Source: Candidatus Venteria ishoeyi (lineage in GTDB: Bacteria > Pseudomonadota > Gammaproteobacteria > Beggiatoales > Beggiatoaceae). Taken from it: a stretch of DNA of 64,000 nucleotides. Below, piece by piece: positions 1 to 64,000 of the stretch; position 1 is the stretch's first letter, and each line of letters begins with the position of its first letter. The notes under the pieces were generated by a model. It was not told where the DNA came from and searched no databases. It saw nothing but the letters and a program-made list of their open reading frames with translations. The position numbers and the translations under genes were made by a program. The stretch is taken from the NCBI RefSeq assembly GCF_030378065.1, contig NZ_JAUCGJ010000014.1, positions 23,708 through 87,707 on the forward strand. Reading direction: 5' to 3'.

Positions 1-804
1 TAGGTTGTTGACGCTGATTAAGGTATCGGGATGTTCCTTGCTCAGCACGGCTTCACGAACGCGCAAGGCCCGTTGATACAGCGGCTCGGCTTCGCCATAG
101 CGGCCTTGGGATTGATACAAGCCCGCCAGGTTGTTGACGCTGATTAAGGTATCGGGATGTTCCTTGCCCAGCACGGCTTCACGAACGCGCAAGGCCCGTT
201 TATACAGCGGCTCGGCTTCGCCATAGCGGCCTTGGGATTTATACAAGCCCGCCAGGTTGTTGACGCTGATTAAGGTATCGGGATGTTCCTTGCCCAGCAC
301 GGCTTCACGAACGCGCAAGGCCCGTTGATACAGCGGCTCGGCTTCGCCATAGCTGCCTTGGGCTTGATAAAGGCCCGCCAGGTTGTTGACGCTGATTAAG
401 GTTGAGGGATGTTCCTTGCCAAACGTCTGTTCTTTCACTCGTAAGGTACGTTCTAGAAGGGGAGTTGCCGAATCGTATTGCCCCAGGGATTGGTACAGTT
501 GCCCTAGATTATTGAGAGCATACAAAGATTTCTGGTGCTGTGCACCAAGTTTTTGCTCAGCGTATTGCCAGGTTTGTTGCGCCAACTCGATAGCTTCGCG
601 GTATTTGCCATCCTGGTAAAGTTTGACTGCGAAGCCGTTTAAGGTGCTTACGAGTTGTTCGGGCTCCGGTGCTTGGCCAGTTTTTTCTTCCAGGACCGCG
701 GCGACGCTGGACACCCATTCGAGTTCGGCGGGATCAAGGGTTTGCTGAGCTTCAACGGCAGTAAGCGCCAGACAGCCAAGCAATAACGGGATGGGTAATT
801 TCAT
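1..804 (-). CDS. TPR-repeat protein with signal peptide (3' end outside window)
   Basis: The gene starts at an ATG at 804-802 behind a good AAGGAGTG site and stays open to the left edge, giving 268 visible codons. The first 20 or so residues look like a Sec signal peptide (MKLPIPLLL then a hydrophobic stretch ending VEA-QQ), so the protein is probably exported. From about residue 60 it consists of 42-residue tetratricopeptide repeats of the kinesin-light-chain type, with the pattern LAGLY-SQGRYGEAEPLYQRAL-VRE. Such repeats bind other proteins. The repeats nearest the start are diverged, while those towards the left edge are almost identical at the DNA level with a period of exactly 126 bp. 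The partner and function are unknown. The two following minus-strand genes may be co-transcribed with it. Confidence 0.85.
   Translation of the reverse strand, partial: MKLPIPLLLGCLALTAVEAQQTLDPAELEWVSSVAAVLEEKTGQAPEPEQLVSTLNGFAVKLYQDGKYREAIELAQQTWQYAEQKLGAQHQKSLYALNNLGQLYQSLGQYDSATPLLERTLRVKEQTFGKEHPSTLISVNNLAGLYQAQGSYGEAEPLYQRALRVREAVLGKEHPDTLISVNNLAGLYKSQGRYGEAEPLYKRALRVREAVLGKEHPDTLISVNNLAGLYQSQGRYGEAEPLYQRALRVREAVLSKEHPDTLISVNNL
5..382 (-). repeat. Three near-identical 126-bp tandem repeats encoding TPR units
   Basis: Units begin at 5, 131 and 257, with a diverged fourth at 383. Units one to three differ at only a few bases, while the TPR copies nearer the gene start differ much more. 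This is the signature of recent in-frame repeat expansion. Confidence 0.9.
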
Positions 805-818
805 GTTCACTCCTTTCA

Positions 819-1454
819 TCAGGAACAACTGCCGTATTGCGGCAAGACCCGCAAGGCCCGCACTTCACCCATAGGAATATGAAGCACCGCCGGTTGCAGA
901 CCGGGTTTGTCTTGGTAAGTGTAAAACAACAGTGCCTGCCTGCCGCTTTGCAGCAGCAGGCGATAACAGCCTTTGGGCAGCGCATCGCTAACGACTTGCA
1001 AGTCCGGCGGCTGTTGAACCTTGTCTTTGAGCCAGATTTTTACTCGCGGATAAGCGGGATAGTCTTGCTGTTGCTGGGCTTGAAAATGTTGTACCGCACT
1101 GTAGCGGGCAAGCTGATAGGCACCCACGAACAGCGCCAGAATCAGTATGGGAACCAGGGCCGTGGCCAGGGCATGTTGAATACGTGGACGCTTGCGCAAC
1201 AGCCACCAGATAGCGACAATGCCCAGGTAGAGCAGGAGCAGCCACCAGTGATCAGACAAGACCCAAAAGCCATAGATAATAAAGTACTGACCGGGAATGT
1301 CGATGGACAACAGACCCAGATTAAACGCAGCATAATAGGCATAAGCATAACTCCAGCCTATCACATATATCAGCGCGGTCATCAAGGAGGGCAGGCTGAT
1401 CCATTCCCACCAGCGCAGGTTGTCGTTTGCTTGTTGTTTGGCTGCTTCGCTCAT
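819..1454 (-). CDS. Hypothetical membrane protein
   Basis: This 211-residue protein is not recognised. After a polar N-terminus (MSEAAKQQANDN) it has about four hydrophobic segments, at roughly residues 22-45, 52-68, 70-86 and 95-113. A soluble C-terminal part of about 95 residues follows, ending in CS and containing one earlier Cys (GCYRLLL). It is predicted to be an inner-membrane protein with an extramembrane C-terminal domain. It lies 14 bases upstream of the TPR gene and 2 bases downstream of the next minus-strand gene, so the three probably form one operon. No catalytic motif can be seen. Confidence 0.6.
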   Translation of the reverse strand: MSEAAKQQANDNLRWWEWISLPSLMTALIYVIGWSYAYAYYAAFNLGLLSIDIPGQYFIIYGFWVLSDHWWLLLLYLGIVAIWWLLRKRPRIQHALATALVPILILALFVGAYQLARYSAVQHFQAQQQQDYPAYPRVKIWLKDKVQQPPDLQVVSDALPKGCYRLLLQSGRQALLFYTYQDKPGLQPAVLHIPMGEVRALRVLPQYGSCS

Positions 1455-1456
1455 GT

Positions 1457-1867
1457 TTAATCTCCGCTTCTGGGGATGCGATCAGTTGTAGCTGGTTGGT
1501 TGTCTTGACAGGGGGTGCAATCGGGGTGGTCGGCGGGTAGTTGTTGCCAGGTCTGTACATTTTTTTGTTCAATCATGATGCCCTCCACGTCAAAACAAAA
1601 AATACGTGGTTGGTTTTCATTTTTGCGCTGCTGTCGGGTGCAATTCTTAATCAGATTGTCGGTGGCGGGATCGCGCAGACAAATACAAGCATTCAGTAAT
1701 GTTAACGGCGTTGCAGGCGGTGAGGGTATTGCGATCTTGGTGGGTGGTGCTGCGCTTGTGGCCTCAGCAGATGGCGTTTTATTGTTATCGGTACCGGTAC
1801 TAGCCTGGACTTGGACGTGTATACAGAATAGTAGTAGGCTGAAAATATAAATTTTTTCCATGAACAT
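1457..1867 (-). CDS. Hypothetical exported cysteine-containing protein
   Basis: This 136-residue protein has an N-terminal signal peptide ending near VQAS. A proline/alanine/threonine-rich stretch (about residues 25-52) follows, then a small domain with several cysteines (CICL, NCTRQQ, IFCFDVEG, DCTPC). The cysteines could form disulphides in the periplasm. The start could be the ATG at 1867 or the one two codons inside at 1861; an AGGA lies upstream of both. It is probably the first gene of a three-gene unit with the membrane and TPR genes. The family is not recognised. Confidence 0.55.
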   Translation of the reverse strand: MFMEKIYIFSLLLFCIHVQVQASTGTDNNKTPSAEATSAAPPTKIAIPSPPATPLTLLNACICLRDPATDNLIKNCTRQQRKNENQPRIFCFDVEGIMIEQKNVQTWQQLPADHPDCTPCQDNQPATTDRIPRSGD

Positions 1868-2120
1868 AACAGAAATCCTTTGTTTTTTGAGTTTTTAGGT
1901 TTTGTTAAAACTTATTGCTGCTCACTTTATCCATACTTTTTATCCATATTTTGAGATGTTGAATAATTGATATTAACAGAAGCACGCAGAGCATGCTCAT
2001 TTTGCTGAAAAGTGACTGAAAACAACACAGTTCTTATTAAAATGAGGTACATTAACGTAGTTTATTGATTTAATTTATTATAAATATAAAAAACTGTGCA
2101 AGCCATTGGAGTGCTGTGCC
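1868..2120. other. AT-rich divergent intergenic region
   Basis: These 253 bases separate a minus-strand unit from a plus-strand gene and should hold both promoters. The sequence is AT-rich, and no convincing operator, hairpin or small gene was seen. A GGAG Shine-Dalgarno at 2108-2111 serves the gene at 2121. Confidence 0.4.
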
Positions 2121-2573
2121 ATGAAAAAATCTGTATTATTTGTGCTATTACTGCTGATGCTCAGCGGCTGCGCCAGTTTAGGCGTGAACGAGCGGCCTTA
2201 TGTCAGCCTGAGCAATTTAACGCCACTGGGCATGAGTCTGTTAGAACAGCATTACCAGTTACAACTGCGTATTCAAAATCCCAGTCCGGTGCCTTTGTCC
2301 ATTAATGGCATGGCGTTTAAGCTGGAAATTAATGGTAAAAACTTTGCGCGCGGGGTCAGTAATAAAAAAACCAGCATTCCGGCATTTTCCAGTCAACTCG
2401 TTGAAGCCGAAGTCAGCAGCAGTTTATTTGGCATCCTGCGTCAGGTGCAAAGCTTAAGTGACGGACAGCAAACGCATTTTCGTTATCGTCTGTCCGGCAC
2501 CTTATATTCCGATGGTTTGATGAGTGTTTCATTTGAAACCAAGGATGAGATTGCCCTGAGCCAATTTCAGTAA
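2121..2573 (+). CDS. LEA14-like (WHy domain) lipoprotein
   Basis: The protein has 150 residues from the ATG at 2121; a TTG five codons upstream is in frame but lacks a ribosome site, whereas GGAG sits 9 bases before 2121. Residues 1-17 form a lipoprotein signal with lipobox LSGC, so the protein should be anchored to a membrane by its Cys. The remainder (LRIQNPSPVPLSINGMAF and IPAFSSQLVEAEVS) matches the LEA type 2/WHy beta-sandwich family found in bacterial lipoproteins. Its role is not established and may concern envelope stress or desiccation. It stands alone, and a copy of the 158-bp element lies 74 bases downstream. Confidence 0.75.
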   Translation: MKKSVLFVLLLLMLSGCASLGVNERPYVSLSNLTPLGMSLLEQHYQLQLRIQNPSPVPLSINGMAFKLEINGKNFARGVSNKKTSIPAFSSQLVEAEVSSSLFGILRQVQSLSDGQQTHFRYRLSGTLYSDGLMSVSFETKDEIALSQFQ

Positions 2574-2647
2574 GACATTGCATTTTGTTTAAACTCAGCT
2601 TAATTTAATAGCTTCCTATAGTAAGATGCTTATTTTTTTGTGCTTTA

Positions 2648-2805
2648 GGAGTGAGAATTTTATAACTTCAGCAACTTGGCTGGTCTTTTTCTCCATTTTC
2701 TACGTTATGAAAACAGTTACATAGCTTGCTATGCGCCTGTTTTCACGCCTTGAAAATGAATAAAAATCCTGCGCCCAGTTTCTGTATTTATTTCATCCTC
2801 ACTCC
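2648..2805 (+). repeat. 158-bp snap-back element, copy 1
   Basis: The element begins GGAGTGAG and ends CTCACTCC. Its centre is a palindrome, GAAAACAG...CATAGC-TT-GCTATG...CTGTTTTC, and the outer arms are also partly complementary, so a single strand would fold back over most of its length. The left flank is TTA and the right flank TAA, so this is the one copy without a perfect 3-bp duplication. It lies between the LEA-like gene and the FKBP gene and ends 47 bases before the FKBP start. Confidence 0.85.
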
Positions 2806-2852
2806 TAATGTACAAAAAAATATTTACAATAATATTGAATCAAAGGAAGATT

Positions 2853-3572
2853 ATGAAATCATCAACCCGTGTACTTTCCAACTTAAGTCTGGCGATTGCC
2901 ATCAGCTTATCACCACTGGCCTTGCATGCTGAAGAAGCGGCTAAGCTCAGCACGGAAAAAGAACGCCTGAGTTACAGCTTTGGTCAGAAAATGGGCGCAA
3001 ACTTCAAAAAGCAGGGGGTCGAACTAGATATGACGCAACTGACTCGTGGTATTGAAGACGCACTCAGTGGCAAACAAGGGCCAATGACACCTGCTGAAGT
3101 TGAAAAAACCATGCAGGAATACCAACGCGCTTATTTCAAGCGTCAGGCAGAATTCAAAAATGAGGCCGCGAATAAAAACCTGGAAGCGGGTAAAGCTTTT
3201 CTGGCGGAAAATGCCAAAAAAGAAGGCGTGAAAATCCTGGATAATGGCTTGCAGTATAAGGTCATCAAATCCGGCAGCGGCAAAACCCCTGGTGAGAAAG
3301 ATTATGTTTCCGTACACTATCGGGGTACTTTAATCGATGGTACCGAGTTTGACAGTTCTTATAAACGCGGAACACCGGCAAATTTCCCGGTTAATGGCGT
3401 TATCAAAGGTTGGACTCAGGCATTGCAGAAAATGAAAGAAGGGGATAAATGGATGTTATATATCCCTTCTGATCTGGGTTATGGCCTGCGTGGCAGTGGC
3501 CAGAAAATCCAGGCTAATTCAACTTTGGTTTTTGAAGTTGAATTATTAACCGTTAAGGAAAAAGCCAAGTAG
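2853..3572 (+). CDS. FKBP-type peptidyl-prolyl cis-trans isomerase, periplasmic (FkpA/Mip-like)
   Basis: The protein has 239 residues from the ATG at 2853, which follows AAGGAAG; an upstream in-frame start would begin next to the repeat element and is unlikely. Residues 1-25 are a Sec signal peptide ending ALHA-EE. Residues 30-115 form the helical dimerisation domain of FkpA/Mip proteins (LSYSFGQKMG, then QRAYFKRQAEF). From about residue 130 comes the FKBP domain, with VHYRGTLIDGTEFDSS, VIKGWTQALQKMKEGDKWMLYIP and LVFEVELL. It catalyses proline isomerisation and acts as a folding chaperone in the periplasm. A GC-rich hairpin follows the stop codon. Confidence 0.92.
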   Translation: MKSSTRVLSNLSLAIAISLSPLALHAEEAAKLSTEKERLSYSFGQKMGANFKKQGVELDMTQLTRGIEDALSGKQGPMTPAEVEKTMQEYQRAYFKRQAEFKNEAANKNLEAGKAFLAENAKKEGVKILDNGLQYKVIKSGSGKTPGEKDYVSVHYRGTLIDGTEFDSSYKRGTPANFPVNGVIKGWTQALQKMKEGDKWMLYIPSDLGYGLRGSGQKIQANSTLVFEVELLTVKEKAK

Positions 3573-3589
3573 TAAAAAAACAGAAGCAC

Positions 3590-3610
3590 GCCCGGTATAA
3601 CAGCCGGGCG
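3590..3610 (+). terminator. Hairpin after the FKBP gene
   Basis: A 7-bp GC-rich stem (CGCCCGG/CCGGGCG) with a 7-base loop lies 18 bases after the FKBP stop codon. The following sequence (CATCTTATA) has only a weak T-run, so termination may be incomplete. Confidence 0.5.
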
Positions 3611-3641
3611 CATCTTATACCGCTGTAGAGGAGAAATACTT

Positions 3642-4694
3642 ATGACTGATATTAGCAAACTCTTAGGTGAAGAAACTCAATATTTATTAGGCCATCAGTG
3701 TCAAACCCTTTCTAAAGATATGCTCAGTCTGCCGGGGTCTGATTATGTTTCCCGTGTATTAATGCAAAAAGATCGTAAACCTACGGTGATGCGTAATCTG
3801 CAAACCCTGTTTAATACCGGTCGTCTGGCGGGTACGGGGTATCTGTCTATCTTACCCGTTGATCAAGGCGTTGAGCACTCAGGTGGTGCATCTTTTGCGC
3901 CTAATCCACTATATTTTGACCCGGATAATATTGTAAAACTGGCGATTGAAGGTGGTTGTAACGCTGTGGCCTCAACCCTGGGCGTGTTATCTTCAGTTGC
4001 CCGCAAATATGCGCATCAAATTCCTTTTCTGGTAAAAATCAATCATAACGAAATTCTCAGTTATCCTAATTTTTATGATCAAACACTGTTTGCCAGCGTG
4101 GAACAAGCTTTTGATATGGGCGCGGTGGCGGTAGGTGCAACGGTATATTACGGCTCGGAACACACGCGCAGACAGGTACAGGAAATCAGTGAAGCATTTG
4201 AGCGCGCACATGAACTGGGCATGGTTACAGTGTTGTGGGCTTATTTGCGTAATCCCGCCTTTAAAAAAGACGGCGTGGATTATCACACTGCTGCCGACTT
4301 AACCGGGCAGGCCAATCATCTTGCCGTTACCATTAATGCCGATATTGTGAAACAAAAACAGGCACAGACGAATGGTGGTTACAATGCCATTCAATTTGGC
4401 AAAACCCATCCTAAAGTCTATGAGGAACTGACCAGCGAACACCCGATTGATCTGGTGCGTTATCAGGTTGCCAATTGTTATATGGGGCGCGCTGGTTTGA
4501 TTAATTCTGGTGGCGCATCCAGTGGCGCGGATGATTTGCACCAGGCGGTACGCACGGCGGTGATTAATAAGCGTGGCGGTGGCATGGGGATGATTTCCGG
4601 GCGCAAGGCCTTTCAGCGCTCGATGGCGGAAGGTGTTGATTTATTAAATGCAATTCAGGATGTGTATCTGGATAAGCAGATTACAGTCGCTTAG
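3642..4694 (+). CDS. fbaB: Class I fructose-bisphosphate aldolase (FbaB/DhnA family)
   Basis: This 350-residue protein matches E. coli FbaB in length and almost end to end in sequence: [82 protein letters not shown] and [14 protein letters not shown]. It cleaves fructose 1,6-bisphosphate to dihydroxyacetone phosphate and glyceraldehyde 3-phosphate through a lysine Schiff base, probably the Lys of ADIVKQ. It acts in the cytoplasm in glycolysis and gluconeogenesis. A GAGGAG site precedes the start at 3642. The gene appears monocistronic: a hairpin lies on each side. Confidence 0.95.
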
Positions 4695-4714
4695 AAGTTG
4701 TTGCTAAATGTTTC

Positions 4715-4748
4715 ACGGATAACACCCCTGCGCAGGGGTGTTATCCGT
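4715..4748. terminator. Perfect 34-bp palindrome downstream of fbaB
   Basis: ACGGATAACACCCCTG is followed directly by its reverse complement (centre CG), giving a perfect 34-bp palindrome 20 bases after the fbaB stop. There is no T-tract. The same core (GGATAACACCCC and its complement) recurs at 35260-35292 after tpx, so it may be a terminator or a dispersed palindromic unit. Confidence 0.6.
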
Positions 4749-4815
4749 ACGTACTATCAAGTGTTAGCATGAGATGTAAGCGACTTTCAGGAGTGAAGCA
4801 GATGAATGAAGCTTA

Positions 4816-4973
4816 GGAGTGAGAATTTTATAACTTCAGCAACCTGGCTGGTCTTTTTCTCCATTTTCTGCGTTGTGAAAACAGTTACATAGCTTGCTAT
4901 GCGCCTGTTTTCACGCCTTGAAAATGAATAAAAATCCTGTGCCCAGTTCCTGCACTTATTTCATCCTCACTCC
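4816..4973 (+). repeat. 158-bp snap-back element, copy 2
   Basis: The same element as copy 1, in the same orientation, flanked on both sides by the direct repeat TTA (left 4813-4815, right 4974-4976). It lies between the convergent fbaB and nirJ genes and ends 11 bases before the nirJ stop codon. Confidence 0.88.
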
Positions 4974-4984
4974 TTACATCGAAT

Positions 4985-6121
4985 TCAGGTTACTTCTTCA
5001 TCACTCAGATAACACCCCGGATCTTCATTCCAGGCATCCCCGGTAACTTGGTAAGCTCGCACCCGGGTATTGCCACCACAGATTTTAAGATATTTGCAGC
5101 TGGCACAGCGTCCTTTTAAGGGGCGGGGATTCTGTTTTAAGCCTGCCATCAGTGGATCGGAAGTATCCTGCCAGATTTCAGAAAATGGGCGATCCTGAAC
5201 ATTACCCAAATCATAATTCCACCAAAATGTATCAGGGTGTACTGTGCCGAGGTTGTCGATATTAGCAATATTAACACCTGAAGAATTACCGCCCCATTGC
5301 TCCAGTTTTGCCTGTAAATGTGCAGCTTGCTCAGGGAAGTGTTTTTTAGCCCAATGCAGCAGGAAAACGCCATCGGCATCATTATTACCCGTGACAAACT
5401 CACGGGTTTTGCCTGCACGCAAGGTATTCAAGCAGGTTTCAAACAGCTTTTCCATCGCCTGCCGGGTCATCTGGTGATAGACATCATCTTTACGGTTTTT
5501 ATTGCCGCGTCCGCCATAATTTAGATGTGATAAATAGAACTTATCAATCTCTTCAGTTTCCAGCAATTCCAGCATTTTGGGGAATTGTTCCTGGTTATCC
5601 TGGGTCAGGGTAAAACGCAGGCCAATTTTTATGTTATTTTGGCGGCATAAACGCACTGCTTCCAGCGAAGCGTCAAATGCCCCTTCCTGACGCCGGAACT
5701 GATCATGGGTTTTACCAATGCCATCTAAGCTGATACCGACATAGTCATAACCCATGTCAGCAATCTGCTGGATATTGTCTGCATTAATCAGGGTACCATT
5801 GGTAGAAAGCGCAACATAAAAACCCATGTCTTTCGCGCGTTGGGAAATGGTGTAAATATCCTTGTGCATCAAAGGCTCGCCACCGGATAAAATCAATACC
5901 GGCACGCCAAAGGCTTTTAAGTCATCCATTACCGTATAAATCTTATCGGTGGATAATTCTCCTGGAAAATCAGTATCTACAGAAATTGAATAACAGTGTT
6001 TGCACATTAAATTGCAGCGGCGAATCAAATTCCAGATCACCACCGGACCTTTGGGTTTACGGGCTGGTTTCAGTGGCGTGGGATTGAGTAATTCCTGGAT
6101 ATAAGGGGTGATGCGTAGCAT
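4985..6121 (-). CDS. nirJ: Haem d1 biosynthesis radical SAM protein NirJ
   Basis: The protein has 378 residues. Cys36, Cys40 and Cys43 (RCNLMCKHCY) bind the radical-SAM 4Fe-4S cluster, and LSGGEPLMHKD is the SAM-binding motif. The C-terminal SPASM-like region has further cysteines (RCASCKYLKICGGN and DPGCYLSDEE) for auxiliary clusters. NirJ removes the propionate side chains of 12,18-didecarboxysiroheme on the route to haem d1, the cofactor of cytochrome cd1 nitrite reductase. It points the same way as nirS to nirN but is cut off from nirN by about 1 kb of foreign DNA. This block holds a toxin-antitoxin locus with its own terminator, so nirJ may rely on read-through or a promoter of its own. 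A GGGAAC precedes the ATG. Confidence 0.93.
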   Translation of the reverse strand: MLRITPYIQELLNPTPLKPARKPKGPVVIWNLIRRCNLMCKHCYSISVDTDFPGELSTDKIYTVMDDLKAFGVPVLILSGGEPLMHKDIYTISQRAKDMGFYVALSTNGTLINADNIQQIADMGYDYVGISLDGIGKTHDQFRRQEGAFDASLEAVRLCRQNNIKIGLRFTLTQDNQEQFPKMLELLETEEIDKFYLSHLNYGGRGNKNRKDDVYHQMTRQAMEKLFETCLNTLRAGKTREFVTGNNDADGVFLLHWAKKHFPEQAAHLQAKLEQWGGNSSGVNIANIDNLGTVHPDTFWWNYDLGNVQDRPFSEIWQDTSDPLMAGLKQNPRPLKGRCASCKYLKICGGNTRVRAYQVTGDAWNEDPGCYLSDEEVT

Positions 6122-6193
6122 TGGCGTGTTCCCATTTCAAAGCGCTAATATAAGCTGATGTTGATGACTTTTTCTAATATACGATAATAGCCA

Positions 6194-6388
6194 TTAGTGG
6201 CAATCTTGAATTTCATCCAGATCAATATCCAGGTCAATTTTTCCTTTGTAATTTTTTAAATCAGAAATTTTTGCTTTTCTAATTAACCCTTTTAAGGCCA
6301 GCATAATCACGGCGGTTTTTGTGCCCGTATGCGTAACCATCATGGCTTCATCTATCAGATTTTCAGGTAAATCAAGTATTGTTCTCAT
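6194..6388 (-). CDS. VapB-family (DUF2191-like) antitoxin, orphan
   Basis: This 64-residue protein begins MRTILDLPENLIDEAM, continues TKTAVIMLALKGLIRK and ends with an acidic tail (GKIDLDIDLDEI). This is the layout of VapB antitoxins: an N-terminal ribbon-helix-helix DNA-binding region and a C-terminal segment that blocks a PIN-domain toxin. The expected vapC does not follow; the next gene is nirJ, 72 bases away. It is therefore an orphan antitoxin, either a leftover of a decayed module or a solitary regulator. It lies directly beyond the attC-like site in the block that splits the nir operon. Confidence 0.65.
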   Translation of the reverse strand: MRTILDLPENLIDEAMMVTHTGTKTAVIMLALKGLIRKAKISDLKNYKGKIDLDIDLDEIQDCH

Positions 6389-6410
6389 CTGTATCTCTTT
6401 ACAAAAATAT

Positions 6411-6511
6411 GCACAACGGTAATGTTCAGCGACCGACTAAAGCGGACACCATAGCTGAATAGACCATTAGTCGAACCGCTTTGCTTGGTCTGTTGGAACT
6501 TTTTGTTAGGG
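6411..6511 (-). other. attC-like recombination site
   Basis: Read on the minus strand, the site starts CCCTAAC, overlapping the TAA stop of the upstream toxin gene, and ends GTTGTGC. Between them are complementary arms in the right order: GTTC/GAAC, GACC/GGTC and AAAGCGG/CCGCTTT, separated by small bulges, around a loop of about 30 bases. This fits the folded-strand structure of an integron attC site (core RYYYAAC...GTTRRRY), with mismatches in both outer cores. A stop codon inside the 5' core is typical of cassette genes. It is the only such site in this block and no integrase is present. Confidence 0.55.
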
Positions 6512-6940
6512 AGTTATGTTGAGTTCGGCATGGTAGTTAACCAATGTCGTATAGCCAAATCTTCTATATATTTCTCTCCCATCCTCTTTCGGGAAGTTTA
6601 TGTAAGAAGTTAAATATTCCTCAAATTTTTCTTGTATTTTCTTTTTGTTCTTTTTGATTTTGTCATATTCACTTCTGTTTCTAGGTCTAAATGGGGTTGC
6701 TCGTAAGTCAATGTCCTCTATTATGAGTGCTTTAGAGTAGTCAATCCCATTCCATTGGCCATTATGAAATACAGTCTTGAATCCATGAGAGTGATTGAGG
6801 TTACTGCGAAGAGGTAAAGCGAAGGTGAGGTTGTGTATTTTGATCGTAATGATGCCATATCCCCGGTTTTGCTTGTGCAATACCTCACGTAGAGTGGATA
6901 TCCTATTGTACGCTTCGTCTGTCAGAAGTCTTAATTGCAT
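6506..6940 (-). CDS. Type III toxin, TenpN/CptN-like endoribonuclease
   Basis: The protein has 144 residues. Residues 1-6 (MQLRLL), 38-50 (LTFALPLRSNLNH) and 65-74 (GIDYSKALII), followed by a lysine-rich helix at about 93-112, follow the pattern of the TenpN/CptN/ToxN toxins. These are small endoribonucleases held inactive by a processed repeat RNA. Context supports this: directly upstream on the same strand come a strong promoter (7120-7148), two 48-base tandem repeats (7006-7104) and a rho-independent terminator (6950-6994), then an AGGTGA site and this ATG. That order is diagnostic of type III systems, where the toxin mRNA comes from read-through of the terminator. Known type III loci act in plasmid maintenance and phage abortive infection. 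The assignment rests on motifs and layout, without an alignment. Confidence 0.8.
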   Translation of the reverse strand: MQLRLLTDEAYNRISTLREVLHKQNRGYGIITIKIHNLTFALPLRSNLNHSHGFKTVFHNGQWNGIDYSKALIIEDIDLRATPFRPRNRSEYDKIKKNKKKIQEKFEEYLTSYINFPKEDGREIYRRFGYTTLVNYHAELNITP

Positions 6941-6949
6941 TACATATTC

Positions 6950-6994
6950 ACCTAAAAATAAAAAGCCCTCACTACTTTAGATAGTGAGGGCTTT
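6950..6994 (-). terminator. Rho-independent terminator between antitoxin RNA and toxin gene
   Basis: A 13-bp stem (AAAGCCCTCACTA and its complement) with a 7-base loop is followed on the minus strand by a long T-rich run. It stands exactly where type III systems place the attenuating terminator that sets the ratio of antitoxin RNA to toxin mRNA. It would also stop transcripts coming from nirN. Confidence 0.85.
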
Positions 6995-7113
6995 CGCATA
7001 GGCAATCCAATGAGGTTGTTACTTATTAACGTGGGGATGCCTCTACCGCCACAAAGTCCAATGAGGTTATTACTTGTTAACGTGGGGATACCTCTACCGC
7101 CACATCGCCTACA
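6962..7113 (-). ncRNA. Type III antitoxin RNA with two tandem repeats
   Basis: The predicted transcript starts near 7113, just after the -10 box, and ends at the terminator hairpin. It carries two 48-base repeats (7057-7104 and 7006-7053) separated by 3 bases, giving a period of 51. They differ at three positions, all T/C changes on the RNA strand. Each begins UGUGGCGGUAGAGG on the RNA strand and contains short complementary blocks (GUGGCGG with CCCCAC, GAGG with CCUC) that could form a hairpin or pseudoknot. In known systems each repeat is cut out by the toxin and then binds and inhibits it. Confidence 0.75.
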
Positions 7114-7119
7114 TCTGAA

Positions 7120-7148
7120 ATGATAGTGTACTCAGTTTGAGTTGTCAA
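7120..7148 (-). promoter_or_regulatory. Strong sigma70-type promoter of the antitoxin RNA
   Basis: On the minus strand, TTGACA (7148-7143) is followed after exactly 17 bases by TATCAT (7125-7120). This is a consensus -35 box, an ideal spacer and a good -10 box. It points into the two tandem repeats and lies just after the end of nirN. Confidence 0.85.
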
Positions 7149-7202
7149 CCCCCCAATTATATTTCCCTAATATATTAGTCGAAGATATAGATTCCTTCAA
7201 GC

Positions 7203-8798
7203 CTAATGACTGGTACCCGCCGAAAGCGTAATTTTATTATAAACGTTATATTTTCCCGAAGGTTTGTTCATAGGGATGCGTTTGATTTCTTCCAGGGTTT
7301 TTGCGTCATAAATAATAATCGCGCCATCTTTGTCCCAGATACTGACAATGGCGTATTTGCCATAGCGATCAAATTCCACATGTGCGGCAGTTTTGCCAGG
7401 AACGGGACGCAGGGTTTTGACAATTTCCAGTTTATTTTTGTCGATCACATGCATGGCATCGCGATTCTTGCCAAAAAACACATCAACCCAGGCATAATCG
7501 CTGGTTTCATGGCTGCGCATAAAAAAGCCGGGGCCTAAGGTTTTCAGATTTTTAATCTGTTGCCAGTTCTGCATATCAATAATACTGATATTCCCGGTTT
7601 TTAAGTTGGGCGTTGCAAATACGGGTTTATCCTGATAGCTCCAGGTAATGCCGGAACCCAGATGTGGCATACCGGGTAAATCCAGTTTACTGATAACGCG
7701 CCGCGCATCCAGATCGATCACCTGCCCGCCACCTTGCCGGGAAGCCGCTAACATCAGGATATAATCCTGATCAAAAAAGAAATCATCTAAATACCCCTCA
7801 GCCTGGATGCGGCGAATGGGAAATTTTTCCATTTTCCGAACATCACCAGAGTCCTTGCGATAATCATGCACCCAATTGCCAAAACCCGCTGGTGGCTCAT
7901 CGTCATAAGAAATTTCCCAAGCTTCAGGAAAATCTTTCAGCGCCACCACAAAGCTGTTGCGGGGTCTGGCAGTATACACGGCACTGACCCGGGAACTGTT
8001 GCCTTTGCTGTCAATCACCGGAATAATTTTAATCAGACTTAAATCGGAAGCATTGAGCAACACCAGCGTATGCGGCAGGTAATTACCGACTATCACATAA
8101 CGATTATCCGCTGATACGGCAATATTTCGGGTATTGATCGCTGCCCGGATTTCCGCCACCATTTTCAGCGTGTGCATATCAAATTTACTGATCCAGCCAT
8201 CGCGGGAGGCAAAATAAACAAAACGCCCATCAGCGGTATATTTTGGCCCACCATGCAAGGCAAAGCGGGAGGGGAAGCGGTGAATCACTTCCAGTTTGTC
8301 GCCATCTAGCACACTGACATGATGATCACCGGTTTCCACCACCAGAAACAGATTCAGGGGATCGGCGCTGTAAACAGGTTTAACCTTTTCTATTTTTGTT
8401 GTTGCCAGTTCAGGTACATGAACGATGTGGCTGGCTTTAATTTCTGCTTCATTCCAAACCGGCATTTGTGCCAGGGGCGTGTAGATATAATCTGCCAGTG
8501 CCTGGATTTGTGGTTGGTTTAATAAGGGGGCAAACGCCTGCATTTGAGTGGCGACCTTACCATGAGTGATGGTTTTAATCGCTTTTGCTTTACGCAGGCG
8601 GCTGAGGTTTTCTGGCAGCAGCGCAGGGCCGCTCAATCCTAAGCGATCTTGACCATGACAACTGGCGCAGTGGGTCTGGTATAAAACAGGTGCATCATTT
8701 TGTGATAATACCTGTTTTTCTTCAGCCAGGACAAGGTTGTTGGCAGTGATGTTAAGGCATAAAGCAGTTAATAATAAACGAGGTAAAATTATTTTCAT
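7203..8798 (-). CDS. nirN: Dihydro-haem d1 dehydrogenase NirN (cytochrome c plus d1-type propeller)
   Basis: The chosen start at 8798 gives 531 residues beginning with a signal peptide (MKIILPRLLLTAL...); the longer reading frame adds 31 residues that do not look like a signal. Cys44-Ala-Ser-Cys47-His48 binds haem c. After residue 130 comes a beta-propeller related to the d1 domain of NirS (VVETGDHHVSVLDGD, FASRDGWISKFDMHTLK, AAHVEFDRYGKYA). NirN introduces the last double bond, converting dihydro-haem d1 to haem d1 in the periplasm, and passes it on towards NirS. It could be confused with NirS, but NirS is the better match at 15742-17352. A hairpin lies just upstream at 8870-8889. Confidence 0.85.
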   Translation of the reverse strand: MKIILPRLLLTALCLNITANNLVLAEEKQVLSQNDAPVLYQTHCASCHGQDRLGLSGPALLPENLSRLRKAKAIKTITHGKVATQMQAFAPLLNQPQIQALADYIYTPLAQMPVWNEAEIKASHIVHVPELATTKIEKVKPVYSADPLNLFLVVETGDHHVSVLDGDKLEVIHRFPSRFALHGGPKYTADGRFVYFASRDGWISKFDMHTLKMVAEIRAAINTRNIAVSADNRYVIVGNYLPHTLVLLNASDLSLIKIIPVIDSKGNSSRVSAVYTARPRNSFVVALKDFPEAWEISYDDEPPAGFGNWVHDYRKDSGDVRKMEKFPIRRIQAEGYLDDFFFDQDYILMLAASRQGGGQVIDLDARRVISKLDLPGMPHLGSGITWSYQDKPVFATPNLKTGNISIIDMQNWQQIKNLKTLGPGFFMRSHETSDYAWVDVFFGKNRDAMHVIDKNKLEIVKTLRPVPGKTAAHVEFDRYGKYAIVSIWDKDGAIIIYDAKTLEEIKRIPMNKPSGKYNVYNKITLSAGTSH

Positions 8799-8869
8799 AT
8801 TCCATTTCCAGCAGGCTGTTTCGGGAATGAGTAATAGCATTTCCCAAAACCGGGAAGCACGATATTTCA

Positions 8870-8889
8870 GTTTCGGGAAATCCCGAAAC
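8870..8889 (-). other. Intercistronic hairpin in the nir operon (upstream of nirN)
   Basis: GTTTCGGGA and its complement form a 9-bp stem with a 2-base loop between the small membrane-protein gene and nirN. There is no T-tract, so RNA processing or stabilisation is likelier than termination. Confidence 0.5.
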
Positions 8890-8908
8890 ATAGATATTCT
8901 ATAGATGT

Positions 8909-9202
8909 CTATAGCAGCATGAACATTAATAGCCCCGTAAAACCTGCAATAAAAAACAAGCCTATATTCATTATCAACCAGTTTTTCTGTTTTTCCGAAG
9001 TCAGTAAATACACAACACCACCACCTGCCGCCAGCACCATCATCAACTCAGCAAAGGCAAAGCCTGCCACCAAAGCCATTTTTATGTGCTCTGTTTCGCT
9101 TATACTCAGGTATAAAAATAACCCGATAAGCAGTCCAATGAATGAAAGTAGCGTGGGCAGTATGACTAAATAACTAATGAATGTTTTTTTATTTATTGCC
9201 AT
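8909..9202 (-). CDS. Small three-segment membrane protein in the nir operon
   Basis: This 97-residue protein has three hydrophobic segments at about residues 9-32, 43-66 and 74-97, with short charged links (ISETEHIKMA, TSEKQKN). The size and layout recall the small subunit IV-like proteins that accompany haem-copper oxidases and NO reductases, but no diagnostic motif is visible. It lies between nirN and the siroheme decarboxylase genes, so a role in haem d1 transport or denitrification is possible. This is inferred only from position. Confidence 0.5.
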   Translation of the reverse strand: MAINKKTFISYLVILPTLLSFIGLLIGLFLYLSISETEHIKMALVAGFAFAELMMVLAAGGGVVYLLTSEKQKNWLIMNIGLFFIAGFTGLLMFMLL

Positions 9203-9243
9203 TATTGGGTTTCATGAATAAAAAAGTGAGCATTAAGCTGCAT

Positions 9244-9291
9244 AAGGAACTGTCCAAGAACCTCAGTCTTATATTATCAGACAGTGTCCTT
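9244..9291 (-). other. Intercistronic stem-loop in the nir operon
   Basis: AAGGAACTGTC pairs with GACAGTGTCCTT across a 25-base loop. It lies between a siroheme decarboxylase gene and the small membrane-protein gene. It has no terminator T-tract. Confidence 0.45.
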
Positions 9292-9327
9292 AGGAGGTAG
9301 TGCAAATACAGCTTGATGCTCTACTCC

Positions 9328-10302
9328 TTAAGAAAACCGCAAGCCGGTTTTCTTCAGAATCTTACGGCTAAACAATACGTCATGTTGTTGATTATGCGCT
9401 CCAAGCAGTGTCTTTATTTTTTCAATTTGCTGCTGAATTTCTTCATGACTACGTGCATGTACCATGGCAAACAGGTTATAAGGCCATTTGGGTAAATGAC
9501 GCGGACGGCGATAACAATGGCTGACAAAATCCAGTTGCCCGACTTGTTGACCCAGCGCATCCACTACGTCATCTTTCACATCCCACACCGTCATGCCATT
9601 ACTGCAATAACCGAGTTTGTAGTGGTTTGGCACCACGCCGATACGGCGGATCATGCCCTGTTCCAGCATGGTTTGCAGCCTTTGTATAACGCTGTTTTCA
9701 TCGCTGCCAATTTGATTGGCAACTTCCTGATAGGGTTGTGCGCACAGGGCAAGTCCGGCTTGCGTGGCCTGAATCAATAAGCGATCAAACGACTCCAGGC
9801 TGGCGCTTGTTTGGTTTTTTTTCAGCGTGTTAACGGCGAAGCTTTCCGCAGCCTGCCCATCAGGGTTAAGCTTTAACCCCAGATAATATTCTTTTTGTTT
9901 TGGAAAATCATAAACCGGCAACCCGGTATGTAAGTGGATTTTATTAATAACCCTGGCTATATCTTCCGGTTTTTCTGTGGCGATCACAAACCACATATTT
10001 AATTCATGCTCTCGGGCGTAATTATGCGCAACTTCCGGCAAACTGTTGACATAATCCGCTACAGCATCAAACTCATGTTCTGCTGCCCGCAAAGCCGCCA
10101 GAGTCAAGCCACCACCTAAGCGTTCAGCATGATAGAGCGGGCCAAAGCGGGAAAGTATTTTATTGTCCAATAAGTCCCGCAATTGTGTCAGTAAGATATC
10201 CTCAGTAATACCTAAGCGACTGGCCGTTTGTTGATAAGGCCGGGAACATAGCGGAAAATCAATTTGCAAATGCCGGATAATGTTTTTACTTAGCGTATCC
10301 AT
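9328..10302 (-). CDS. Siroheme decarboxylase, two-domain fusion (NirDL/NirGH type)
   Basis: The protein has 324 residues from the ATG at 10302; a TTG three codons upstream is an alternative and neither has a strong ribosome site. It contains two copies of the AsnC/Lrp-like unit of the NirD, NirL, NirG and NirH family. The first runs from about 1 to 150 (FPLCSRPYQQTASRLG, ILSRFGPLYHAERLGGG, NYAREHELNMWFVIA). The second runs from about 170 to 324 (LALCAQPYQEVANQIG, IRRIGVVPNHYKLGYCSNGMTVWDV, HCYRRPRHLPKWPYNLFAMVH). These enzymes convert siroheme to 12,18-didecarboxysiroheme in haem d1 synthesis. Despite the winged-helix start they are enzymes, not regulators. Which of D/L or G/H it represents cannot be told by eye. 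Confidence 0.85.
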   Translation of the reverse strand: MDTLSKNIIRHLQIDFPLCSRPYQQTASRLGITEDILLTQLRDLLDNKILSRFGPLYHAERLGGGLTLAALRAAEHEFDAVADYVNSLPEVAHNYAREHELNMWFVIATEKPEDIARVINKIHLHTGLPVYDFPKQKEYYLGLKLNPDGQAAESFAVNTLKKNQTSASLESFDRLLIQATQAGLALCAQPYQEVANQIGSDENSVIQRLQTMLEQGMIRRIGVVPNHYKLGYCSNGMTVWDVKDDVVDALGQQVGQLDFVSHCYRRPRHLPKWPYNLFAMVHARSHEEIQQQIEKIKTLLGAHNQQHDVLFSRKILKKTGLRFS

Positions 10303-10314
10303 GAGTACCAATCG

Positions 10315-11382
10315 TTATGCGCAGCGGGAGCTATTACGGTAGATCGCGCCACGTTGTTTAAAACAGCGACCGCTGAATAAAATATCATGCTCAATATCCA
10401 TCAAATCATGTTGTCTGATTAAGTGTTGGATTTTTGTCAAAACGCTATTACGATCCTGTCCATGAATCATACAAAACAGGTTATACGACCAGTGTGGCAG
10501 GCGGCGGGGGCGCTGGTAACACAGGGTAATACCGGGGACGGAGCCAAGCTGGTTTGCAACATCATCCACCGCCTTATCAGGAATATTCCAGACGGTCATG
10601 GCGTTAGCGCAATAACCCAGTTTGCGATGGCGGACGATGATGCCAAAGCGGCGAATAATGCCCTGCCGCTGCCATTGTTGCAAAGTACCTAATACTTGTG
10701 CTTCGCTTAAACCCAGCGTATTTGCCAGTGCTGCATACGGCTTTGATAACAGTGGCAAACCCACTTGAACCGCCTGAATCAATGCTGTAGTTTGTTGTGC
10801 ATCCAGCGCGGGAAAGTCGGTAACAGTATCCTGAGGAAAACCCTGAAATGATTTACGTTGATGCTTGTGATCTTGCCCGTGCTCTTGATGGGAACTGAGT
10901 AAATCAAAGCCCAAATCAATATGGTAATCCTTGAGCATGGGTAAATAGAGAATTTCAAAGCCTGTTTCCTGCTCCATTTGCGCAAGCACCTGCTGCAAAT
11001 AGTTTTTGTTTTCAGCCGTTACCACAAACCAGAGATTAAAAAAATGCTCACGCTCATAGTTGTGATTGACTTCAGGATAGGCGCTGATTATTGCCGCAAC
11101 TTGTTGCAATTGTGCCTCGGGTACTGACATTGCTGCAAGTGTGCTGGCACCAATGCTATGAGGCTTAAATACCGGGCCAATACGGCTGATAATACCCGCT
11201 TGCTGTAAATCATATACATGTTCCAGCAAATCTGTTTCTGTTTGTTCCAGACGCTGCGCAATACCTTGATAAGGGCGCGAAACCAGAGGAAAACCCCGCT
11301 GATAATCATTTAATAAATGACGATAAACAGGATTTTCTAATGTGTCAGTGGTTTTTGGTGAATGCTGAATAACAACAGACAT
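10315..11382 (-). CDS. Siroheme decarboxylase, two-domain fusion (second copy)
   Basis: The protein has 355 residues from the ATG at 11382, behind AAGGGGATC. Like its downstream neighbour it has two NirD/L/G/H units. The first (FPLVSRPYQGIAQRLE, IISRIGPVFKPHSIGAS, NYEREHFFNLWFVV) spans about residues 30-165. A histidine-rich linker with EHGQDHKHQRK follows, then the second unit (LPLLSKPYAALANTLG, IIRRFGIIVRHRKLGYCANAMTVWNI, CYQRPRRLPHWSYNLFCMIH). With the gene at 9328 it supplies all four units found as separate NirD, L, G and H proteins in Pseudomonas. The two enzymes probably act together on siroheme. It lies 27 bases from nirF. Confidence 0.85.
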   Translation of the reverse strand: MSVVIQHSPKTTDTLENPVYRHLLNDYQRGFPLVSRPYQGIAQRLEQTETDLLEHVYDLQQAGIISRIGPVFKPHSIGASTLAAMSVPEAQLQQVAAIISAYPEVNHNYEREHFFNLWFVVTAENKNYLQQVLAQMEQETGFEILYLPMLKDYHIDLGFDLLSSHQEHGQDHKHQRKSFQGFPQDTVTDFPALDAQQTTALIQAVQVGLPLLSKPYAALANTLGLSEAQVLGTLQQWQRQGIIRRFGIIVRHRKLGYCANAMTVWNIPDKAVDDVANQLGSVPGITLCYQRPRRLPHWSYNLFCMIHGQDRNSVLTKIQHLIRQHDLMDIEHDILFSGRCFKQRGAIYRNSSRCA

Positions 11383-11409
11383 CACGATCCCCTTTTCAAA
11401 TACTGATTT

Positions 11410-12585
11410 TTACAGGCCGGTCCAATGCGCGCGGCTGGTAAAAAAGATACCACTGGGTTTATGCGCTGGCAGGCTTGCTCGTAGCTCAAACGTTGCAGTA
11501 TCGTAAATATTAAGCTTGTCTTCATCCCGCACTGATACCCATACATTTTCACCACGCGGGGTGAATTCCATGTGTAAGGTGCCTTTACCGGATTTGAAGG
11601 TTTTAAGGGTTTCCAGCGTAAACGTGTCAATGATTTGCAAACTGTCGTTATTTGGCAGGGCAAAATTGACCCAGACCCGGCGTTGATCAGGCTGTGACAT
11701 GACAAATATGGGTTGTCCATGTGCTGGAATGGTTTTGACTAACTGCCAGTTGCTTTTATCGATGACCAACACAGCGTGTTGACCCACTGCGGGGACAAAT
11801 AAATAATTCCCCGCTTCTGCCCAACCTTCCAGATGCGGCATTTTATAAACCGGCAGCTTTTGCTGACCCTTGCCATAATTGGGCAAAATATGTTGTGCGC
11901 CTTTTTCTGCCTGCCATAAATCCAATAAGGCCAAGCCATCCTCACCAAATAGTCCCGCCAGATAATAACGTCCATCAGGGGTGATTAAGCCATCATAAGG
12001 CTGTTTACCAATATTGCTAAATTTTTGGATGTGGGGTTTTGAAAGTGATTGTTTTGCATCCAGCAGCCAGATTTCCCCAGCATCAAATAAGCTGAAGACA
12101 AATTGCTGTCCGGGCGCATCTACCAAACCAATGACTTTGGATTGTTTATTCTGTTCATAAGTTGCTGGAATGTCAGCCAATTGTGCTAAGTCGCTGGCAG
12201 CAAATAATTTGACACCACCGGGTTTATAATTGGATACAGCAACAATCTGCCCATCCTGGGAAATTGCGCCGCCAATGCTGTTGCCTGACTGCATCACCCG
12301 TTTGACAATTTTTGCCGTTAACAAATCGATCTTAGTCAGACCACCGTCGCGTCCGAAGATATAGGCATAACGGGCATCTCTGGAAAATACAGCAGAAGCG
12401 TGAGACAGATCGCCTAAACCCTCAACCCGTGCTAATTGTGTATTGCTACTGTGTTCGATAATCAGCACAGAACCAGTGGCGCGTTCAATAACAATGCCCA
12501 TATCACCCGTGCCGCGCAAACCTTCAGCCTGGACAAGCGTGACCAACAGACTGAATAACGATACACGTAAAAACATTTTAATCAT
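11410..12585 (-). CDS. nirF: Haem d1 biosynthesis protein NirF
   Basis: The protein has 391 residues from the ATG at 12585, which has AAGGGG nine bases upstream; a TTG start three codons earlier is less likely. An N-terminal signal peptide (FLRVSLFSLLVTLVQA) directs it to the periplasm. The rest is a beta-propeller akin to the NirS d1 domain: GTGDMGIVIERATGSVLIIE, YAYIFGRDGGLTKIDL, NYKPGGVKLF and LHMEFTPRGENVWVSVRDED. NirF acts late in haem d1 synthesis, upstream of NirN, and was shown to bind d1 precursors in other species. It sits between nirC and the siroheme decarboxylases, the usual neighbourhood. Confidence 0.92.
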   Translation of the reverse strand: MIKMFLRVSLFSLLVTLVQAEGLRGTGDMGIVIERATGSVLIIEHSSNTQLARVEGLGDLSHASAVFSRDARYAYIFGRDGGLTKIDLLTAKIVKRVMQSGNSIGGAISQDGQIVAVSNYKPGGVKLFAASDLAQLADIPATYEQNKQSKVIGLVDAPGQQFVFSLFDAGEIWLLDAKQSLSKPHIQKFSNIGKQPYDGLITPDGRYYLAGLFGEDGLALLDLWQAEKGAQHILPNYGKGQQKLPVYKMPHLEGWAEAGNYLFVPAVGQHAVLVIDKSNWQLVKTIPAHGQPIFVMSQPDQRRVWVNFALPNNDSLQIIDTFTLETLKTFKSGKGTLHMEFTPRGENVWVSVRDEDKLNIYDTATFELRASLPAHKPSGIFFTSRAHWTGL

Positions 12586-12598
12586 AACGAGCAACCCC

Positions 12599-12949
12599 TT
12601 AATTTTTTGGGTTAATAGCTAATTGTCTTTGGTTCAATCGCCCCTGGCGTAATTGCGATACCAACCAATTAATTTCTGTCCAGGTCAATAGCGCCCGCCA
12701 AGGTGGCATGGCAGTGCCAGGGCGTCCATAAAAAATGGTTGCACCCAGTCCATCAGGCGCTTTTCCCTGCAAATTCTCAGGTAATAATGCAGGCCCCAAT
12801 CCACCATGTAATAACATGCCATGACAGGAGCCACAATCATGACGCAACATATATAACAATTCCTGCTGCCGTTGCAGAGAAAGTGTTTCAGCAAAAGCGG
12901 GGACACTATTGGCGAGCAATAATGCGAGCAGTATCCAGGTTGATTTCAT
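12599..12949 (-). CDS. nirC: Periplasmic cytochrome c NirC
   Basis: This 116-residue protein has a signal peptide (residues 1-20, ending AFA-ET) and one haem c site, Cys39-Gly-Ser-Cys42-His43. A methionine further on (GTAMPPW) is a likely sixth ligand. The size and position next to nirF match NirC, a small cytochrome c in nir operons that can donate electrons to NirS or serve NirN/NirF during d1 maturation. It starts 2 bases after the stop of the cupredoxin gene, so translation is probably coupled. Confidence 0.85.
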   Translation of the reverse strand: MKSTWILLALLLANSVPAFAETLSLQRQQELLYMLRHDCGSCHGMLLHGGLGPALLPENLQGKAPDGLGATIFYGRPGTAMPPWRALLTWTEINWLVSQLRQGRLNQRQLAINPKN

Positions 12950-12951
12950 TG

Positions 12952-13770
12952 CTACGGCTCCGATAATAAAGCGGGCGCAAGATATTCAACGGCAATATGA
13001 TCATCAAACTTAAGCAAACGAATAAAACGATCTTGATTATCGACTTCCCATGCCCAGAGTGTTAAAGCGGTAACGCCTGGTGGTAAGTCATCTTTGATCT
13101 GTTTTAAAACTTCTGCGGTGGCATCCTTCCCCAAAGGCGAACCCAATTGCTTTTCCAGTTCATTAACAATTGGATTTTCGCTGAGCACGCCGGGATAAAA
13201 TTCAACAATTAATGCCAGTTTCCCCGTTTGTTTGGGAATGACGTAACTAATATCAGTGGTGATAAAGCCTCGGTCACGTTTGGCCTTAATAATTTCTGCA
13301 TCTTCAGCGTTCACCAACTTCAGGTCATCTTTAGCAATGGCCTCTTTAACCTGCTGCCAGGACATGCCAAACGCTGCACTCAGATAGCCGTTAAAGGTCG
13401 TTTGGGCTATATTTTCAGTTGTCATATTTTCAGTTTTTACCTGCTTATCCTCTTTGCTCACGACATGGACGATACCTGTCATTTTAGGATGTGGGCCACA
13501 GCGATAAGGAAAATCACCAATCTGATTGAATGTTTTTTCGAAAAATTCTTCTGGAAAAAAATATTCCGGTTCTGGTTCACCGCTTTGTTCAAACCAGACA
13601 CTGTGGTACTGACGTTTTTCATGGTTTTCCCAGCGCACTGTGGTACCACTTGTCACCGTGATTTCTGCGGGCTGAAACTTAAAGTCCTTGATGATAACGC
13701 GGGTTGTAACATCCTCTGCCTGTGCTAAGCTGCATAGGAAAAAGCCAATTAAAAAACTCAATATTTTCAT
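12952..13770 (-). CDS. Periplasmic cupredoxin fused to an unknown C-terminal domain
   Basis: This 272-residue protein starts with a signal peptide (residues 1-18, LAQA-ED). Residues 20-105 form a plastocyanin-type cupredoxin with visible copper ligands His56 (QYHSVWF), Cys91, His94 and Met97 (RCGPHPKMTG). After a short linker, residues 115-272 form a domain I do not recognise (SYVIPKQTGKLALIVEFYP, PPGVTALTLWAWEV). Cupredoxins such as azurin and pseudoazurin donate electrons to nitrite reductase, so it may be the donor for NirS. The C-terminal domain may tether or dock it. It lies between nirC and the NirT-like gene in one operon. Confidence 0.8.
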   Translation of the reverse strand: MKILSFLIGFFLCSLAQAEDVTTRVIIKDFKFQPAEITVTSGTTVRWENHEKRQYHSVWFEQSGEPEPEYFFPEEFFEKTFNQIGDFPYRCGPHPKMTGIVHVVSKEDKQVKTENMTTENIAQTTFNGYLSAAFGMSWQQVKEAIAKDDLKLVNAEDAEIIKAKRDRGFITTDISYVIPKQTGKLALIVEFYPGVLSENPIVNELEKQLGSPLGKDATAEVLKQIKDDLPPGVTALTLWAWEVDNQDRFIRLLKFDDHIAVEYLAPALLSEP

Positions 13771-13790
13771 TAGGATTTTGTCTCCTATAT

Positions 13791-13820
13791 TTCATTCCCA
13801 CGCTTTTGCGTGGGAATGAA
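13791..13820 (-). other. Intercistronic hairpin upstream of the cupredoxin gene
   Basis: TTCATTCCCACGC and its perfect complement form a 13-bp stem with a TTTT loop, lying between the stop of the NirT-like gene and the start of the cupredoxin gene. There is no following T-run. The TTCCCA core resembles other hairpins in this window (27769-27792, 30546-30571). Confidence 0.65.
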
Positions 13821-13826
13821 GCGTAC

Positions 13827-15632
13827 TTATTTTGCTACGGCGTTGATTTCGGCCTCGTCATTATCAAAACCCAGTTTATATCCTAGCGAAACATGGTGAT
13901 AACGCGCATCACTGTAATCATCGTGTACCGCAAAACCGATATTATAGAGCTTGTCTTTAGTTAAGCTCAGATCGCCGGGTTGGGTGGATACCAATTTGCG
14001 TTTAATCTCTAACGTCCAGGTACCATTTGCCAAAGCTGCGGTTGCTTCAAAGCCCTGTCCACCCGTCATGACACGTTGTTCCAGAATGTGTCCATCTTCA
14101 GTTTCGCCTTTGCCTGACTTAAACCGCAACAGATCCATAACGTGACCGGCATCCATTTCTGCTTTCAGCGCTTCGCCATCTTTCAGTTTATCCCAACCGC
14201 CCAGTTTTTTACCGCGACGACCTTTTTCTTCAATTTTAGTACGGCTTTCACTGATGTATTTAGTCACGCCCTGGCTGAAATCCAAGGTCTGTGCATGTGC
14301 TGACGCGGATAAACTCTCGGCATCAGGATGGGTTGGCATGTCACGGGCATCATGATGACAAGTACCCCAGCAACCCGCTTGACGAGTATATTTTATAGCT
14401 GGATTTTCATCTTCATTGATTTCATCACTGGATAACATGATTGCCAGTTTAGTGGGATTTTCCGGATCCATTTTGCCGCCTTCAACAAAGGGTGCTGGGG
14501 CGTGTTCGGTATCCGGCCACTGGAAGTGCATATAAAGATACTGTTCATCATATAGCGCCTGTACCGTCAGCGGGATACTACCCCGTTTACCTGGAATCAG
14601 GTTAGGTTCTAAGTCTTCTTTGGCACCAGTGACAATTTTTTCACCCATCGCCTGAGTTTCTTTATCATGACAGTCAAAGCAACGATCTCCCGCTTTGAAA
14701 GGACGAGCACCACCATGATATTTGCCGACCAGAGTCCATTCCATAGAGGATTGCCCTGGATAGAACAGGCCTACTTCACGACTGGGTGCAACATCCCAGC
14801 TAATCCCACTGGCATCAGGGGTTGCAGCTTTTTCTGTATTCTCTGTTGATGCTGTTGTGGCCTGCGTTGCTGCGGCTTCTGCAGCTTTTGCTGCTGCCTG
14901 CTCAGCGGCTAATTTTTTCTCGGCAGCACGTTGCTCTCTTTTGGCTTTAGCGGCTACTTTTTCTGCTTGTTCACGCTCTGCTTCCTGTTTTTCAAAATCC
15001 AGCCAACGTTGCGGAACTTCACGAATTAAACTGGGGTCGGGCTGGGTCATTTGTTCCAGCTCTTCATCTTCTAACTGATCATGCACTTTTTTGTGCGCAA
15101 TGCCTTTATGACAATCAATACAAGTCATACCCTGGCGCATGGCATTCATATGTTGCTTACGGGCGCGGGGTTTTTGTTTGGCCGGATCCATCGTGTCGAA
15201 ATCATGACAATTGCGGCATTCTCGGGAATCGGTCGATTTCATGGAGTGCCAGACATTTTTAGCTAAATGCAGGCGCTTGCCATCAAATTTTTCTGGGGTA
15301 TCAATGGAACCCAACATTTTATGCCAGACTTCCTTAGATGCCTGGATTTTGCGAATCATTTTATGGCCCCATGATTTAGGTACATGGCAATCTGAACAGG
15401 TTGCCCGCACACCACTGCGGTTAGCATCATGGATAGTGCCTTGGTATTCCTGATAGACATTTTCTTCCATTTCATGGCAGGTAATACAGAACTCCATGGT
15501 ATTTGTCGCTTCCATGGCGGTATTAAATCCACCCCAGAAAATTATACCGACTAGCATGAAAAATAATGCCATGCCAATACTTGCGCCAAACAATCGTTTT
15601 CGCGACCAAAATCCTGGTTTTGTATCCGTCAT
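13827..15632 (-). CDS. NirT/NapC-like multihaem cytochrome fused to an ethylbenzene-dehydrogenase-like haem domain
   Basis: From the ATG at 15632 the protein has 601 residues; the longer frame would begin inside a hairpin, so it is rejected. Residues 13-38 are a membrane anchor. Four CxxCH sites follow (Cys49-His53, Cys79-His83, Cys139-His143, Cys171-His175), the NapC/NirT tetrahaem domain that takes electrons from quinol. Residues 212-275 are a charged, alanine-rich coiled coil. The C-terminal part has a fifth CxxCH (Cys318-His322) and a CxxxCH (Cys421-His426), in a beta-rich domain (VQALYDEQYLYMHFQWPDTEH, MLSSDEINEDENPA) like the haem-binding subunit of ethylbenzene dehydrogenase. The gene directly follows nirS, so it probably connects the quinol pool to nitrite reduction. 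Confidence 0.82.
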   Translation of the reverse strand: MTDTKPGFWSRKRLFGASIGMALFFMLVGIIFWGGFNTAMEATNTMEFCITCHEMEENVYQEYQGTIHDANRSGVRATCSDCHVPKSWGHKMIRKIQASKEVWHKMLGSIDTPEKFDGKRLHLAKNVWHSMKSTDSRECRNCHDFDTMDPAKQKPRARKQHMNAMRQGMTCIDCHKGIAHKKVHDQLEDEELEQMTQPDPSLIREVPQRWLDFEKQEAEREQAEKVAAKAKREQRAAEKKLAAEQAAAKAAEAAATQATTASTENTEKAATPDASGISWDVAPSREVGLFYPGQSSMEWTLVGKYHGGARPFKAGDRCFDCHDKETQAMGEKIVTGAKEDLEPNLIPGKRGSIPLTVQALYDEQYLYMHFQWPDTEHAPAPFVEGGKMDPENPTKLAIMLSSDEINEDENPAIKYTRQAGCWGTCHHDARDMPTHPDAESLSASAHAQTLDFSQGVTKYISESRTKIEEKGRRGKKLGGWDKLKDGEALKAEMDAGHVMDLLRFKSGKGETEDGHILEQRVMTGGQGFEATAALANGTWTLEIKRKLVSTQPGDLSLTKDKLYNIGFAVHDDYSDARYHHVSLGYKLGFDNDEAEINAVAK

Positions 15633-15688
15633 CTTATGTCTCGCCGTGCCTATTTTGTGATTAGGGGAAAATGGAAAAATATGGGATA

Positions 15689-15730
15689 ACGGCATTTCAC
15701 CAAGCTTATTGAAAGTTGGTGAAATGCCGT
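15689..15730 (-). other. Hairpin between nirS and the NirT-like gene
   Basis: A perfect 15-bp stem (ACGGCATTTCACCAA and its complement) with a 12-base loop lies 12 bases after the nirS stop. It may protect the nirS message or reduce read-through. No clear T-run follows on the minus strand. Confidence 0.65.
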
Positions 15731-15741
15731 TGCTTGCGGGA

Positions 15742-17352
15742 CTAGCCTACGTGATGTACACGATTATAAACGTTGAATTTACCCGTTGGGGTTTCCAAGT
15801 TTTTAATCCGTGCTTTTTCTTTCAGAGTTTTCGCATCATAGACAACAATTTCGCCTTTGGCGCGATCACCTTTACCGCGTGCCCAGACAGAAACCCAGAC
15901 TTCATCACCATCTTTGTTGAATTCCATGTGTACCGCGGCAGCTTTAGGATGCTCGGTGACACGAATGGTTTTGATGATTTCGCGGGTTTTCTTATCCATT
16001 ACCTGAACGCTCTGCTGAACTTCTGGCTCTGGGTGTTTGGTCTGATCCATCCATACATTATCAGATTTTGGATGGGTACGCAGGAATACGCCAGGACCGT
16101 CAGTTTCAACGGAATAGCAGACTTTCCATGCATGATCAGGATGACCTTTAGGATCATTACCCCAAGCAGTCATACGACCTTCACCTAAGTGAACCGTACC
16201 ACCGACTGGACCACATTTAGGGTCAATCCAGTTAGCACCTGGACCAGGATGTGGTTTTTTACCGGTTTCAATGGAAGCTACAAACTTACGATTGGTCGCG
16301 TCCATGATTTCCATACGGTTGGAAGCATTTGCGGCAATCTGGAAATACTGCTGAGTTGGATCAAAGAAGCCATCATGCAGGAACTTATGACTGTTGATCA
16401 TTTCAATACGCAGATTATCTAAATCGCTGTAATCAACCTGCCATAACTGACCTAACTCCTTGACTGCAACAATCCAGGTAGGTGCAGTTGGGGTGTTATA
16501 AATCGCTGCAACACGGGCTTCGTTAACATACTCACCATCAACATTCACGCCACGAGTAGAAACCACTTTCAATGGCTCCATGGTTTTAGCGTCAAGAATT
16601 GCAAAGTGAGGAGGCCAGTAAGCACCACCAATTACGTATTTATCTTTCCACTCACCATAATGGGAAACAGCAACGTCACGCGCATCATAAGCGATCTGAG
16701 TTTCTGCAACCACTTGTGGTGGGTTCATCCACAGATCGATCTTGGTCATTTTGCCGTCACGACCCTGGGTGTACCAGAAGCGACCATCAGAAGATTCTTT
16801 GGCAACATGCACGGCATAACCGGTATCAATCTTAGCAATCACTTTTTTGGTGTCGCCATCGATAATACCCATTTTACCTTCATCACGCAGGATGACGACA
16901 AAGAAGTTTTCCCAGTTCAAACCATGCATCGGTTTGGTTGGGTAATCTTCAGGCTTAACCATGGTTTTCCAGCGCTCTTTCATTAACGCCAGATTCATTT
17001 CAGGTGGAATAGGTGGTTCCATCTGGATATAAGTAGCCAACATGTTGATTTCTTTTTTACTAAAGATATCATCAAAGTTGTTCATACCGCCTTCGGTACC
17101 CAGCGCAATAATGCGCTCTAAGCGTTTTTGCCCCAATTTTTTGGTATTTTTAGGTTCCAGACTTTTACCGGTTGCGCCTTTACGTAACACGCCATGACAA
17201 CCTGCGCAACGCTGAAAATAAAGCGCTTTGGTTGTTTCAAAATCTGCCTCTGACATGGTTGGCTCACCGGCATGGGTATTGAGTGCCAAACCACTCATAG
17301 AGACACCAATAGCCAACGTCAAAGCAGACATACTGAATACTGATTTTTTCAT
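15742..17352 (-). CDS. nirS: Cytochrome cd1 nitrite reductase NirS
   Basis: The protein has 536 residues from the ATG at 17352, chosen over a GTG two codons earlier because GAGG lies five bases before it. The signal peptide ends near THA-GE (residue 28). The cytochrome c domain has Cys49-Ala-Gly-Cys52-His53. The eight-bladed d1 propeller follows from about residue 135 (VVILRDEGKMGIIDGDTKK, YTQGRDGKMTKIDLW, YDARDVAVSHYGEWKDKYV, VHMEFNKDGDEVWVSVW). It reduces nitrite to NO in the periplasm as a homodimer. It leads the nir operon; a leader hairpin lies at 17423-17462 and a likely FNR/DNR site at 17756. Confidence 0.97.
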   Translation of the reverse strand: MKKSVFSMSALTLAIGVSMSGLALNTHAGEPTMSEADFETTKALYFQRCAGCHGVLRKGATGKSLEPKNTKKLGQKRLERIIALGTEGGMNNFDDIFSKKEINMLATYIQMEPPIPPEMNLALMKERWKTMVKPEDYPTKPMHGLNWENFFVVILRDEGKMGIIDGDTKKVIAKIDTGYAVHVAKESSDGRFWYTQGRDGKMTKIDLWMNPPQVVAETQIAYDARDVAVSHYGEWKDKYVIGGAYWPPHFAILDAKTMEPLKVVSTRGVNVDGEYVNEARVAAIYNTPTAPTWIVAVKELGQLWQVDYSDLDNLRIEMINSHKFLHDGFFDPTQQYFQIAANASNRMEIMDATNRKFVASIETGKKPHPGPGANWIDPKCGPVGGTVHLGEGRMTAWGNDPKGHPDHAWKVCYSVETDGPGVFLRTHPKSDNVWMDQTKHPEPEVQQSVQVMDKKTREIIKTIRVTEHPKAAAVHMEFNKDGDEVWVSVWARGKGDRAKGEIVVYDAKTLKEKARIKNLETPTGKFNVYNRVHHVG

Positions 17353-17525
17353 ACTCACCTCACAATTTATGGAACAATCTTAAAACCTGATACGGATTTT
17401 TAAACACCACCGATCTCAGAAGGATTAATAAAAAACAGATTTTTTAATTCTGTTTTTTAATCGTGCTTACATGAATAGAATTGAATTATTCATTAAAATT
17501 TATTCCAAATTACTTAGAATAAATA

Positions 17526-17684
17526 AGGAGTGAGAATTTTATAACTTCAGCAACTTGGCTGGTCTTTTCCTCCACTTTCTACGCTGTGAAAACAGTTACA
17601 TAGCTTGCTATGCGCCTGTTTTCACGCCTTGAAAATGAATAAAAATCCTGCGCCCAGTTTCTGCATTTATTTCATGCTCACTCC
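17526..17684 (+). repeat. 158-bp snap-back element, copy 3 (159 bp)
   Basis: The same element with direct flanks TAA on both sides (17523-17525 and 17685-17687). It lies upstream of nirS, between its start codon and the FNR/DNR-type box. Confidence 0.88.
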
Positions 17685-17755
17685 TAAGCAAGATTAGTTT
17701 GACTCTCTTATTAGTTATTAGGATGAAGTATGAATGAATTAACAATAAACCATCC

Positions 17756-17769
17756 TTGATTTCAGTCAA
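17756..17769. promoter_or_regulatory. FNR/DNR-type box between nirS and the dihaem cytochrome gene
   Basis: TTGATTTCAGTCAA matches the TTGAT-N4-(A/G)TCAA consensus of the FNR/DNR/NnrR family. Rightwards, CATATT at 17792-17797 would put the start site near 17804, with the box centred at -41.5. Leftwards, CATACT at 17732-17727 gives nearly the same spacing. It could drive both divergent units under low oxygen or NO. Confidence 0.6.
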
Positions 17770-17982
17770 TTTTATAATTTTTAAAGCTCAGCATATTGAG
17801 ACATAAAATAAATTTATTACCTATAAATAATAATTTGAAGTTATTTATTATTTTATAATATAAGTTATATTGTGCGTATCTTTTGATTTATTTGTATGGA
17901 ATAATATATGAAATAACCCTGCATTGTCACCTATCTTTAGGTAACTAATCACCCAATTTTAATTTTTTACATAGGTATACCT

Positions 17983-18885
17983 ATGATTTCTTTAAAAAGA
18001 CTCATATTTATCATTTTTTTGCTAATAACATCTCCACTTTTGAGCATGCCAGCCTTTTCGGCAGAAGCACAACCCGTTGAGCAACAAGCAGCTGTAAGCG
18101 CTGCTGAAAGTGGTAGCCTGACCCATCAGATGTGGCGCAATATTATGCTGGGTAATCTGAAAATTGAGGCCGATCATACCGCAGTTGACGCCTTGATTTT
18201 GCAGGGTAATATTCCGGTTACTTACGAATATGTTGCAACCTTGATGCGCACCCCTAATGCCTTTGGTGAAGGCCCTGCCTGCATTGTTTGCCATAGCTCC
18301 AATGATCCTAAACGCAGTTACCGTGGCCTGGACTTATCGACTTGCGAAGGTATTTTGCGCGGTGCGACAGAAGCCCCGGTAAAACCTGCAATCGTACCTG
18401 GGGAACCTATGAAAAGCCGGGTTGTGCAAAAACTGCGCAACAACCGGATGCCGTTGGGCGTATCCTTTTTAGCGCCAATTGACACGGATACTATTAATGG
18501 TATTAAAAACTGGATCGATGCTGGTGCTAAAGAGGATGATAATTTCAAAAATACAATTTTGCCACTATTTTCCACGCCAAAAGCGTTTGGATCGGATGTC
18601 GCCTGTATTTCCTGTCACAGTTCATTTCGGGACCCCCCTTCATTTCATGGTGTTAATCTGACCAGTTACAAAGGTATCATGAAAGGTGCATTTTCAAAAT
18701 CTAATGCTAAACTTGGCAAACCACCCGTGCCGATTGTGATTCCTCATGACGCTGCAAACAGTCCCTTATATCAGCGTTTGATTGAAAATCGTATGCCACC
18801 AGGCATCGGTCCTAACGATGAAAGCGATCATCCAAATACCCACTTATTGATGCGCTGGATCGAGCAAGGAGCTTGGTGCAAGTAA
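17983..18885 (+). CDS. Periplasmic dihaem cytochrome c
   Basis: This 300-residue protein has a signal peptide (residues 1-27, ending FSA-EA) and two similar halves. Each half has a haem c site, Cys100-Ile-Val-Cys103-His104 and Cys208-Ile-Ser-Cys211-His212, followed by a region of similar form (SYRGLDLSTCEGILRGA and SFHGVNLTSYKGIMKGA) and a NRMP methionine that could be the sixth ligand. It looks like an internal duplication. It is divergent from nirS and precedes nor, so it is probably an electron carrier for denitrification; the specific family is not recognised. The TAA stop codon is also the 3-bp flank of element copy 4. Confidence 0.8.
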   Translation: MISLKRLIFIIFLLITSPLLSMPAFSAEAQPVEQQAAVSAAESGSLTHQMWRNIMLGNLKIEADHTAVDALILQGNIPVTYEYVATLMRTPNAFGEGPACIVCHSSNDPKRSYRGLDLSTCEGILRGATEAPVKPAIVPGEPMKSRVVQKLRNNRMPLGVSFLAPIDTDTINGIKNWIDAGAKEDDNFKNTILPLFSTPKAFGSDVACISCHSSFRDPPSFHGVNLTSYKGIMKGAFSKSNAKLGKPPVPIVIPHDAANSPLYQRLIENRMPPGIGPNDESDHPNTHLLMRWIEQGAWCK

Positions 18886-19043
18886 GGAGTGAAGATGAAA
18901 TAAATACAGAAACTGGGTGCAGGATTTTTGTTCATTTTCAAGGCGTGAAAACAGGCGCATAGCAAGCTATGTAACGGTTTTCACAACGTAGAAAATGGAG
19001 AAAAAGACCAGCTAAGTTGCTGAAGTTATAAAATTCTCACTCC
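18886..19043 (-). repeat. 158-bp snap-back element, copy 4 (inverted)
   Basis: The element in reverse orientation, flanked by direct TAA repeats (18883-18885 and 19044-19046). The left TAA is the stop codon of the dihaem cytochrome gene, so insertion left the reading frame intact. The rest of the gap up to norC (19047-19249) holds the norC promoter region. Confidence 0.88.
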
Positions 19044-19139
19044 TAAGGATGCAGTTAATCCTGAACTGAGTCTCTATTGACGCTATAGTACTTTTTATTT
19101 TAAATGTGAGCGTATTTAAATACTGAAATTAGCAGAATA

Positions 19140-19181
19140 CTGACATACATCAAATATTTTGTGTTGACTACGCTATACAAT
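19140..19181 (+). promoter_or_regulatory. FNR/DNR-dependent class II promoter of norC
   Basis: CTGACATACATCAA (19140-19153), read on the other strand as TTGAT-GTAT-GTCAG, matches the FNR/DNR consensus at nine of ten positions. A -10 box TACAAT (19176-19181) predicts a start near 19188 and puts the box centre at -41.5, the position used by activators of this family. No -35 box is needed in such promoters. Confidence 0.65.
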
Positions 19182-19249
19182 GCCAGTGACTCATTTAAGA
19201 GAATCTTAACCATTTTTTTTTCATTGTTCAATTAAAAGGAGATATGCAC

Positions 19250-19687
19250 ATGGCTGAGGTATTTACCAAGTCCATGGCGCGGAATATTTATCTGGGGGGA
19301 TCGGTTTTCTTCCTGTTGTTATTCCTCGTCTTAAGCTTTGATACGGTCAGAAATGAAATTCCAAAACGCGATAACCGGGAGAACCTGACTGAACAGGTTG
19401 TTCACGGAAAACTGCTGTGGGAAGAAAATAACTGCATCGGTTGTCATAGCTTGTTAGGTGAAGGTGCTTATTTTGCACCAGAACTGGGTAATGTTTACGT
19501 GCGCTTTGGCAACAGCACGGAAGCCATTAAAGGTTTCATTAAAAGTCGTCCTGCACAGGGCATTCCTGGTCGCCGCAGTATGCCACAGTTTAATTTCTCA
19601 GACGAAGAGTTGGAGTCTATTGCTCAATTTTTGAAATATAGCTCTGAAATTAATACGTCTAATTGGCCGCCAAATATTCAAGGTTAA
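19250..19687 (+). CDS. norC: Nitric oxide reductase cytochrome c subunit NorC
   Basis: The protein has 145 residues from the ATG at 19250, 8 bases after AGGAG; the ATG at 19244 is too close to the ribosome site. Residues 12-30 form a membrane anchor. Cys62-Ile-Gly-Cys65-His66 binds haem c, and a methionine near the end (RRSMPQFNFSDEE) is the likely axial ligand. NorC takes electrons from periplasmic carriers and passes them to NorB, which reduces NO to N2O. norB follows after 12 bases. Confidence 0.95.
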   Translation: MAEVFTKSMARNIYLGGSVFFLLLFLVLSFDTVRNEIPKRDNRENLTEQVVHGKLLWEENNCIGCHSLLGEGAYFAPELGNVYVRFGNSTEAIKGFIKSRPAQGIPGRRSMPQFNFSDEELESIAQFLKYSSEINTSNWPPNIQG

Positions 19688-21082
<1,395 letters not shown>

Positions 21083-21177
21083 GATACTGCTTTGGGAATG
21101 AAGTGTAGTGGATTTCCCAAAACAGAAGAAGCAGGCTAAGATCTGAATTAGTTTTTTAATTATCAGGTCTGTATAAC

Positions 21178-21229
21178 AAGGCTTTGCAAACATTTTGCAT
21201 AAATTTGAAAATGTTTGCAGAGCCTTTTT
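21178..21229 (+). terminator. Terminator after norB
   Basis: AAGGCTTTGCAAACATTTT and a near-perfect complement form a long stem ending in AGCCTTTTT with a T-run. It should limit transcription from norCB into norE, allowing higher levels of the structural subunits. Confidence 0.75.
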
Positions 21230-21267
21230 ATATTCTAAACCTTATAGCATGAGAGGGTTTTCATGGA

Positions 21268-21855
21268 ATGAACAACAGCATGTCAAATCAAGAAAAGCCA
21301 CAAAAAATATTACCTGGCGACTTGGCTATATGGATATTTATTTGTGCTGAATTATTAGTTTTTGGTGTTTTTTTTCTGGCTTATGCCTTTGCCAGAACCG
21401 GGGATATTGCCCTGTTTAATGCCAGCCAATCCACTTTAATTCGTGAACTAGGCGCAATTAATACCTTAGTTTTAATTACCAGCAGCTATTTTGTCGTCAG
21501 AGCCGTTACTGCCATCCGCGAAAATAATTCTAAATCCTGTGCACACTGGCTGATAGCCACGCTGTTGATGGGTGGTACTTTTTTAATTATTAAAATTTAT
21601 GAATTTCATGAAAAATTTTCTCATGGCATTAGTTTAACAACCAATACCTTTTATATGTTTTACCTGTCCATGACTTTTTTTCATTTTATGCATGTCATAC
21701 TTGGCATGGTTATTCTTGCTGCAGTCTTATTAAAAACACGGCGCGGCGGTTATAGCGCACAATCTCATACCGGTGTAGAAACGGGTGCTTCTTACTGGCA
21801 TATGGTGGATCTGGTTTGGATTGTTCTGTTTCCACTGATTTATATCATGCGTTGA
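21268..21855 (+). CDS. norE: NorE, cytochrome c oxidase subunit III-like protein
   Basis: This 195-residue protein has five predicted membrane segments and the subunit III family features (GDLAIWIFICAELLVFGVFF, FYMFYLSMTFFHFMHVILGM, ASYWHMVDLVWIVLFPLIYIM). NorE accompanies NO reductase genes and supports full NOR activity without being catalytic. It follows the norB terminator and lies 6 bases before norF. The first codon is ATG at 21268, with AGAGGG about 10 bases upstream. Confidence 0.88.
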   Translation: MNNSMSNQEKPQKILPGDLAIWIFICAELLVFGVFFLAYAFARTGDIALFNASQSTLIRELGAINTLVLITSSYFVVRAVTAIRENNSKSCAHWLIATLLMGGTFLIIKIYEFHEKFSHGISLTTNTFYMFYLSMTFFHFMHVILGMVILAAVLLKTRRGGYSAQSHTGVETGASYWHMVDLVWIVLFPLIYIMR

Positions 21856-21861
21856 CCCCCT

Positions 21862-22158
21862 ATGAATATGAAAACCGTAGCTCACAAAACAAGTTGGATA
21901 CGCCCCTGTACCCGAGTATGGCTGCTATTAATGAGCCTTACTCTATTGGCTCTGATTATTGGTAAATTAGAATTAAGCGGCACGGTCATTATTTCTGTGC
22001 TACTGTTTTCTACTTTACTTAAAGGGCAAATGGTGATTGATTATTTTATGGGCTTGAAATATGCCCCACGCTTATGGCGTTTAATGGTTTCCATTTGGTT
22101 ATTTTTAGTACTCGGCGGCATTGCACTGGCTTATTGGCTGGGACTTCAAGGAAACTAA
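21862..22158 (+). CDS. norF: NorF-like small membrane protein (subunit IV-like)
   Basis: This 98-residue protein has three hydrophobic segments (about residues 17-34, 38-58 and 72-95) and the motif KGQMVIDYFMGLKYAPRLWR, typical of the small subunit IV-like proteins next to norE. NorF is thought to help assemble or stabilise NO reductase. It ends 4 bases before the norQ start codon. The symbol is given by context and pattern. Confidence 0.75.
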   Translation: MNMKTVAHKTSWIRPCTRVWLLLMSLTLLALIIGKLELSGTVIISVLLFSTLLKGQMVIDYFMGLKYAPRLWRLMVSIWLFLVLGGIALAYWLGLQGN

Positions 22159-22162
22159 AACC

Positions 22163-22960
22163 ATGTCTTCATCTACAGATACAGAATTACCTTTTTATAA
22201 ACCCTTCGGCAACGAAATGACGTTGTTTGAACAGGCTTACCAAAATCAGTTGCCGGTATTAATCAAAGGTCCCACAGGTTGTGGCAAAACCCGTTTTGTC
22301 GCACATATGGCAGCACGCCTGGGCAGACCACTGTATACCGTCGCTTGTCATGATGATTTAACTGCAACCGATCTGGTTGGGCGGCATCTGATCGGTGATG
22401 GCGCAACCTACTGGAATGATGGGCCATTAACCCAGGCAGTACGGGAAGGTGCTATTTGTTATCTGGATGAAATTGTTGAGGCTCGCAAAGACACCACTGT
22501 TATTTTGCATCCACTCACCGATGATCGCCGTATTCTGCCGATAGAGCGTACCAATGAACAGCTTGTTGCACCACCGGAATTTATGCTGGTGGTATCTTAC
22601 AACCCCGGTTATCAGAACCTGCTGAAAAGCATGAAACCCAGTACCCGCCAGCGTTTTGTTGCCTTGCGTTTTGGTTACCCCAAAAGCAAACTGGAACAAG
22701 AAGTGGTGATTGGTGAAACCGGTATTGATGAGAATATGGCCAAGCGTTTGGTTAATCTGGTTAATGCCCTGCGCCGTTTGAAAGATCACGATATTGAAGA
22801 AGGTGCATCCACCCGCCTGCTGGTCTACGCTGCCAGCTTAATTCAAACCGGTTTTGCGCCGGTTGACGCCTGTCGGGCTGCGCTGGTTGAGCCGCTCACC
22901 GATGATAAAGAAACCGTTGATTCGTTAATGGAAGTGGTACTGGCAACTTTTGGTCAATGA
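22163..22960 (+). CDS. norQ: NorQ, MoxR-family AAA+ ATPase
   Basis: The protein has 265 residues from the ATG at 22163, behind AAGGAAAC; an earlier start would lie inside norF. Walker A is GPTGCGKT at residues 36-43, Walker B lies in AICYLDEIVEA, and sensor and lid regions follow (LVVSYNPGYQNLLKSMKPSTRQRF). NorQ works with NorD to insert the FeB iron into NorB in the cytoplasm. No norD follows, although norQ and norD are usually adjacent; it must be elsewhere, or the system differs. Confidence 0.93.
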   Translation: MSSSTDTELPFYKPFGNEMTLFEQAYQNQLPVLIKGPTGCGKTRFVAHMAARLGRPLYTVACHDDLTATDLVGRHLIGDGATYWNDGPLTQAVREGAICYLDEIVEARKDTTVILHPLTDDRRILPIERTNEQLVAPPEFMLVVSYNPGYQNLLKSMKPSTRQRFVALRFGYPKSKLEQEVVIGETGIDENMAKRLVNLVNALRRLKDHDIEEGASTRLLVYAASLIQTGFAPVDACRAALVEPLTDDKETVDSLMEVVLATFGQ

Positions 22961-23148
22961 TGCGCTAACGCACGCACCTTGTTTAACAGGGCCGGAGCAT
23001 CCCATTCCCGGCCACCGAAGCTAACACTAAAACCCAAGTTGCTCTCATTGTTTAGTTTCCACTGAATTTAGGCAAATGGTGGGCAAAATACCGTTCAACA
23101 TTGTGCCAATATTAAAAATCTCATCGGTATTTCGCCCATCCTTCTCAA

Positions 23149-24048
23149 CTACTTGCTAACCGCAGCACTCAAAGCCTCTTCAATTGCATCCGGTGCACCG
23201 GAGATTTCCATAAAACTACCCATGCCTAAATCCGGGAAGCTTTGTGCAATGCGAAACTTGCCATGCAACATATACACCTTGCCATCTGCGGTGACCAGCA
23301 CGTCATAAGGCAGATGCGCGGCGTGCTTCAGTTTACCGGTATCAATGATTTTCATGATGCCTGCATCTGCGCCTTCGCCTTTGCTGATTGCTGCACCAAA
23401 TAAAGTTTCTTTTTTACCTGGAATATCAATCCGAAACACTTTTTTAGTGCCACCTTTACCCGCAGACAAACCGGCATCTACTGCTTTCACTGCTGCTTCA
23501 TAACTGCCATAAGCTGCCAGTTCCACCTGATCATCAAAATACGGCATCATCATCATATAATGATATTCCCGTAAGTCATCAGCATTTTTGCCATCCTCTG
23601 AACCAAATGCCTGACTTGCCCCCAGAGCCGCTTTTAATTTTCCCGCAACATCCTGCATGTCACCTTGCATGCGATAAGCATTTGCCATCCATACTGGATT
23701 GGTGTAACTCACCTGCACCTGAGCGTCTGCTTTGCTTACGGCAACGCGCTGCGCTACGCCATAACCGCCAAAGTCGGACAAGGCCGCATTTTTCTTGGTC
23801 GCATCATTGCTGACAACCAGAATTTCCGTACCCGCATAAGGACTGTATTGAGCTGCAATTTCAAAGCCTTGGTCGGTTAATGCCGTTTTGACTTCGGCGG
23901 CTTTTGCCGCTACTTCGCCAGCCCCCTGACTGCCAAGCACATAAGGTTTTAATTTTTCTCCAGCTTGTGCAACTGCCGCAGCGCTTAGTAATAAAGCAAA
24001 ACTCAGAGAACGTGCCAGCACAGAAACAGGCTTCGCAGAATAGAACAT
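23149..24048 (-). CDS. Hypothetical periplasmic protein with repeated domain
   Basis: The protein has 299 residues from the ATG at 24048, 8 bases after AAGGGAG; the ATG six bases earlier abuts that site. A signal peptide ends near AQA-GE. The rest is alanine-rich and low in cysteine. It appears to hold two related alpha/beta units: KTALTDQGFEIAAQYSPYAGTEILVVSND in the first half, and GIMKIIDTGKLKHAAHLPYDVLVT with a late VYMLHGKFRIAQSFPDLG in the second. The first resembles the start of DUF302-type domains, but I do not firmly recognise the family. It converges with norQ. Confidence 0.6.
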   Translation of the reverse strand: MFYSAKPVSVLARSLSFALLLSAAAVAQAGEKLKPYVLGSQGAGEVAAKAAEVKTALTDQGFEIAAQYSPYAGTEILVVSNDATKKNAALSDFGGYGVAQRVAVSKADAQVQVSYTNPVWMANAYRMQGDMQDVAGKLKAALGASQAFGSEDGKNADDLREYHYMMMMPYFDDQVELAAYGSYEAAVKAVDAGLSAGKGGTKKVFRIDIPGKKETLFGAAISKGEGADAGIMKIIDTGKLKHAAHLPYDVLVTADGKVYMLHGKFRIAQSFPDLGMGSFMEISGAPDAIEEALSAAVSK

Positions 24049-24155
24049 AAACATCTCCCTTCCTTTAGTCGTGTTATTTTTAATGATTATATTTCAGCAA
24101 ATATTACCGAATAGTTTTTTTACCACAGGGGTAAGGCTTTTGCCAAGTGATATGA

Positions 24156-27100
24156 TCAAGTTAATAGAATAATGCAGCTTTCCTGTATGATTTGCGCATT
24201 ATGTGAGGATGCTTCATTGCTTTGCTGGTAAGCGGAAAGCCAGGCATGTACTAAAATATATTGCTCTGCAAGGCGTTGGTTTAAAGCGTGCAGCGTGCTG
24301 TCAAATTGATTCAATAAAGCGTGTTCTTGCAAGTAATGTGAAAAAGCTTCCACCTGCTGCATGGCTGCCGCTGTAGCGGTAAAGTGTTGTCCACCCACCT
24401 GTAATTCAGCTAATAAATAATGCGCTTCCTGTATATAATGACTTGCCTGAGCCTGTGGAAACATCGCTTGCAGTTGATGGGTTTTTACAAAATCGGCGAT
24501 GGCTTGTGCAAAAGTCTGAGATAATCGCGTTGCATAGCTTTCTCCCGCATGATTAAAAGTCTTTTGCAAGGTATTTAAGGTTTGCGCGGCTGTTTGCCAT
24601 TGCTGACATTGTTCTCGATCCGTGTGTTCTGCCCAGAACCATTGCGCCAGTGCACGACAAGCTGGTGCGTAAGCCAGTAAGCCCGCGCTATGGTTTAACT
24701 GTAGCAAGGTGCGCAAAATTTGTGCGGCATCCACGTCATGCACACCGCGTTCATAGCCTTCTTCGTAACGCTCTGCGGCAATTTTGCGCACCAGGGTCAG
24801 CATTTCTTCTTCCACCAACAAGGCTTGTTGCAGTGCTTCGGCTAATTCCGGTTGTTGCTGCGCTGTAAAAAAAATACTGGCGGCAAGATATTCTGCGCGA
24901 TAAATCTGCTCATTTTCAGAGATCAGGCTTTGTTGCCAATAATCGCGCAGGGCATCTAAATCCGGGTTTTCCAGCTTGTCAAAATAATCTGTACCACTCA
25001 AGTGCATGACCAGTTGCAGGCCGTTTTCAGTATTTTTAGGCAATAAGGTCAGATCCAGTTCCTGGGTATTGACGCTGAACTGGTGTTGACCCAGTTGAAT
25101 CAGCTTGCCACCTTCAGAAAAAATATCCTGACTGTCGCGTAAAGCACGGCCTGCCTGATCCCGGGTGGTTTTGAGTTTACCGCTGAGATCCTCGGCCCGG
25201 ACGCTGTCACCCAAGGCATCCAGTTCCTGAACCATATCCCGAACTTTCATTACCATGGCATCAGAGGCAAACCAGGCATTTTGCTCATCCAGGCTGTCAA
25301 AACTCGCCAGTCGCCGCGTTACCCCCTGCAAGATACGATTAGCCGCAGTTTCCAGGTGCAGCGCACGGCGCTGACGGGCTTCCAGTAGTTGTTGTTTGCG
25401 GCTTTCAAAACTGCTGTAAACCGTTTCACGCTGTTCGCTAATCTGCTCTAAAAATTCGTCAAACTCTCCAAAACGTCCTTCCAATTCTTCCAGTTGCACC
25501 AGCAAGCGCGATAACTGCTCATCGGCTTTGTCCGGTGTGTCGGCAAGACTTAACGCACCACTGACACTTTGCGAAAACAAGCGAAACTGCGCGGCAAACT
25601 CAGCGCTGGCCTCGCGGGAACTGAGTTCCTTGCGTTTAAGTTCCAGTTCAGCGCGGGCACGATTGAGTTTGGCGTAAACTTCAGCAATATCTTCCAGAAT
25701 CCGGGTGCGGGCATCGCTGTCGTCAATTTTCAGGGTATTAAGCACTTCAGTCAGCAGTTCCAGACCATTGGCTGTGGTTTCCAGTTGTTCTGCCAGTGCC
25801 GTAATTTCCTGGGTTTTCTTAACTGCACCAATGTCCTGAATTTGTTGTTCCAGCGCCTGGTGGTAAGGGGCAAAGGCATTTTCTGCAAGGATAAACTTGA
25901 CTGTGATCTGACTGAGCGTATCAAAGGCTTCGGTGGCTGCTGTGCTGAGTTGATCCAATGCGCTGAGGTCGATATAACGCAATTCCCGCAAGCTGATAAG
26001 CTCACCGCGCAGGGCGCGCAGTTGTCCAAGATTAGCTACAAACTCACTGACTTCATGCCAGTTGGCATAACGTTCTGCTTCAAACAGCAGGCTTTTATGT
26101 TTGGCCTGAATTTCACTCAGCGCATGAGCAGCCTGTTTGCGCAGTGCCTGCACCTTTTCAAATTCATCAATAATCTGTTCCGCATTTTCCAATACCTGAT
26201 GGAAAATGTCTGACAAGTTGCCAACTTCTTCATGATCCAGCCAATGATAGCCGTCCATTACCCGCCGCGTGGTGGCGATCAAATGCTCATACATCAAGCG
26301 CGTGGGGCTTTGCTCGTCAATCAGATGTTTGATGCCGTAAGCATCGGATAAGCCGCGCACCAGTTCTGCATTGCCGATACGCGCCAGAAAGGAATCCGCT
26401 GGCGCAGACTGTGCGGCGTGTTCCGCGCTCATATACGGGGTTTGCCATATTTGCATGGGATGTACGCGGGTTGGCGTATCATCATCGGCGCGAAACACCA
26501 CCATGCGCCCATCAGCAAAAATTGAATAACCATGACAAATAATCGGATTATCCACAGTTTTGCGAATCAGGTTATAAGAGAATAAAACCAGCTTGCCCAG
26601 TTCCTGCTGGTCAAATACATACAACACATCCTCGCCATTTGGTGCACGGATGCGGCGTTTAAAGATCATTTCCGCCAGATGCTCTTCCGGGAAAATCTTA
26701 AACTCGCCGTTACTCAGATAATAGCCGCCGGGGAAAATAATGCCGTGATCTTCGGGCAGGGCAATACAGGCCGTACCGATGGCATCAATTCTTTGCACTT
26801 TTTCCAGCAAAGGATTAAATACCAGATAACGCCACAGGGTTTCTTTATAAGGGCGGATTTTTAATAAAATCAACGCACCGACCTTGGCATATTGAATCTG
26901 GGCATCTGCCAGTGATTGATGCAGGTCTTCAACGGGTTCGCGGTAAATCCCCAGGCCATCTTCAGTATTATTTTCAATTTTAACCGTCAGATCGCCGCCG
27001 ACGGCTTCAACAAATACTTCATTAAGAATAGAAACATGGGGGTGAGTGCCGGTAACATGGTTTTCGCGAGTGGTGGTTTGCCACTCAAAATCGTGGGAAT

Positions 27101-27716
27101 CCGGGTACACATGATCGCGCTCCCCACGATTATCGATATAACTGACTTTTCCGCGCGCATCCACCGTCCAGCGAAATACCCGGATGTCTTTCAGGGTACG
27201 ACCAATCTGAAATATCGCCAGACGCTTGCCAGCAACATCGCGCAACTGGCTGAGTTTTGCATCTTTGTAATAACGATATAACTCATTAAAATCATCAACA
27301 AACTTGCTTTCATTTAGAAAGTTATGGGTACTGTCAACGGCTGCAAATTCAAAACCTTCTGCTGTTTCTTCAATATGATGCAGGCTGAAAACATCAGCAA
27401 CATTAATTTCCGCGCGCATCCCCACAAACACGTTATACCCAAATAGCATTTCATGACCAAAAGCTTTAATATCACGCGGCACGCAGTTGTTTTCCGTGCG
27501 AATCCGGGTGCGCCCAATCACTTCCATTTTAGTGCTGCCAAACACTTCACTGCGGTGTTGATTTAAACCATTCAGTGAATCACTTAAGCGCTGGCTTTGT
27601 TGGCTTAAACGCTGACGAATAATCTCATAAGCGCCGCCGGTGTCAATTTCCCCTTCTTCGCCTGTTTTTGGAAGGTTATTTTCGACAGTTTCTGAACTTT
27701 GCTGTTGTTCGCTCAT
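24156..27716 (-). CDS. DUF3686 domain protein (DNA repair ATPase-like, without visible ATPase domain)
   Basis: This 1186-residue protein begins with an acidic tail, then a region of about 400 residues (TKMEVIGRTRIRTENNCVPRDIKAFGHEMLFGYNVF, IFPGGYYLSNGEFKIF, YVFDQQELGKLVLFSYNLIRKTV) that I recognise as DUF3686. In other bacteria this is the front part of larger proteins called DNA repair ATPases that end in an AAA module. Residues about 530-900 are long coiled coils and the last 280 residues are helical. No Walker A motif is visible, and the frame ends cleanly with no coding sequence beyond. It is therefore shorter than the relatives I know, and its role is uncertain. Confidence 0.7.
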   Translation of the reverse strand: MSEQQQSSETVENNLPKTGEEGEIDTGGAYEIIRQRLSQQSQRLSDSLNGLNQHRSEVFGSTKMEVIGRTRIRTENNCVPRDIKAFGHEMLFGYNVFVGMRAEINVADVFSLHHIEETAEGFEFAAVDSTHNFLNESKFVDDFNELYRYYKDAKLSQLRDVAGKRLAIFQIGRTLKDIRVFRWTVDARGKVSYIDNRGERDHVYPDSHDFEWQTTTRENHVTGTHPHVSILNEVFVEAVGGDLTVKIENNTEDGLGIYREPVEDLHQSLADAQIQYAKVGALILLKIRPYKETLWRYLVFNPLLEKVQRIDAIGTACIALPEDHGIIFPGGYYLSNGEFKIFPEEHLAEMIFKRRIRAPNGEDVLYVFDQQELGKLVLFSYNLIRKTVDNPIICHGYSIFADGRMVVFRADDDTPTRVHPMQIWQTPYMSAEHAAQSAPADSFLARIGNAELVRGLSDAYGIKHLIDEQSPTRLMYEHLIATTRRVMDGYHWLDHEEVGNLSDIFHQVLENAEQIIDEFEKVQALRKQAAHALSEIQAKHKSLLFEAERYANWHEVSEFVANLGQLRALRGELISLRELRYIDLSALDQLSTAATEAFDTLSQITVKFILAENAFAPYHQALEQQIQDIGAVKKTQEITALAEQLETTANGLELLTEVLNTLKIDDSDARTRILEDIAEVYAKLNRARAELELKRKELSSREASAEFAAQFRLFSQSVSGALSLADTPDKADEQLSRLLVQLEELEGRFGEFDEFLEQISEQRETVYSSFESRKQQLLEARQRRALHLETAANRILQGVTRRLASFDSLDEQNAWFASDAMVMKVRDMVQELDALGDSVRAEDLSGKLKTTRDQAGRALRDSQDIFSEGGKLIQLGQHQFSVNTQELDLTLLPKNTENGLQLVMHLSGTDYFDKLENPDLDALRDYWQQSLISENEQIYRAEYLAASIFFTAQQQPELAEALQQALLVEEEMLTLVRKIAAERYEEGYERGVHDVDAAQILRTLLQLNHSAGLLAYAPACRALAQWFWAEHTDREQCQQWQTAAQTLNTLQKTFNHAGESYATRLSQTFAQAIADFVKTHQLQAMFPQAQASHYIQEAHYLLAELQVGGQHFTATAAAMQQVEAFSHYLQEHALLNQFDSTLHALNQRLAEQYILVHAWLSAYQQSNEASSHNAQIIQESCIILLT

Positions 27717-27957
27717 GGCAGTCAGGTCTCACTATAGCCGTGCTGTGGTGTTTTCCTCGTTTCCCCTCATTCCCAATCTCCTGATTGGGAATACAGGCCT
27801 TGCAAGCTCTGCTTGACAGCAAACTGGAGCTTGCAAGGTAGGCATTACCAATGCGGAGCTTGGTAACGAGGAAATGGGGAAAATCAAACTCATTTAAAAT
27901 TTATCTTTCCTTATCTCATATTCATGTCAGAATAGCAAAAAACTAAAAGATTGTATT
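27717..27957. repeat. Intergenic array of three hairpins
   Basis: Between the DUF3686 and maf genes lie three successive palindromes: ATTCCCAATC/GATTGGGAAT (27769-27792), CCTTGCAAGCTC/GAGCTTGCAAGG (27798-27838) and TTACCA/TGGTAA (27845-27866). The mix of TTCCCA and GAGCTTG words recurs at 30546-30592. It looks like a dispersed palindromic repeat family. Confidence 0.6.
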
Positions 27958-28584
27958 ATGCCTAAACTTTATCTCGCTTCCGCCTCACCCCGTCGTCATC
28001 AGCTCCTGCAACAGTTATCTATCAGTTGTGAGGTGCTTCACGCTGATATTGATGAAACGCCCAGGCCCAAAGAATTGCCTGAAGATTATGTACAGCGTCT
28101 GGCAATGGAGAAAGCCAAAGCCGTCTATGCTACACTGCGCATTGCACCGTATGTTGAAAAACCTGTTGCATTTTTAGTACTGGGTGCGGATACTGCCGTA
28201 GTATTGGAACAACAGATTTTTGGCAAACCAGAACATGCTGAAGATGCCCACAATATGCTGCGGCAGTTATCGGGGTGCAGGCATCAGGTGATGAGTGCCG
28301 TGACTTTGTTAGAAAGCCGTGAGCAAGCACAGAATCTACCACTGATTCATCAAGCCTTAAACGTTACCACAGTACAGTTTCGGCAATTGAACAATACGGA
28401 AATAGACGATTATATCGCTACTGGAGAGTCGTTTGGTAAGGCCGGCGCTTATGCCGTACAGGGTTTTGCAGCAACTTTTATTCAATCGTTGCACGGCAGC
28501 TATTCCGGGGTCATGGGTTTGCCCTTATTTGAAACGGCAAACTTGCTGCAAAAAGCAGGGTTTAATTTACTACCCTCAAAATAA
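27958..28584 (+). CDS. maf: Maf-family nucleotide pyrophosphatase
   Basis: The protein has 208 residues with the family start LYLASASPRRHQLLQQL and motifs LGADTAVVLEQQIFGKP, VMSAVTLLES and YIATGESFGKAGAYAVQGFAATFIQSLHGSYSGVMGLPL. Maf proteins hydrolyse nucleoside triphosphates to monophosphates, removing non-canonical or modified nucleotides, and influence septum formation. The dTTP/UTP subtype (YhdE) seems likelier than the m7GTP subtype, but this is not settled by eye. It begins a plus-strand group with the DUF302 and dtd genes. Confidence 0.92.
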   Translation: MPKLYLASASPRRHQLLQQLSISCEVLHADIDETPRPKELPEDYVQRLAMEKAKAVYATLRIAPYVEKPVAFLVLGADTAVVLEQQIFGKPEHAEDAHNMLRQLSGCRHQVMSAVTLLESREQAQNLPLIHQALNVTTVQFRQLNNTEIDDYIATGESFGKAGAYAVQGFAATFIQSLHGSYSGVMGLPLFETANLLQKAGFNLLPSK

Positions 28585-28694
28585 ACGAATAAATATAAAT
28601 TAAACTGATATTACGCAATCAGCATTTCAAATTTTCAAAACCTATGAAAAAGAAGCTGTTGCATAACATCAGATAATAATAAACTGGCAAAGGG

Positions 28695-29894
28695 ATGGAT
28701 ACGGAGAATTTAAGTTTTACAGGTAGGATAGTGCGGGTATTAAAAATACCGCTGTTTCAAAATCAGCCTCATATCTGGAGCATTTTCTTTCGCAGCCTGC
28801 GTAACCTGCTTGCCGGTATTGGTTTACTTACCATATTTGCCATATTGTTTTTTTATTATCAGGGCAAGCAAGCGATTAAACCGTTTCAAACGCAGTTTAT
28901 GGACATCAGTACCGAGTTTGCGCGCAAAGCGCTACTCACGGATGTTGCCAATGCTCTGGTGGTAAAAACTCCGCTGCAAAAAGATGTCACCCTGAAAAAA
29001 GCGCGTCAGGCTATGATTAAACGTGGCAAACAAATGAAAATTCCGCTGATCAAACGTTATGTCCTGCATGAAGCCATTGATAAGAAAAAACATGCAGTGA
29101 TACGCCATACTGAAATTTTACAATTTTGTAATGCTGATATTGCTTATGGGGCACTGCAATTTAATCCCGCTTATCTGGTGCACATGCCTTGTCGTATCGG
29201 ACTTTATGAAGATGAGCTGGGGCAAGCCTGGTTAATTACCATGGACTTGAATCTGTTAATTTATGGCGGTCGCCCGATGCCGCCCGCCTTACACGAACAA
29301 GCCCTGTATTTACAAGATGCCCTGCTGGCAATCATCGCGGCTGGCAGTAGTGGCAAAGCACTTGCTGATTTAAAACCTGAGAAAAAGGAAAACACCAAAC
29401 CGGCTTTGTCTGAAAAAGGTAAAACAGATAAGAAAGTAGTGAAAAAACCGGAAACCCCTGTCAAGCAAAAACAGGATGTTAAAAAACAGGATAAACAGAA
29501 AAAAGTAACGCCTGAAAAGCCTAAAAAAACTGTTAAACCTGAAGCCAAAACGGATAAAAAAGACAAACAGGAAAAAGCTAAAAAGCAAGCACCAAAAATA
29601 GCGCCTGAGCAGAAAAAACCGGAAACTAAAGCTAAAGAGAAAACGACACCGAAGAAAACTGCCGCACCACAAAGTGCAGCTAAACCTGTAACCGTGGATA
29701 AAGCACAAACTAAACCAAAACCAGCCCCTGACGCTGCACCCAAACTTAACCTGAAACTGCCAGCCATTATTGCTCCTGCGCCTAAACCCGCACCAGCAAA
29801 AACAGCGGAAGAATTTCCATCAGCCTTGCAGAAAATTCTCTCTACTGATGAAAATAAAACCAGCACTGGAAAACAGGAAAAACCATCCCCATGA
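28695..29894 (+). CDS. Membrane-anchored DUF302 protein with Lys/Pro-rich tail
   Basis: This 399-residue protein has a single membrane segment at about residues 36-54. A central domain follows, with LPCRIGLYEDELGQ-type pattern (MPCRIGLYEDELGQAWLITMDLNLLIYGG) resembling DUF302. From residue 230 to the end is a low-complexity tail rich in Lys, Pro, Ala and Glu (KKPETPVKQKQDVKKQ). Such a tail may span the periplasm or bind a charged surface. The ATG at 28695 lies right after AAAGGG, so a downstream start (GTG near 28730, after AGGTAGG) is possible. Its end overlaps the dtd start by 4 bases. Confidence 0.65.
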   Translation: MDTENLSFTGRIVRVLKIPLFQNQPHIWSIFFRSLRNLLAGIGLLTIFAILFFYYQGKQAIKPFQTQFMDISTEFARKALLTDVANALVVKTPLQKDVTLKKARQAMIKRGKQMKIPLIKRYVLHEAIDKKKHAVIRHTEILQFCNADIAYGALQFNPAYLVHMPCRIGLYEDELGQAWLITMDLNLLIYGGRPMPPALHEQALYLQDALLAIIAAGSSGKALADLKPEKKENTKPALSEKGKTDKKVVKKPETPVKQKQDVKKQDKQKKVTPEKPKKTVKPEAKTDKKDKQEKAKKQAPKIAPEQKKPETKAKEKTTPKKTAAPQSAAKPVTVDKAQTKPKPAPDAAPKLNLKLPAIIAPAPKPAPAKTAEEFPSALQKILSTDENKTSTGKQEKPSP

Positions 29895-30328
29895 TTGGAT
29901 TGTTACAGCGCGTCACCCGGGCCAGTGTGGTGGTTTCTGAAGAAACCGTAGGCTGTATAGATAAGGGCTTATTGGTATTATTAGGCGTTGAAAAAAAAGA
30001 TGGCGAAGCACAGGCAAGGCGTTTGCTGGAGCGTTTACTGAATTACCGTGTATTTCCCGATGAAAACGGTAAAATGAATCAAAGTCTGCGGGACATGCAA
30101 GGTGGTTTATTATTAGTGCCGCAGTTTACGCTGCCCGCAGATACCCGCAAGGGCAACCGCCCCAGCTTCACCCCGGCAGCGGATCCTGAAACTGGAAAAT
30201 GTTTATTTGAGTATGTATTGCAGGAAGCGAAAAAGCAGCATTCTACTGTTGCCAGTGGCGTGTTTGGCGCTGATATGCAGGTGCATCTGGTTAATGACGG
30301 GCCGGTGACTTTTTGGTTGCAGGTTTAG
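29891..30328 (+). CDS. dtd: D-aminoacyl-tRNA deacylase
   Basis: The protein has 145 residues, the normal length. It has the Dtd start MIGLLQRVTRASVVV, the first active-site motif as PQFTL (usually SQFTL) and the second as NDGPVTFWLQV. It removes D-amino acids wrongly attached to tRNA, with catalysis by the bound tRNA and protein main chain. Its ATG overlaps the stop of the preceding gene in an ATGA, so the two are translated together. Copy 5 of the 158-bp element begins 4 bases after the stop. Confidence 0.95.
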   Translation: MIGLLQRVTRASVVVSEETVGCIDKGLLVLLGVEKKDGEAQARRLLERLLNYRVFPDENGKMNQSLRDMQGGLLLVPQFTLPADTRKGNRPSFTPAADPETGKCLFEYVLQEAKKQHSTVASGVFGADMQVHLVNDGPVTFWLQV

Positions 30329-30332
30329 CTTA

Positions 30333-30490
30333 GGAGCGAGAATTTTATAACTTCAGCAACTTGGCTGGTCTTTTTCTCCATTTCCTGCGTTCTGAAAACA
30401 GTTACATAGCTTGCTATGCACCTGTTTTCACGCCTTGAAAATGAATAAAAATCCTGCGCCCAGTTCCTGTACTTATTTCATCCTCACTCC
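30333..30490 (+). repeat. 158-bp snap-back element, copy 5
   Basis: The same element starting GGAGCGAG, flanked on both sides by TTA (30330-30332 and 30491-30493). It begins 4 bases after the dtd stop codon. The rest of the gap (30494-30634) has the palindromes CGTTCCCA/TGGGAACG (30546-30571) and ATGCT/AGCAT (30581-30592), then the CAGGAG site of the antitoxin gene. Confidence 0.88.
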
Positions 30491-30634
30491 TTAATAGTTA
30501 GAGAGAAAAATTACTTAAATATTATCTTGGTATTATGTTTCCTCTCGTTCCCACTTTTATACCTGGGAACGTAGACCTTGATGCTCCAGCATTAAAATTC
30601 CCAATCATTTTCATTATTATCAGGAGTGTATAAT

Positions 30635-30889
30635 ATGGAAACCATTAATCTCAATAAGCTTCCGCCGCAGGCAAAGATTGAGTTATTAGATTTTTATAAA
30701 TTTTTATTAGGCAAATACGCCTCTTTTGAGACACCTCAAATGCAGCAAAAACCTAGCAAAAATATCAATACGCTACAATCTCAATCTGCTATCCCTGAAA
30801 ATCTTGCATCAGATGGTTTTGCCATGTTGAAAAGCCAGCGACCTGCCGTACCTGTTGACTTCGATCCAGCGAGTTTATTAAGCAAATGA
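30635..30889 (+). CDS. Putative antitoxin of a VapBC-type pair (DUF2281-like)
   Basis: The protein has 84 residues from the ATG at 30635, 8 bases after CAGGAG. The first 30 residues (INLNKLPPQAKIELLDFYKFLLGKYA) resemble the DUF2281 helix found in antitoxin-like proteins. The middle is polar and probably disordered, and the end (LKSQRPAVPVDFDPASLLSK) looks like a toxin-wrapping segment. Its stop overlaps the start of the PIN toxin gene in ATGA, the usual arrangement of a type II pair. Confidence 0.7.
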   Translation: METINLNKLPPQAKIELLDFYKFLLGKYASFETPQMQQKPSKNINTLQSQSAIPENLASDGFAMLKSQRPAVPVDFDPASLLSK

Positions 30890-31311
30890 TTGGTTTAGAT
30901 ACCAATGTTTTGGCACGTTACTATATTCAGGATGAAAGTGACGAAGAAGCACAAAAACAACATGAAATAGCACGATATTTGATTATGTCAGGCAAACCTC
31001 TTATGGTATGTAAGACTGTAATTTTAGAATTGGAATGGGTCATGCGAGGATACTATGACTTTAATTGTACAGAAATTGCAGCAGTATTTCGGCATTTATT
31101 GTCTCTTTCTCATATCGTAGTTGAAGATAAAGCGGGGGTAGCACAAGCAGTATTTGCGTATGAGCAAGGATTGGATTTTGCAGATGCGCTACATCATACT
31201 GGTTACCAAGATTGTACTGAAATGGTTTCTTTTGATGATAGAAAATTCATCCGACGCGCTACCCGTTTAGGTTTTGAACCACCTGTTAATAAACTTGAAG
31301 ACTATAAATAG
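30886..31311 (+). CDS. PIN-domain toxin (VapC-like ribonuclease)
   Basis: The protein has 141 residues. It begins MIGLDTNVLARYYI with the first catalytic Asp at residue 5; a Glu in VILELEWVM, an Asp in LDFADALHH and an Asp in VSFDDRKF complete the acidic site of PIN nucleases. Such toxins cut tRNA or rRNA when freed from their antitoxin. It is translationally coupled to the upstream antitoxin gene. The pair lies between a copy of the 158-bp element and the RDD gene, which suggests acquired DNA. Confidence 0.88.
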   Translation: MIGLDTNVLARYYIQDESDEEAQKQHEIARYLIMSGKPLMVCKTVILELEWVMRGYYDFNCTEIAAVFRHLLSLSHIVVEDKAGVAQAVFAYEQGLDFADALHHTGYQDCTEMVSFDDRKFIRRATRLGFEPPVNKLEDYK

Positions 31312-31323
31312 TTACCCTGCCCT

Positions 31324-31740
31324 ATGTCCACAGCCATCCCCGATCTCCCCGCCGCCGGTTTATTTCGTACTCTGGCAGCCATTTTTTACGACAGCCTGTT
31401 ATTAATTGCAGTATTGATTTTTGCTGGTTTTATCGCCTTGCCTTTTAGTAAGGGCGAATCCAGTATGCTGTTTAATCTTTATATTTATGCCATTTGTTAT
31501 TTATACTTTTCCTGGCCCTGGATGCGCAGCGGACAAACGCTGGGTATGCGCACCTGGCGCATTCGTTTGTATGCAGAAGACGGCAGTCGCCCTAGTTGGA
31601 AAGCGGTACTCATCCGTTTTCTGACCGCAATGTTGTCCTGGTTTTGTTTAGGCATGGGGTATTGGTGGATGCTGATTGACACACAACAACGCAGTTGGCA
31701 TGACATAACTTCTAAAACCCTGTTATTACGCACACAATAG
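31324..31740 (+). CDS. RDD-family membrane protein
   Basis: This 138-residue protein has three or four membrane segments and the RDD pattern: a first helix beginning LFRTLAAIFYDSLLL, where the family usually shows Arg-Asp-Asp-like residues, then GQTLGMRTWRIRLYAEDG and DTQQRSWHDITSKTLLL. The family is widespread and some members are thought to transport ions or solutes; the function here is unknown. It starts 12 bases after the toxin gene and precedes the glycine cleavage genes by 8 bases. Confidence 0.8.
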   Translation: MSTAIPDLPAAGLFRTLAAIFYDSLLLIAVLIFAGFIALPFSKGESSMLFNLYIYAICYLYFSWPWMRSGQTLGMRTWRIRLYAEDGSRPSWKAVLIRFLTAMLSWFCLGMGYWWMLIDTQQRSWHDITSKTLLLRTQ

Positions 31741-31748
31741 GTATTATT

Positions 31749-32876
31749 ATGTCAAATAAAACAGCCCTGTATGCGCAGCATGTCGCCGCAGGCGGTAAAA
31801 TGGTTGATTTTGCAGGTTGGGAAATGCCGCTACACTACGGCTCCCAACTCAATGAGCATCATCAGGTGCGTCGTGATGCGGGGGTGTTTGACGTGTCTCA
31901 CATGACTGTGGTGGATATCACAGGTTCACAGGCACAGGATTTTTTGCGTTATCTACTGGCAAATGATGTAGCGCGTTTGAAAACCCGTGGCAAAGCCTTG
32001 TATTCCTGCATGTTAAATACACACGGTGGGGTGATTGACGATCTGATTGTCTATTTTGTTGCAGAAGACTTTTACCGGATGGTGGTCAATGCCGCAACCC
32101 GGGAAAAGGATCTGAACTGGATACAGCAACAAAGTCAATCATTTGAAGTGAGTGTCAGCGAGCGTGATGATTTGGCAATGCTGGCGATTCAAGGCCCTAA
32201 TGCACGGCAAAAAACACAGTCTTTATTACCACCAGGCCTATCTCAGGCAGTTGCGGATTTAGCCGTTTTTCAGGCTACCTGGGAAGATGCTGTGGCACAA
32301 AGTCATGGTGAAAATCCAGGCTGGTTTATCGGACGCACCGGATATACCGGGGAAGACGGTCTGGAAATCATGTTGCCCCAGGCACAAGCCCCGGCTTTCT
32401 GGGAAAGGCTGTTAGCTGCGGAGATTACACCGATTGGCCTTGGCGCGCGTGATACGCTACGCCTGGAAGCGGGTATGAACTTGTATGGTACGGATATGAC
32501 AGAAGCGACCACGCCCGCGCAGTCCGGTTTAAGCTGGACGCTGATGTGGAATGAAAACCGTGATTTTATCGGGCGTGATGCCATTTTGCCGGAAAAAGAG
32601 CGCAGTGAACAGGTTTTAGTGGGCTTGATACTGCAAGGCAAGGGCATTCCCAGAGGCCATCAAAGTGTATTAATCGGTGACCCACAGCAGCCTTCCGCTC
32701 ACGGAGAAATTACCAGTGGGACGTATTCACCAACCATGAAACAAGGTATTGCCCTGGCAAGAATTCCGGCAAAGCATGGTGCTCAGGTTTGGGTCAATAT
32801 TCGTAACCGTAATATTCCCGCAACGGTTGTTAAACCACCTTTTGTTCGACATGGTAAAATCCTGCATTCAAGCTAA
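31749..32876 (+). CDS. gcvT: Glycine cleavage system T protein (aminomethyltransferase)
   Basis: The protein has 375 residues, normal for GcvT. Motifs include VDFAGWEMPLHYG, RDAGVFDVSHM, NAATREKDL, AIQGPNAR, GRTGYTGEDGLEI, GLGARDTLRLEAGMNLYG and VKPPFVRHGK. It transfers the methylene group from the aminomethyl-lipoyl arm of GcvH to tetrahydrofolate and releases ammonia. It leads a gcvT-gcvH-gcvPA operon. Confidence 0.96.
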   Translation: MSNKTALYAQHVAAGGKMVDFAGWEMPLHYGSQLNEHHQVRRDAGVFDVSHMTVVDITGSQAQDFLRYLLANDVARLKTRGKALYSCMLNTHGGVIDDLIVYFVAEDFYRMVVNAATREKDLNWIQQQSQSFEVSVSERDDLAMLAIQGPNARQKTQSLLPPGLSQAVADLAVFQATWEDAVAQSHGENPGWFIGRTGYTGEDGLEIMLPQAQAPAFWERLLAAEITPIGLGARDTLRLEAGMNLYGTDMTEATTPAQSGLSWTLMWNENRDFIGRDAILPEKERSEQVLVGLILQGKGIPRGHQSVLIGDPQQPSAHGEITSGTYSPTMKQGIALARIPAKHGAQVWVNIRNRNIPATVVKPPFVRHGKILHSS

Positions 32877-32895
32877 TAACGGAGTATAAAAAGAT

Positions 32896-33291
32896 ATGAG
32901 TAATGTCCCTGAGTCTCTAAAGTACATGAAATCTCACGAATGGCTACGTGACGAAGGTGATGGCACAGTAACCATAGGCATCACTGAACATGCCCAGGAA
33001 TTGTTGGGGGATTTGGTCTATGTTGATTTACCTGATAATGGGGATGAGCTGGAAGCCGGTGGAGAGTGCGCGGTGCTGGAATCCGTGAAGGCCGCATCCG
33101 ATGTATACAGCCCGGTTAACGGCACGATTACCGCAGTGAATGAAACTCTGGTGGATGCACCGGAAACCATTAATGAATCGCCTTATGAAGCGGGTTGGAT
33201 TTGTCGTATTCAACTGAGCAATACCGGACAACTGGATGGCTTGCTGGATGCTGCGGGTTATTTGCAGATTTTGGAAGACGAAGATCATTAA
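32896..33291 (+). CDS. gcvH: Glycine cleavage system H protein
   Basis: The protein has 131 residues. The lipoyl attachment lysine is Lys65 in [18 protein letters not shown]. The rest ([33 protein letters not shown] and [17 protein letters not shown]) is typical. It shuttles the aminomethyl group between the P, T and L proteins. It lies 19 bases after gcvT and 6 before gcvPA. Confidence 0.97.
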
Positions 33292-33297
33292 ACCATC

Positions 33298-34695
33298 ATG
33301 CCCTATATTCCCCACACTGACGCCGATATTCAAACTATGCTGGAAACCATAGGCGTTTCCAGTATTGAACAATTATTTGATGAAATTCCTGCCGCTTTGC
33401 GCTGTGGCGAATTGGAAACCCTGCCTGAGTCTGTGACGGAAGCGGAAGTCACGCGCCTGATGCAAAGCCGCGCCAATCAGGATGCAGGCAGCTTGTGTTT
33501 TATTGGCGCGGGCGCTTATGAGCATTATATTCCCGCCGCTATTTGGGAAATCACCACCCGTGGTGAATATTATTCTGCCTATACCCCATATCAGGCAGAA
33601 GCCAGCCAGGGTACGTTACAACTGCTTTATGAATTCCAAAGCATGATGGCGGCACTGACGGGCATGGATGCTTCTAATGCCTCTTTATATGATGGTGCCA
33701 GCGGTCTGGCAGAAGCGATTTTGATGGCGGTGCGCTGTAATCGCAAATCCAAAGCCAAACAAATACTGATGCCACGCAGCGTGCATCCGAACTATCGCAA
33801 GGTGGTTGAAACTCTGGTTAAAAATCAGGGTATTTCTTTGCTGGAAGTAGCGTTTAACCCGGATACGGGAAAAATGGATCTGACGGCATTAACCGCATTT
33901 GCAGATGAAGATATTGCTGCGGTGGTGATTCCTCAGCCTAACTTTTTTGGCGTGCTGGAAGAGGTTGACGCCCTGACTGATTGGGCGCATCAGCATAAAG
34001 CATTGGCAATCGGTCTGGTGAACCCCTTGTCCCTGGGCATATTGGAAGCGCCTGGTAACTGGGGGGAAAGCGGTGCAGACATTGCCTGCGGTGAAGGTCA
34101 GCCCCTGGGTATTCCCTTGTCGTCCGGTGGCCCTTATTTTGGTTTTATCTGCTGTAAAAAGGCATTGGTCAGGCAAATGCCGGGGCGTATTATCGGCGCT
34201 ACCGTGGATATGGAAGGCAAACCTGGCTATACCTTAACCTTACAAGCCCGTGAGCAGCATATTCGCCGCTCCAAAGCCACTTCAAATATTTGTACCAATC
34301 AGGGATTGATGGTCACGGCAGCCACAATTTATATGGCAATGTTGGGCGCGAAAGGGCTGGAACAAACAGCGCGCACCTGTCATCACCACACCCGCCAGAT
34401 ACTGGAAAAATTTACTGCCATTGAAGGTATTGAAGCTGTGTTCAATAGCCCTTATTTCCATGAACTGGTTCTGTCTTTTAACATGCCTATACCTCAATTA
34501 TTGCGCTCATTGGCAGCGCATAATGTATTGGGTGGTTATGATCTCAGCCAGGATTACCCGGAACTGGGCAACAGTTTGCTGGTTTGCGCAACAGAGTTGC
34601 GTACCGAGGAAGATATTGAGCGTTATGCGGATTTATTAAATCGAATCGTAGCAAAAGTTGGCAACCGCAATTGTCCTATCAAACCGAAGTTTTAA
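33298..34695 (+). CDS. gcvPA: Glycine decarboxylase P protein, subunit 1
   Basis: This 465-residue protein matches the N-terminal half of glycine decarboxylase in organisms that split the P protein: [41 protein letters not shown]-like start, [18 protein letters not shown] and [21 protein letters not shown]. With GcvPB, which carries the PLP lysine, it decarboxylates glycine. The partner gcvPB usually follows directly, but tpx comes next and no gcvPB is present in the window. Confidence 0.93.
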
Positions 34696-34709
34696 ACAAG
34701 GAAAACAAC

Positions 34710-35207
34710 ATGGCAAATATCACATTACAAGGCAACGCAATCCACACCAGTGGCGACTTACCAGCAGTAGGCAGCAGTGCGCCTGATTTTAATTTAACCA
34801 ATGGCGAACTTGGCGATGTTAATCTGGCAACTTATGCCGGTAAGAAAAAGCTGCTGAACATTGTGCCGAGCCTGGACACCGATGTCTGCGCAACTTCCAC
34901 CCGTAAATTTAATGAAAGCGCGGGTAGTCGCGACAATACCGCAGTATTGGTCATTTCCGCAGACCTGCCTTTTGCGCAGGGGCGTTTTTGCACCACGGAA
35001 GGTTTAAAAAATGTGGCTGCGCTATCCTTGATGCGTAATAAACATTTTGCTAAAGATTACGGTGTACTGATTACCGATGGCCCTTTAGCCGGTATTACTG
35101 CGCGCGCAGTCGTGATTTTAGATGAAAACAATCAGGTTATTTATACTGAAATGGTACCTGAAATTACCCAGGAACCTGATTATGATGCAGCTTTAGCAGC
35201 GCTTTAA
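34710..35207 (+). CDS. tpx: Thiol peroxidase Tpx
   Basis: The protein has 165 residues from the ATG at 34710, behind AAGGAAAAC; an in-frame start inside gcvPA is rejected. The peroxidatic Cys60 lies in [13 protein letters not shown] and the resolving Cys94 in GRFCTTEG, the spacing of atypical 2-Cys Tpx. It reduces hydroperoxides, with thioredoxin as usual donor. A 33-base hairpin follows at 35260-35292, so it probably ends the gcv transcription unit. Confidence 0.95.
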
Positions 35208-35259
35208 TCATTTTCATATCGGTTTTTGAGTCTTAAATGCCCGAGATAACTACTGATTC

Positions 35260-35292
35260 AGGGATAACACCCCTTCAAGGGGTGTTATCCCT
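35260..35292. terminator. Long hairpin after tpx
   Basis: AGGGATAACACCCCTT and its complement are separated by a single base, giving 16-bp arms. The core is the same as in the palindrome after fbaB at 4715-4748. It is not followed by a T-run. It may end the tpx transcript in both directions. Confidence 0.6.
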
Positions 35293-35319
35293 CAGTAAAA
35301 ATATGGAGCTAAATTAAAT

Positions 35320-35688
35320 ATGACAAGAAAATTGATCACGCTATTAGGTTTCATGTTATTAAGCGCCCCGGCTTTTGCTGATGTTCCCGTTTCACAACAA
35401 GCTGAAGTTAAATATTTACTGGATTTTATAAAAAACAGTGAGTGCTTAATGGAGCGCAATGGCAAACGGCACGCTGGAATAGAGGCGCTGGCTCATATTC
35501 AAAAAAAATATAAGCACTTTAAAGATAAAATCCAGAGCACGGAAGATTTTATTCAATACAGTGCCAGTCAAAGTACATTAACGAGCAAACAGTATATCGT
35601 TCACTGCACAGCAGCAAAAACCATCAGTAGTCAGCAATGGTTATTAAATGCACTGAAATCTTATCGCTCAGGAACAGGAATTAAATAA
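35320..35688 (+). CDS. DUF5329 family exported protein
   Basis: This 122-residue protein has a signal peptide (residues 1-20, ending AFA-DV). The domain has the pattern EVKYLLDFIKNSECLMERNGKRHAGIEALAHIQKKYKHF, STEDFIQYSASQSTLTSKQY and SSQQWLLNALKSYR, which I recognise as DUF5329. Two cysteines (SECLM, VHCTA) may form a disulphide. The function is unknown. The next gene begins 11 bases later. Confidence 0.75.
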   Translation: MTRKLITLLGFMLLSAPAFADVPVSQQAEVKYLLDFIKNSECLMERNGKRHAGIEALAHIQKKYKHFKDKIQSTEDFIQYSASQSTLTSKQYIVHCTAAKTISSQQWLLNALKSYRSGTGIK

Positions 35689-35699
35689 AAGGAATCACA

Positions 35700-36023
35700 A
35701 TGTTTAAACTGACTGAACACGCCGCGCAAGAAATCGCTAAATCTGCTCAGGATGGGGCAGTTTCCGGTTTGAAACTGCGTATTGCCGCCAAAAAAAATCC
35801 AGATGGTAGTATTGAATACGGCATGGGATTTGACCAGGCAGGGGTTGATGACCAGGAAATATGCAGTCAGGACATTGATTTAATTATTGCTTCTGTACAT
35901 TTACCTTTACTGGAAGGTACCACAATGGATTATGTGGAAATTGAGCCAGGGCAGTTTGCATTTATTTTTCTCAACCCTAACGATGCCAATTACCAACCTC
36001 CCGCTACAGAAGATGCCTCATGA
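35700..36023 (+). CDS. IscA/HesB-fold protein lacking the metal cysteines (DsrR-like)
   Basis: The protein has 107 residues with the A-type scaffold fold pattern: MFKLTEHAAQEIAKSA, GLKLRIAAKKNPDGSIEYGMGFDQ and TTMDYVEIEPGQFAFIFLNPNDANY. IscA, SufA and ErpA bind iron or clusters through three cysteines; here the C-terminal CxC is replaced by the FLNP region and the only Cys is in EICSQD. It therefore should not bind a cluster in the usual way. The same loss defines DsrR of sulphur-oxidising bacteria. The following rhodanese supports a link to sulphur metabolism, though no dsr gene is in view. Its stop overlaps the rhodanese start in ATGA. Confidence 0.75.
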   Translation: MFKLTEHAAQEIAKSAQDGAVSGLKLRIAAKKNPDGSIEYGMGFDQAGVDDQEICSQDIDLIIASVHLPLLEGTTMDYVEIEPGQFAFIFLNPNDANYQPPATEDAS

Positions 36024-36496
36024 AAACCTTTGATGACATGATTGCAGAATGCCTGGAACAGGGCGTACAGGAACTGATGCCCTGGGACTTATCAGAATGG
36101 CTGGAAGAAGCAACGCGCAAATCACCCATTTTGCTGGATATTCGTGAACCTTATGAGTATCAACAATTTCATCTGGAAAATTCCATTAATGTACCGCGCG
36201 GTATTTTGGAAAGTGCCTGTGAATACGGCTATGAAGAAACTGTACCGGAAATGGCCTGTTCCCGTGAACGGGATATTGTGCTGATTTGTCGTTCCGGCAA
36301 GCGTAGTGTGTTGGCTGCTTATACCCTGCATCAAATGGGTTTTCACAATACGATTTCGTTAAAAACCGGGGTTAAAGGCTGGAATGATTTTGACCAACCC
36401 ATGATTAATAATGAGGGTGCTGAAGTCGATTTAGATGAAGTGGATGCCATTTTAACCGAGAAACCCACACCCGCACAGTTAGGCGTAAAAATATGA
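36020..36496 (+). CDS. Rhodanese-domain sulphurtransferase
   Basis: This 158-residue protein is a single-domain rhodanese. ILLDIREPYEYQQFHLENSINVPRG is the usual start, and the active-site loop is Cys90-Arg-Ser-Gly-Lys-Arg-Ser. Cys90 would carry a persulphide. The last 30 residues (VDLDEVDAILTEK) are acidic. It starts inside the upstream DsrR-like gene by 4 bases and ends 4 bases into the MOSC gene, so the three are translationally coupled. The acceptor of the sulphur is unknown. Confidence 0.9.
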   Translation: MKTFDDMIAECLEQGVQELMPWDLSEWLEEATRKSPILLDIREPYEYQQFHLENSINVPRGILESACEYGYEETVPEMACSRERDIVLICRSGKRSVLAAYTLHQMGFHNTISLKTGVKGWNDFDQPMINNEGAEVDLDEVDAILTEKPTPAQLGVKI

Positions 36497-37254
36497 GTAG
36501 CAGGGTAAGCGCCCTGTATCGTTACCCGGTAAAGGGGCTGAGCGCAGAGCCATTAACTACCGCGCAACTGCTTCCGGGACAAGGTTTGGCTTTAGACAGA
36601 CAATTTGCCCTGGCCCACGCGGATACGGTTTTTGATCCTGAAAATCCGCAACACCTGCCGAAAACCCGTTTTGTGATGCGCATGAAAAATGAGCAATTGG
36701 CAGCAATAGAGAGCCGTTATAGCGCAGAAACCGGTGAATTGCACTTATATCAACAAGGCAAGTGTTTGGCTCAAGGTAATTTATCAACCGCGCAAGGCCG
36801 CAGGCAGATTGAATTATTCTTTAAAGATTATCTGGCAGACGTGATTGCCGACACCCCCAAACTGGTGCAGTCTCTTGGGCATATGTTTTCCGATGTCGCG
36901 GATAAGGTTTTATCTTTTATTAATCTTGCCAGCGTACGCGCCCTGGAAGAAGTGCTTGGCGAATCCATAGATCCGTTACGCTTTCGGGCCAATGTCTATA
37001 TTGATGGCTTACCCGCTTGGGCGGAGCTGGCATGGAGTGGAAAAGATATTCAGATTGCTGACACGCATCTGCGTGGCTTAAAACCCACCAAACGTTGTGC
37101 TGCAACCAATGTCAATCCTGACACAGCACAGCGTGACATGAATATTCCCAAAGCTTTGGTAAAACATTACGGTCATGCCAATCTAGGCATGTATATGCAG
37201 GTTATCAGGGGCGGGATAATCAAGCCGGGTAATGAAATAAAGGATTTACTATAG
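36493..37254 (+). CDS. MOSC-domain protein (YcbX/YiiM-like)
   Basis: This 253-residue protein has an N-terminal MOSC beta-barrel segment (RVSALYRYPVKGLSAEPLTTAQLLPGQGLALDRQFAL). The MOSC domain follows, with FRANVYIDGLPAWAE and the Cys-containing motif PTKRCAATNVNP, where the Cys can bind a sulphur or a molybdenum cofactor. MOSC proteins deliver sulphur or bind Mo cofactor, some acting with nitro or N-hydroxyl compounds. The end LGMYMQVIRGGIIKPGNEI is typical. The TAG stop codon is created by the junction with element copy 6, as TA comes from flanking DNA and G from the element. Confidence 0.88.
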   Translation: MSSRVSALYRYPVKGLSAEPLTTAQLLPGQGLALDRQFALAHADTVFDPENPQHLPKTRFVMRMKNEQLAAIESRYSAETGELHLYQQGKCLAQGNLSTAQGRRQIELFFKDYLADVIADTPKLVQSLGHMFSDVADKVLSFINLASVRALEEVLGESIDPLRFRANVYIDGLPAWAELAWSGKDIQIADTHLRGLKPTKRCAATNVNPDTAQRDMNIPKALVKHYGHANLGMYMQVIRGGIIKPGNEIKDLL

Positions 37255-37411
37255 GAGCGAGAATTTTATAACTTCAGAAACTGGGCGGGTCTTTTTCTCC
37301 ATTTTCTGCGTTGTGAAAACAGTTACATAGCTTGCTATGCGCCTGTTTTCACGCCTTGAAAATGAATAAAAATCCTGTGCCCAGTTCCTGCACTTATTTC
37401 ATTCTCACTCC
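37254..37411 (+). repeat. 158-bp snap-back element, copy 6
   Basis: The same element, flanked on both sides by ATA (37251-37253 and 37412-37414). It supplies the last base of the MOSC gene stop. Its left arm reads CAGAAACTGGGCGGG where other same-orientation copies read CAGCAACTTGGCTGG; that variant is closer to the complement of the right arm. The stretch 37415-37538 after it carries a short coding remnant. Confidence 0.88.
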
Positions 37412-37538
37412 ATAGTAGTTTTAGAACCCACATAGCCAGTATCAATAATGCCAGTGACTATGACGCTTCTGCTGTGATTGTGCTGATTAGTCAACATATT
37501 ACAGAACTGGAAAGCAGCCTGGACGAGAAAGGGGCTTT

Positions 37539-38663
37539 CTAAAGCAAACTGGAAGTATTTTTATTCAAAATCTGCTCAACGATATTAATCACGCGTTGCG
37601 CAGGCATTTCCTGCAAACAACGACTGTCACTTTCCCGGTGACGATCACAGCCTTCCTGATGACAAGGCACGCAATCCCCTTCGCCTTGCAATAAATACAC
37701 ATTGCCTTGTTGTTGCAGCAATGAACAACGTTGGAAGGGTTGGTATGCCAGGTCCTTTAATAGTGGAAAAGGTGCCCATTTAACAGGATTGGTGGGGCCA
37801 AATAAAGCAATGCTTGGCGTACCCGTTGCTGCGGCAAGATGCGTCACTGCGGTATCTGGCCCGACATATAAGCGCGCATGTTTAATGAGTAAGGCAACCG
37901 CAGAAAATGATAACTTTCCTGCCAGGTTATGCACTTTTCCAGCATATAAATTCATAAAATCCTGCAAATAAGCCTGTTCTTTGCTATCGCTGCCACCCGT
38001 GAGCACGATTTCCAAACCTTTTTTCTGTAAAACCCTGGCAAGTTCAGACCAGGCAGGCAAAGGCCAGCGTTTATAACGCCACATTGGAGTTAAATGTAAA
38101 ACAACAAAATTATCCCGTTGCCAATTGAAATCAAGTTGTTGTGTCAGTCTGTTGTTATCATCAGGCTGGCAAGGAACAATAACACGGGGATGTTGTTGAA
38201 TACCTAAAACTTCAGCCAGTTGCAGATTTTGTAATACCGTTGGGGTATTTTTATCATCCAGCACCGCCCAGCCTTGATATATGAGGTATTTCCAATAAGA
38301 CTGCCTGGTTTTAGGGGGGAGCAGACCTATCCGCAACGGTGCAGCAAGCCAGGCGTAGAGTGTCGGGCGATCACCGCTGAGGGTGGATATGGCAAGATCA
38401 TAATGTCGCCAGAGTCTGCGGATAACACGTAACCAGTCACGCCATTTGGGACGTTCCGGCACTTCAATTAAGGCTTGAATATCAGGGTTGCCGGATAAAA
38501 TACTTCCTTTTGCAGTAAAAACCAGCATATCAATCCGGGCCTTGGGGTAAGCGCGGGACACGCTGTGGATTAAGGGCGTGGTCAGCAATACATCACCAAT
38601 TTGGCGAGTGGAGATAATCAGAATTTTAGCTGCTGCTTTAGGTGGCTTTGTAAGCGGGATCAT
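37539..38663 (-). CDS. Glycosyltransferase family 9 (heptosyltransferase-like)
   Basis: This 374-residue protein shows the GT9 pattern: ILIISTRQIGDVLLTTPLIHSVSRAYPKARIDMLVF at the start, VVLHLTPMWRYKRWPLPAWSELARVL in the middle and LYVGPDTAVTHLAAATGTPSIALFGPTNPVKWAPF near the end. The family adds heptose or similar sugars in lipopolysaccharide or other surface glycans, using ADP- or UDP-sugars in the cytoplasm. A cysteine-rich tail (DCVPCHQEGCDRH) is also present in many members. It ends an exopolysaccharide gene cluster, with a 9-base gap to the next gene. Confidence 0.88.
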   Translation of the reverse strand: MIPLTKPPKAAAKILIISTRQIGDVLLTTPLIHSVSRAYPKARIDMLVFTAKGSILSGNPDIQALIEVPERPKWRDWLRVIRRLWRHYDLAISTLSGDRPTLYAWLAAPLRIGLLPPKTRQSYWKYLIYQGWAVLDDKNTPTVLQNLQLAEVLGIQQHPRVIVPCQPDDNNRLTQQLDFNWQRDNFVVLHLTPMWRYKRWPLPAWSELARVLQKKGLEIVLTGGSDSKEQAYLQDFMNLYAGKVHNLAGKLSFSAVALLIKHARLYVGPDTAVTHLAAATGTPSIALFGPTNPVKWAPFPLLKDLAYQPFQRCSLLQQQGNVYLLQGEGDCVPCHQEGCDRHRESDSRCLQEMPAQRVINIVEQILNKNTSSLL

Positions 38664-38672
38664 TTGATGCTT

Positions 38673-39227
38673 TTATGAGCTTGATACTTGTTCCACAGTG
38701 CTGTTTTTAAAATCATTAGTATCGTTTTTAAGGTCATTTTGTAAATTCTGTCGAGGTATTTCCCGCTCATGTTGTTTTTCAATTTCAATATAGCGCCAAT
38801 CTTCAGGGTAGCTATACACAATACACTTTGGTGACGCATCCAGTTTTTCTTCAAGAATATTCCAGATGGCATTAACAAATAACCAGGCACTTTCTTTAAT
38901 GGGTGTTGCATAGAGTAATATGCCAATATAGTGCTCCTTAAACCATCCTGCTTCATCGGTAATGCGTAAACGCTTGCCTAAGGCATCTAATAATGCGCAA
39001 GTCACCGGGTTATTATTGGCATGGTTCTGTCCTACATCAAAAATAACCAGGGAAAAACCTTGCCTGTTGCGGTCAGAACGCGCACATTCCCGTTGAATAG
39101 CAATGAGAAACTTCTTTTCAGACAGCAAATCAAATGCACCTGCTTCCTGACGGGGTTTTATTTTTCTAATGCGTCGCCACAATTTTTTAATATACTGGAA
39201 CAGCGAAGCTTTCTCAGCAGAGGGCAT
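38673..39227 (-). CDS. Degenerate GGDEF-like protein of the exopolysaccharide cluster
   Basis: The protein has 184 residues. FDLLSEKKFLIAIQRECARSDRNRQGFSLVIFDV and the helices after it resemble the start of a GGDEF diguanylate cyclase domain, but no GG(D/E)EF signature is visible. It should therefore be inactive as a cyclase, perhaps a c-di-GMP or protein binding module. The tail is polar and probably disordered. Neighbours are the tyrosine-kinase-like gene and a glycosyltransferase. Similar short proteins accompany exopolysaccharide clusters in other Proteobacteria. Confidence 0.55.
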   Translation of the reverse strand: MPSAEKASLFQYIKKLWRRIRKIKPRQEAGAFDLLSEKKFLIAIQRECARSDRNRQGFSLVIFDVGQNHANNNPVTCALLDALGKRLRITDEAGWFKEHYIGILLYATPIKESAWLFVNAIWNILEEKLDASPKCIVYSYPEDWRYIEIEKQHEREIPRQNLQNDLKNDTNDFKNSTVEQVSSS

Positions 39228-39244
39228 ACTTGTTCTACCTCATT

Positions 39245-39982
39245 TTATAAGCGTTCATAAATAAACCGGGGAATATAATGCCGCCTTTTATTGAAAATGA
39301 CGCCTAATACGTTACCACCCCGGATTTCAATTTTTTCCCGGGTATTACGTGCAATTTGCCAGCGGGTACTTTCCGCTTCAACAACCAGAAAAACACCATC
39401 AACTTTATGTGACAGCGCCAAACCATCAGAAGAACTGATTGCTGGTGGCGTATCGACAATAATAACATCAAAATCCCGTTTTAAGTCTTCCAAAATATTT
39501 TCAACGGCGGGGGCATGTACAATCTGGGTAATCGACTCGCCAGGCATCGCCATTTGAGTTAAGGATAACTTGGTATCAGGCACCTGAACCACGGTTTGTT
39601 GCGCCGGACGATCTGCCAACGCCACTTCCTGCCAACTGTATTCGGGCCTAACCCCGAAATGATTTAACTGATCACCATACACATCAGCATCCACTAACAA
39701 AACCCGGGTATCCAGGCGGCGCACAATAACCTTGGCAAACTCCCGACTGAGAGCTGAGCAGCCTTCATTTTCACGGGAGGAGATAAATTGTACCGTACGT
39801 CCCCAGCCGCGTTGATTTTCAAGCAAGGCAATCATTGCGCGATACAAACCAATCATTTGCTCCTCTACCGCGCGACTTTTTGTCTTCAGATAAGCCTCTG
39901 AAGTCTGCATTGCCACGGCTGCGTTTTTTTTGCCAAAACGTAAACTGGCTGCTTTTTGTAGTGCTTGATAAATTTTACTCAT
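39245..39982 (-). CDS. CpsD/Wzc-type BY-kinase homologue with altered P-loop
   Basis: The protein has 245 residues. It has Walker A' (LLVDADVYG, from about residue 95) and Walker B (VIIVDTPPA), with VEEQMIGLYRAMIALL at the start, as in bacterial tyrosine kinases of the CpsD/CapB type. The Walker A position reads SSRENEGCSALSREFA (residues 68-83), with Cys75 where the ATP-binding Lys of GxGKS is expected. There is also no tyrosine-rich tail, only Tyr in RFIYERL. It may not phosphorylate. It follows the ExeA-like gene and, with the Wzz-like and Wza-like proteins, belongs to polysaccharide export. Confidence 0.8.
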   Translation of the reverse strand: MSKIYQALQKAASLRFGKKNAAVAMQTSEAYLKTKSRAVEEQMIGLYRAMIALLENQRGWGRTVQFISSRENEGCSALSREFAKVIVRRLDTRVLLVDADVYGDQLNHFGVRPEYSWQEVALADRPAQQTVVQVPDTKLSLTQMAMPGESITQIVHAPAVENILEDLKRDFDVIIVDTPPAISSSDGLALSHKVDGVFLVVEAESTRWQIARNTREKIEIRGGNVLGVIFNKRRHYIPRFIYERL

Positions 39983-39984
39983 AA

Positions 39985-41307
39985 TTATTTTGCATCATTA
40001 GCAGGAATAAGCGGTAATGGTGTCAATAAAAGTTGTTCACCTGCGTGAATATGCTGTTGCCAGTTAATTTGGGGGTTTTGTGTTTTTAAATGTTTGAACA
40101 AGGCTGGTGAATAGCCGCCATAAAACCGGTAAAGTAAATCATAAATTGTGTCGCCTGTTTGTATTTTATACCAAAAATGCTGGATTTGGCTTGAGCCTGA
40201 ATCAAGTTCAGGCAATGGCACTGCTCGAGATGCCGGATTTTGAGTACCCTGTTGTGTTTTCTGATAGCTGATCATATCAGGCGCAACAAACCATCGTGCT
40301 TCAGGCTTTGCAACAGGCTTTGTGGAAATAGCACTTGTTTTGCCATCAAAAAAATCAACAACAGCATTTTTTTGTAAAAAAATAAAAAATAATAAAATTA
40401 AAAATAAAATAAATAAAAACAATGGTCGCCAAACAGCCCCCCCTTTATCAGAGTGGTACATTTTATTGATAAAACCACCCTGTATATCACTAAGCACTTC
40501 TTTGATGATTTTTGTTGAAACAGGGCGTTGTTGGTAACCAAAGCCTGTAATTAAGGCGTTATCACAAAGAATATTAATCACTCTAGGGTACCCCTGCGCT
40601 TGCTTGACGATATATTTTATCGCAGCATGGGTAAATACCGGAACAGTGTCTGTCGCTGAATTAAATTGCGCAGTTTCCAGACGAAAACGAATATAAGCCA
40701 GACTCTCTATTTTCGTTAACGCTTTAATATGTGCCCGTACTGCGATACGCTGACGTAACTGGCGTAACTCAAAACGCTGAAGTTTCTGCTCCAACTCGGT
40801 TTGACCCACTAAGATTATTTGTAATAATTTATCTTTCCCGGTTTCCAGATTAGATAATAAGCGTAACTGTTCCAGAGTTTCGACTGGCATATGCTGAGCT
40901 TCATCAATAATCAATACCACATTGCGTCCAGCCGCATAATCAGCAATGAGTGTTTGATACAACTGTTGTACCAGTTGATTGGTGCTGCAAGTCTTGATCT
41001 CCGCAGGCTCAGACAAATCCAGTATATTGCACAGTACTTCAAAAAAACTGAGTTGCGCATTGAGTAAATAAAATGAACGCACCTGTTTATTTTCCAGGCC
41101 ATTTTCCAAAGTTTCCAGAAAACTGCGCAGCACCGTGGTCTTGCCTGTACCCACTTCTCCCGTCAGCAGAATAAACCCCCTGCGCTCGCTGACACCGTAA
41201 ACCAGACTCGCCAGTGCTTCTTTATGGGTATCACTTAAAAACAGAAAATCCGGATCGGGTGTAACTGAAAATGGCGTTCTCTGCAAACCATAAAACGTCA
41301 AATACAC
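39985..41307 (-). CDS. ExeA-like AAA ATPase with C-terminal LysM domain
   Basis: The protein has 440 residues. The start is MYLTFYGLQRTPFSVTPDP, with Walker A GEVGTGKTT at residues 50-58 and Walker B VVLIIDEAQHM. This is the ExeA/GspA type AAA domain. A hydrophobic segment (about 298-315, LFLFILFLILLFFIFLQ) spans the membrane, and the end carries a LysM-like peptidoglycan-binding repeat (YKIQTGDTIYDLLYRFYGG...). It could couple ATP hydrolysis to opening of the cell wall for polysaccharide export. Its start overlaps the Wzz-like gene by 10 bases. Confidence 0.82.
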   Translation of the reverse strand: MYLTFYGLQRTPFSVTPDPDFLFLSDTHKEALASLVYGVSERRGFILLTGEVGTGKTTVLRSFLETLENGLENKQVRSFYLLNAQLSFFEVLCNILDLSEPAEIKTCSTNQLVQQLYQTLIADYAAGRNVVLIIDEAQHMPVETLEQLRLLSNLETGKDKLLQIILVGQTELEQKLQRFELRQLRQRIAVRAHIKALTKIESLAYIRFRLETAQFNSATDTVPVFTHAAIKYIVKQAQGYPRVINILCDNALITGFGYQQRPVSTKIIKEVLSDIQGGFINKMYHSDKGGAVWRPLFLFILFLILLFFIFLQKNAVVDFFDGKTSAISTKPVAKPEARWFVAPDMISYQKTQQGTQNPASRAVPLPELDSGSSQIQHFWYKIQTGDTIYDLLYRFYGGYSPALFKHLKTQNPQINWQQHIHAGEQLLLTPLPLIPANDAK

Positions 41308-42824
41308 TTTTCAAACTCATTACTGGAAATCATTGCCAGCACCGGTAATTTTAAGCGACGGTTGACATCTTCACTGGTTTTCATGGAATCATCAAAATAA
41401 TCAATGACAAACACGATACCTATGCCACCGATTAAGCCCAGAATAATACCCAACACGATGTTACGTTTTTTATTAGGACTGACAGATTCATAGGACAGGG
41501 TTGCAGGTTCTATGACGCGAACACTGGTAATGCCGCTTCTATCCAGTGCCGCATAGTTTTCACTGCGCTGCATAATTTCTTTTTGTTCATGAAACTCTTT
41601 TGAAGCAAACTTTCTATCCCTTTTTAAGCGCTTCAGGGTCATTTCCTGCGCAACCAAGCCAGTCAAGCGTTGTTGAATGGACATCATGCTGGCCCGTAAA
41701 TCTTTTAACTTTGCATTTGCTGCCTGGTACTCTGCTTTTTCAGATTCCAGATCCAGATTCAGATTTTGATGAATCTGGTTAATACCGGTTCTTTTTTCAA
41801 TACGTCCACCAGGTTCAACAGCCATTGCGGCTTCCACCCGATTAATTTGTTCCTGGATTTCATTAACCCGCCGTGAACTATCAGGATAACGCGAAGTGGT
41901 CTCAACCTCCTGCGTCTTTAACTGTAACAGAGTGCTTTTCATCACTTCCAAAGTATTATTTGCCCGCCCCGTAATTTTTTCTAATAACATTGTTGGCTTA
42001 TATTGTTTTAAACTGTTTTCCAGACTTTTAATTTTGTCTCGATGCGCGGCAACATCCGCTTGCGCAAGCGTGATGCGCTCTAACAAACCACTGTTCCTAA
42101 TAATCAACATCTTTTTTTGTTGTTCCATATCAGCAACCTGATATTTCAGGCGAAACTGATGCAATGCCTCCTCGGTCAACTCTAAGCGCCCAGATGCCAG
42201 TTTCAAATTGTTGGCAAAAACGTCAGAAGCCTGGGCTTTGCTCAATTCCAGATGACGCTTGGTATAGGCTTTAATTAACGTATCCAGGGTACTTTGCGCC
42301 AATTCCGGGTCTTTCATGCTCAGCTCAATCTCGACAATATAACTTCTGGGTTTTGAAGATAAACTCAGGCCACTGAGTAAAATATCGATTGCACCTTCCC
42401 GCATTTCCCAACTGACAGGTTTAATTTCTTCAGGCTTGAGTAATAACGGTTTATGACCAGGTTTTCGGAAAAACTGTAGCGCACCAATCACATCCACAGC
42501 CCTGCCAGCCACCAATCGGCTTTTAAACACGGCCATTCCATTATTAACTCGCTCCACCTGCCCCTGATTCAGGTTCTGCTCTGGTGCCAAAATTTCCGCA
42601 ATATCGGTAGGATCGCGCTCTACGCCAATTTGCAGACGCGCTTCTGACATATACACATAAGGCATACGATAAGTAATAATCGTTATCATGGAAACCACAG
42701 TGAGAAAAAACAGGCTGATTTTCCACTTATGGCAAAACAGCACGTTCAGTGCATCACGCACTGAATATGCGTGATCCGTTTCAATAATACGGCTATTATC
42801 TTCGCTGCAAGGAATAGAACTCAT
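41298..42824 (-). CDS. Polysaccharide chain-length regulator (Wzz/GNVR family)
   Basis: This 508-residue protein has two membrane segments, at residues about 35-55 (ISLFFLTVVSMITIITY) and 470-490 (IVLGIILGLIGGIGIVFVI). The periplasmic part is long and coiled-coil, with the GNVR-like signature (RKFASKEFHEQKEIMQRSENYAALDRSGITSVRVIEPATL). The kinase domain of Wzc is absent, being the separate gene at 39245. It sets chain length of an exported polysaccharide, probably with the Wza-like lipoprotein. A coiled-coil size of over 300 residues is typical. Confidence 0.87.
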   Translation of the reverse strand: MSSIPCSEDNSRIIETDHAYSVRDALNVLFCHKWKISLFFLTVVSMITIITYRMPYVYMSEARLQIGVERDPTDIAEILAPEQNLNQGQVERVNNGMAVFKSRLVAGRAVDVIGALQFFRKPGHKPLLLKPEEIKPVSWEMREGAIDILLSGLSLSSKPRSYIVEIELSMKDPELAQSTLDTLIKAYTKRHLELSKAQASDVFANNLKLASGRLELTEEALHQFRLKYQVADMEQQKKMLIIRNSGLLERITLAQADVAAHRDKIKSLENSLKQYKPTMLLEKITGRANNTLEVMKSTLLQLKTQEVETTSRYPDSSRRVNEIQEQINRVEAAMAVEPGGRIEKRTGINQIHQNLNLDLESEKAEYQAANAKLKDLRASMMSIQQRLTGLVAQEMTLKRLKRDRKFASKEFHEQKEIMQRSENYAALDRSGITSVRVIEPATLSYESVSPNKKRNIVLGIILGLIGGIGIVFVIDYFDDSMKTSEDVNRRLKLPVLAMISSNEFEKCI

Positions 42825-42842
42825 GCAATTAAACCTGAAAAA

Positions 42843-43583
42843 CTAATTTCCAAGGCCGTAGCTATAGCTGGTGTTACCAACTGTTTTTACGACACCAATA
42901 TTAAATGAACGCGTATCTGGCAACATACGTGTAATATATTGATCGATCCACTGATTCAGCTGCACGATTTTGGTTCTTGGTACATAAACCACATCCAGTG
43001 CAGCCAGATAAAAAGGCGGGGTGTTAGGCTGCTGCAATATTTTTTTCAGGTTAATTGTGGTTGCATAATGCATATTATCTGCCTGACGAATTACCACCAC
43101 ATTTTCCACTTCTGCGCTGGTCATATTAAACCCACCTGCGGCCATCACCGCCTGCATCAGGGTCATTTTATTTTTCATTTCCACCTCGCCTGGGGTAAAA
43201 ACCTCGCCCCCCACATAAACGGTGCGATTAGCCAACATGCGAACCACCACGGAAATCTCAGGGTCTTTTAACTCCTCAGAATATAAATGAGTTAGCTCAG
43301 CATCCAATTCTTCTGGCATTAATCCTGCCGCGACCACATCATCAACAATAGGCAAGGTGATTTTACCATCCGGGCGAATGGTTTGGGAATCATCCAGTTC
43401 CGACCAGTAACGAAACCTAATATCGATACTATCTCCCGGTTGCAGCGCACCAAACCCCATTTTAGGTGGTGGCGGAAATTGCGGATTTTCTTGATAAGCA
43501 GGAGGACGCTTACTACTACAGGCAGCCAGGAACAGGGTCAGCAAACAAACCAGGAAAAATTTTTTGGATAAAAAAATAGACAT
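42843..43583 (-). CDS. Outer-membrane polysaccharide export lipoprotein (Wza-like)
   Basis: The protein has 246 residues. Its N-terminal signal ends in a lipobox (LFLAACSS), so it is a lipoprotein. The export domain (ALQPGDSIDIRFRYWSELDDSQTIRPDGKITLPIVDDVVAAGLMPEEL) is followed by SLBB repeats (TVYVGGEVFTPGEVEMKNKMTLMQAVMAAGGF). It should form the outer-membrane channel for polysaccharide. It is the first gene of the cluster, divergent from the gene at 43702, and it starts the operon 37539-43583. The length is shorter than E. coli Wza (379). Confidence 0.9.
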   Translation of the reverse strand: MSIFLSKKFFLVCLLTLFLAACSSKRPPAYQENPQFPPPPKMGFGALQPGDSIDIRFRYWSELDDSQTIRPDGKITLPIVDDVVAAGLMPEELDAELTHLYSEELKDPEISVVVRMLANRTVYVGGEVFTPGEVEMKNKMTLMQAVMAAGGFNMTSAEVENVVVIRQADNMHYATTINLKKILQQPNTPPFYLAALDVVYVPRTKIVQLNQWIDQYITRMLPDTRSFNIGVVKTVGNTSYSYGLGN

Positions 43584-43701
43584 ATTGGTTTAATAAATAA
43601 CTCATGTGACATAAAAGGTTATTGTTTTTTAAAAATGTGCAAAAAATGCGCCTTTGCACCATACTAAATTTTACCAGCCTTTTTATAAGAGGACTCAAAT
43701 C

Positions 43702-44313
43702 ATGTTAAAACGTTACCAGAAAATACTAAGCTGCTATTTTATCGTATTTATTCTGCTTCTGTCAGACTCATTGCAACTTTGTTATGCCCAACAGGATCCT
43801 AATGCCTGGAAATGGAAAAGCGATATGTCCTTAGTGGCTAAACGCACAATTTCAGCATGTGATGTGAGTACGACACTGATCAAGCAATATTATTATTTTG
43901 CCAACCTCGCCTATAGAGCCACTCGGAACTTAAATGAGGAAGTCATAAAAAAGAAGAATTTAGACGAGAGCATGCCACAATTTGGCGTAGCCACCCGACA
44001 TTTCAGAGAATCACTGAAACACTACCAGGATGCCTTGGACCTATTTGCCAAAGCTAAAAAAATGTACCAAAAAGCCAAAAGAACAGCCAGCCGTTCCTAT
44101 GATAAAGATTTAAAAAAATTCAAAACCAACACTGCTTACACGCTTAAAGCTGCCAACAAAACATATCAAAATGCCAAACGCACTGTGATCATGGGTAATC
44201 GTAAATTTAACCGGGGCAATCGTTTATTTAACGAAGGGGTTGATCTGTTTCAGCGTGCCACTGGTAAAAAATTGCAAAAGCGGACTAAATTCCATAAATG
44301 GCCGGCAACCTGA
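43702..44313 (+). CDS. Hypothetical exported basic helical protein
   Basis: The protein has 203 residues from the ATG at 43702, with GAGGA about 10 bases upstream; the frame is open 16 codons further but without a site. A signal peptide ends near CYA-QQ. The remainder is helical and very basic, with repeated KAKKMYQKAKRTASRS-like stretches. It could bind an acidic exopolysaccharide or nucleic acid, but that is inference. It is divergent from the wza-like gene and upstream of tRNA-Lys. The family is not recognised. Confidence 0.6.
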   Translation: MLKRYQKILSCYFIVFILLLSDSLQLCYAQQDPNAWKWKSDMSLVAKRTISACDVSTTLIKQYYYFANLAYRATRNLNEEVIKKKNLDESMPQFGVATRHFRESLKHYQDALDLFAKAKKMYQKAKRTASRSYDKDLKKFKTNTAYTLKAANKTYQNAKRTVIMGNRKFNRGNRLFNEGVDLFQRATGKKLQKRTKFHKWPAT

Positions 44314-44756
44314 TTTTCAAAATTGAAAATCAGCGATCTGCGTGTTACACTTTTTTGCGCGCTGATTGTAATAATATCAGAAGGGCCGTTAGCTCAATTG
44401 GTAGAGCAGTGGACTCTTAATCCATTGGTTATAGGTTCAATTCCTATACGGCCCACCAATTAAATCAATTACTTACATTTTTAATACAGTAAAAATATAG
44501 CACATTTGTAGCAGATATTGAGCTATCATCAGGTTTGGTAGGTGTGTGCTGCAAGTAAAAAAGAAAGCCTTCCCTTACTTAATATCAATATAGAGGAAAA
44601 TGGTCTTGGATATTGGGTGATATTGGAATATACGGAAGAACTTCCGCATATTGCCTAAGGGATATACGGAAAAATTGCTCGCATATTGGGGTATATTGGA
44701 ATAGGCGGCGATATGTCCGGCTATAAACAAGTTAGATAGCATAGGAGAAATTTATA
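44314..44756. other. tRNA-Lys and upstream end of the cassette array
   Basis: This 443-base region holds tRNA-Lys (44383-44458). After it come two similar 25-bp stretches starting at 44611 and 44684 (TATTGGG...GGAATA), 73 bases apart, then the GTTAGAT core site at 44731-44737 that ends the pre-cassette region. No gene was seen. Confidence 0.55.
44383..44458 (+). tRNA. tRNA-Lys (anticodon CTT)
   Basis: The 76-base sequence folds as a cloverleaf: acceptor GGGCCGT/ACGGCCC, anticodon stem GTGGA/TCCAT with loop CTCTTAA placing CTT at the anticodon, T-arm with GGTTCAATTCC, and an encoded CCA end. Confidence 0.95.
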
Positions 44757-45398
44757 ATGGCAGATTTTGGTAAGTGGGTTATTAATGCTTTTAATGAGCT
44801 AACACCAAATATTAATGGTATTTATAATGATGCCAAATTAGACAATATCAGTGATTGGCGCATGAAACAGCAGGCAATGGTAACTGGAACTGGCGCAGCA
44901 GCAATGGCTATCCCAGGTGCTCATTTAGCAGCATTAGCAGCAGATGTTGCTTTCCTGATGAACAGAATGGCCGTTTGTAGTTATGGTATAGGTGCAATAT
45001 ATGGACATGATAGATTTTCTAAAAATATACTAGAAAATGAAGACTTTGCAAATGTTCTTGCATACTGGGCTGGTGATGAAGAAATTACAACAATGGTTGG
45101 AAGCAAAACGGCAGCGGATATAGCCCTTAAAGTAGGCGGAAAAGCAGGAATAAAAATTATAGGAAAAACCATAGCTAAATCAGGAGCTATACTAATTGGA
45201 AAAAAACTTGGTGGTAAAGTTGGAGCAAAAATTGGAGCAAAATTTGCGGGTAAACTAGCTGGTAAAGCTGCTGCTGGTATGGTTCCTTTCCTTGGTGCAG
45301 CTGTGGGCGGTGGTATTAATCTTTGGTTTATAACGGGAATCGCTGACTCTGCGGAAGCTTACTATAAATTTAAATGTGATGTTATTAGTAATTTATAA
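44757..45398 (+). CDS. EcsC-like protein (cassette 1)
   Basis: This 213-residue protein shares pattern with the EcsC family: TGTGAAAMAIPGAHLAALAADVAFLMNRMAVCSYGIGAIYGHD at about residues 41-83, with the family's alanine/glycine helix, and a late GAAVGGGINLWFITGIADSAEAYYKFK. Between these is a glycine/lysine-rich amphipathic stretch (residues 119-180, KLGGKVGAKIGAKFAGKLAGKAAAG), which may associate with membranes. A GGAGAA site precedes the ATG. The stop codon TAA runs into the following attC core. It is the first gene of the cassette array, and its own family role is unclear. Confidence 0.65.
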   Translation: MADFGKWVINAFNELTPNINGIYNDAKLDNISDWRMKQQAMVTGTGAAAMAIPGAHLAALAADVAFLMNRMAVCSYGIGAIYGHDRFSKNILENEDFANVLAYWAGDEEITTMVGSKTAADIALKVGGKAGIKIIGKTIAKSGAILIGKKLGGKVGAKIGAKFAGKLAGKAAAGMVPFLGAAVGGGINLWFITGIADSAEAYYKFKCDVISNL

Positions 45399-45450
45399 TC
45401 TAACTTAGTCTTGGAGCCGACCTAGCGGCGGCTCAAGAACGGTGTTAGAC
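45398..45450 (+). other. attC site 1
   Basis: ATCTAAC (RYYYAAC) at 45398-45404 and GTTAGAC (GTTRRRY) at 45444-45450 match the two core consensus sequences perfectly. CTTGGAGCCG and CGGCTCAAG form the inner stem with one bulged G, as in attC sites. It overlaps the stop of the EcsC-like gene by a base. Confidence 0.82.
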
Positions 45451-45483
45451 TAATTTTAACACTCACTACAAAGGATTAAAGAA

Positions 45484-46188
45484 ATGAAGGTTGTTTACAT
45501 AGTTTTATTTATTTTTTCGCAAGCAGTATTTGCATCTGATGATCAACTATATAGATATCTAGTTCAGAGTAATACGGGAAACTGTGTTGACACTTCTCTT
45601 AATACCCGACTTCAAGTATCAAATGTAGAAAAAGTATTTATGCGAGAACAACAAACTTGCAGTAGAAAACATGATTTTATAACAGGAAAGCTTGAATTAA
45701 TATGTGATCCACATGGAAATCCAGTGCATTTTATATATATGAAAAATATAGACTTATGCCTACATGGAGCTAGTTCTATTACTGGGCAAGAAAATACTCA
45801 GCCTGAAGAGAGGAATGAGTCTATTACCCCAGAATATGAAGAAGCCGTTGCCAAACAGGGAGAAGTTTTTGAACAAATGTTTCCTGGTGTAACACGCGAA
45901 ATGATCGTTAAAAAAGCAGAGCAAGGTGATACTGAAGCAGAAGTTTTGTTAGGCGTTTCATATATGCGTGGATGGTTCGGTTCCGTTAATTATGATAAAG
46001 CCCATGAATATTATTTAAGAGCTGCAAAAAAAGGCCATCCCAAAGCTCAGGTTAATTTGGCAATTATGTATGGAGCTGGTATTGGTGTTACACAGAATGA
46101 AACCATTGCAAGAGATTGGGTACTAAAGGCAGCAGCACAAGGCTATCCTGAAGCTATTGAAATTTGCAAAGAAACTGGGGGTTGTTGA
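45484..46188 (+). CDS. Sel1-repeat exported protein (cassette 2)
   Basis: This 234-residue protein has a signal peptide (residues 1-18, VFA-SD). The first part (about 20-100) has cysteines (GNCVDTS, QTCSRK, ICDPHGN, DLCLHGA) and no clear family. The last part (about 150-225) has two Sel1/TPR-like repeats (AEVLLGVSYMRGWFGSVNYDKAHEYYLRAAKKGHPKAQVNLAIMYGAG). Sel1 repeats bind proteins, and in Legionella and Helicobacter some are secreted effectors. No further assignment is possible. It lies between attC 1 and attC 2 in the cassette array. Confidence 0.7.
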   Translation: MKVVYIVLFIFSQAVFASDDQLYRYLVQSNTGNCVDTSLNTRLQVSNVEKVFMREQQTCSRKHDFITGKLELICDPHGNPVHFIYMKNIDLCLHGASSITGQENTQPEERNESITPEYEEAVAKQGEVFEQMFPGVTREMIVKKAEQGDTEAEVLLGVSYMRGWFGSVNYDKAHEYYLRAAKKGHPKAQVNLAIMYGAGIGVTQNETIARDWVLKAAAQGYPEAIEICKETGGC

Positions 46189-46198
46189 TAACCCACGT

Positions 46199-46266
46199 AT
46201 CTAACTTAGCCATGCACCCGACCGCTTCCGCTATGCTCCAGCGTCGGGTGATGGCAAGCGTTATGT
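46199..46266 (+). other. attC site 2
   Basis: ATCTAAC at 46199-46205 is followed by GCCATGCACCCGAC, which pairs with GTCGGGTGATGGC with one extra base. The site ends GTTATGT (46260-46266), one base off GTTRRRY. The pattern of stems and the bulged base are typical. Confidence 0.78.
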
Positions 46267-46277
46267 AATTTTGGAGT

Positions 46278-46526
46278 ATGTTTAGGTCGATAGGGGTGAT
46301 AGGTGAGGGGTTGACAACCCCTATGGCGATTGTTATCTCTGTAGCCCTTTTGTTGATTTTGTTGCGTTACGTAAGTATTAGATTGATTCCTTCGGATCAC
46401 GACAACATTAAGGAGGTGTCTATGGTAAAAACATTGAAAGCTCGTACTCGTATTTTTTTAAGTTCAGTAGTAGAAAATATATGGGCTACTGGGGTCGGGG
46501 TCGTTGCAGGACACCTATCTACCTAA
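46278..46526 (+). CDS. Small membrane protein (cassette 3)
   Basis: The reading frame gives 82 residues from the ATG at 46278 (TTGGAG 3-8 bases upstream), with a hydrophobic stretch at about 15-32 and a polar second half. A second in-frame ATG at 46422 lies 6 bases after a perfect AAGGAGGTG, giving a 34-residue product (MVKTLKARTRIFLSS...). Either or both may be made. No family recognised. The third attC, at 46538, is truncated. Confidence 0.45.
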   Translation: MFRSIGVIGEGLTTPMAIVISVALLLILLRYVSIRLIPSDHDNIKEVSMVKTLKARTRIFLSSVVENIWATGVGVVAGHLST

Positions 46527-46537
46527 GCGTATTCATC

Positions 46538-46560
46538 ACATAACTTTGTGCTCCAGCGGA
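46538..46560 (+). other. Half attC site (5' arm)
   Basis: ACATAAC, close to RYYYAAC, is followed by TTTGTGCTCCAGCGGA, which looks like the 5' half of an attC stem. The complementary 3' half is absent; A-rich DNA upstream of the transposase gene replaces it. It suggests the array was cut short here. Confidence 0.45.
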
Positions 46561-46649
46561 AAAAAAATCAAGACACCCAACAAAATTTTGAAAAAAATAC
46601 CATTCCTGTTATCCTGTCCTAAAACCTGAATCCACAGAGGGATAAAGCC

Positions 46650-47675
46650 ATGCCCACACCCCGCAAAGAACAAGTCAGCAAATATAGTAATGGACACTAT
46701 CACTTAACAAGTCGTGCTGTACGCCGTGCCTTTTTGTGTGGCTTTGATTCACAAAGTGGCTGCAATTATGAGCATAGACGGCAATGGATACTGGACAGGC
46801 TGGAAGTGCTTGCCAAGCAGTTTTCAGTTGAGGTTTGTGCTTATGCCATTATGAGTAACCATTATCATCTGGTGCTGCATGTAGATTATGAACAGAGTTT
46901 GACCTGGGATGCTGAGGAAGTGGTAAAGCGTTGGTGTACCTTGTTTCCACCGCAGGCTTTGAAAGACTCTGATGATAAGCAAATTGATGTTGAAGTGGTT
47001 GATGCTTATTTTGCACGTCTGGCAGCCGATGAAGAAAAAGTAACTTTATGGCGTGAGCGTCTGGCAGATTTAAGCTGGTTTATGCGTTGCTTGAATGAAC
47101 CCATTGCGCGGCAGGCGAATAAGGAAGATAAGTGTACCGGGCGGTTTTGGGAAGGGCGTTTTAAGTCTCAGGCTTTGCTCGATGATGCCGCTTTAATTAG
47201 CTGCATGGCGTATGTTGACCTCAACCCGGTACGAGCCGCGATTGCACAAACCCCGGAAGATTCTGAATTTACTTCTTTTGCAGCACGAGTGGAGACGCAA
47301 AAAAGCTCAGCCTCAAAACCAGAACCCCAAACCCAATGGTTGTTGCCTTTTGCTGAAACTAAAAAGACCGGAAAACCACAAGCCATACAGAATGCGCATG
47401 TTTGCCTGCCCATCAGCCAGGAAGAATACTTTGAACTAGTGGACTGGACTGGGCGTTGTATTCGTGATGGTAAACGTGGTGCTATTCCTGCACATATTCA
47501 GCCCATTCTGCAACGTTTAGAAATTAAGCAAGATAACTGGATAGATGGCATACAGCATTATGGCAATCATTTTTATAAGGTTGTTGGCATTATGCAGCAT
47601 TTGCTGGAAGAAACTGAACGGCAGGGGCGAAAATGGTTTAAGGGTCAAAGTGCTGCCCGGTTGTTATACCAATAG
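46650..47675 (+). CDS. REP-associated-type tyrosine transposase (IS200-like Y1 family)
   Basis: The protein has 341 residues. The catalytic pattern is SNGHYHLTSRAV (about 13-24), AYAIMSNHYHLVLHVD (about 64-79) with His71/His73 as the metal-binding HUH motif, and later GRFWEGRFKSQALLDDAALISCMAYVDLNPVRAAI. A nucleophile Tyr is expected after this. Such proteins process single-stranded REP hairpins. The long C-terminal part beyond residue 220 is common in this group. It marks the end of the cassette region and is followed by palindromic DNA. Confidence 0.85.
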   Translation: MPTPRKEQVSKYSNGHYHLTSRAVRRAFLCGFDSQSGCNYEHRRQWILDRLEVLAKQFSVEVCAYAIMSNHYHLVLHVDYEQSLTWDAEEVVKRWCTLFPPQALKDSDDKQIDVEVVDAYFARLAADEEKVTLWRERLADLSWFMRCLNEPIARQANKEDKCTGRFWEGRFKSQALLDDAALISCMAYVDLNPVRAAIAQTPEDSEFTSFAARVETQKSSASKPEPQTQWLLPFAETKKTGKPQAIQNAHVCLPISQEEYFELVDWTGRCIRDGKRGAIPAHIQPILQRLEIKQDNWIDGIQHYGNHFYKVVGIMQHLLEETERQGRKWFKGQSAARLLYQ

Positions 47676-48393
47676 CTGATATTTCCATTTTTCATTAAGT
47701 CATATTGATGGCATAAAATCAAATTTACAGACATCCATGTTTTTGATTGGTTCAAAACATGGGGGGCTTCAAATTTCTTGCCAAATTTCTTGGGTTTAAC
47801 TGTGGATAATGAGAAGTTACAGTTTTTCAACCTCGAAACTTTAGTAAGGAAAAATATAATACAGAAAATTTAAGAGGCAAGAGATAGTACTTTTGGGTAT
47901 ATCAAACCCTCTCGCTGAACAAAAAATTTAGGAATAAACTCATGTCACGACTTTGAAGGTTCAGCAGCAAAACCCTATAAAATCGGGCGTTCCATAGACC
48001 TGACAGGTTTTTAAAAACCTGTCAGGTCTTTGCTCCGGCAGTTCCATTCGAAGCTAACCTTCAAAGTCATGTATGTGGAAAAGGGGGGCGCTGATGATGT
48101 ATTGGGCTATGTTTGAACTGGCTCAACCTTATCAACAAAGAGGCTTGGCTCAAAGACATGCAAGCCATCGTCGCGCAAGCTGCCTTCACTTTTGCCAAAC
48201 TGGGCAAACCCGAATGAGCCGTATTAGTTTTAGAGCAAAGATGGGTCAGGAATCTGTCAGACTCCTAATACCGTAGGACTGCCAGTCCTGAAATTATTAT
48301 TTATTTTTACCGGTTACTGTACTAGAATCAAAGCTCCGGGAAAGCCCTCAGAAGCATTTCCCGGAATAAGAATAACTCGGTTAATTGAGTTTT
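47676..48393. other. Intergenic region with palindromes, no intact gene
   Basis: These 718 bases separate the transposase from nuoN. They contain an inverted-repeat element (47941-48071), a short coding remnant (48106-48218 plus strand, reading NLINKEAWLKDMQAIVAQ and ending LGKPE) that has no start, and a weak hairpin (48336-48364: CCGGGAAA/TTTCCCGG) that may end nuo transcription on the minus strand. Confidence 0.5.
47941..48071. repeat. 131-bp inverted-repeat element with 32-bp central palindrome
   Basis: The outer ends pair, CATG...ACTTTGAAGGTT (47941-47961) with AACCTTCAAAGTCATG (48056-48071), with five extra bases in the left end. Near the centre lies a perfect 32-bp palindrome, GACCTGACAGGTTTTT and its complement (47997-48028). 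It looks like a transposition-derived palindromic unit, near the RAYT-like transposase gene. Only one copy is in the window. Confidence 0.6.
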
Positions 48394-49830
48394 TTAACTG
48401 ATGCTCTGTATACAAACCTGCAATAAAGGCTGTGGCAAAATACCTAAGGCCAGAATTGCCAAACCATTAACGCTGACCGCCAGATGCATATCGGTATTGA
48501 CTTGCAGTGGTGCAGTATCGCTGGGTTCTTCAAAGTACATCAGACGCACAATGCGCAGATAATAGAATGCACCGATAACCGAGAAAATAACGGCTAATAC
48601 GGCTAGCCAGATAAAGCCATGCGCCACAACCTGACTCAATACTGCCCATTTCGCCCAGAAACCCAGAAATGGTGGAATACCGGCCATGGATAACATAATA
48701 ACCATCATGATAAAGGCGTACCAGGGGCTGCGGGTATTTAAGCCTTTTAAGTCATCCAGGTTTTCTGCATCAAATCCGGCGCGACTCAGCAGTAACAGCA
48801 TGGCAAAACCGCCCATGCTCATCAAGGCGTAAACGATAGTGTAAAACATTGCGGCGGAGTAGCCATCAGGTTTTGCCACCAACAAACCCAGCATCAAAAA
48901 GCCCATATGCGAAATCGTGGAATAGGCCAGCATACGTTTGATGTTGGTCTGGGCAATCGCTACGATATTACCCAGGGCAATGGATAAGACTGCCAGGATA
49001 ATCAACATATTCTGCCAGTCATGATGCAGATCCGGCAATGCTTCACTGAGGATGCGCATAACCATGGCAAATGCAGCCAATTTAGGTGCACTGCCAATGA
49101 ATAGGGTTATCGCTGTAGGCGCACCCTGATAAACATCGGGCAACCACATGTGAAAAGGCACGGCACCGAGTTTGAAGGCAAGACCTGCGATGATAAAGAC
49201 CAGAGCAAAACTTAGCAGTTGTGGCTCAATTTGCCCCGTAGCAATCGCTTTGGCAATTTCAGACAGTTCCAGCGTGCCGGTCAGACCATATAAGATGGAC
49301 ATGCCGTAGAGCAAAATACCGGAAGCGAGTGCGCCCAGCACAAAATATTTCATGGCGGCTTCACTGGCCTGACTGGAGTCGCGTTGAATCGCAACCAGTG
49401 CATACAGTGATAAGGAAAGCAGTTCCAAACCTAAATACAGCGTCAGCAGATGGTGTGCTGAAATCATCACCATCATGCCGAGGGTTGCCATCAGCACCAG
49501 CACAAAATATTCACCACAGAATAACTTATGATTATGCAGATAAGCGCGGGAATAGAGCAGTACGGCGAATACGATCAAATATACAAAGCTTTTCAGCACA
49601 ACGCTCATGGCATCACTGATAAATAAATCACTCATCAGTAACGTGCTGCTTTCAGGCTGTATACCCAAGGTGAGGATTGCCGCCCCCACCAGCGTGCCTT
49701 GTGATAACTGATAAGTTAAATCACGCAGGCGCTCAGGTAAGTAAGCATCAACAATCAAGATGATACATGCCATGGAAAGTACAAAAATTTCCGGCAGCAT
49801 CAGTGACAAATCAGTGACGGTAAAGTTCAT
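48394..49830 (-). CDS. nuoN: NADH-quinone oxidoreductase subunit N
   Basis: The protein has 478 residues with about 14 membrane segments. It carries the antiporter-like motifs (YLGLELLSLSLYALVAIQRDSSQASEAAMKYFVLGALASGILLYG, KLGAVPFHMWLPDVYQGAP, IKRMLAYSTISHMGFLMLGL), which include Glu and Lys residues needed for proton pumping. It is one of the proton-pumping membrane subunits of complex I and the last gene of the nuo operon. It follows nuoM by 15 bases. Confidence 0.96.
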   Translation of the reverse strand: MNFTVTDLSLMLPEIFVLSMACIILIVDAYLPERLRDLTYQLSQGTLVGAAILTLGIQPESSTLLMSDLFISDAMSVVLKSFVYLIVFAVLLYSRAYLHNHKLFCGEYFVLVLMATLGMMVMISAHHLLTLYLGLELLSLSLYALVAIQRDSSQASEAAMKYFVLGALASGILLYGMSILYGLTGTLELSEIAKAIATGQIEPQLLSFALVFIIAGLAFKLGAVPFHMWLPDVYQGAPTAITLFIGSAPKLAAFAMVMRILSEALPDLHHDWQNMLIILAVLSIALGNIVAIAQTNIKRMLAYSTISHMGFLMLGLLVAKPDGYSAAMFYTIVYALMSMGGFAMLLLLSRAGFDAENLDDLKGLNTRSPWYAFIMMVIMLSMAGIPPFLGFWAKWAVLSQVVAHGFIWLAVLAVIFSVIGAFYYLRIVRLMYFEEPSDTAPLQVNTDMHLAVSVNGLAILALGILPQPLLQVCIQSIS

Positions 49831-49845
49831 TATACTTCCTTGAAA

Positions 49846-51384
49846 TCAACGCGCGCTTTGTATCGCTTGGTGAACATGATCCAATAAATTAGCAACTGTG
49901 ACATGCATCACATCTAACAATGGTTCGGGCCAGATGCCAAAAAACAGCACCATCACCGCCAGGGTGGAAAGGATAAAAGTTTCACGACCATTAATATCCG
50001 ATAACTTGCCTACCGTTTCCATTTTATCTTCGGCAATTGAGCCATACAGCACACGCTTAACCATCCACAGGCTATAAGCTGCACCAATAATCAGCGTGGT
50101 GGCAGCCAGGAAAGCGATCCAGAAACCCGCTTCAAAACTACCCAGTATGACCAGAAATTCACCGACAAAACCAGAAGTGCCGGGTAAACCGGAGTTTGCC
50201 ATGGCAAATAACACCACAAACATCGCAAACAAAGGCATGGTATTGGCGACACCGCCATAGTCATAAATTTGGCGACTGTGTACGCGGTCATACAGCACGC
50301 CTACACAGAGGAATAGAGCGCCGGAGATGAAACCATGTGAAATCATCTGCACAATTGCGCCTTCCATGCCCAATACGGAACCATTGCCAATTTGGCCGGT
50401 TTTATCATAAATCAGAAAGGCGATAAAAAAGCCTAAGGTGACAAAACCCATATGTGCAATGGAAGAATAGGCAATCAGCTTCTTCATGTCTTTTTGTGAC
50501 AGTGCGACAAAACCAATATAAACCACGGCAATCAGTGATAACACCACCATCATCCAGGCCAGTTGATGACTAGCTAAGGGCGTAATCGGCAGACTGAAGC
50601 GTAAGAAACCGTAAGCACCCATTTTTAGCATGATTGCTGCTAACACCACAGAGCCACCTGTAGGGGCTTCAACGTGCGCATCAGGCAACCAGGTGTGTAC
50701 CGGCCACATGGGTACTTTAACCGCGAAGGCGACCAGAAATGCCAGGAAAATCAGGGTTTGCGCAGTCATGCCCATTTGCAGTTGATGGAAATCCAAAATA
50801 CCAAAACTACCTGATTGGTTATACATGTATAACAGGGCAATCAGCATCAACACGGAACCGAGCAGGGTATATAAAAAGAATTTAATCGCTGCGTATACGC
50901 GATTAGGGCCGCCCCATACCCCGATAATAATAAACATCGGTACCAGCATGGCTTCCCAGAGCACGTAAAACAACATGGCATCCAGTGCGGCAAACACGCC
51001 GTTCATTAAACCGGTCATAATCAGGAAGGCCGCCATATACTGCGCGGGTTTTTTCTGAATGACTTCCCAGCCCGCCAACACGACTAAGACGTTGATAAAG
51101 CTGGTCAGAATAATCAGCGGCATGGAAATACCATCCACGCCCAAGTGATAATAAGTATTCAGCGCGGCAATCCAGTTGTGTTTTTCAACAAACTGCATGG
51201 CTGCGGTGCTTGAATCAAAACCGCTATATAAAAACAGGGACAGCAGAAAAGTAATCACAGCAACAAACAGTGCAACCGGGCGCACTGTCGCCATATCCTT
51301 GTTCTTACCCTGTAACAATACCCAGGCACCACCGACAATGGGTAACCAAATCAGTAAACTTAATAAAGGTAATTCAGCAAACAT
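49846..51384 (-). CDS. nuoM: NADH-quinone oxidoreductase subunit M
   Basis: The protein has 512 residues and 14 predicted membrane segments. Motifs include VLWEAMLVPMFIIIGVWGG with the essential Glu, KVPMWPVHTWLPDAHVEAPTGGSVVLAAIMLKMGAYGF and MKKLIAYSSIAHMGFVTLGFF. It is a proton-pumping antiporter-like subunit of complex I in the inner membrane. It lies between nuoL and nuoN in the usual order. Confidence 0.97.
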   Translation of the reverse strand: MFAELPLLSLLIWLPIVGGAWVLLQGKNKDMATVRPVALFVAVITFLLSLFLYSGFDSSTAAMQFVEKHNWIAALNTYYHLGVDGISMPLIILTSFINVLVVLAGWEVIQKKPAQYMAAFLIMTGLMNGVFAALDAMLFYVLWEAMLVPMFIIIGVWGGPNRVYAAIKFFLYTLLGSVLMLIALLYMYNQSGSFGILDFHQLQMGMTAQTLIFLAFLVAFAVKVPMWPVHTWLPDAHVEAPTGGSVVLAAIMLKMGAYGFLRFSLPITPLASHQLAWMMVVLSLIAVVYIGFVALSQKDMKKLIAYSSIAHMGFVTLGFFIAFLIYDKTGQIGNGSVLGMEGAIVQMISHGFISGALFLCVGVLYDRVHSRQIYDYGGVANTMPLFAMFVVLFAMANSGLPGTSGFVGEFLVILGSFEAGFWIAFLAATTLIIGAAYSLWMVKRVLYGSIAEDKMETVGKLSDINGRETFILSTLAVMVLFFGIWPEPLLDVMHVTVANLLDHVHQAIQSAR

Positions 51385-51438
51385 TCTTTTCCCTTGCTCA
51401 TAATTTTTTACTTAAAGTAAAAAATTAAAACGATCCCA

Positions 51439-53436
51439 TTAAAAATGGACGAACCAACCTAATAATAATAATAAACCAATAATCATGGCAAATGCGTATT
51501 GGTATAACAGTCCAGTTTGCAATTGACGCAATATGCCAGAGATACGGTTGACTAAATGTGCCGAACCATTCACAAAAAAGCCATCAATAATTGTTTTGTC
51601 GCCTATTGAGGAGAACAGATTACCCGTTTGGCGTGCACCGCCTGCAAAGAACCAGTCATTAAAGCGGTCAAAACCATATTTATCCATCAGAATACGGTGC
51701 AGCATAGAGAAACGATGCTGGATACGCGCGGGTATGTCGGTCCATTTCATGTACAGCATATAAGCGGTGAACACCCCAGCCGCAGCCAGATAAACCGGCG
51801 GCTGCATTAAGCCGTGTAAGACAAAACCCAGGATGCCATGATAATCAGTAAAGACCTGATGTTCTTTGGCAATATAAATGGCATCGCCGAAGAAGTTGCC
51901 ATACAGCAGGGCTTGTAATGCAATAACACCCACTAATACTGAAGGGATTGCCAATAGGATTAAAGGCAAGGTGACAACCTTAGGGGGTTCATGTAAATGT
52001 GAACGGGTATGTTCATCCATACGCTCTTGACCGTGGAAGGTCAAAAAGAACATACGGAAAGAATATAAAGCAGTGATGAATACACCAATCACCACGGAAT
52101 AATAAGCAAACATGGCACCAGGACGGTCTGCTTCATAGGCAAAATGCACCGCTTCAATGATGGCATCTTTGGAGAAGAAGCCTGAAAACCCAGGGAAGCC
52201 GATAAGTGCCAAAGAACCAATTAAAGCTGTCCAGTAGGTAATGGGCAGGTATTTTTTCAGGCCACCCATTTTGCGCATATCCTGCTCATGGTGCATGGCG
52301 ATAATCACCGAACCTGCACCCAGGAATAACAATGCTTTGAAAAAGGCATGGGTCATTAAATGGAAGATTGCGGCGTTATACGCAGAAGCGCCTAAGGCCA
52401 CGGTCATATAACCTAATTGTGACAAGGTGGAATAAGCCACCACACGTTTAATATCATTTTGTACCAGACCCAGGAAACCCATAAACAAGGCAGTAATTGC
52501 ACCAATGACTAAGACAAAGCTCAGTGCCGTTGTGCTCAACTCATATAAGGGCGACATGCGCGCAACCATAAAGATACCCGCAGTCACCATGGTGGCGGCG
52601 TGAATCAAGGCAGAAATCGGGGTCGGGCCTTCCATAGAATCTGGCAGCCAGACATGCAGGGGGAATTGTGCGGACTTACCCATGGCACCGATAAATAACA
52701 GGATGCAGATAACCGTCATCAACGACCATTCAACGCCGGGAAAGACCTGTATGCTAATACCTGCCAGATTATTGGCATTGGCAAAAACATCCGCATAATT
52801 CAAGCTGTTGAAATACATCAATACCGCAGCAATACCGAGCAGAAAGCCGAAATCACCGACACGATTGACCAGAAATGCTTTTAGATTGGCATAGACGGCA
52901 GTTTCACGTTGAAACCAGAAGCCAATCAAAAGATAAGAAACCAGGCCAACCGCTTCCCAGCCAAAAAATAATTGCAGGAAGTTATTCGCCATCACCAGCA
53001 TCAGCATGGAGAAGGTAAACAGAGAAATATAACTGAAAAAACGCTGATAACTGTTTTTGCCTGCACCACCTGGGCCAGACCAGTTATGCTCATCGTCTGC
53101 CATGTAACCAATGGTATAAATATGCACCATCCAGGAAACGAAGGTAACCGTGACCATCATGATCGCGGTCAACGAATCAATCAGAAAACCGATTTCAAAA
53201 ATACTGTTACCGCTGCTAAGCCAGGTATATAAAGTTACTTCTTTTGCAGTACCGTCCGCAAAAGGTAATAAGCCATCTAGTACCACCTGCTTAAAGACAA
53301 CAAGTGACAGGATAAATGACAGACCGACCCCAGTAATGGTGATACGGTGTGCAACTTTGCGGGAAACTGAAAATAACCCGGCGAGAATAGCACCTGCTAA
53401 GGGTGCCAAAACAATGATTAGCGCAATGGATTCCAT
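51439..53436 (-). CDS. nuoL: NADH-quinone oxidoreductase subunit L
   Basis: The protein has 665 residues. Motifs include FFGWEAVGLVSYLLIGFWFQRETAVYANLKAFLVNRVGDFGFLLG, SAQFPLHVWLPDSMEGPTPISALIHAATMVTAGIFM and IKRVVAYSTLSQLGYMTVALG. The C-terminal region contains the long lateral helix (HRFSMLHRILMDKYGFDRFNDWFF). It is the distal proton-pumping subunit of complex I. It starts 1 base from nuoK. Confidence 0.97.
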   Translation of the reverse strand: MESIALIIVLAPLAGAILAGLFSVSRKVAHRITITGVGLSFILSLVVFKQVVLDGLLPFADGTAKEVTLYTWLSSGNSIFEIGFLIDSLTAIMMVTVTFVSWMVHIYTIGYMADDEHNWSGPGGAGKNSYQRFFSYISLFTFSMLMLVMANNFLQLFFGWEAVGLVSYLLIGFWFQRETAVYANLKAFLVNRVGDFGFLLGIAAVLMYFNSLNYADVFANANNLAGISIQVFPGVEWSLMTVICILLFIGAMGKSAQFPLHVWLPDSMEGPTPISALIHAATMVTAGIFMVARMSPLYELSTTALSFVLVIGAITALFMGFLGLVQNDIKRVVAYSTLSQLGYMTVALGASAYNAAIFHLMTHAFFKALLFLGAGSVIIAMHHEQDMRKMGGLKKYLPITYWTALIGSLALIGFPGFSGFFSKDAIIEAVHFAYEADRPGAMFAYYSVVIGVFITALYSFRMFFLTFHGQERMDEHTRSHLHEPPKVVTLPLILLAIPSVLVGVIALQALLYGNFFGDAIYIAKEHQVFTDYHGILGFVLHGLMQPPVYLAAAGVFTAYMLYMKWTDIPARIQHRFSMLHRILMDKYGFDRFNDWFFAGGARQTGNLFSSIGDKTIIDGFFVNGSAHLVNRISGILRQLQTGLLYQYAFAMIIGLLLLLGWFVHF

Positions 53437-53437
53437 G

Positions 53438-53743
53438 CTAGCCCTTCATACTGTTTATATCTTCGACATTAATCGTGTGTTTGTTACGGAACAAGACCAC
53501 CAGAATTGCCAAACCAATTGCCGCCTCAGCAGCCGCAACCGTGAGAATAAAGAATACAAAAACCTGCCCGGCAATATCTCCGCTGAAGTGGGAAAAGGCA
53601 ATAAAGTTCATATTAACGGCCAGCAACATCAGCTCTATGCACATTAACAGGATAATAATATTTTTCCGGTTCAGAAAAATACCGGCAATACTGAGACAAA
53701 ACAGTACTGCGCCAACGATTAAGAAATCAGATAAGGCAAGCAT
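53438..53743 (-). CDS. nuoK: NADH-quinone oxidoreductase subunit K
   Basis: This 101-residue, three-helix protein has the Glu pair typical of NuoK ([19 protein letters not shown] and [19 protein letters not shown]). It forms part of the proton path in complex I. It starts 11 bases after nuoJ. Confidence 0.97.
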
Positions 53744-53754
53744 GATAAATCCTT

Positions 53755-54354
53755 TTATTGCGCTTTTTCAGCAGGCATTTTCAACACTTTAAGGCGGTCA
53801 TGAGCAGATACTTCAACCTGACGCGCAGGATCCTGGTATTTATTTTGACGTTTAGAGCGCATCGTCAAAGCAATTGCAGCCACCATCGCCACTAATAAAA
53901 TAACTGCGGCAATTTCAAAAGCATATAAATATTCAGTATATAACACGCGACCTAAAGCCACGGTATTGGGTACAGTGGATGCTGTATCGGGAACCTGGAA
54001 TTTATCCAGACCAAAATAATTAGGGCCAACCAGCAGCAGCATTTCTATTAAAATCAATGAACCGACCAAAGCGCCAACCGGGAAATAACGTGCAAAACCT
54101 TCTCTTAATACAGTCAGATTAATATCCAGCATCATGACCACGAATAAAAACAGCACCATAACTGCACCGACATACACCAGCACCAGGGTCATTGCCAGAA
54201 ATTCAGCTTCCAGTAATAACCAAATGGCTGCTGAAGAAAAAAAACTTAATACCAGAAACATGGCAGCATGAACCGGATTTTTCACCGTAATAACACGCGT
54301 TCCTGCAAAAATCAGAATCCCTGCAAAGAGATAAAAAATCAGTTTAATCATCAA
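53755..54354 (-). CDS. nuoJ: NADH-quinone oxidoreductase subunit J
   Basis: This 199-residue protein has five membrane segments and the NuoJ pattern ([51 protein letters not shown]). It joins the membrane arm near the quinone site. It begins 108 bases after the MORN-repeat gene ends, a gap with no feature seen except AT-rich DNA. Confidence 0.96.
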
Positions 54355-54462
54355 ATTATTCCGTTATAAAACACATATTCTGTAAAAATCTAAATAGCGT
54401 GAGATTTTGCTGGCTTTCAGTGCTGTAAGCGCTGAATGAAGTCTAAATCGAACTCAGATGAT

Positions 54463-55113
54463 TTACTTGCGCACCCGTTTTACCAGCTTGTCATTTTTAT
54501 AATAACGCTTGGCCTGGAGTTTACCTTTTTTATTATATTCTTTGGAAACACCATCTATTTTTCCATCACTAAATTCATGCACCAGATATTTTTCTCCGGT
54601 CGAATAAAAAATTGTTGCAGCAATTGGTACACCATTTTTAAATGTCCAATCACCCTGTACCCGACCATTTCTGAAATAACCTTTAGCGCTGCCATTTTTT
54701 TTGCCACCGATATAAGTACGTTCTGCTTTGAGTTTACCGTCAGGAGCATATTCTTTTTCCATACCTTCCTGAATACCACCAACCAGATGGCGTTCGCGGA
54801 ATAGTTTGCCACTGGAATGGAACTCACGCACGACTTCATGCTTTTTATTTCTTTTATAGGTAAATTCGTATTCGATCTGACCATCTTGACGATAGCGTTT
54901 TTCAGCCGTTAATTTACCTTTTTCATAAAAAAACTCAGTTTTTAAGTTATTGTTTTCATGAAATTCTTTGCTGACACCATGACGCCTGTTACCATCGTAG
55001 TTATAGATAAAATGTACTGCACCCGATGGATATTTTTTAATCTCTTCTTTTGCTAATACAGCCTGCAAGGGCAATAATAACAAAATGGAGAATAATACGT
55101 GTTGATAGCGCAT
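54463..55113 (-). CDS. MORN-repeat protein inserted between nuoI and nuoJ
   Basis: This 216-residue protein has a signal peptide (VLFSILLLLPLQAVLA-KE) followed by about seven MORN-like repeats of about 22 residues (GVSKEFHENNNLKTEFFYEKGKL, GRVQGDWTFKNGVP, GKIDGVSKEYNKKGKLQAKRYYKNDKL). It belongs to the group databases often label YwqK-type antitoxin, but that name does not prove such a role. MORN repeats bind lipids or proteins. It is on the nuo strand between nuoI and nuoJ, so it is probably co-transcribed. It may help complex I assembly or be an unrelated insertion. Confidence 0.78.
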   Translation of the reverse strand: MRYQHVLFSILLLLPLQAVLAKEEIKKYPSGAVHFIYNYDGNRRHGVSKEFHENNNLKTEFFYEKGKLTAEKRYRQDGQIEYEFTYKRNKKHEVVREFHSSGKLFRERHLVGGIQEGMEKEYAPDGKLKAERTYIGGKKNGSAKGYFRNGRVQGDWTFKNGVPIAATIFYSTGEKYLVHEFSDGKIDGVSKEYNKKGKLQAKRYYKNDKLVKRVRK

Positions 55114-55134
55114 ACATAGTCTCTCATAAGTATT

Positions 55135-55620
55135 CTAACGATAAGGCGCATCTTGCGCCCGGTCCGCAGCTATCTGAGGTTCAAGCTCATCACCAATCGC
55201 CAATAACTTGTCTTTGGTTAAGAGCAAATCACCTTTAACTGCGCCGTGATATTCAAATTTTCGGGTTTCAACAATGGCATCGACTGGACAGGCTTCTTCA
55301 CAAAAACCACAAAATATACATTTATATAAATCAACATCATAGCGCGTCGTGCGCCGACTGCCATCATCACGCGGCTCCGCTTCAATGGTAATTGCCAATG
55401 CCGGACAAACTGCTTCACAGAGTTTACAGGCAATGCAACGCTCTTCGCCATCAGAGTAACGACGCAATGCATGATGACCACGAAATCGCGGTGACATTGG
55501 CGTTTTTTCTTCAGGATATTGTACGGTTATTTTCGGTCTGAAAAGATAACGCCATGTGACACTCATGCCCTTAAACAATTCATGCAGGGAGAGGCTTTTA
55601 AGATAATTAAAAATGGCCAT
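55135..55620 (-). CDS. nuoI: NADH-quinone oxidoreductase subunit I
   Basis: This 161-residue protein has two 4Fe-4S ferredoxin motifs, [16 protein letters not shown] and [16 protein letters not shown] (clusters N6a and N6b), after an amphipathic N-terminus ([24 protein letters not shown]). It passes electrons along the peripheral arm to NuoB. It lies 3 bases after nuoH and 21 before the MORN gene. Confidence 0.97.
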
Positions 55621-55623
55621 CTG

Positions 55624-56736
55624 TCATACTCCAGCAGTAGAAAACCAAGGGGGTAATTCTACTAAAATAAGGATACCCAGCACTAAAATCCAGACAATTG
55701 TCAAAGGAATAAACACTTTCCAGCCCAATCTCATAATCTGGTCATAACGATAACGTGGAAATGTTGCCCTCAGCCACAAAAACAGGAATAGGAAGATACT
55801 GGTTTTCATCAAGAACCAGGCAATCCCCGGTACCCAGGCAAAAGCAGTTTCCAACATTGTACCCTGAAAAGGGGATAACCAGCCACCCAGAAACAACAGT
55901 GCAGTTAAAGCAGCTATCAGAATCATATTCAGATATTCTGCCAGGAAAAATACCGCAAACAACATGCCTGAATATTCTACATGGAAACCGGCGACAATTT
56001 CCGACTCACCTTCGGCAACATCAAAAGGTGCGCGATTGGTTTCAGCCAGGCCAGAAATAAAATAAATCAGAAATAAGGGTAATAAGGGCAACCAATACCA
56101 GTTTAGAAAACCATAGTCACCGCGTTGAGCATTGACAATATCACTCAGGTTCAAACTGCCTGCTGCCATCAATACGCCAACCAGGGCAAAACCCATCGCA
56201 ATTTCATACGCAACAATTTGTGCGGCAGAGCGCATGGCACCGAGAAATGCGTATTTGGAGTTGGAGGCCCAACCCGCGAGAATAACGCCATAAACGCCCA
56301 TGGAAGTCATTGCCAGAATATACAGCAAACCGGCATTAATATCGGCAAACACCCACTTATCATCAAAAGGAATGACAGCCCAGGCAGCCAAGGCAGGTGC
56401 CATCGTTAAAGCAGGCGCGGCAACAAATAAAAAGCGGTTAGCGGTGCTGGGGAAAATAATTTCCTTAAACATCAGCTTGACGGCATCGGCGATAGGCTGC
56501 AACCAACCGCGTGGCCCAACGCGGTTAGGGCCGATGCGCACCTGTATATAACCGATGATTTTGCGCTCGGCATAAGTTAAATAAGCAACGCCCAGCAATA
56601 AACCGGCAACGGTGATAACCAGTAAGGGTATGGTTATGATAGGTAACTGCCATAATACGAGAATTACGCCAGCCAGCAGAAAAAACAATAAACCAGCAAT
56701 AATACCAATCGGTTTAAAGGGCATTGAAATCTTCAT
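55624..56736 (-). CDS. nuoH: NADH-quinone oxidoreductase subunit H
   Basis: This 370-residue protein has eight or nine membrane segments, with [67 protein letters not shown] and [20 protein letters not shown]. It forms the quinone chamber where electrons leave complex I. nuoG ends immediately before its start. Confidence 0.97.
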
Positions 56737-59139
56737 TTAAAGCACCTTAATCTGAATTGCGCCATACCAATCCGCCAGTGTCGAGGTCTCTGATTGTCCC
56801 CCGTACAATAGCACACACCCTGGGCTGACTCTTGAGTCCAATACCGCATTAAGTTCTGCCTGTCGGCCATTTTGTTCCAGTAACACAGATTGCCCATCCT
56901 GGATATTCAGCTTTTCAGCATCATCCGGGTGTAAATGTGCACCGCTGGCTTGTTTGCCATCAGTCGTTTTTTGTAATACCGTAGCGCGACGCACCATGGC
57001 ATCCGTGGCATACATGCCCATTTCTGTTAAGCGCTGCAAACCATTGTTGTTCGCACTTGGCAGTGCCTCAGGTAGCGACCAGGCATTTTCCTGATCCGGT
57101 ACAATATTTTCCAGCATTTGACTGCGCATCTCGCTGGCAATTTGATCCGAAGCGGTATACTCAAAGCCTTCAAGATACAACAAATTAGCCAGTACACGCA
57201 ATATTTTCCAGCCGGGACGTGCTTCACCTGCGGGAGAAACCGCGCCTGCAAAAGACTGCCAAATCCCTGCGGCATTCACAAAAGTCCCTGAAGTTTCTGC
57301 AAACAAGGCCTTTGGTAATAAAACGTCGGCATATTCTTGCATGGTTTCAGTTTTAAATGCACTCAGAGAAACCACAAAATCGGCTTGCTTTAAGGTTTCA
57401 AGCGACTGGGTACCATTCCAGCTATCCAGTTCAGGCTCTAAATCAAGTAATAAATAAGCATTGAGGGGATTGCTTAACATGCTGTTTGCATTTTCCCCTG
57501 CCTGAGTGACAACTGTTCCACCGACACCACGATGCGGCAGGACGCCAGCTAACCAGGCTCCGGCACTGTTGCCAGCTTCACTTAAATAGCCTAATTTAGC
57601 CCCGCTTAGTTTTGCAATCAGACCGGAGAGTCCGCGTAAGATGGCAAAATCCGGCTGAGAAAAGGCAAGCTGGCCTAATAATAAGCTTGCATTTTCTGCT
57701 GTCAGTAAGGATTTTGCAATATTTTGCTGCGTTTCACTGGGACTGACATTTGCCAGTAATTTTTCAGCATCTGCATCAGTTGCGGTTTTGCTTTCATTGC
57801 TTAATGCTTTAGCAATACCTGCCAGGGCTTCCACCATCTGGCTGGGCGCTGTAATAATTTTTTCAGCAATCGGCAGATTAAAATCATAATCAACGGGATT
57901 GAGCAACATCACATCGGCAGCAATCGATTCATCAATCTGCCCGACCCGATTATAAGCAGCCTTGCGTAAACGCTGATTTAATAAAGGTTGCTCTTTGCGC
58001 AGATTGGAGCCAATGACTAAAACACTGTCACAATCTTCTAAAGCTGCAATTGATTGTCCCAAACGCGGGAACAAGGGGGCCATATCCTGATCGCTGAAAT
58101 CAATCTGGCGCAAGCGGTGATCAATGTTATCACTGCCCATGCCACGCAGCATTTTCTGGAACAGGTAAAGCTCTTCCAGGGTTGCCGTGGGGGAAGCTAA
58201 ACCACCCAGGGTTTTGTTTTGATCGTTAATGACCGCTTTCAGACCCGCCACAACAAATTTTAACGCACTTTCCCAATCTGTTTCCTGCCACTGACCTTCT
58301 TTTTTGATCATAGGACGGGTTAAACGATCTTCAGCTTGCAATGCACTATAACTGAAACGATCTTTATCTGATAACCAGACTTCATTAACCGCTTCATTTT
58401 CTTTAGGCACGACGCGGAAAACTTTATTATTACGAATATGGAAATAAAGATTGGAACCCACAATATCATGTGGCGCGATGCCAGCGCGTTGCTGCATTTC
58501 CCAGGCTCGCGCCTGAAACCGTGAGGGCTTGGCAGTGAGCGCGCCTACCGGGCAAACATCAACCATGTTGCCGGAAAGTTCTGAGTCGATGGTTTTTTCT
58601 ATATAAGGGCCAACCAGCGTGTGTTCGCCGCGTCCGGTTGCGCCCATTTCCGGCATACCGGCAATTTCCCGGCTGAAACGCACACAACGGGTACAGTGAA
58701 TGCAACGGGTCATCTCAGTTGCAATCAATGGCCCCAGGTTTTTATCCATCACCACGCGCTTTTCTTCTGCAAAGCGTGATACATCGCTACCATAAGCCAT
58801 GGCAACGTCTTGTAATTCGCATTCACCGCCTTGATCGCAAACTGGGCAGTCCAGCGGATGATTGATCAGCAGAAATTCCATGACTGATTTCTGTGCGGCT
58901 TTGGCCTTATCGGATTGGGTGTGTACCACCATGCCATCCATGATCGGCGTTGCACAGGCAGGCAGGGGCTTGGGCGCTTTTTCCACATCGACCAGACACA
59001 TACGGCAATTAGCCGAGATTGACAGTTTTTTGTGGTAGCAAAAACGAGGAATCTCAATACCATTGTCATCTGCCACGTCGATCAGCATTTGACCTGACTC
59101 TACCTGGTATTCCTTTCCGTCAATTGTGATCGTTGCCAT
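56737..59139 (-). CDS. nuoG: NADH-quinone oxidoreductase subunit G
   Basis: The protein has 800 residues from the ATG at 59139; a TTG one codon earlier is unlikely. The 2Fe-2S site uses RFCYHKKLSISANCRMCLVDV and ACATP; the His-ligated cluster is in HPLDCPVCDQGGECELQD; further 4Fe-4S ligands are CIHCTRCVRF and VDVCPVGAL. A molybdopterin-like domain follows from residue 215 but binds no cofactor in this family. It carries most of the iron-sulphur chain of the peripheral arm. It is 21 bases after nuoF. Confidence 0.96.
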   Translation of the reverse strand: MATITIDGKEYQVESGQMLIDVADDNGIEIPRFCYHKKLSISANCRMCLVDVEKAPKPLPACATPIMDGMVVHTQSDKAKAAQKSVMEFLLINHPLDCPVCDQGGECELQDVAMAYGSDVSRFAEEKRVVMDKNLGPLIATEMTRCIHCTRCVRFSREIAGMPEMGATGRGEHTLVGPYIEKTIDSELSGNMVDVCPVGALTAKPSRFQARAWEMQQRAGIAPHDIVGSNLYFHIRNNKVFRVVPKENEAVNEVWLSDKDRFSYSALQAEDRLTRPMIKKEGQWQETDWESALKFVVAGLKAVINDQNKTLGGLASPTATLEELYLFQKMLRGMGSDNIDHRLRQIDFSDQDMAPLFPRLGQSIAALEDCDSVLVIGSNLRKEQPLLNQRLRKAAYNRVGQIDESIAADVMLLNPVDYDFNLPIAEKIITAPSQMVEALAGIAKALSNESKTATDADAEKLLANVSPSETQQNIAKSLLTAENASLLLGQLAFSQPDFAILRGLSGLIAKLSGAKLGYLSEAGNSAGAWLAGVLPHRGVGGTVVTQAGENANSMLSNPLNAYLLLDLEPELDSWNGTQSLETLKQADFVVSLSAFKTETMQEYADVLLPKALFAETSGTFVNAAGIWQSFAGAVSPAGEARPGWKILRVLANLLYLEGFEYTASDQIASEMRSQMLENIVPDQENAWSLPEALPSANNNGLQRLTEMGMYATDAMVRRATVLQKTTDGKQASGAHLHPDDAEKLNIQDGQSVLLEQNGRQAELNAVLDSRVSPGCVLLYGGQSETSTLADWYGAIQIKVL

Positions 59140-59160
59140 CAAATTTTCTCTTAAAAAATA

Positions 59161-60459
59161 CTATTGACCGTTGACCTGGCTTTTACCATGCTCAATCATA
59201 TACTCAAACTCACCACGATAATGCTTGAGGAAACTAACTATCGGCATTGCCGCAGCATCACCTAACGCGCAAATCGTTCGCCCCATAATTTTATCGGCTA
59301 CATCATCGAGTAAATCAAGATCTGCCATCTTGCCTTCCCCGTGTAAGATGCGATGCAAGACTCTGGATAACCAGCCAGTGCCTTCACGACACGGCGTGCA
59401 TTGACCGCAGGACTCTTCATAATAAAAATGCGCAACACGGGCTAACACTTTAACCATACAAGTGGTTTCGTCCATAACAATCACGGAACCTGCGCCCAGC
59501 ATGGAACCCACTTCAGTGATACCGTCATAATCCATCGTGGCATTCAGCATAACATCGCCCGGTACCACAGGGGTTGAAGAGCCACCTGGAATCACCGCTT
59601 TCAGCGTATGACCATCGCGCACGCCACCTGCCATTTCCAGTAATTGAGAAAAAGGCGTACCCATTGGTACTTCATAATTACCGGGTTTATTGACATGACC
59701 GGAAACTGCAAATAACTTGGATCCCCCATTATTGGGTTTGCCCAAATTCAAAAACCATTCTCCGCCATTGGCTAAAATAGAAGGGACTGAAGATAAGGTT
59801 TCTGTATTATTAATCGTTGTGGGTTTGCCATAAAGTCCGAAAGCGGCGGGAAATGGCGGCTTAAATCGTGGCTGGCCTTTTTTGCCCTCTATGGACTCCA
59901 GCAAAGCGGTTTCTTCACCGCAGATATAAGCACCCGCGCCACAATGGGTGTATAAATCAAAATCAACGCCGCTGCCTAAAATATCCTTGCCCAGCAAACC
60001 CGCTTCATAGGCTTCAGCCAGTGCCGCTTCAAAGCGATCAAATGGCTCATAAAATTCACCACGGATATAGTTATAACCCACAGTTGCGCCAATGGTATAA
60101 CCCGCGATAATCATGCCTTCAATCAAGGCATGAGGATTATAGCGCAGAATATCGCGATCTTTAAAAGTACCCGGCTCGCCTTCATCGGAATTACAGATAA
60201 TATATTTCTGTATACCTGCCATTTTTTTTGCGCTGGCTTCATCCCGTGGCAACATAAAACTCCACTTAAAGCCTGTTGGGAAGCCTGCACCACCACGACC
60301 ACGCAAGGCTGAAGTTTTTAATTCTTCAATAATTTCAGTCGCTGGTGTTTTTTCTTTTAAAATTTTGCGTAAAACTTCATAACCACCTGCACTTTCATAG
60401 GTTTTCAGCGTCCAGGGTTGATCCAGATGCATAGTGCGGAAACAGACTTCATTTGCCAT
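59161..60459 (-). CDS. nuoF: NADH-quinone oxidoreductase subunit F
   Basis: This 432-residue protein binds NADH and FMN ([50 protein letters not shown]). The N3 4Fe-4S cluster is bound by [15 protein letters not shown] plus a later Cys in [10 protein letters not shown]. It oxidises NADH and passes electrons to NuoG. In most operons nuoE lies directly upstream; here a nuclease-like gene (60525-61121) is between them. Confidence 0.97.
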
Positions 60460-60524
60460 CGCTATTTACTCTTAAATTAATCTTCATAGTAAGCACATCA
60501 ACACCTATTCTTGTCGCTATTAAA

Positions 60525-61121
60525 CTAGGAAAGTTTTGAAACTTTATCAAATACCCAATTCAAGCTATTAAATGTTTTTTGTAAATTATCAGTTGCGGAA
60601 ACTGATACAGGGTCTACTGTGAAAACATTATTTTCCAATTTTCCAAATTCCCACATTTTCCCTGTTGTCACAATACCATAACAGGAATCTGCACCTGACA
60701 GGGAAGATGCAACCATTTCTGCAAGCGCTTGCGCCCATCCCTCATCAAAATTATCCCGTTTGGCTTCTATAATGCAAAGTGAAGGCTTTGCCATACCGCC
60801 ATATTTTGTTCTTGGTGCAATTAAATAATCAGGCTCGCCAATCAGTCCTTGTTGTTCATCAATATTATAAGCAACATGAGACCAAACTTTAAGTTGCGTA
60901 TAATTTTCAGCAACAGCATTAAGGATTGGACTGATAACTCGCTCACAAATTGCAACTTCATTAATAAAGCTCATGCCGTCGTTTATACTGTTTGCAATCA
61001 GAGTGTATAAAGCTATCGATATGTTGGCTTCCTTTTGCTTAATAAAGGTAGATTTATCAGCAACCTGAATATCAAACTTGCTGGCAACCTCGACAACGGT
61101 TTTAAAATTACTATAAGCCAT
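60525..61121 (-). CDS. Putative PD-(D/E)XK nuclease-fold protein inserted between nuoE and nuoF
   Basis: This 198-residue protein is not related to complex I. It shows a possible restriction-endonuclease-like site: Glu60, then Asp98 in GEPDYLIAP and Glu119-Ala-Lys121 in CIIEAKRDNF, fitting PD-x20-(D/E)xK. The last 50 residues (GIVTTGKMWEFGKLEN) recall proteins linked to type I restriction or DUF-type nucleases. No signal or membrane segment is seen. It lies on the nuo strand with 65- and 39-base gaps, probably co-transcribed. No partner methylase is in view, so its target is unknown. Confidence 0.65.
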   Translation of the reverse strand: MAYSNFKTVVEVASKFDIQVADKSTFIKQKEANISIALYTLIANSINDGMSFINEVAICERVISPILNAVAENYTQLKVWSHVAYNIDEQQGLIGEPDYLIAPRTKYGGMAKPSLCIIEAKRDNFDEGWAQALAEMVASSLSGADSCYGIVTTGKMWEFGKLENNVFTVDPVSVSATDNLQKTFNSLNWVFDKVSKLS

Positions 61122-61160
61122 TGTTACGCTTGCACCTAAATCTATTGCTAAAAATATCGA

Positions 61161-61655
61161 TTAATTTAGCTTGCCAATAATCTCATCAACTTTTTCAGTG
61201 GTGAGATTTTCATAATATTCTCGCCCAATCGCAAACATAGGCGCGCCACCACAAGCCCCCAGACACTCAACTTCTTTTAAGGTAAATTTATTATCTGAGG
61301 TGGTTTCACCCATTTTAACGCCCAGCTTGTTTTCAAGATGGGACACAATCTCATCAGAACCGCACAACATGCAGGAAACATTGGTGCAAACACAGATTTT
61401 ATGCTGCCCAACAGGTTTATGCTCATACATGGAATAGAAGCTGGCGACTTCATAAACAGCAATGGCTGGTATATCCAGATAATCAGCCACCGCATCCATT
61501 AATTCTGTTGTCAGCCAACCGCCGTTTGCATCTTGCACAATCGTCAGGGCAGGCATCACCGCAGACTGCTGACGCTCAGCCGGATATTTTTTTATCCAGT
61601 GATCGATTTCTGCACAAATATCTGAAGATAATAGAGCTGATTTGCTTTCTGACAT
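61161..61655 (-). CDS. nuoE: NADH-quinone oxidoreductase subunit E
   Basis: This 164-residue protein carries the 2Fe-2S cluster N1a in CTNVSCMLCGSDEI and CLGACGGAPMF. It works with NuoF in the NADH-oxidising module. It follows nuoD by 30 bases. Length and motifs are normal. Confidence 0.97.
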   Translation of the reverse strand: MSESKSALLSSDICAEIDHWIKKYPAERQQSAVMPALTIVQDANGGWLTTELMDAVADYLDIPAIAVYEVASFYSMYEHKPVGQHKICVCTNVSCMLCGSDEIVSHLENKLGVKMGETTSDNKFTLKEVECLGACGGAPMFAIGREYYENLTTEKVDEIIGKLN

Positions 61656-61685
61656 TATAATAAAATCTTTGAGTTTTCAGGGGTA

Positions 61686-62939
61686 TCAGCGATCAATTTC
61701 GCCAAATACAATATCCTGCGTACCAATAATTGCAACCACATCGGCTAACATATGCCCTTTTGCCATCTCATTCATAGAGGCAAGGTGAGCAAAGCCCGGC
61801 GCACGAATTTTCAGGCGGTAAGGTTTGTTTGCGCCATCGGATACCAGATAAATACCAAACTCGCCTTTAGGATGCTCTACGGCGGCATAGGTCTCTCCCG
61901 CCGGGACGCAATAGCCTTCGCTAAACAGCTTAAAGTGATGGATTAAAGATTCCATGTCACCTTTCATATCCTGGCGTTTAGGCGGGGCGACTTTATGATC
62001 ATCTAACATCACCGGGCCATGATTGTTACGCAACCAATCAACACATTGTTTAATAATCCGGTTGGACTGGCGCATTTCTTCCACGCGCACCAGATAACGA
62101 TCATAACAATCGCCGTTAGTACCCACGGGAATATCAAAATCCAGATCCGCATACACTTCGTAAGGTTGTTTTTTACGTAAATCCCATGCTACGCCGGAGC
62201 CACGTAACATCGGCCCGGAAAAACCCATCTGCTGCGCGCGCTCAGGAGAAACCACGCCGATATCCACCGTACGCTGCTTCCAGATACGGTTCTCGGTAAG
62301 CAGGGTTTCGTACTCATCCACATAACCGGGAAAGCGCTGAGTAAAATCTTCAATGAAGTCCAGCATGGAACCCTGACGGTTCTCATTCAGGCGTGAAACT
62401 TCTTTGGCATTATGCCATTTTGAGGTCTGATACTGCGGCATTTGATCGGGTAAATCGCGATATACGCCGCCTGGACGGTAATAAGCCGCGTGCATTCTGG
62501 CACCGGAAACCGCCTCATAACAATCCATCAAATCTTCACGTTCACGAAACGCATACAGAAAGATGGTCATGGCACCCACATCAAGTCCGTGAGTGCCTAT
62601 CCACATCAAGTGATTCAGGATGCGGGTAATTTCGTCAAACATAACCCGGATGTATTGCGCGCGTTTGGGTGCTTGCACACCCAGCATATTTTCAATCGCC
62701 ATCACATAGGCATGTTCATTACACATCATCGACACATAATCGAGTCGATCCATGTAAGGTACACTCTGATTAAACGACTTATATTCTGCCAGCTTTTCAG
62801 TGCCACGGTGTAACAGCCCAATATGGGGATCAGCGCGTTCAATCACCTCGCCATCCATTTCCAGCACCAGACGTAGTACACCATGTGCGGCAGGGTGCTG
62901 AGGACCAAAGTTCAGCGTATAATTGCGAATTTCAGACAT
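61686..62939 (-). CDS. nuoD: NADH-quinone oxidoreductase subunit D
   Basis: The protein has 417 residues, normal for an unfused NuoD. Motifs include [64 protein letters not shown] and [28 protein letters not shown]. It forms the quinone-binding site with NuoB. It is separate from nuoC, unlike the fused nuoCD of E. coli. Confidence 0.97.
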
Positions 62940-62980
62940 AATAATTATTTCGTCTCTGCAATAGCTTCAGAATTATCGCT

Positions 62981-63631
62981 CTAGTGAGCAGGTTGCGGGC
63001 GGATAACACGCGCGGTATTCACCCGCATCTCAATACTGACCGGTTCATAAATAACCCGGTTCTGCTCAGGATCATAACGCATTTCCACCTCACCAATAAG
63101 CGGGAAATCTTTGCGGAAGGGATGACCAATAAAGCCATAATCCGTCAAAATACGTCGCAAATCAGGGTGACCTTCAAATAAAATGCCGTACATATCAAAG
63201 GCTTCGCGTTCATACCAGTCAGCCGCAATCCAGATATCACGCACTGAGGCCACACATGGTGGCTCACTCTGCGCATAAGCCCGTAAGCGTAAACGCTGAT
63301 TTTTTTCCAGTGACAGTAAATGATAAACCACTGCAAAACGTTGCCGACTATCGCTTGCTTCCTGAGCAATACCTTTACTGACCGCGCGGCTGAAACCACT
63401 ACTGCTGCGTTCAGTTTCCCAGTCAGCCTGACCATATTCCATATAATCAATGCCACACAAGTCCATCAATTGGCCAAAACCAAACTCATCGCGCAACGCC
63501 AGTGCAACATCTAACAGCGCATCACTTTGAACTTCCAGGGTGATTTCACCCAAATCCAGGTTGCTACTTAGCAATTGCTTGGCAAAACGAGACTCTAAGG
63601 CATCCAGCAAAGTTTGATTTTTATCGGACAT
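62981..63631 (-). CDS. nuoC: NADH-quinone oxidoreductase subunit C
   Basis: This 216-residue protein has the NuoC pattern (MDLCGIDYMEYGQ, VYHLLSLEKNQRLRLRAYA, WYEREAFDMYGILFEGHPDLRRILTDYGFIGHPFRKDFPLIGEVEMRYD). It has no cofactor and supports assembly of the peripheral arm. It lies 36 bases after nuoB. Confidence 0.96.
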   Translation of the reverse strand: MSDKNQTLLDALESRFAKQLLSSNLDLGEITLEVQSDALLDVALALRDEFGFGQLMDLCGIDYMEYGQADWETERSSSGFSRAVSKGIAQEASDSRQRFAVVYHLLSLEKNQRLRLRAYAQSEPPCVASVRDIWIAADWYEREAFDMYGILFEGHPDLRRILTDYGFIGHPFRKDFPLIGEVEMRYDPEQNRVIYEPVSIEMRVNTARVIRPQPAH

Positions 63632-63667
63632 AACGGCAATTCAACTCAATGACATTTAGATTGCGTA

Positions 63668-64000
63668 TTAAGCGGCAATCGTATTGGTTTGCTTGATTTT
63701 TTTCTGTAACTCCAACACCCCGTACATCAGGGCCTCGGCAGTTGGTGGGCAACCCGGAATATAAATATCCACCGGCACCACGCGATCACAACCTCTGACA
63801 ACAGAATAGGAGTAATGATAATAGCCGCCACCGTTAGCGCAGGAACCCATGGAAATTACCCAGCGTGGCTCTGCCATCTGGTCATAAACCTTGCGTAGCG
63901 CGGGACCCATTTTATTCACCAGGGTGCCTGCAACGATCATCACATCGGACTGTCTGGGACTGGGGCGGAATACCATGCCAAAACGATCCAGGTCATAACG
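63668..64000 (-). CDS. nuoB: NADH-quinone oxidoreductase subunit B (5' end outside window)
   Basis: 110 residues of the C-terminal part are visible, running off the right edge in frame. [69 protein letters not shown] contains the later cysteine ligands of the N2 4Fe-4S cluster. N2 gives electrons to quinone. The start and the first two cysteines lie beyond 64000. Confidence 0.96.

Follow-up and report, generated by a model that had tools for sequence, protein, structure and literature searches.

A solitary gene for a probable PD-(D/E)XK-type nuclease between nuoE and nuoF of Candidatus Venteria ishoeyi belongs to a dispersed multicopy family that may spread selfishly

The window analyzed here is a stretch of 64,000 nucleotides from Candidatus Venteria ishoeyi in which the succession of nuo genes is interrupted by an additional gene. 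Between nuoE (61161-61655), an open reading frame (ORF) sharing 67-79% identity with nuoE of 29 relatives, and nuoF (59161-60459), also recognized from its ORF and from relatives, lies a solitary PD-(D/E)XK-type nuclease gene of 198 codons (60525-61121; product of 198 aa), assigned on its ORF, its match to the PADLOC profile PD_DExK, a conserved site and its base composition. All three genes are on the minus strand, and the placement of this gene by the initial annotation is correct in coordinates, strand and flanking genes. On the same strand, the inserted stretch is bounded at its 5' edge by the 39-bp gap between the nuoE stop and the nuclease ATG (61122-61160), delimited from the sequence and from the spacing found in relatives, and at its 3' edge by the 65-bp gap between the nuclease stop and the nuoF ATG (60460-60524), delimited from the sequence. 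From the stop of nuoE to the start of nuoF the distance is 701 bp in all, and besides the nuclease ORF the insertion consists of these 39 and 65 bp of non-coding DNA, without any further gene or cargo. The GC content of the nuclease gene is 37.0% vs. 43.0% for nuoE and 46.0% for nuoF (43.0-48.3% across nuoE, nuoF, nuoD and nuoG), and its GC3 is 28.6% vs. 40.0 and 40.4%, respectively (40.0-48.6% across the same four genes).

No transposase gene was found in the sequence at the insertion, and no non-coding RNA reaches the gathering score between positions 59000 and 62500 of the window. The best direct match that could represent a target duplication does not exceed the level of shuffled sequence (P 0.138). 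An imperfect 23-nt inverted repeat flanks the gene, with one arm at 60473-60495 and the other, which overlaps the nuoE stop, at 61146-61168; its arms are 74% complementary, which is not significant by shuffling (P 0.086). Elsewhere in the window, a gene coding for a MORN-repeat protein (54463-55113) directly follows nuoI.

The nuclease assignment draws on PADLOC PD_DExK (PDLC01472), a model annotated as CRISPR-associated, which matches the window protein with an E-value of 3.7e-47 over residues 55-195, i.e., nearly the whole model, and which also matches 46/46 aligned members of the family. Pfam and NCBIfam return zero families for the window protein at E-values up to 10, PHROGs a single weak match (E 0.35), and a search by sequence against solved structures gave no convincing match. 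The initial annotation had proposed a possible PD-(D/E)XK site formed by Asp98 and Glu119-x-Lys121. Across 72 copies, these putative catalytic residues are conserved in 71, 70 and 72 cases, respectively, along with Q131 and E135 (72/72 each) and E55 (69/72). The exceptions are D98N at locus L016, E119A in the copy located between pyrH and frr in this genome (L004), and E119C at L093. Given this conservation and the 46/46 PADLOC matches, the presence of the predicted Asp98/Glu119/Lys121 triad is beyond chance, and at the sequence level a PD-(D/E)XK-like site is well supported. The fold itself is predicted less directly: two AlphaFold2 runs with 4 sequences yielded poor models (mean pLDDT 46.4 and 44.8), the order of elements in the first being compatible with a PD-(D/E)XK core, and Foldseek on a poor model, to which we give little weight, returned nothing at E<=0.001, its third match being a putative restriction endonuclease domain (E 0.05). 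Because of the quality of these models, our statements on the fold are drawn from the sequence. The site proposed initially is upheld, and the nuclease fold is a sequence-based prediction.

Eleven places in this genome match the family. Matches occur in 29 of 57 genomes (the window's own counted), with up to 49 places per genome, and all 29 genomes belong to the same family (f1) as the host of the window, none of the 21 genomes outside f1 matching at E<=0.001. In a sample spread across the class, 7/369 genomes match, in four families. Close homologues, sharing 72-74% protein identity in one comparison and 71-73% in another, are found in Ca. Parabeggiatoa sp. HSG14 (genome G032), in Ca. Electrothrix aarhusensis and in a MAG of Desulfobacterales. 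Homologues are also present in 21 plasmid records, in which by our reading every genus named is cyanobacterial, one record bearing no name. No homologue was detected in 50,697 phage records, nor in viral contigs by a peptide-pattern search. Several genomes contain decayed copies that are interrupted by stops or fragmented. The copies analyzed here are better-scoring ones selected from the 57-genome search, ORF pieces shorter than 150 aa or lacking a recognized start being excluded, and pairs of copies are mutually non-independent. The 74-copy set used for pairwise comparisons leaves out the same-place duplicates L020 and L012, together with one ORF from a different family at each of L079 and L080; the 72-copy set used for conservation, orientation and homology limits further omits L075 and L078; and the 76-entry set used for neighbors still includes the two other-family ORFs. 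An iterated profile also uncovered a distant relative of ~250 aa adjoining the nuclease at L079 (2846-3635, reverse) and L080 (3392-4184). G001 and G035 carry this ~250-aa relative in versions that are 97% identical at the DNA level, the similarity reaching barely beyond its ORF, a stretch that also has 87-89% DNA matches at two other places in G025.

The initial annotation had suggested examining the synteny of nuoE and nuoF across relatives. The nuoE loci of 29 relatives were fetched, nuoE being matched in 51 genomes if that of the window is counted. nuoE-nuoF is the usual order: nuoF begins 4-52 bp after nuoE in 13/29 relatives and 242-851 bp after it in 5/29, and is absent from the 773-1494 bp fetched behind nuoE in 11/29. 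The nuclease has no tblastn match at E<=1e-5 in any of the 29 nuoE stretches; the gene is present in nuo here and in no fetched relative. Other small genes occupy this position or come after it. In G003, a DUF2283 gene and a palindromic repeat are located between nuoE and nuoF (L058, 2127-2321), a junction of 12 bp in the sister genome G027, and Phd/YefM-like antitoxin genes, whose matches fall just under the curated cut-off, lie behind nuoE in G002 (L047, 2044-2295) and G026 (L049, 2051-2302), with nuoF not nearby. The nuoE-nuoF junction tolerates intruders. In G018, a second, shorter nuoE-like ORF lies between nuoE and nuoF (L053, 1991-2266, minus strand) and shares 44% identity with the C-terminal half of NuoE.

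Its location inside nuo might mean that the gene acts in regulation or repair connected with complex I or respiration. Ca. Electrothrix aarhusensis carries a 71%-identical copy in its own nuo operon (L071, 1961-7922), where a nuoL-like gene in two frames is followed by the nuclease copy and an alkaline phosphatase gene (PF00245), and then by nuoM. Yet no fetched relative has the gene behind nuoE, and the other copies of this genome lie outside nuo as judged by eye, making such a function very improbable. Neighboring genes in this genome were named by eye from their translations unless a Pfam family is cited. Besides nuoE-nuoF, intergenic copies sit between yqgE and ruvX and between pyrH and frr, the latter with a short antitoxin-like piece in between. 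One copy lies beside SulP-like and dabB-like genes, another in a run of glutaredoxin and secretion-platform-like genes, another after a barstar gene (PF01337) and ahead of an ABC permease gene, and another in a pheT-ihfA-merR-methyltransferase run. Of the remaining copies, two have one opposed neighbor and two are located at contig ends. The copies in this genome sit among housekeeping genes, and by eye the window copy is the only one in nuo. A nuoM-like neighbor of paralogue L007 was considered as a complex I gene and rejected, as it adjoins a large dabA-like gene and a SulP-like gene (by eye).

Among the 72 copies, the nearest upstream ORF (at least 80 aa, within 1.5 kb) is co-oriented in 55/65 cases and the nearest downstream one in 46/67, which departs from the one half expected of a randomly oriented insert (P 1e-8 and 0.003, respectively). 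Control ORFs of at least 150 aa are nevertheless co-oriented with their upstream neighbor in 83/99 cases within copy loci and in 148/192 within longer stretches, and with their downstream neighbor in 87/120 and 140/187 cases, respectively. Since ordinary ORFs show the same co-orientation, the copies are oriented like normal operon genes, without any special bias, and orientation was withdrawn as support for mobility.

Pairwise comparison of the 74-copy set gave 52 pairs with more than 80% DNA identity, of which 48 reside at unrelated loci, flank homology being absent within ~2.2 kb on each side (less at contig ends). The 4 pairs with shared flanks comprise two pairs on duplicate contigs within one genome and two pairs at orthologous loci, where the copy stayed put (L079/L080 and L098/L102). 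Copies found in Parabeggiatoa and in Desulfobacterales share 84.7% DNA identity (dS 0.73), a figure to be read with possible MAG contamination in mind. Copies in G001 and G035 match the G025 copy at L097 with 97-98% identity, yet in those two genomes the counterparts of the genes flanking L097 are only 76-84% identical and lie on other contigs; a reverse search starting from G035 found its flanks at 76-82% identity in G025, on contigs where no near-identical copy was reported. The G035 copy at L105 is 98.4% identical to a copy located elsewhere in G001. The family is dispersed in many copies and transferred: unrelated loci, and different lineages too, carry near-identical copies. The idea that an essential operon serves as a stable site, put forward in the initial annotation, fits poorly with 48/52 close pairs at unrelated loci, with 0/29 fetched relatives sharing the placement, and with the other small genes found behind nuoE.

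For the 43 pairs that share 85% identity or more, duplicates removed, the median limit of homology on the upstream side is 13 bp before the ATG, and never more than 74 bp; on the downstream side the median limit lies 7 bp inside the stop, and homology reaches at most 34 bp past it. Shared 8-mers near the edges occur in at most 4/72 copies. In the orthologous pair L079/L080, homology breaks off at distances of 17 and 20 bp and resumes further out, indicating that a fast, repeat-driven turnover of gaps contributes to such tight limits. Tight limits alone are therefore no proof of a bare unit, since a fixed locus is equally tight and short repeats reshuffle the gaps. Short dispersed repeats with many occurrences in the respective genomes lie at or near both edges of the nuclease at L105 in G035 (1896-2004 and 2637-2718, reverse) and at L097 in G025 (1961-1995 and 2709-2744, reverse).

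The main alternative explanation for near-identity is gene conversion, within or between genomes, acting on old paralogues fixed at their loci and mimicking recent relatedness. Conversion would homogenize the ORF and stop where homology stops, as do the limits observed here, and a nuclease cutting its own paralogues could drive it. By itself, however, it leaves unexplained the variable presence of the gene, exemplified at nuoE-nuoF by the 0/29 relatives with a match in the nuoE stretch. It is also at odds with a G001 stretch (L154) whose anchors are 92-98% identical to the surroundings of L105 and which contains no nuclease match, although several further kb of DNA are likewise missing from it, and with the searches between G025, G001 and G035, which reported no copy near the matching flanks as far as the contigs reach. 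We consider this explanation improbable. Six DNA searches from G025, G035 and G027 copies provided no clean empty allele for a recent copy; they returned flanks on separate contigs, rearrangements, a lone flank, or what looks like a deletion scar, the latter when comparing contig C40 of G027 with G003, which keeps the 3' end of the gene. The fragmentation of the assemblies, this lack of a clean empty allele, the two orthologous pairs, the candidate-defense neighbors described below and the absence of a transposase gene, significant inverted repeat or target duplication at the window insertion were counted against the explanation by a mobile gene; the base composition of the window gene, low in GC and GC3, was counted in its favor.

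Alternatively, the gene could be an inactive passenger on other mobile DNA such as short dispersed repeats, in which the flanks in G001, G025, G035 and G003 are rich. However, dN/dS ranges from 0.04 to 0.34 in the 50 pairs that differ, which together with the near-invariant catalytic residues indicates purifying selection on the nuclease protein, and the window insertion holds only 39 and 65 bp of non-coding DNA and no other gene. An inactive passenger is accordingly a distant prospect.

A more serious contender is an anti-phage defense nuclease, either an orphan restriction enzyme or an accessory to other defense genes, lodged by chance in a well-expressed operon. Besides the CRISPR-associated annotation of PADLOC PD_DExK, this possibility draws on the neighborhoods of several homologues. 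Three cyanobacterial plasmid loci from the 21 records were opened: two, chosen on account of their annotation, lie inside cas operons, one of type III with two tandem copies and one of type I-D with the copy between cas10d and cas7d, and the third, the top match, lies outside any cas operon. Candidate-defense ATPase genes were found within ~2.5 kb of copies at five loci in G001, G016, G031 and G035 when the groups recurring among the 76 neighbor entries were scanned for defense profiles: AbiLi-like AAA_21 ATPases according to PADLOC at L087, L089 and L095, and HEC-01A/HEC-01B pairs (AAA_21 and DUF4276, the latter being the HEC-01B part) at L090 and L107. A former statement that the family has no defense neighbors was withdrawn after these matches. 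In addition, an N6/N4 DNA methyltransferase gene (PF01555, E 1.4e-41) is found 6 bp away from a subfamily-B paralogue of this genome, and the two possibly form a restriction-modification pair (L172, 4053-5660; G000 C52:32052-33659, in the pheT-ihfA-merR-like run).

Several observations weigh in the opposite direction. The neighbors of the window copy are nuo genes, with neither cas genes nor an adjoining DNA methyltransferase gene, few defense genes appear by eye among the 11 places of this genome, and no CRISPR locus was seen around its copies as far as neighbors were inspected by eye. Across the 76 entries, no single partner family emerges: family relatives are neighbors in 8, and every other group reaches at most 4, same-place duplicates counted. 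Up to 49 places per genome are hard to reconcile with one restriction specificity each, and homologues are absent from the phage records and from the viral contigs searched. On our reading, the association with CAS in the label of the PADLOC model may stem from insertion into operons, as at the two plasmid loci, which as examples are too few for proof. We regard defense as unlikely overall, while it gains from the orientation control, the defense neighbors at five loci and the tight limits at L079/L080. As for the initial proposal of a defense gene for which an essential operon offers a stable location, what the data retain is a nuclease-like gene, with a site as conserved as an active nuclease would have it, that intrudes between nuoE and nuoF. 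A defense role at this locus is not supported: the neighbors are nuo genes, the defense label comes from a CRISPR-annotated model, and copies in this genome sit among housekeeping genes. The comparisons above speak against a stable site.

On balance, we consider it slightly better than an even chance that the window gene stems from selfish spread: solitary PD-(D/E)XK-type nucleases of its multicopy family would travel as a short unit, one copy of which became inserted in nuo. A short piece of DNA carrying a ribosome-binding site and the ORF would be transferred between lineages and integrate at a break between host genes, which the nuclease itself, predicted to cleave DNA, may cause. The break would then be repaired using the nuclease's own gene as a template, in a homing-like fashion but without a fixed site, and the insertion would survive where its harm is small and transcription is present. 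Here, the mobile unit would measure at most ~700 bp and comprise little beyond the ribosome-binding site and the ORF, and its entry into nuo would have occurred in this lineage. Selfish spread, rather than service to complex I or dedicated defense, would account for the position between nuoE and nuoF. More speculatively, and in our opinion rather doubtfully, the family could represent a class of elements made of a ribosome-binding site and a nuclease ORF only, without ends, transposase or fixed target. The nuclease would cut DNA between host genes, a copy of its gene (or of the message) would fill the break, and the element would thereby roam the operons of filamentous bacteria across phyla. 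Both selfish spread and this narrower proposal were weakened by the same three observations that strengthened defense.

Solitary multicopy PD-(D/E)XK families are counted as putative defense or toxin genes largely on the basis of gene neighborhood. If such families generally insert between genes, neighborhood evidence, including association with CRISPR, can mislead. As mobile DNA, a gene-sized element lacking recognizable ends would be unusual; the insertion sites collected here make the question of mobility testable.

The family was compared with several known systems. PADLOC PD_DExK, a CRISPR-associated nuclease family, matches the window protein and its 46 aligned relatives; the copies of this genome differ from it in residing outside CRISPR loci, as far as their neighbors were inspected by eye. 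Free-standing homing endonucleases of the phage T4 seg/mob type are nuclease genes without intron or partner that lodge between host genes, as the members of the window family do alone between genes; in contrast, close copies of the latter have no common insertion site, 48/52 close pairs being found at unrelated loci. A likeness to the N-terminal domain of HsdR is suggested by a plasmid homologue annotated as an HsdR N-terminal-domain protein, which matches HSDR_N_2 (E 1.9e-4), and by a distant relative in L089, which matches HSDR_N (E 5.9e-4), both below the curated cut-off; Cas4 provided further weak matches among homologues. The 198-aa window protein differs in having no helicase part and itself matches neither HSDR_N nor HSDR_N_2. 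According to the accessible part of PMC2701414, cyanobacterial Uma2 (COG4636) is likely a solo PD-(D/E)XK toxin that is multicopy, has rare antitoxins and occurs mostly in cassettes of paralogues. It thus resembles the window family as a solitary, multicopy, predicted PD-(D/E)XK nuclease. It differs in these cassettes, only 8/76 entries of the window family having a family member nearby, and in that the window protein has no Pfam match at E-values up to 10. Uma2, XisH and PDDEXK_2/Rpn were found neither for the window protein nor among the 15 Pfam families listed for 46 members. Within the titles and abstract openings searched, subscription papers being partly covered, the family is nowhere described as a gene-sized mobile unit, and the accessible part of PMC10580974 has no match for the word "nuclease". 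In the same kind of organism, PMC4853749 describes PD-(D/E)XK_2 putative transposases, xisHI and MITEs for Thiomargarita: such transposases and XisH of Thiomargarita and Beggiatoa are likewise multicopy PD-(D/E)XK genes, and transfer among filamentous gliding bacteria is discussed in the part of PMC6390638 that was available.
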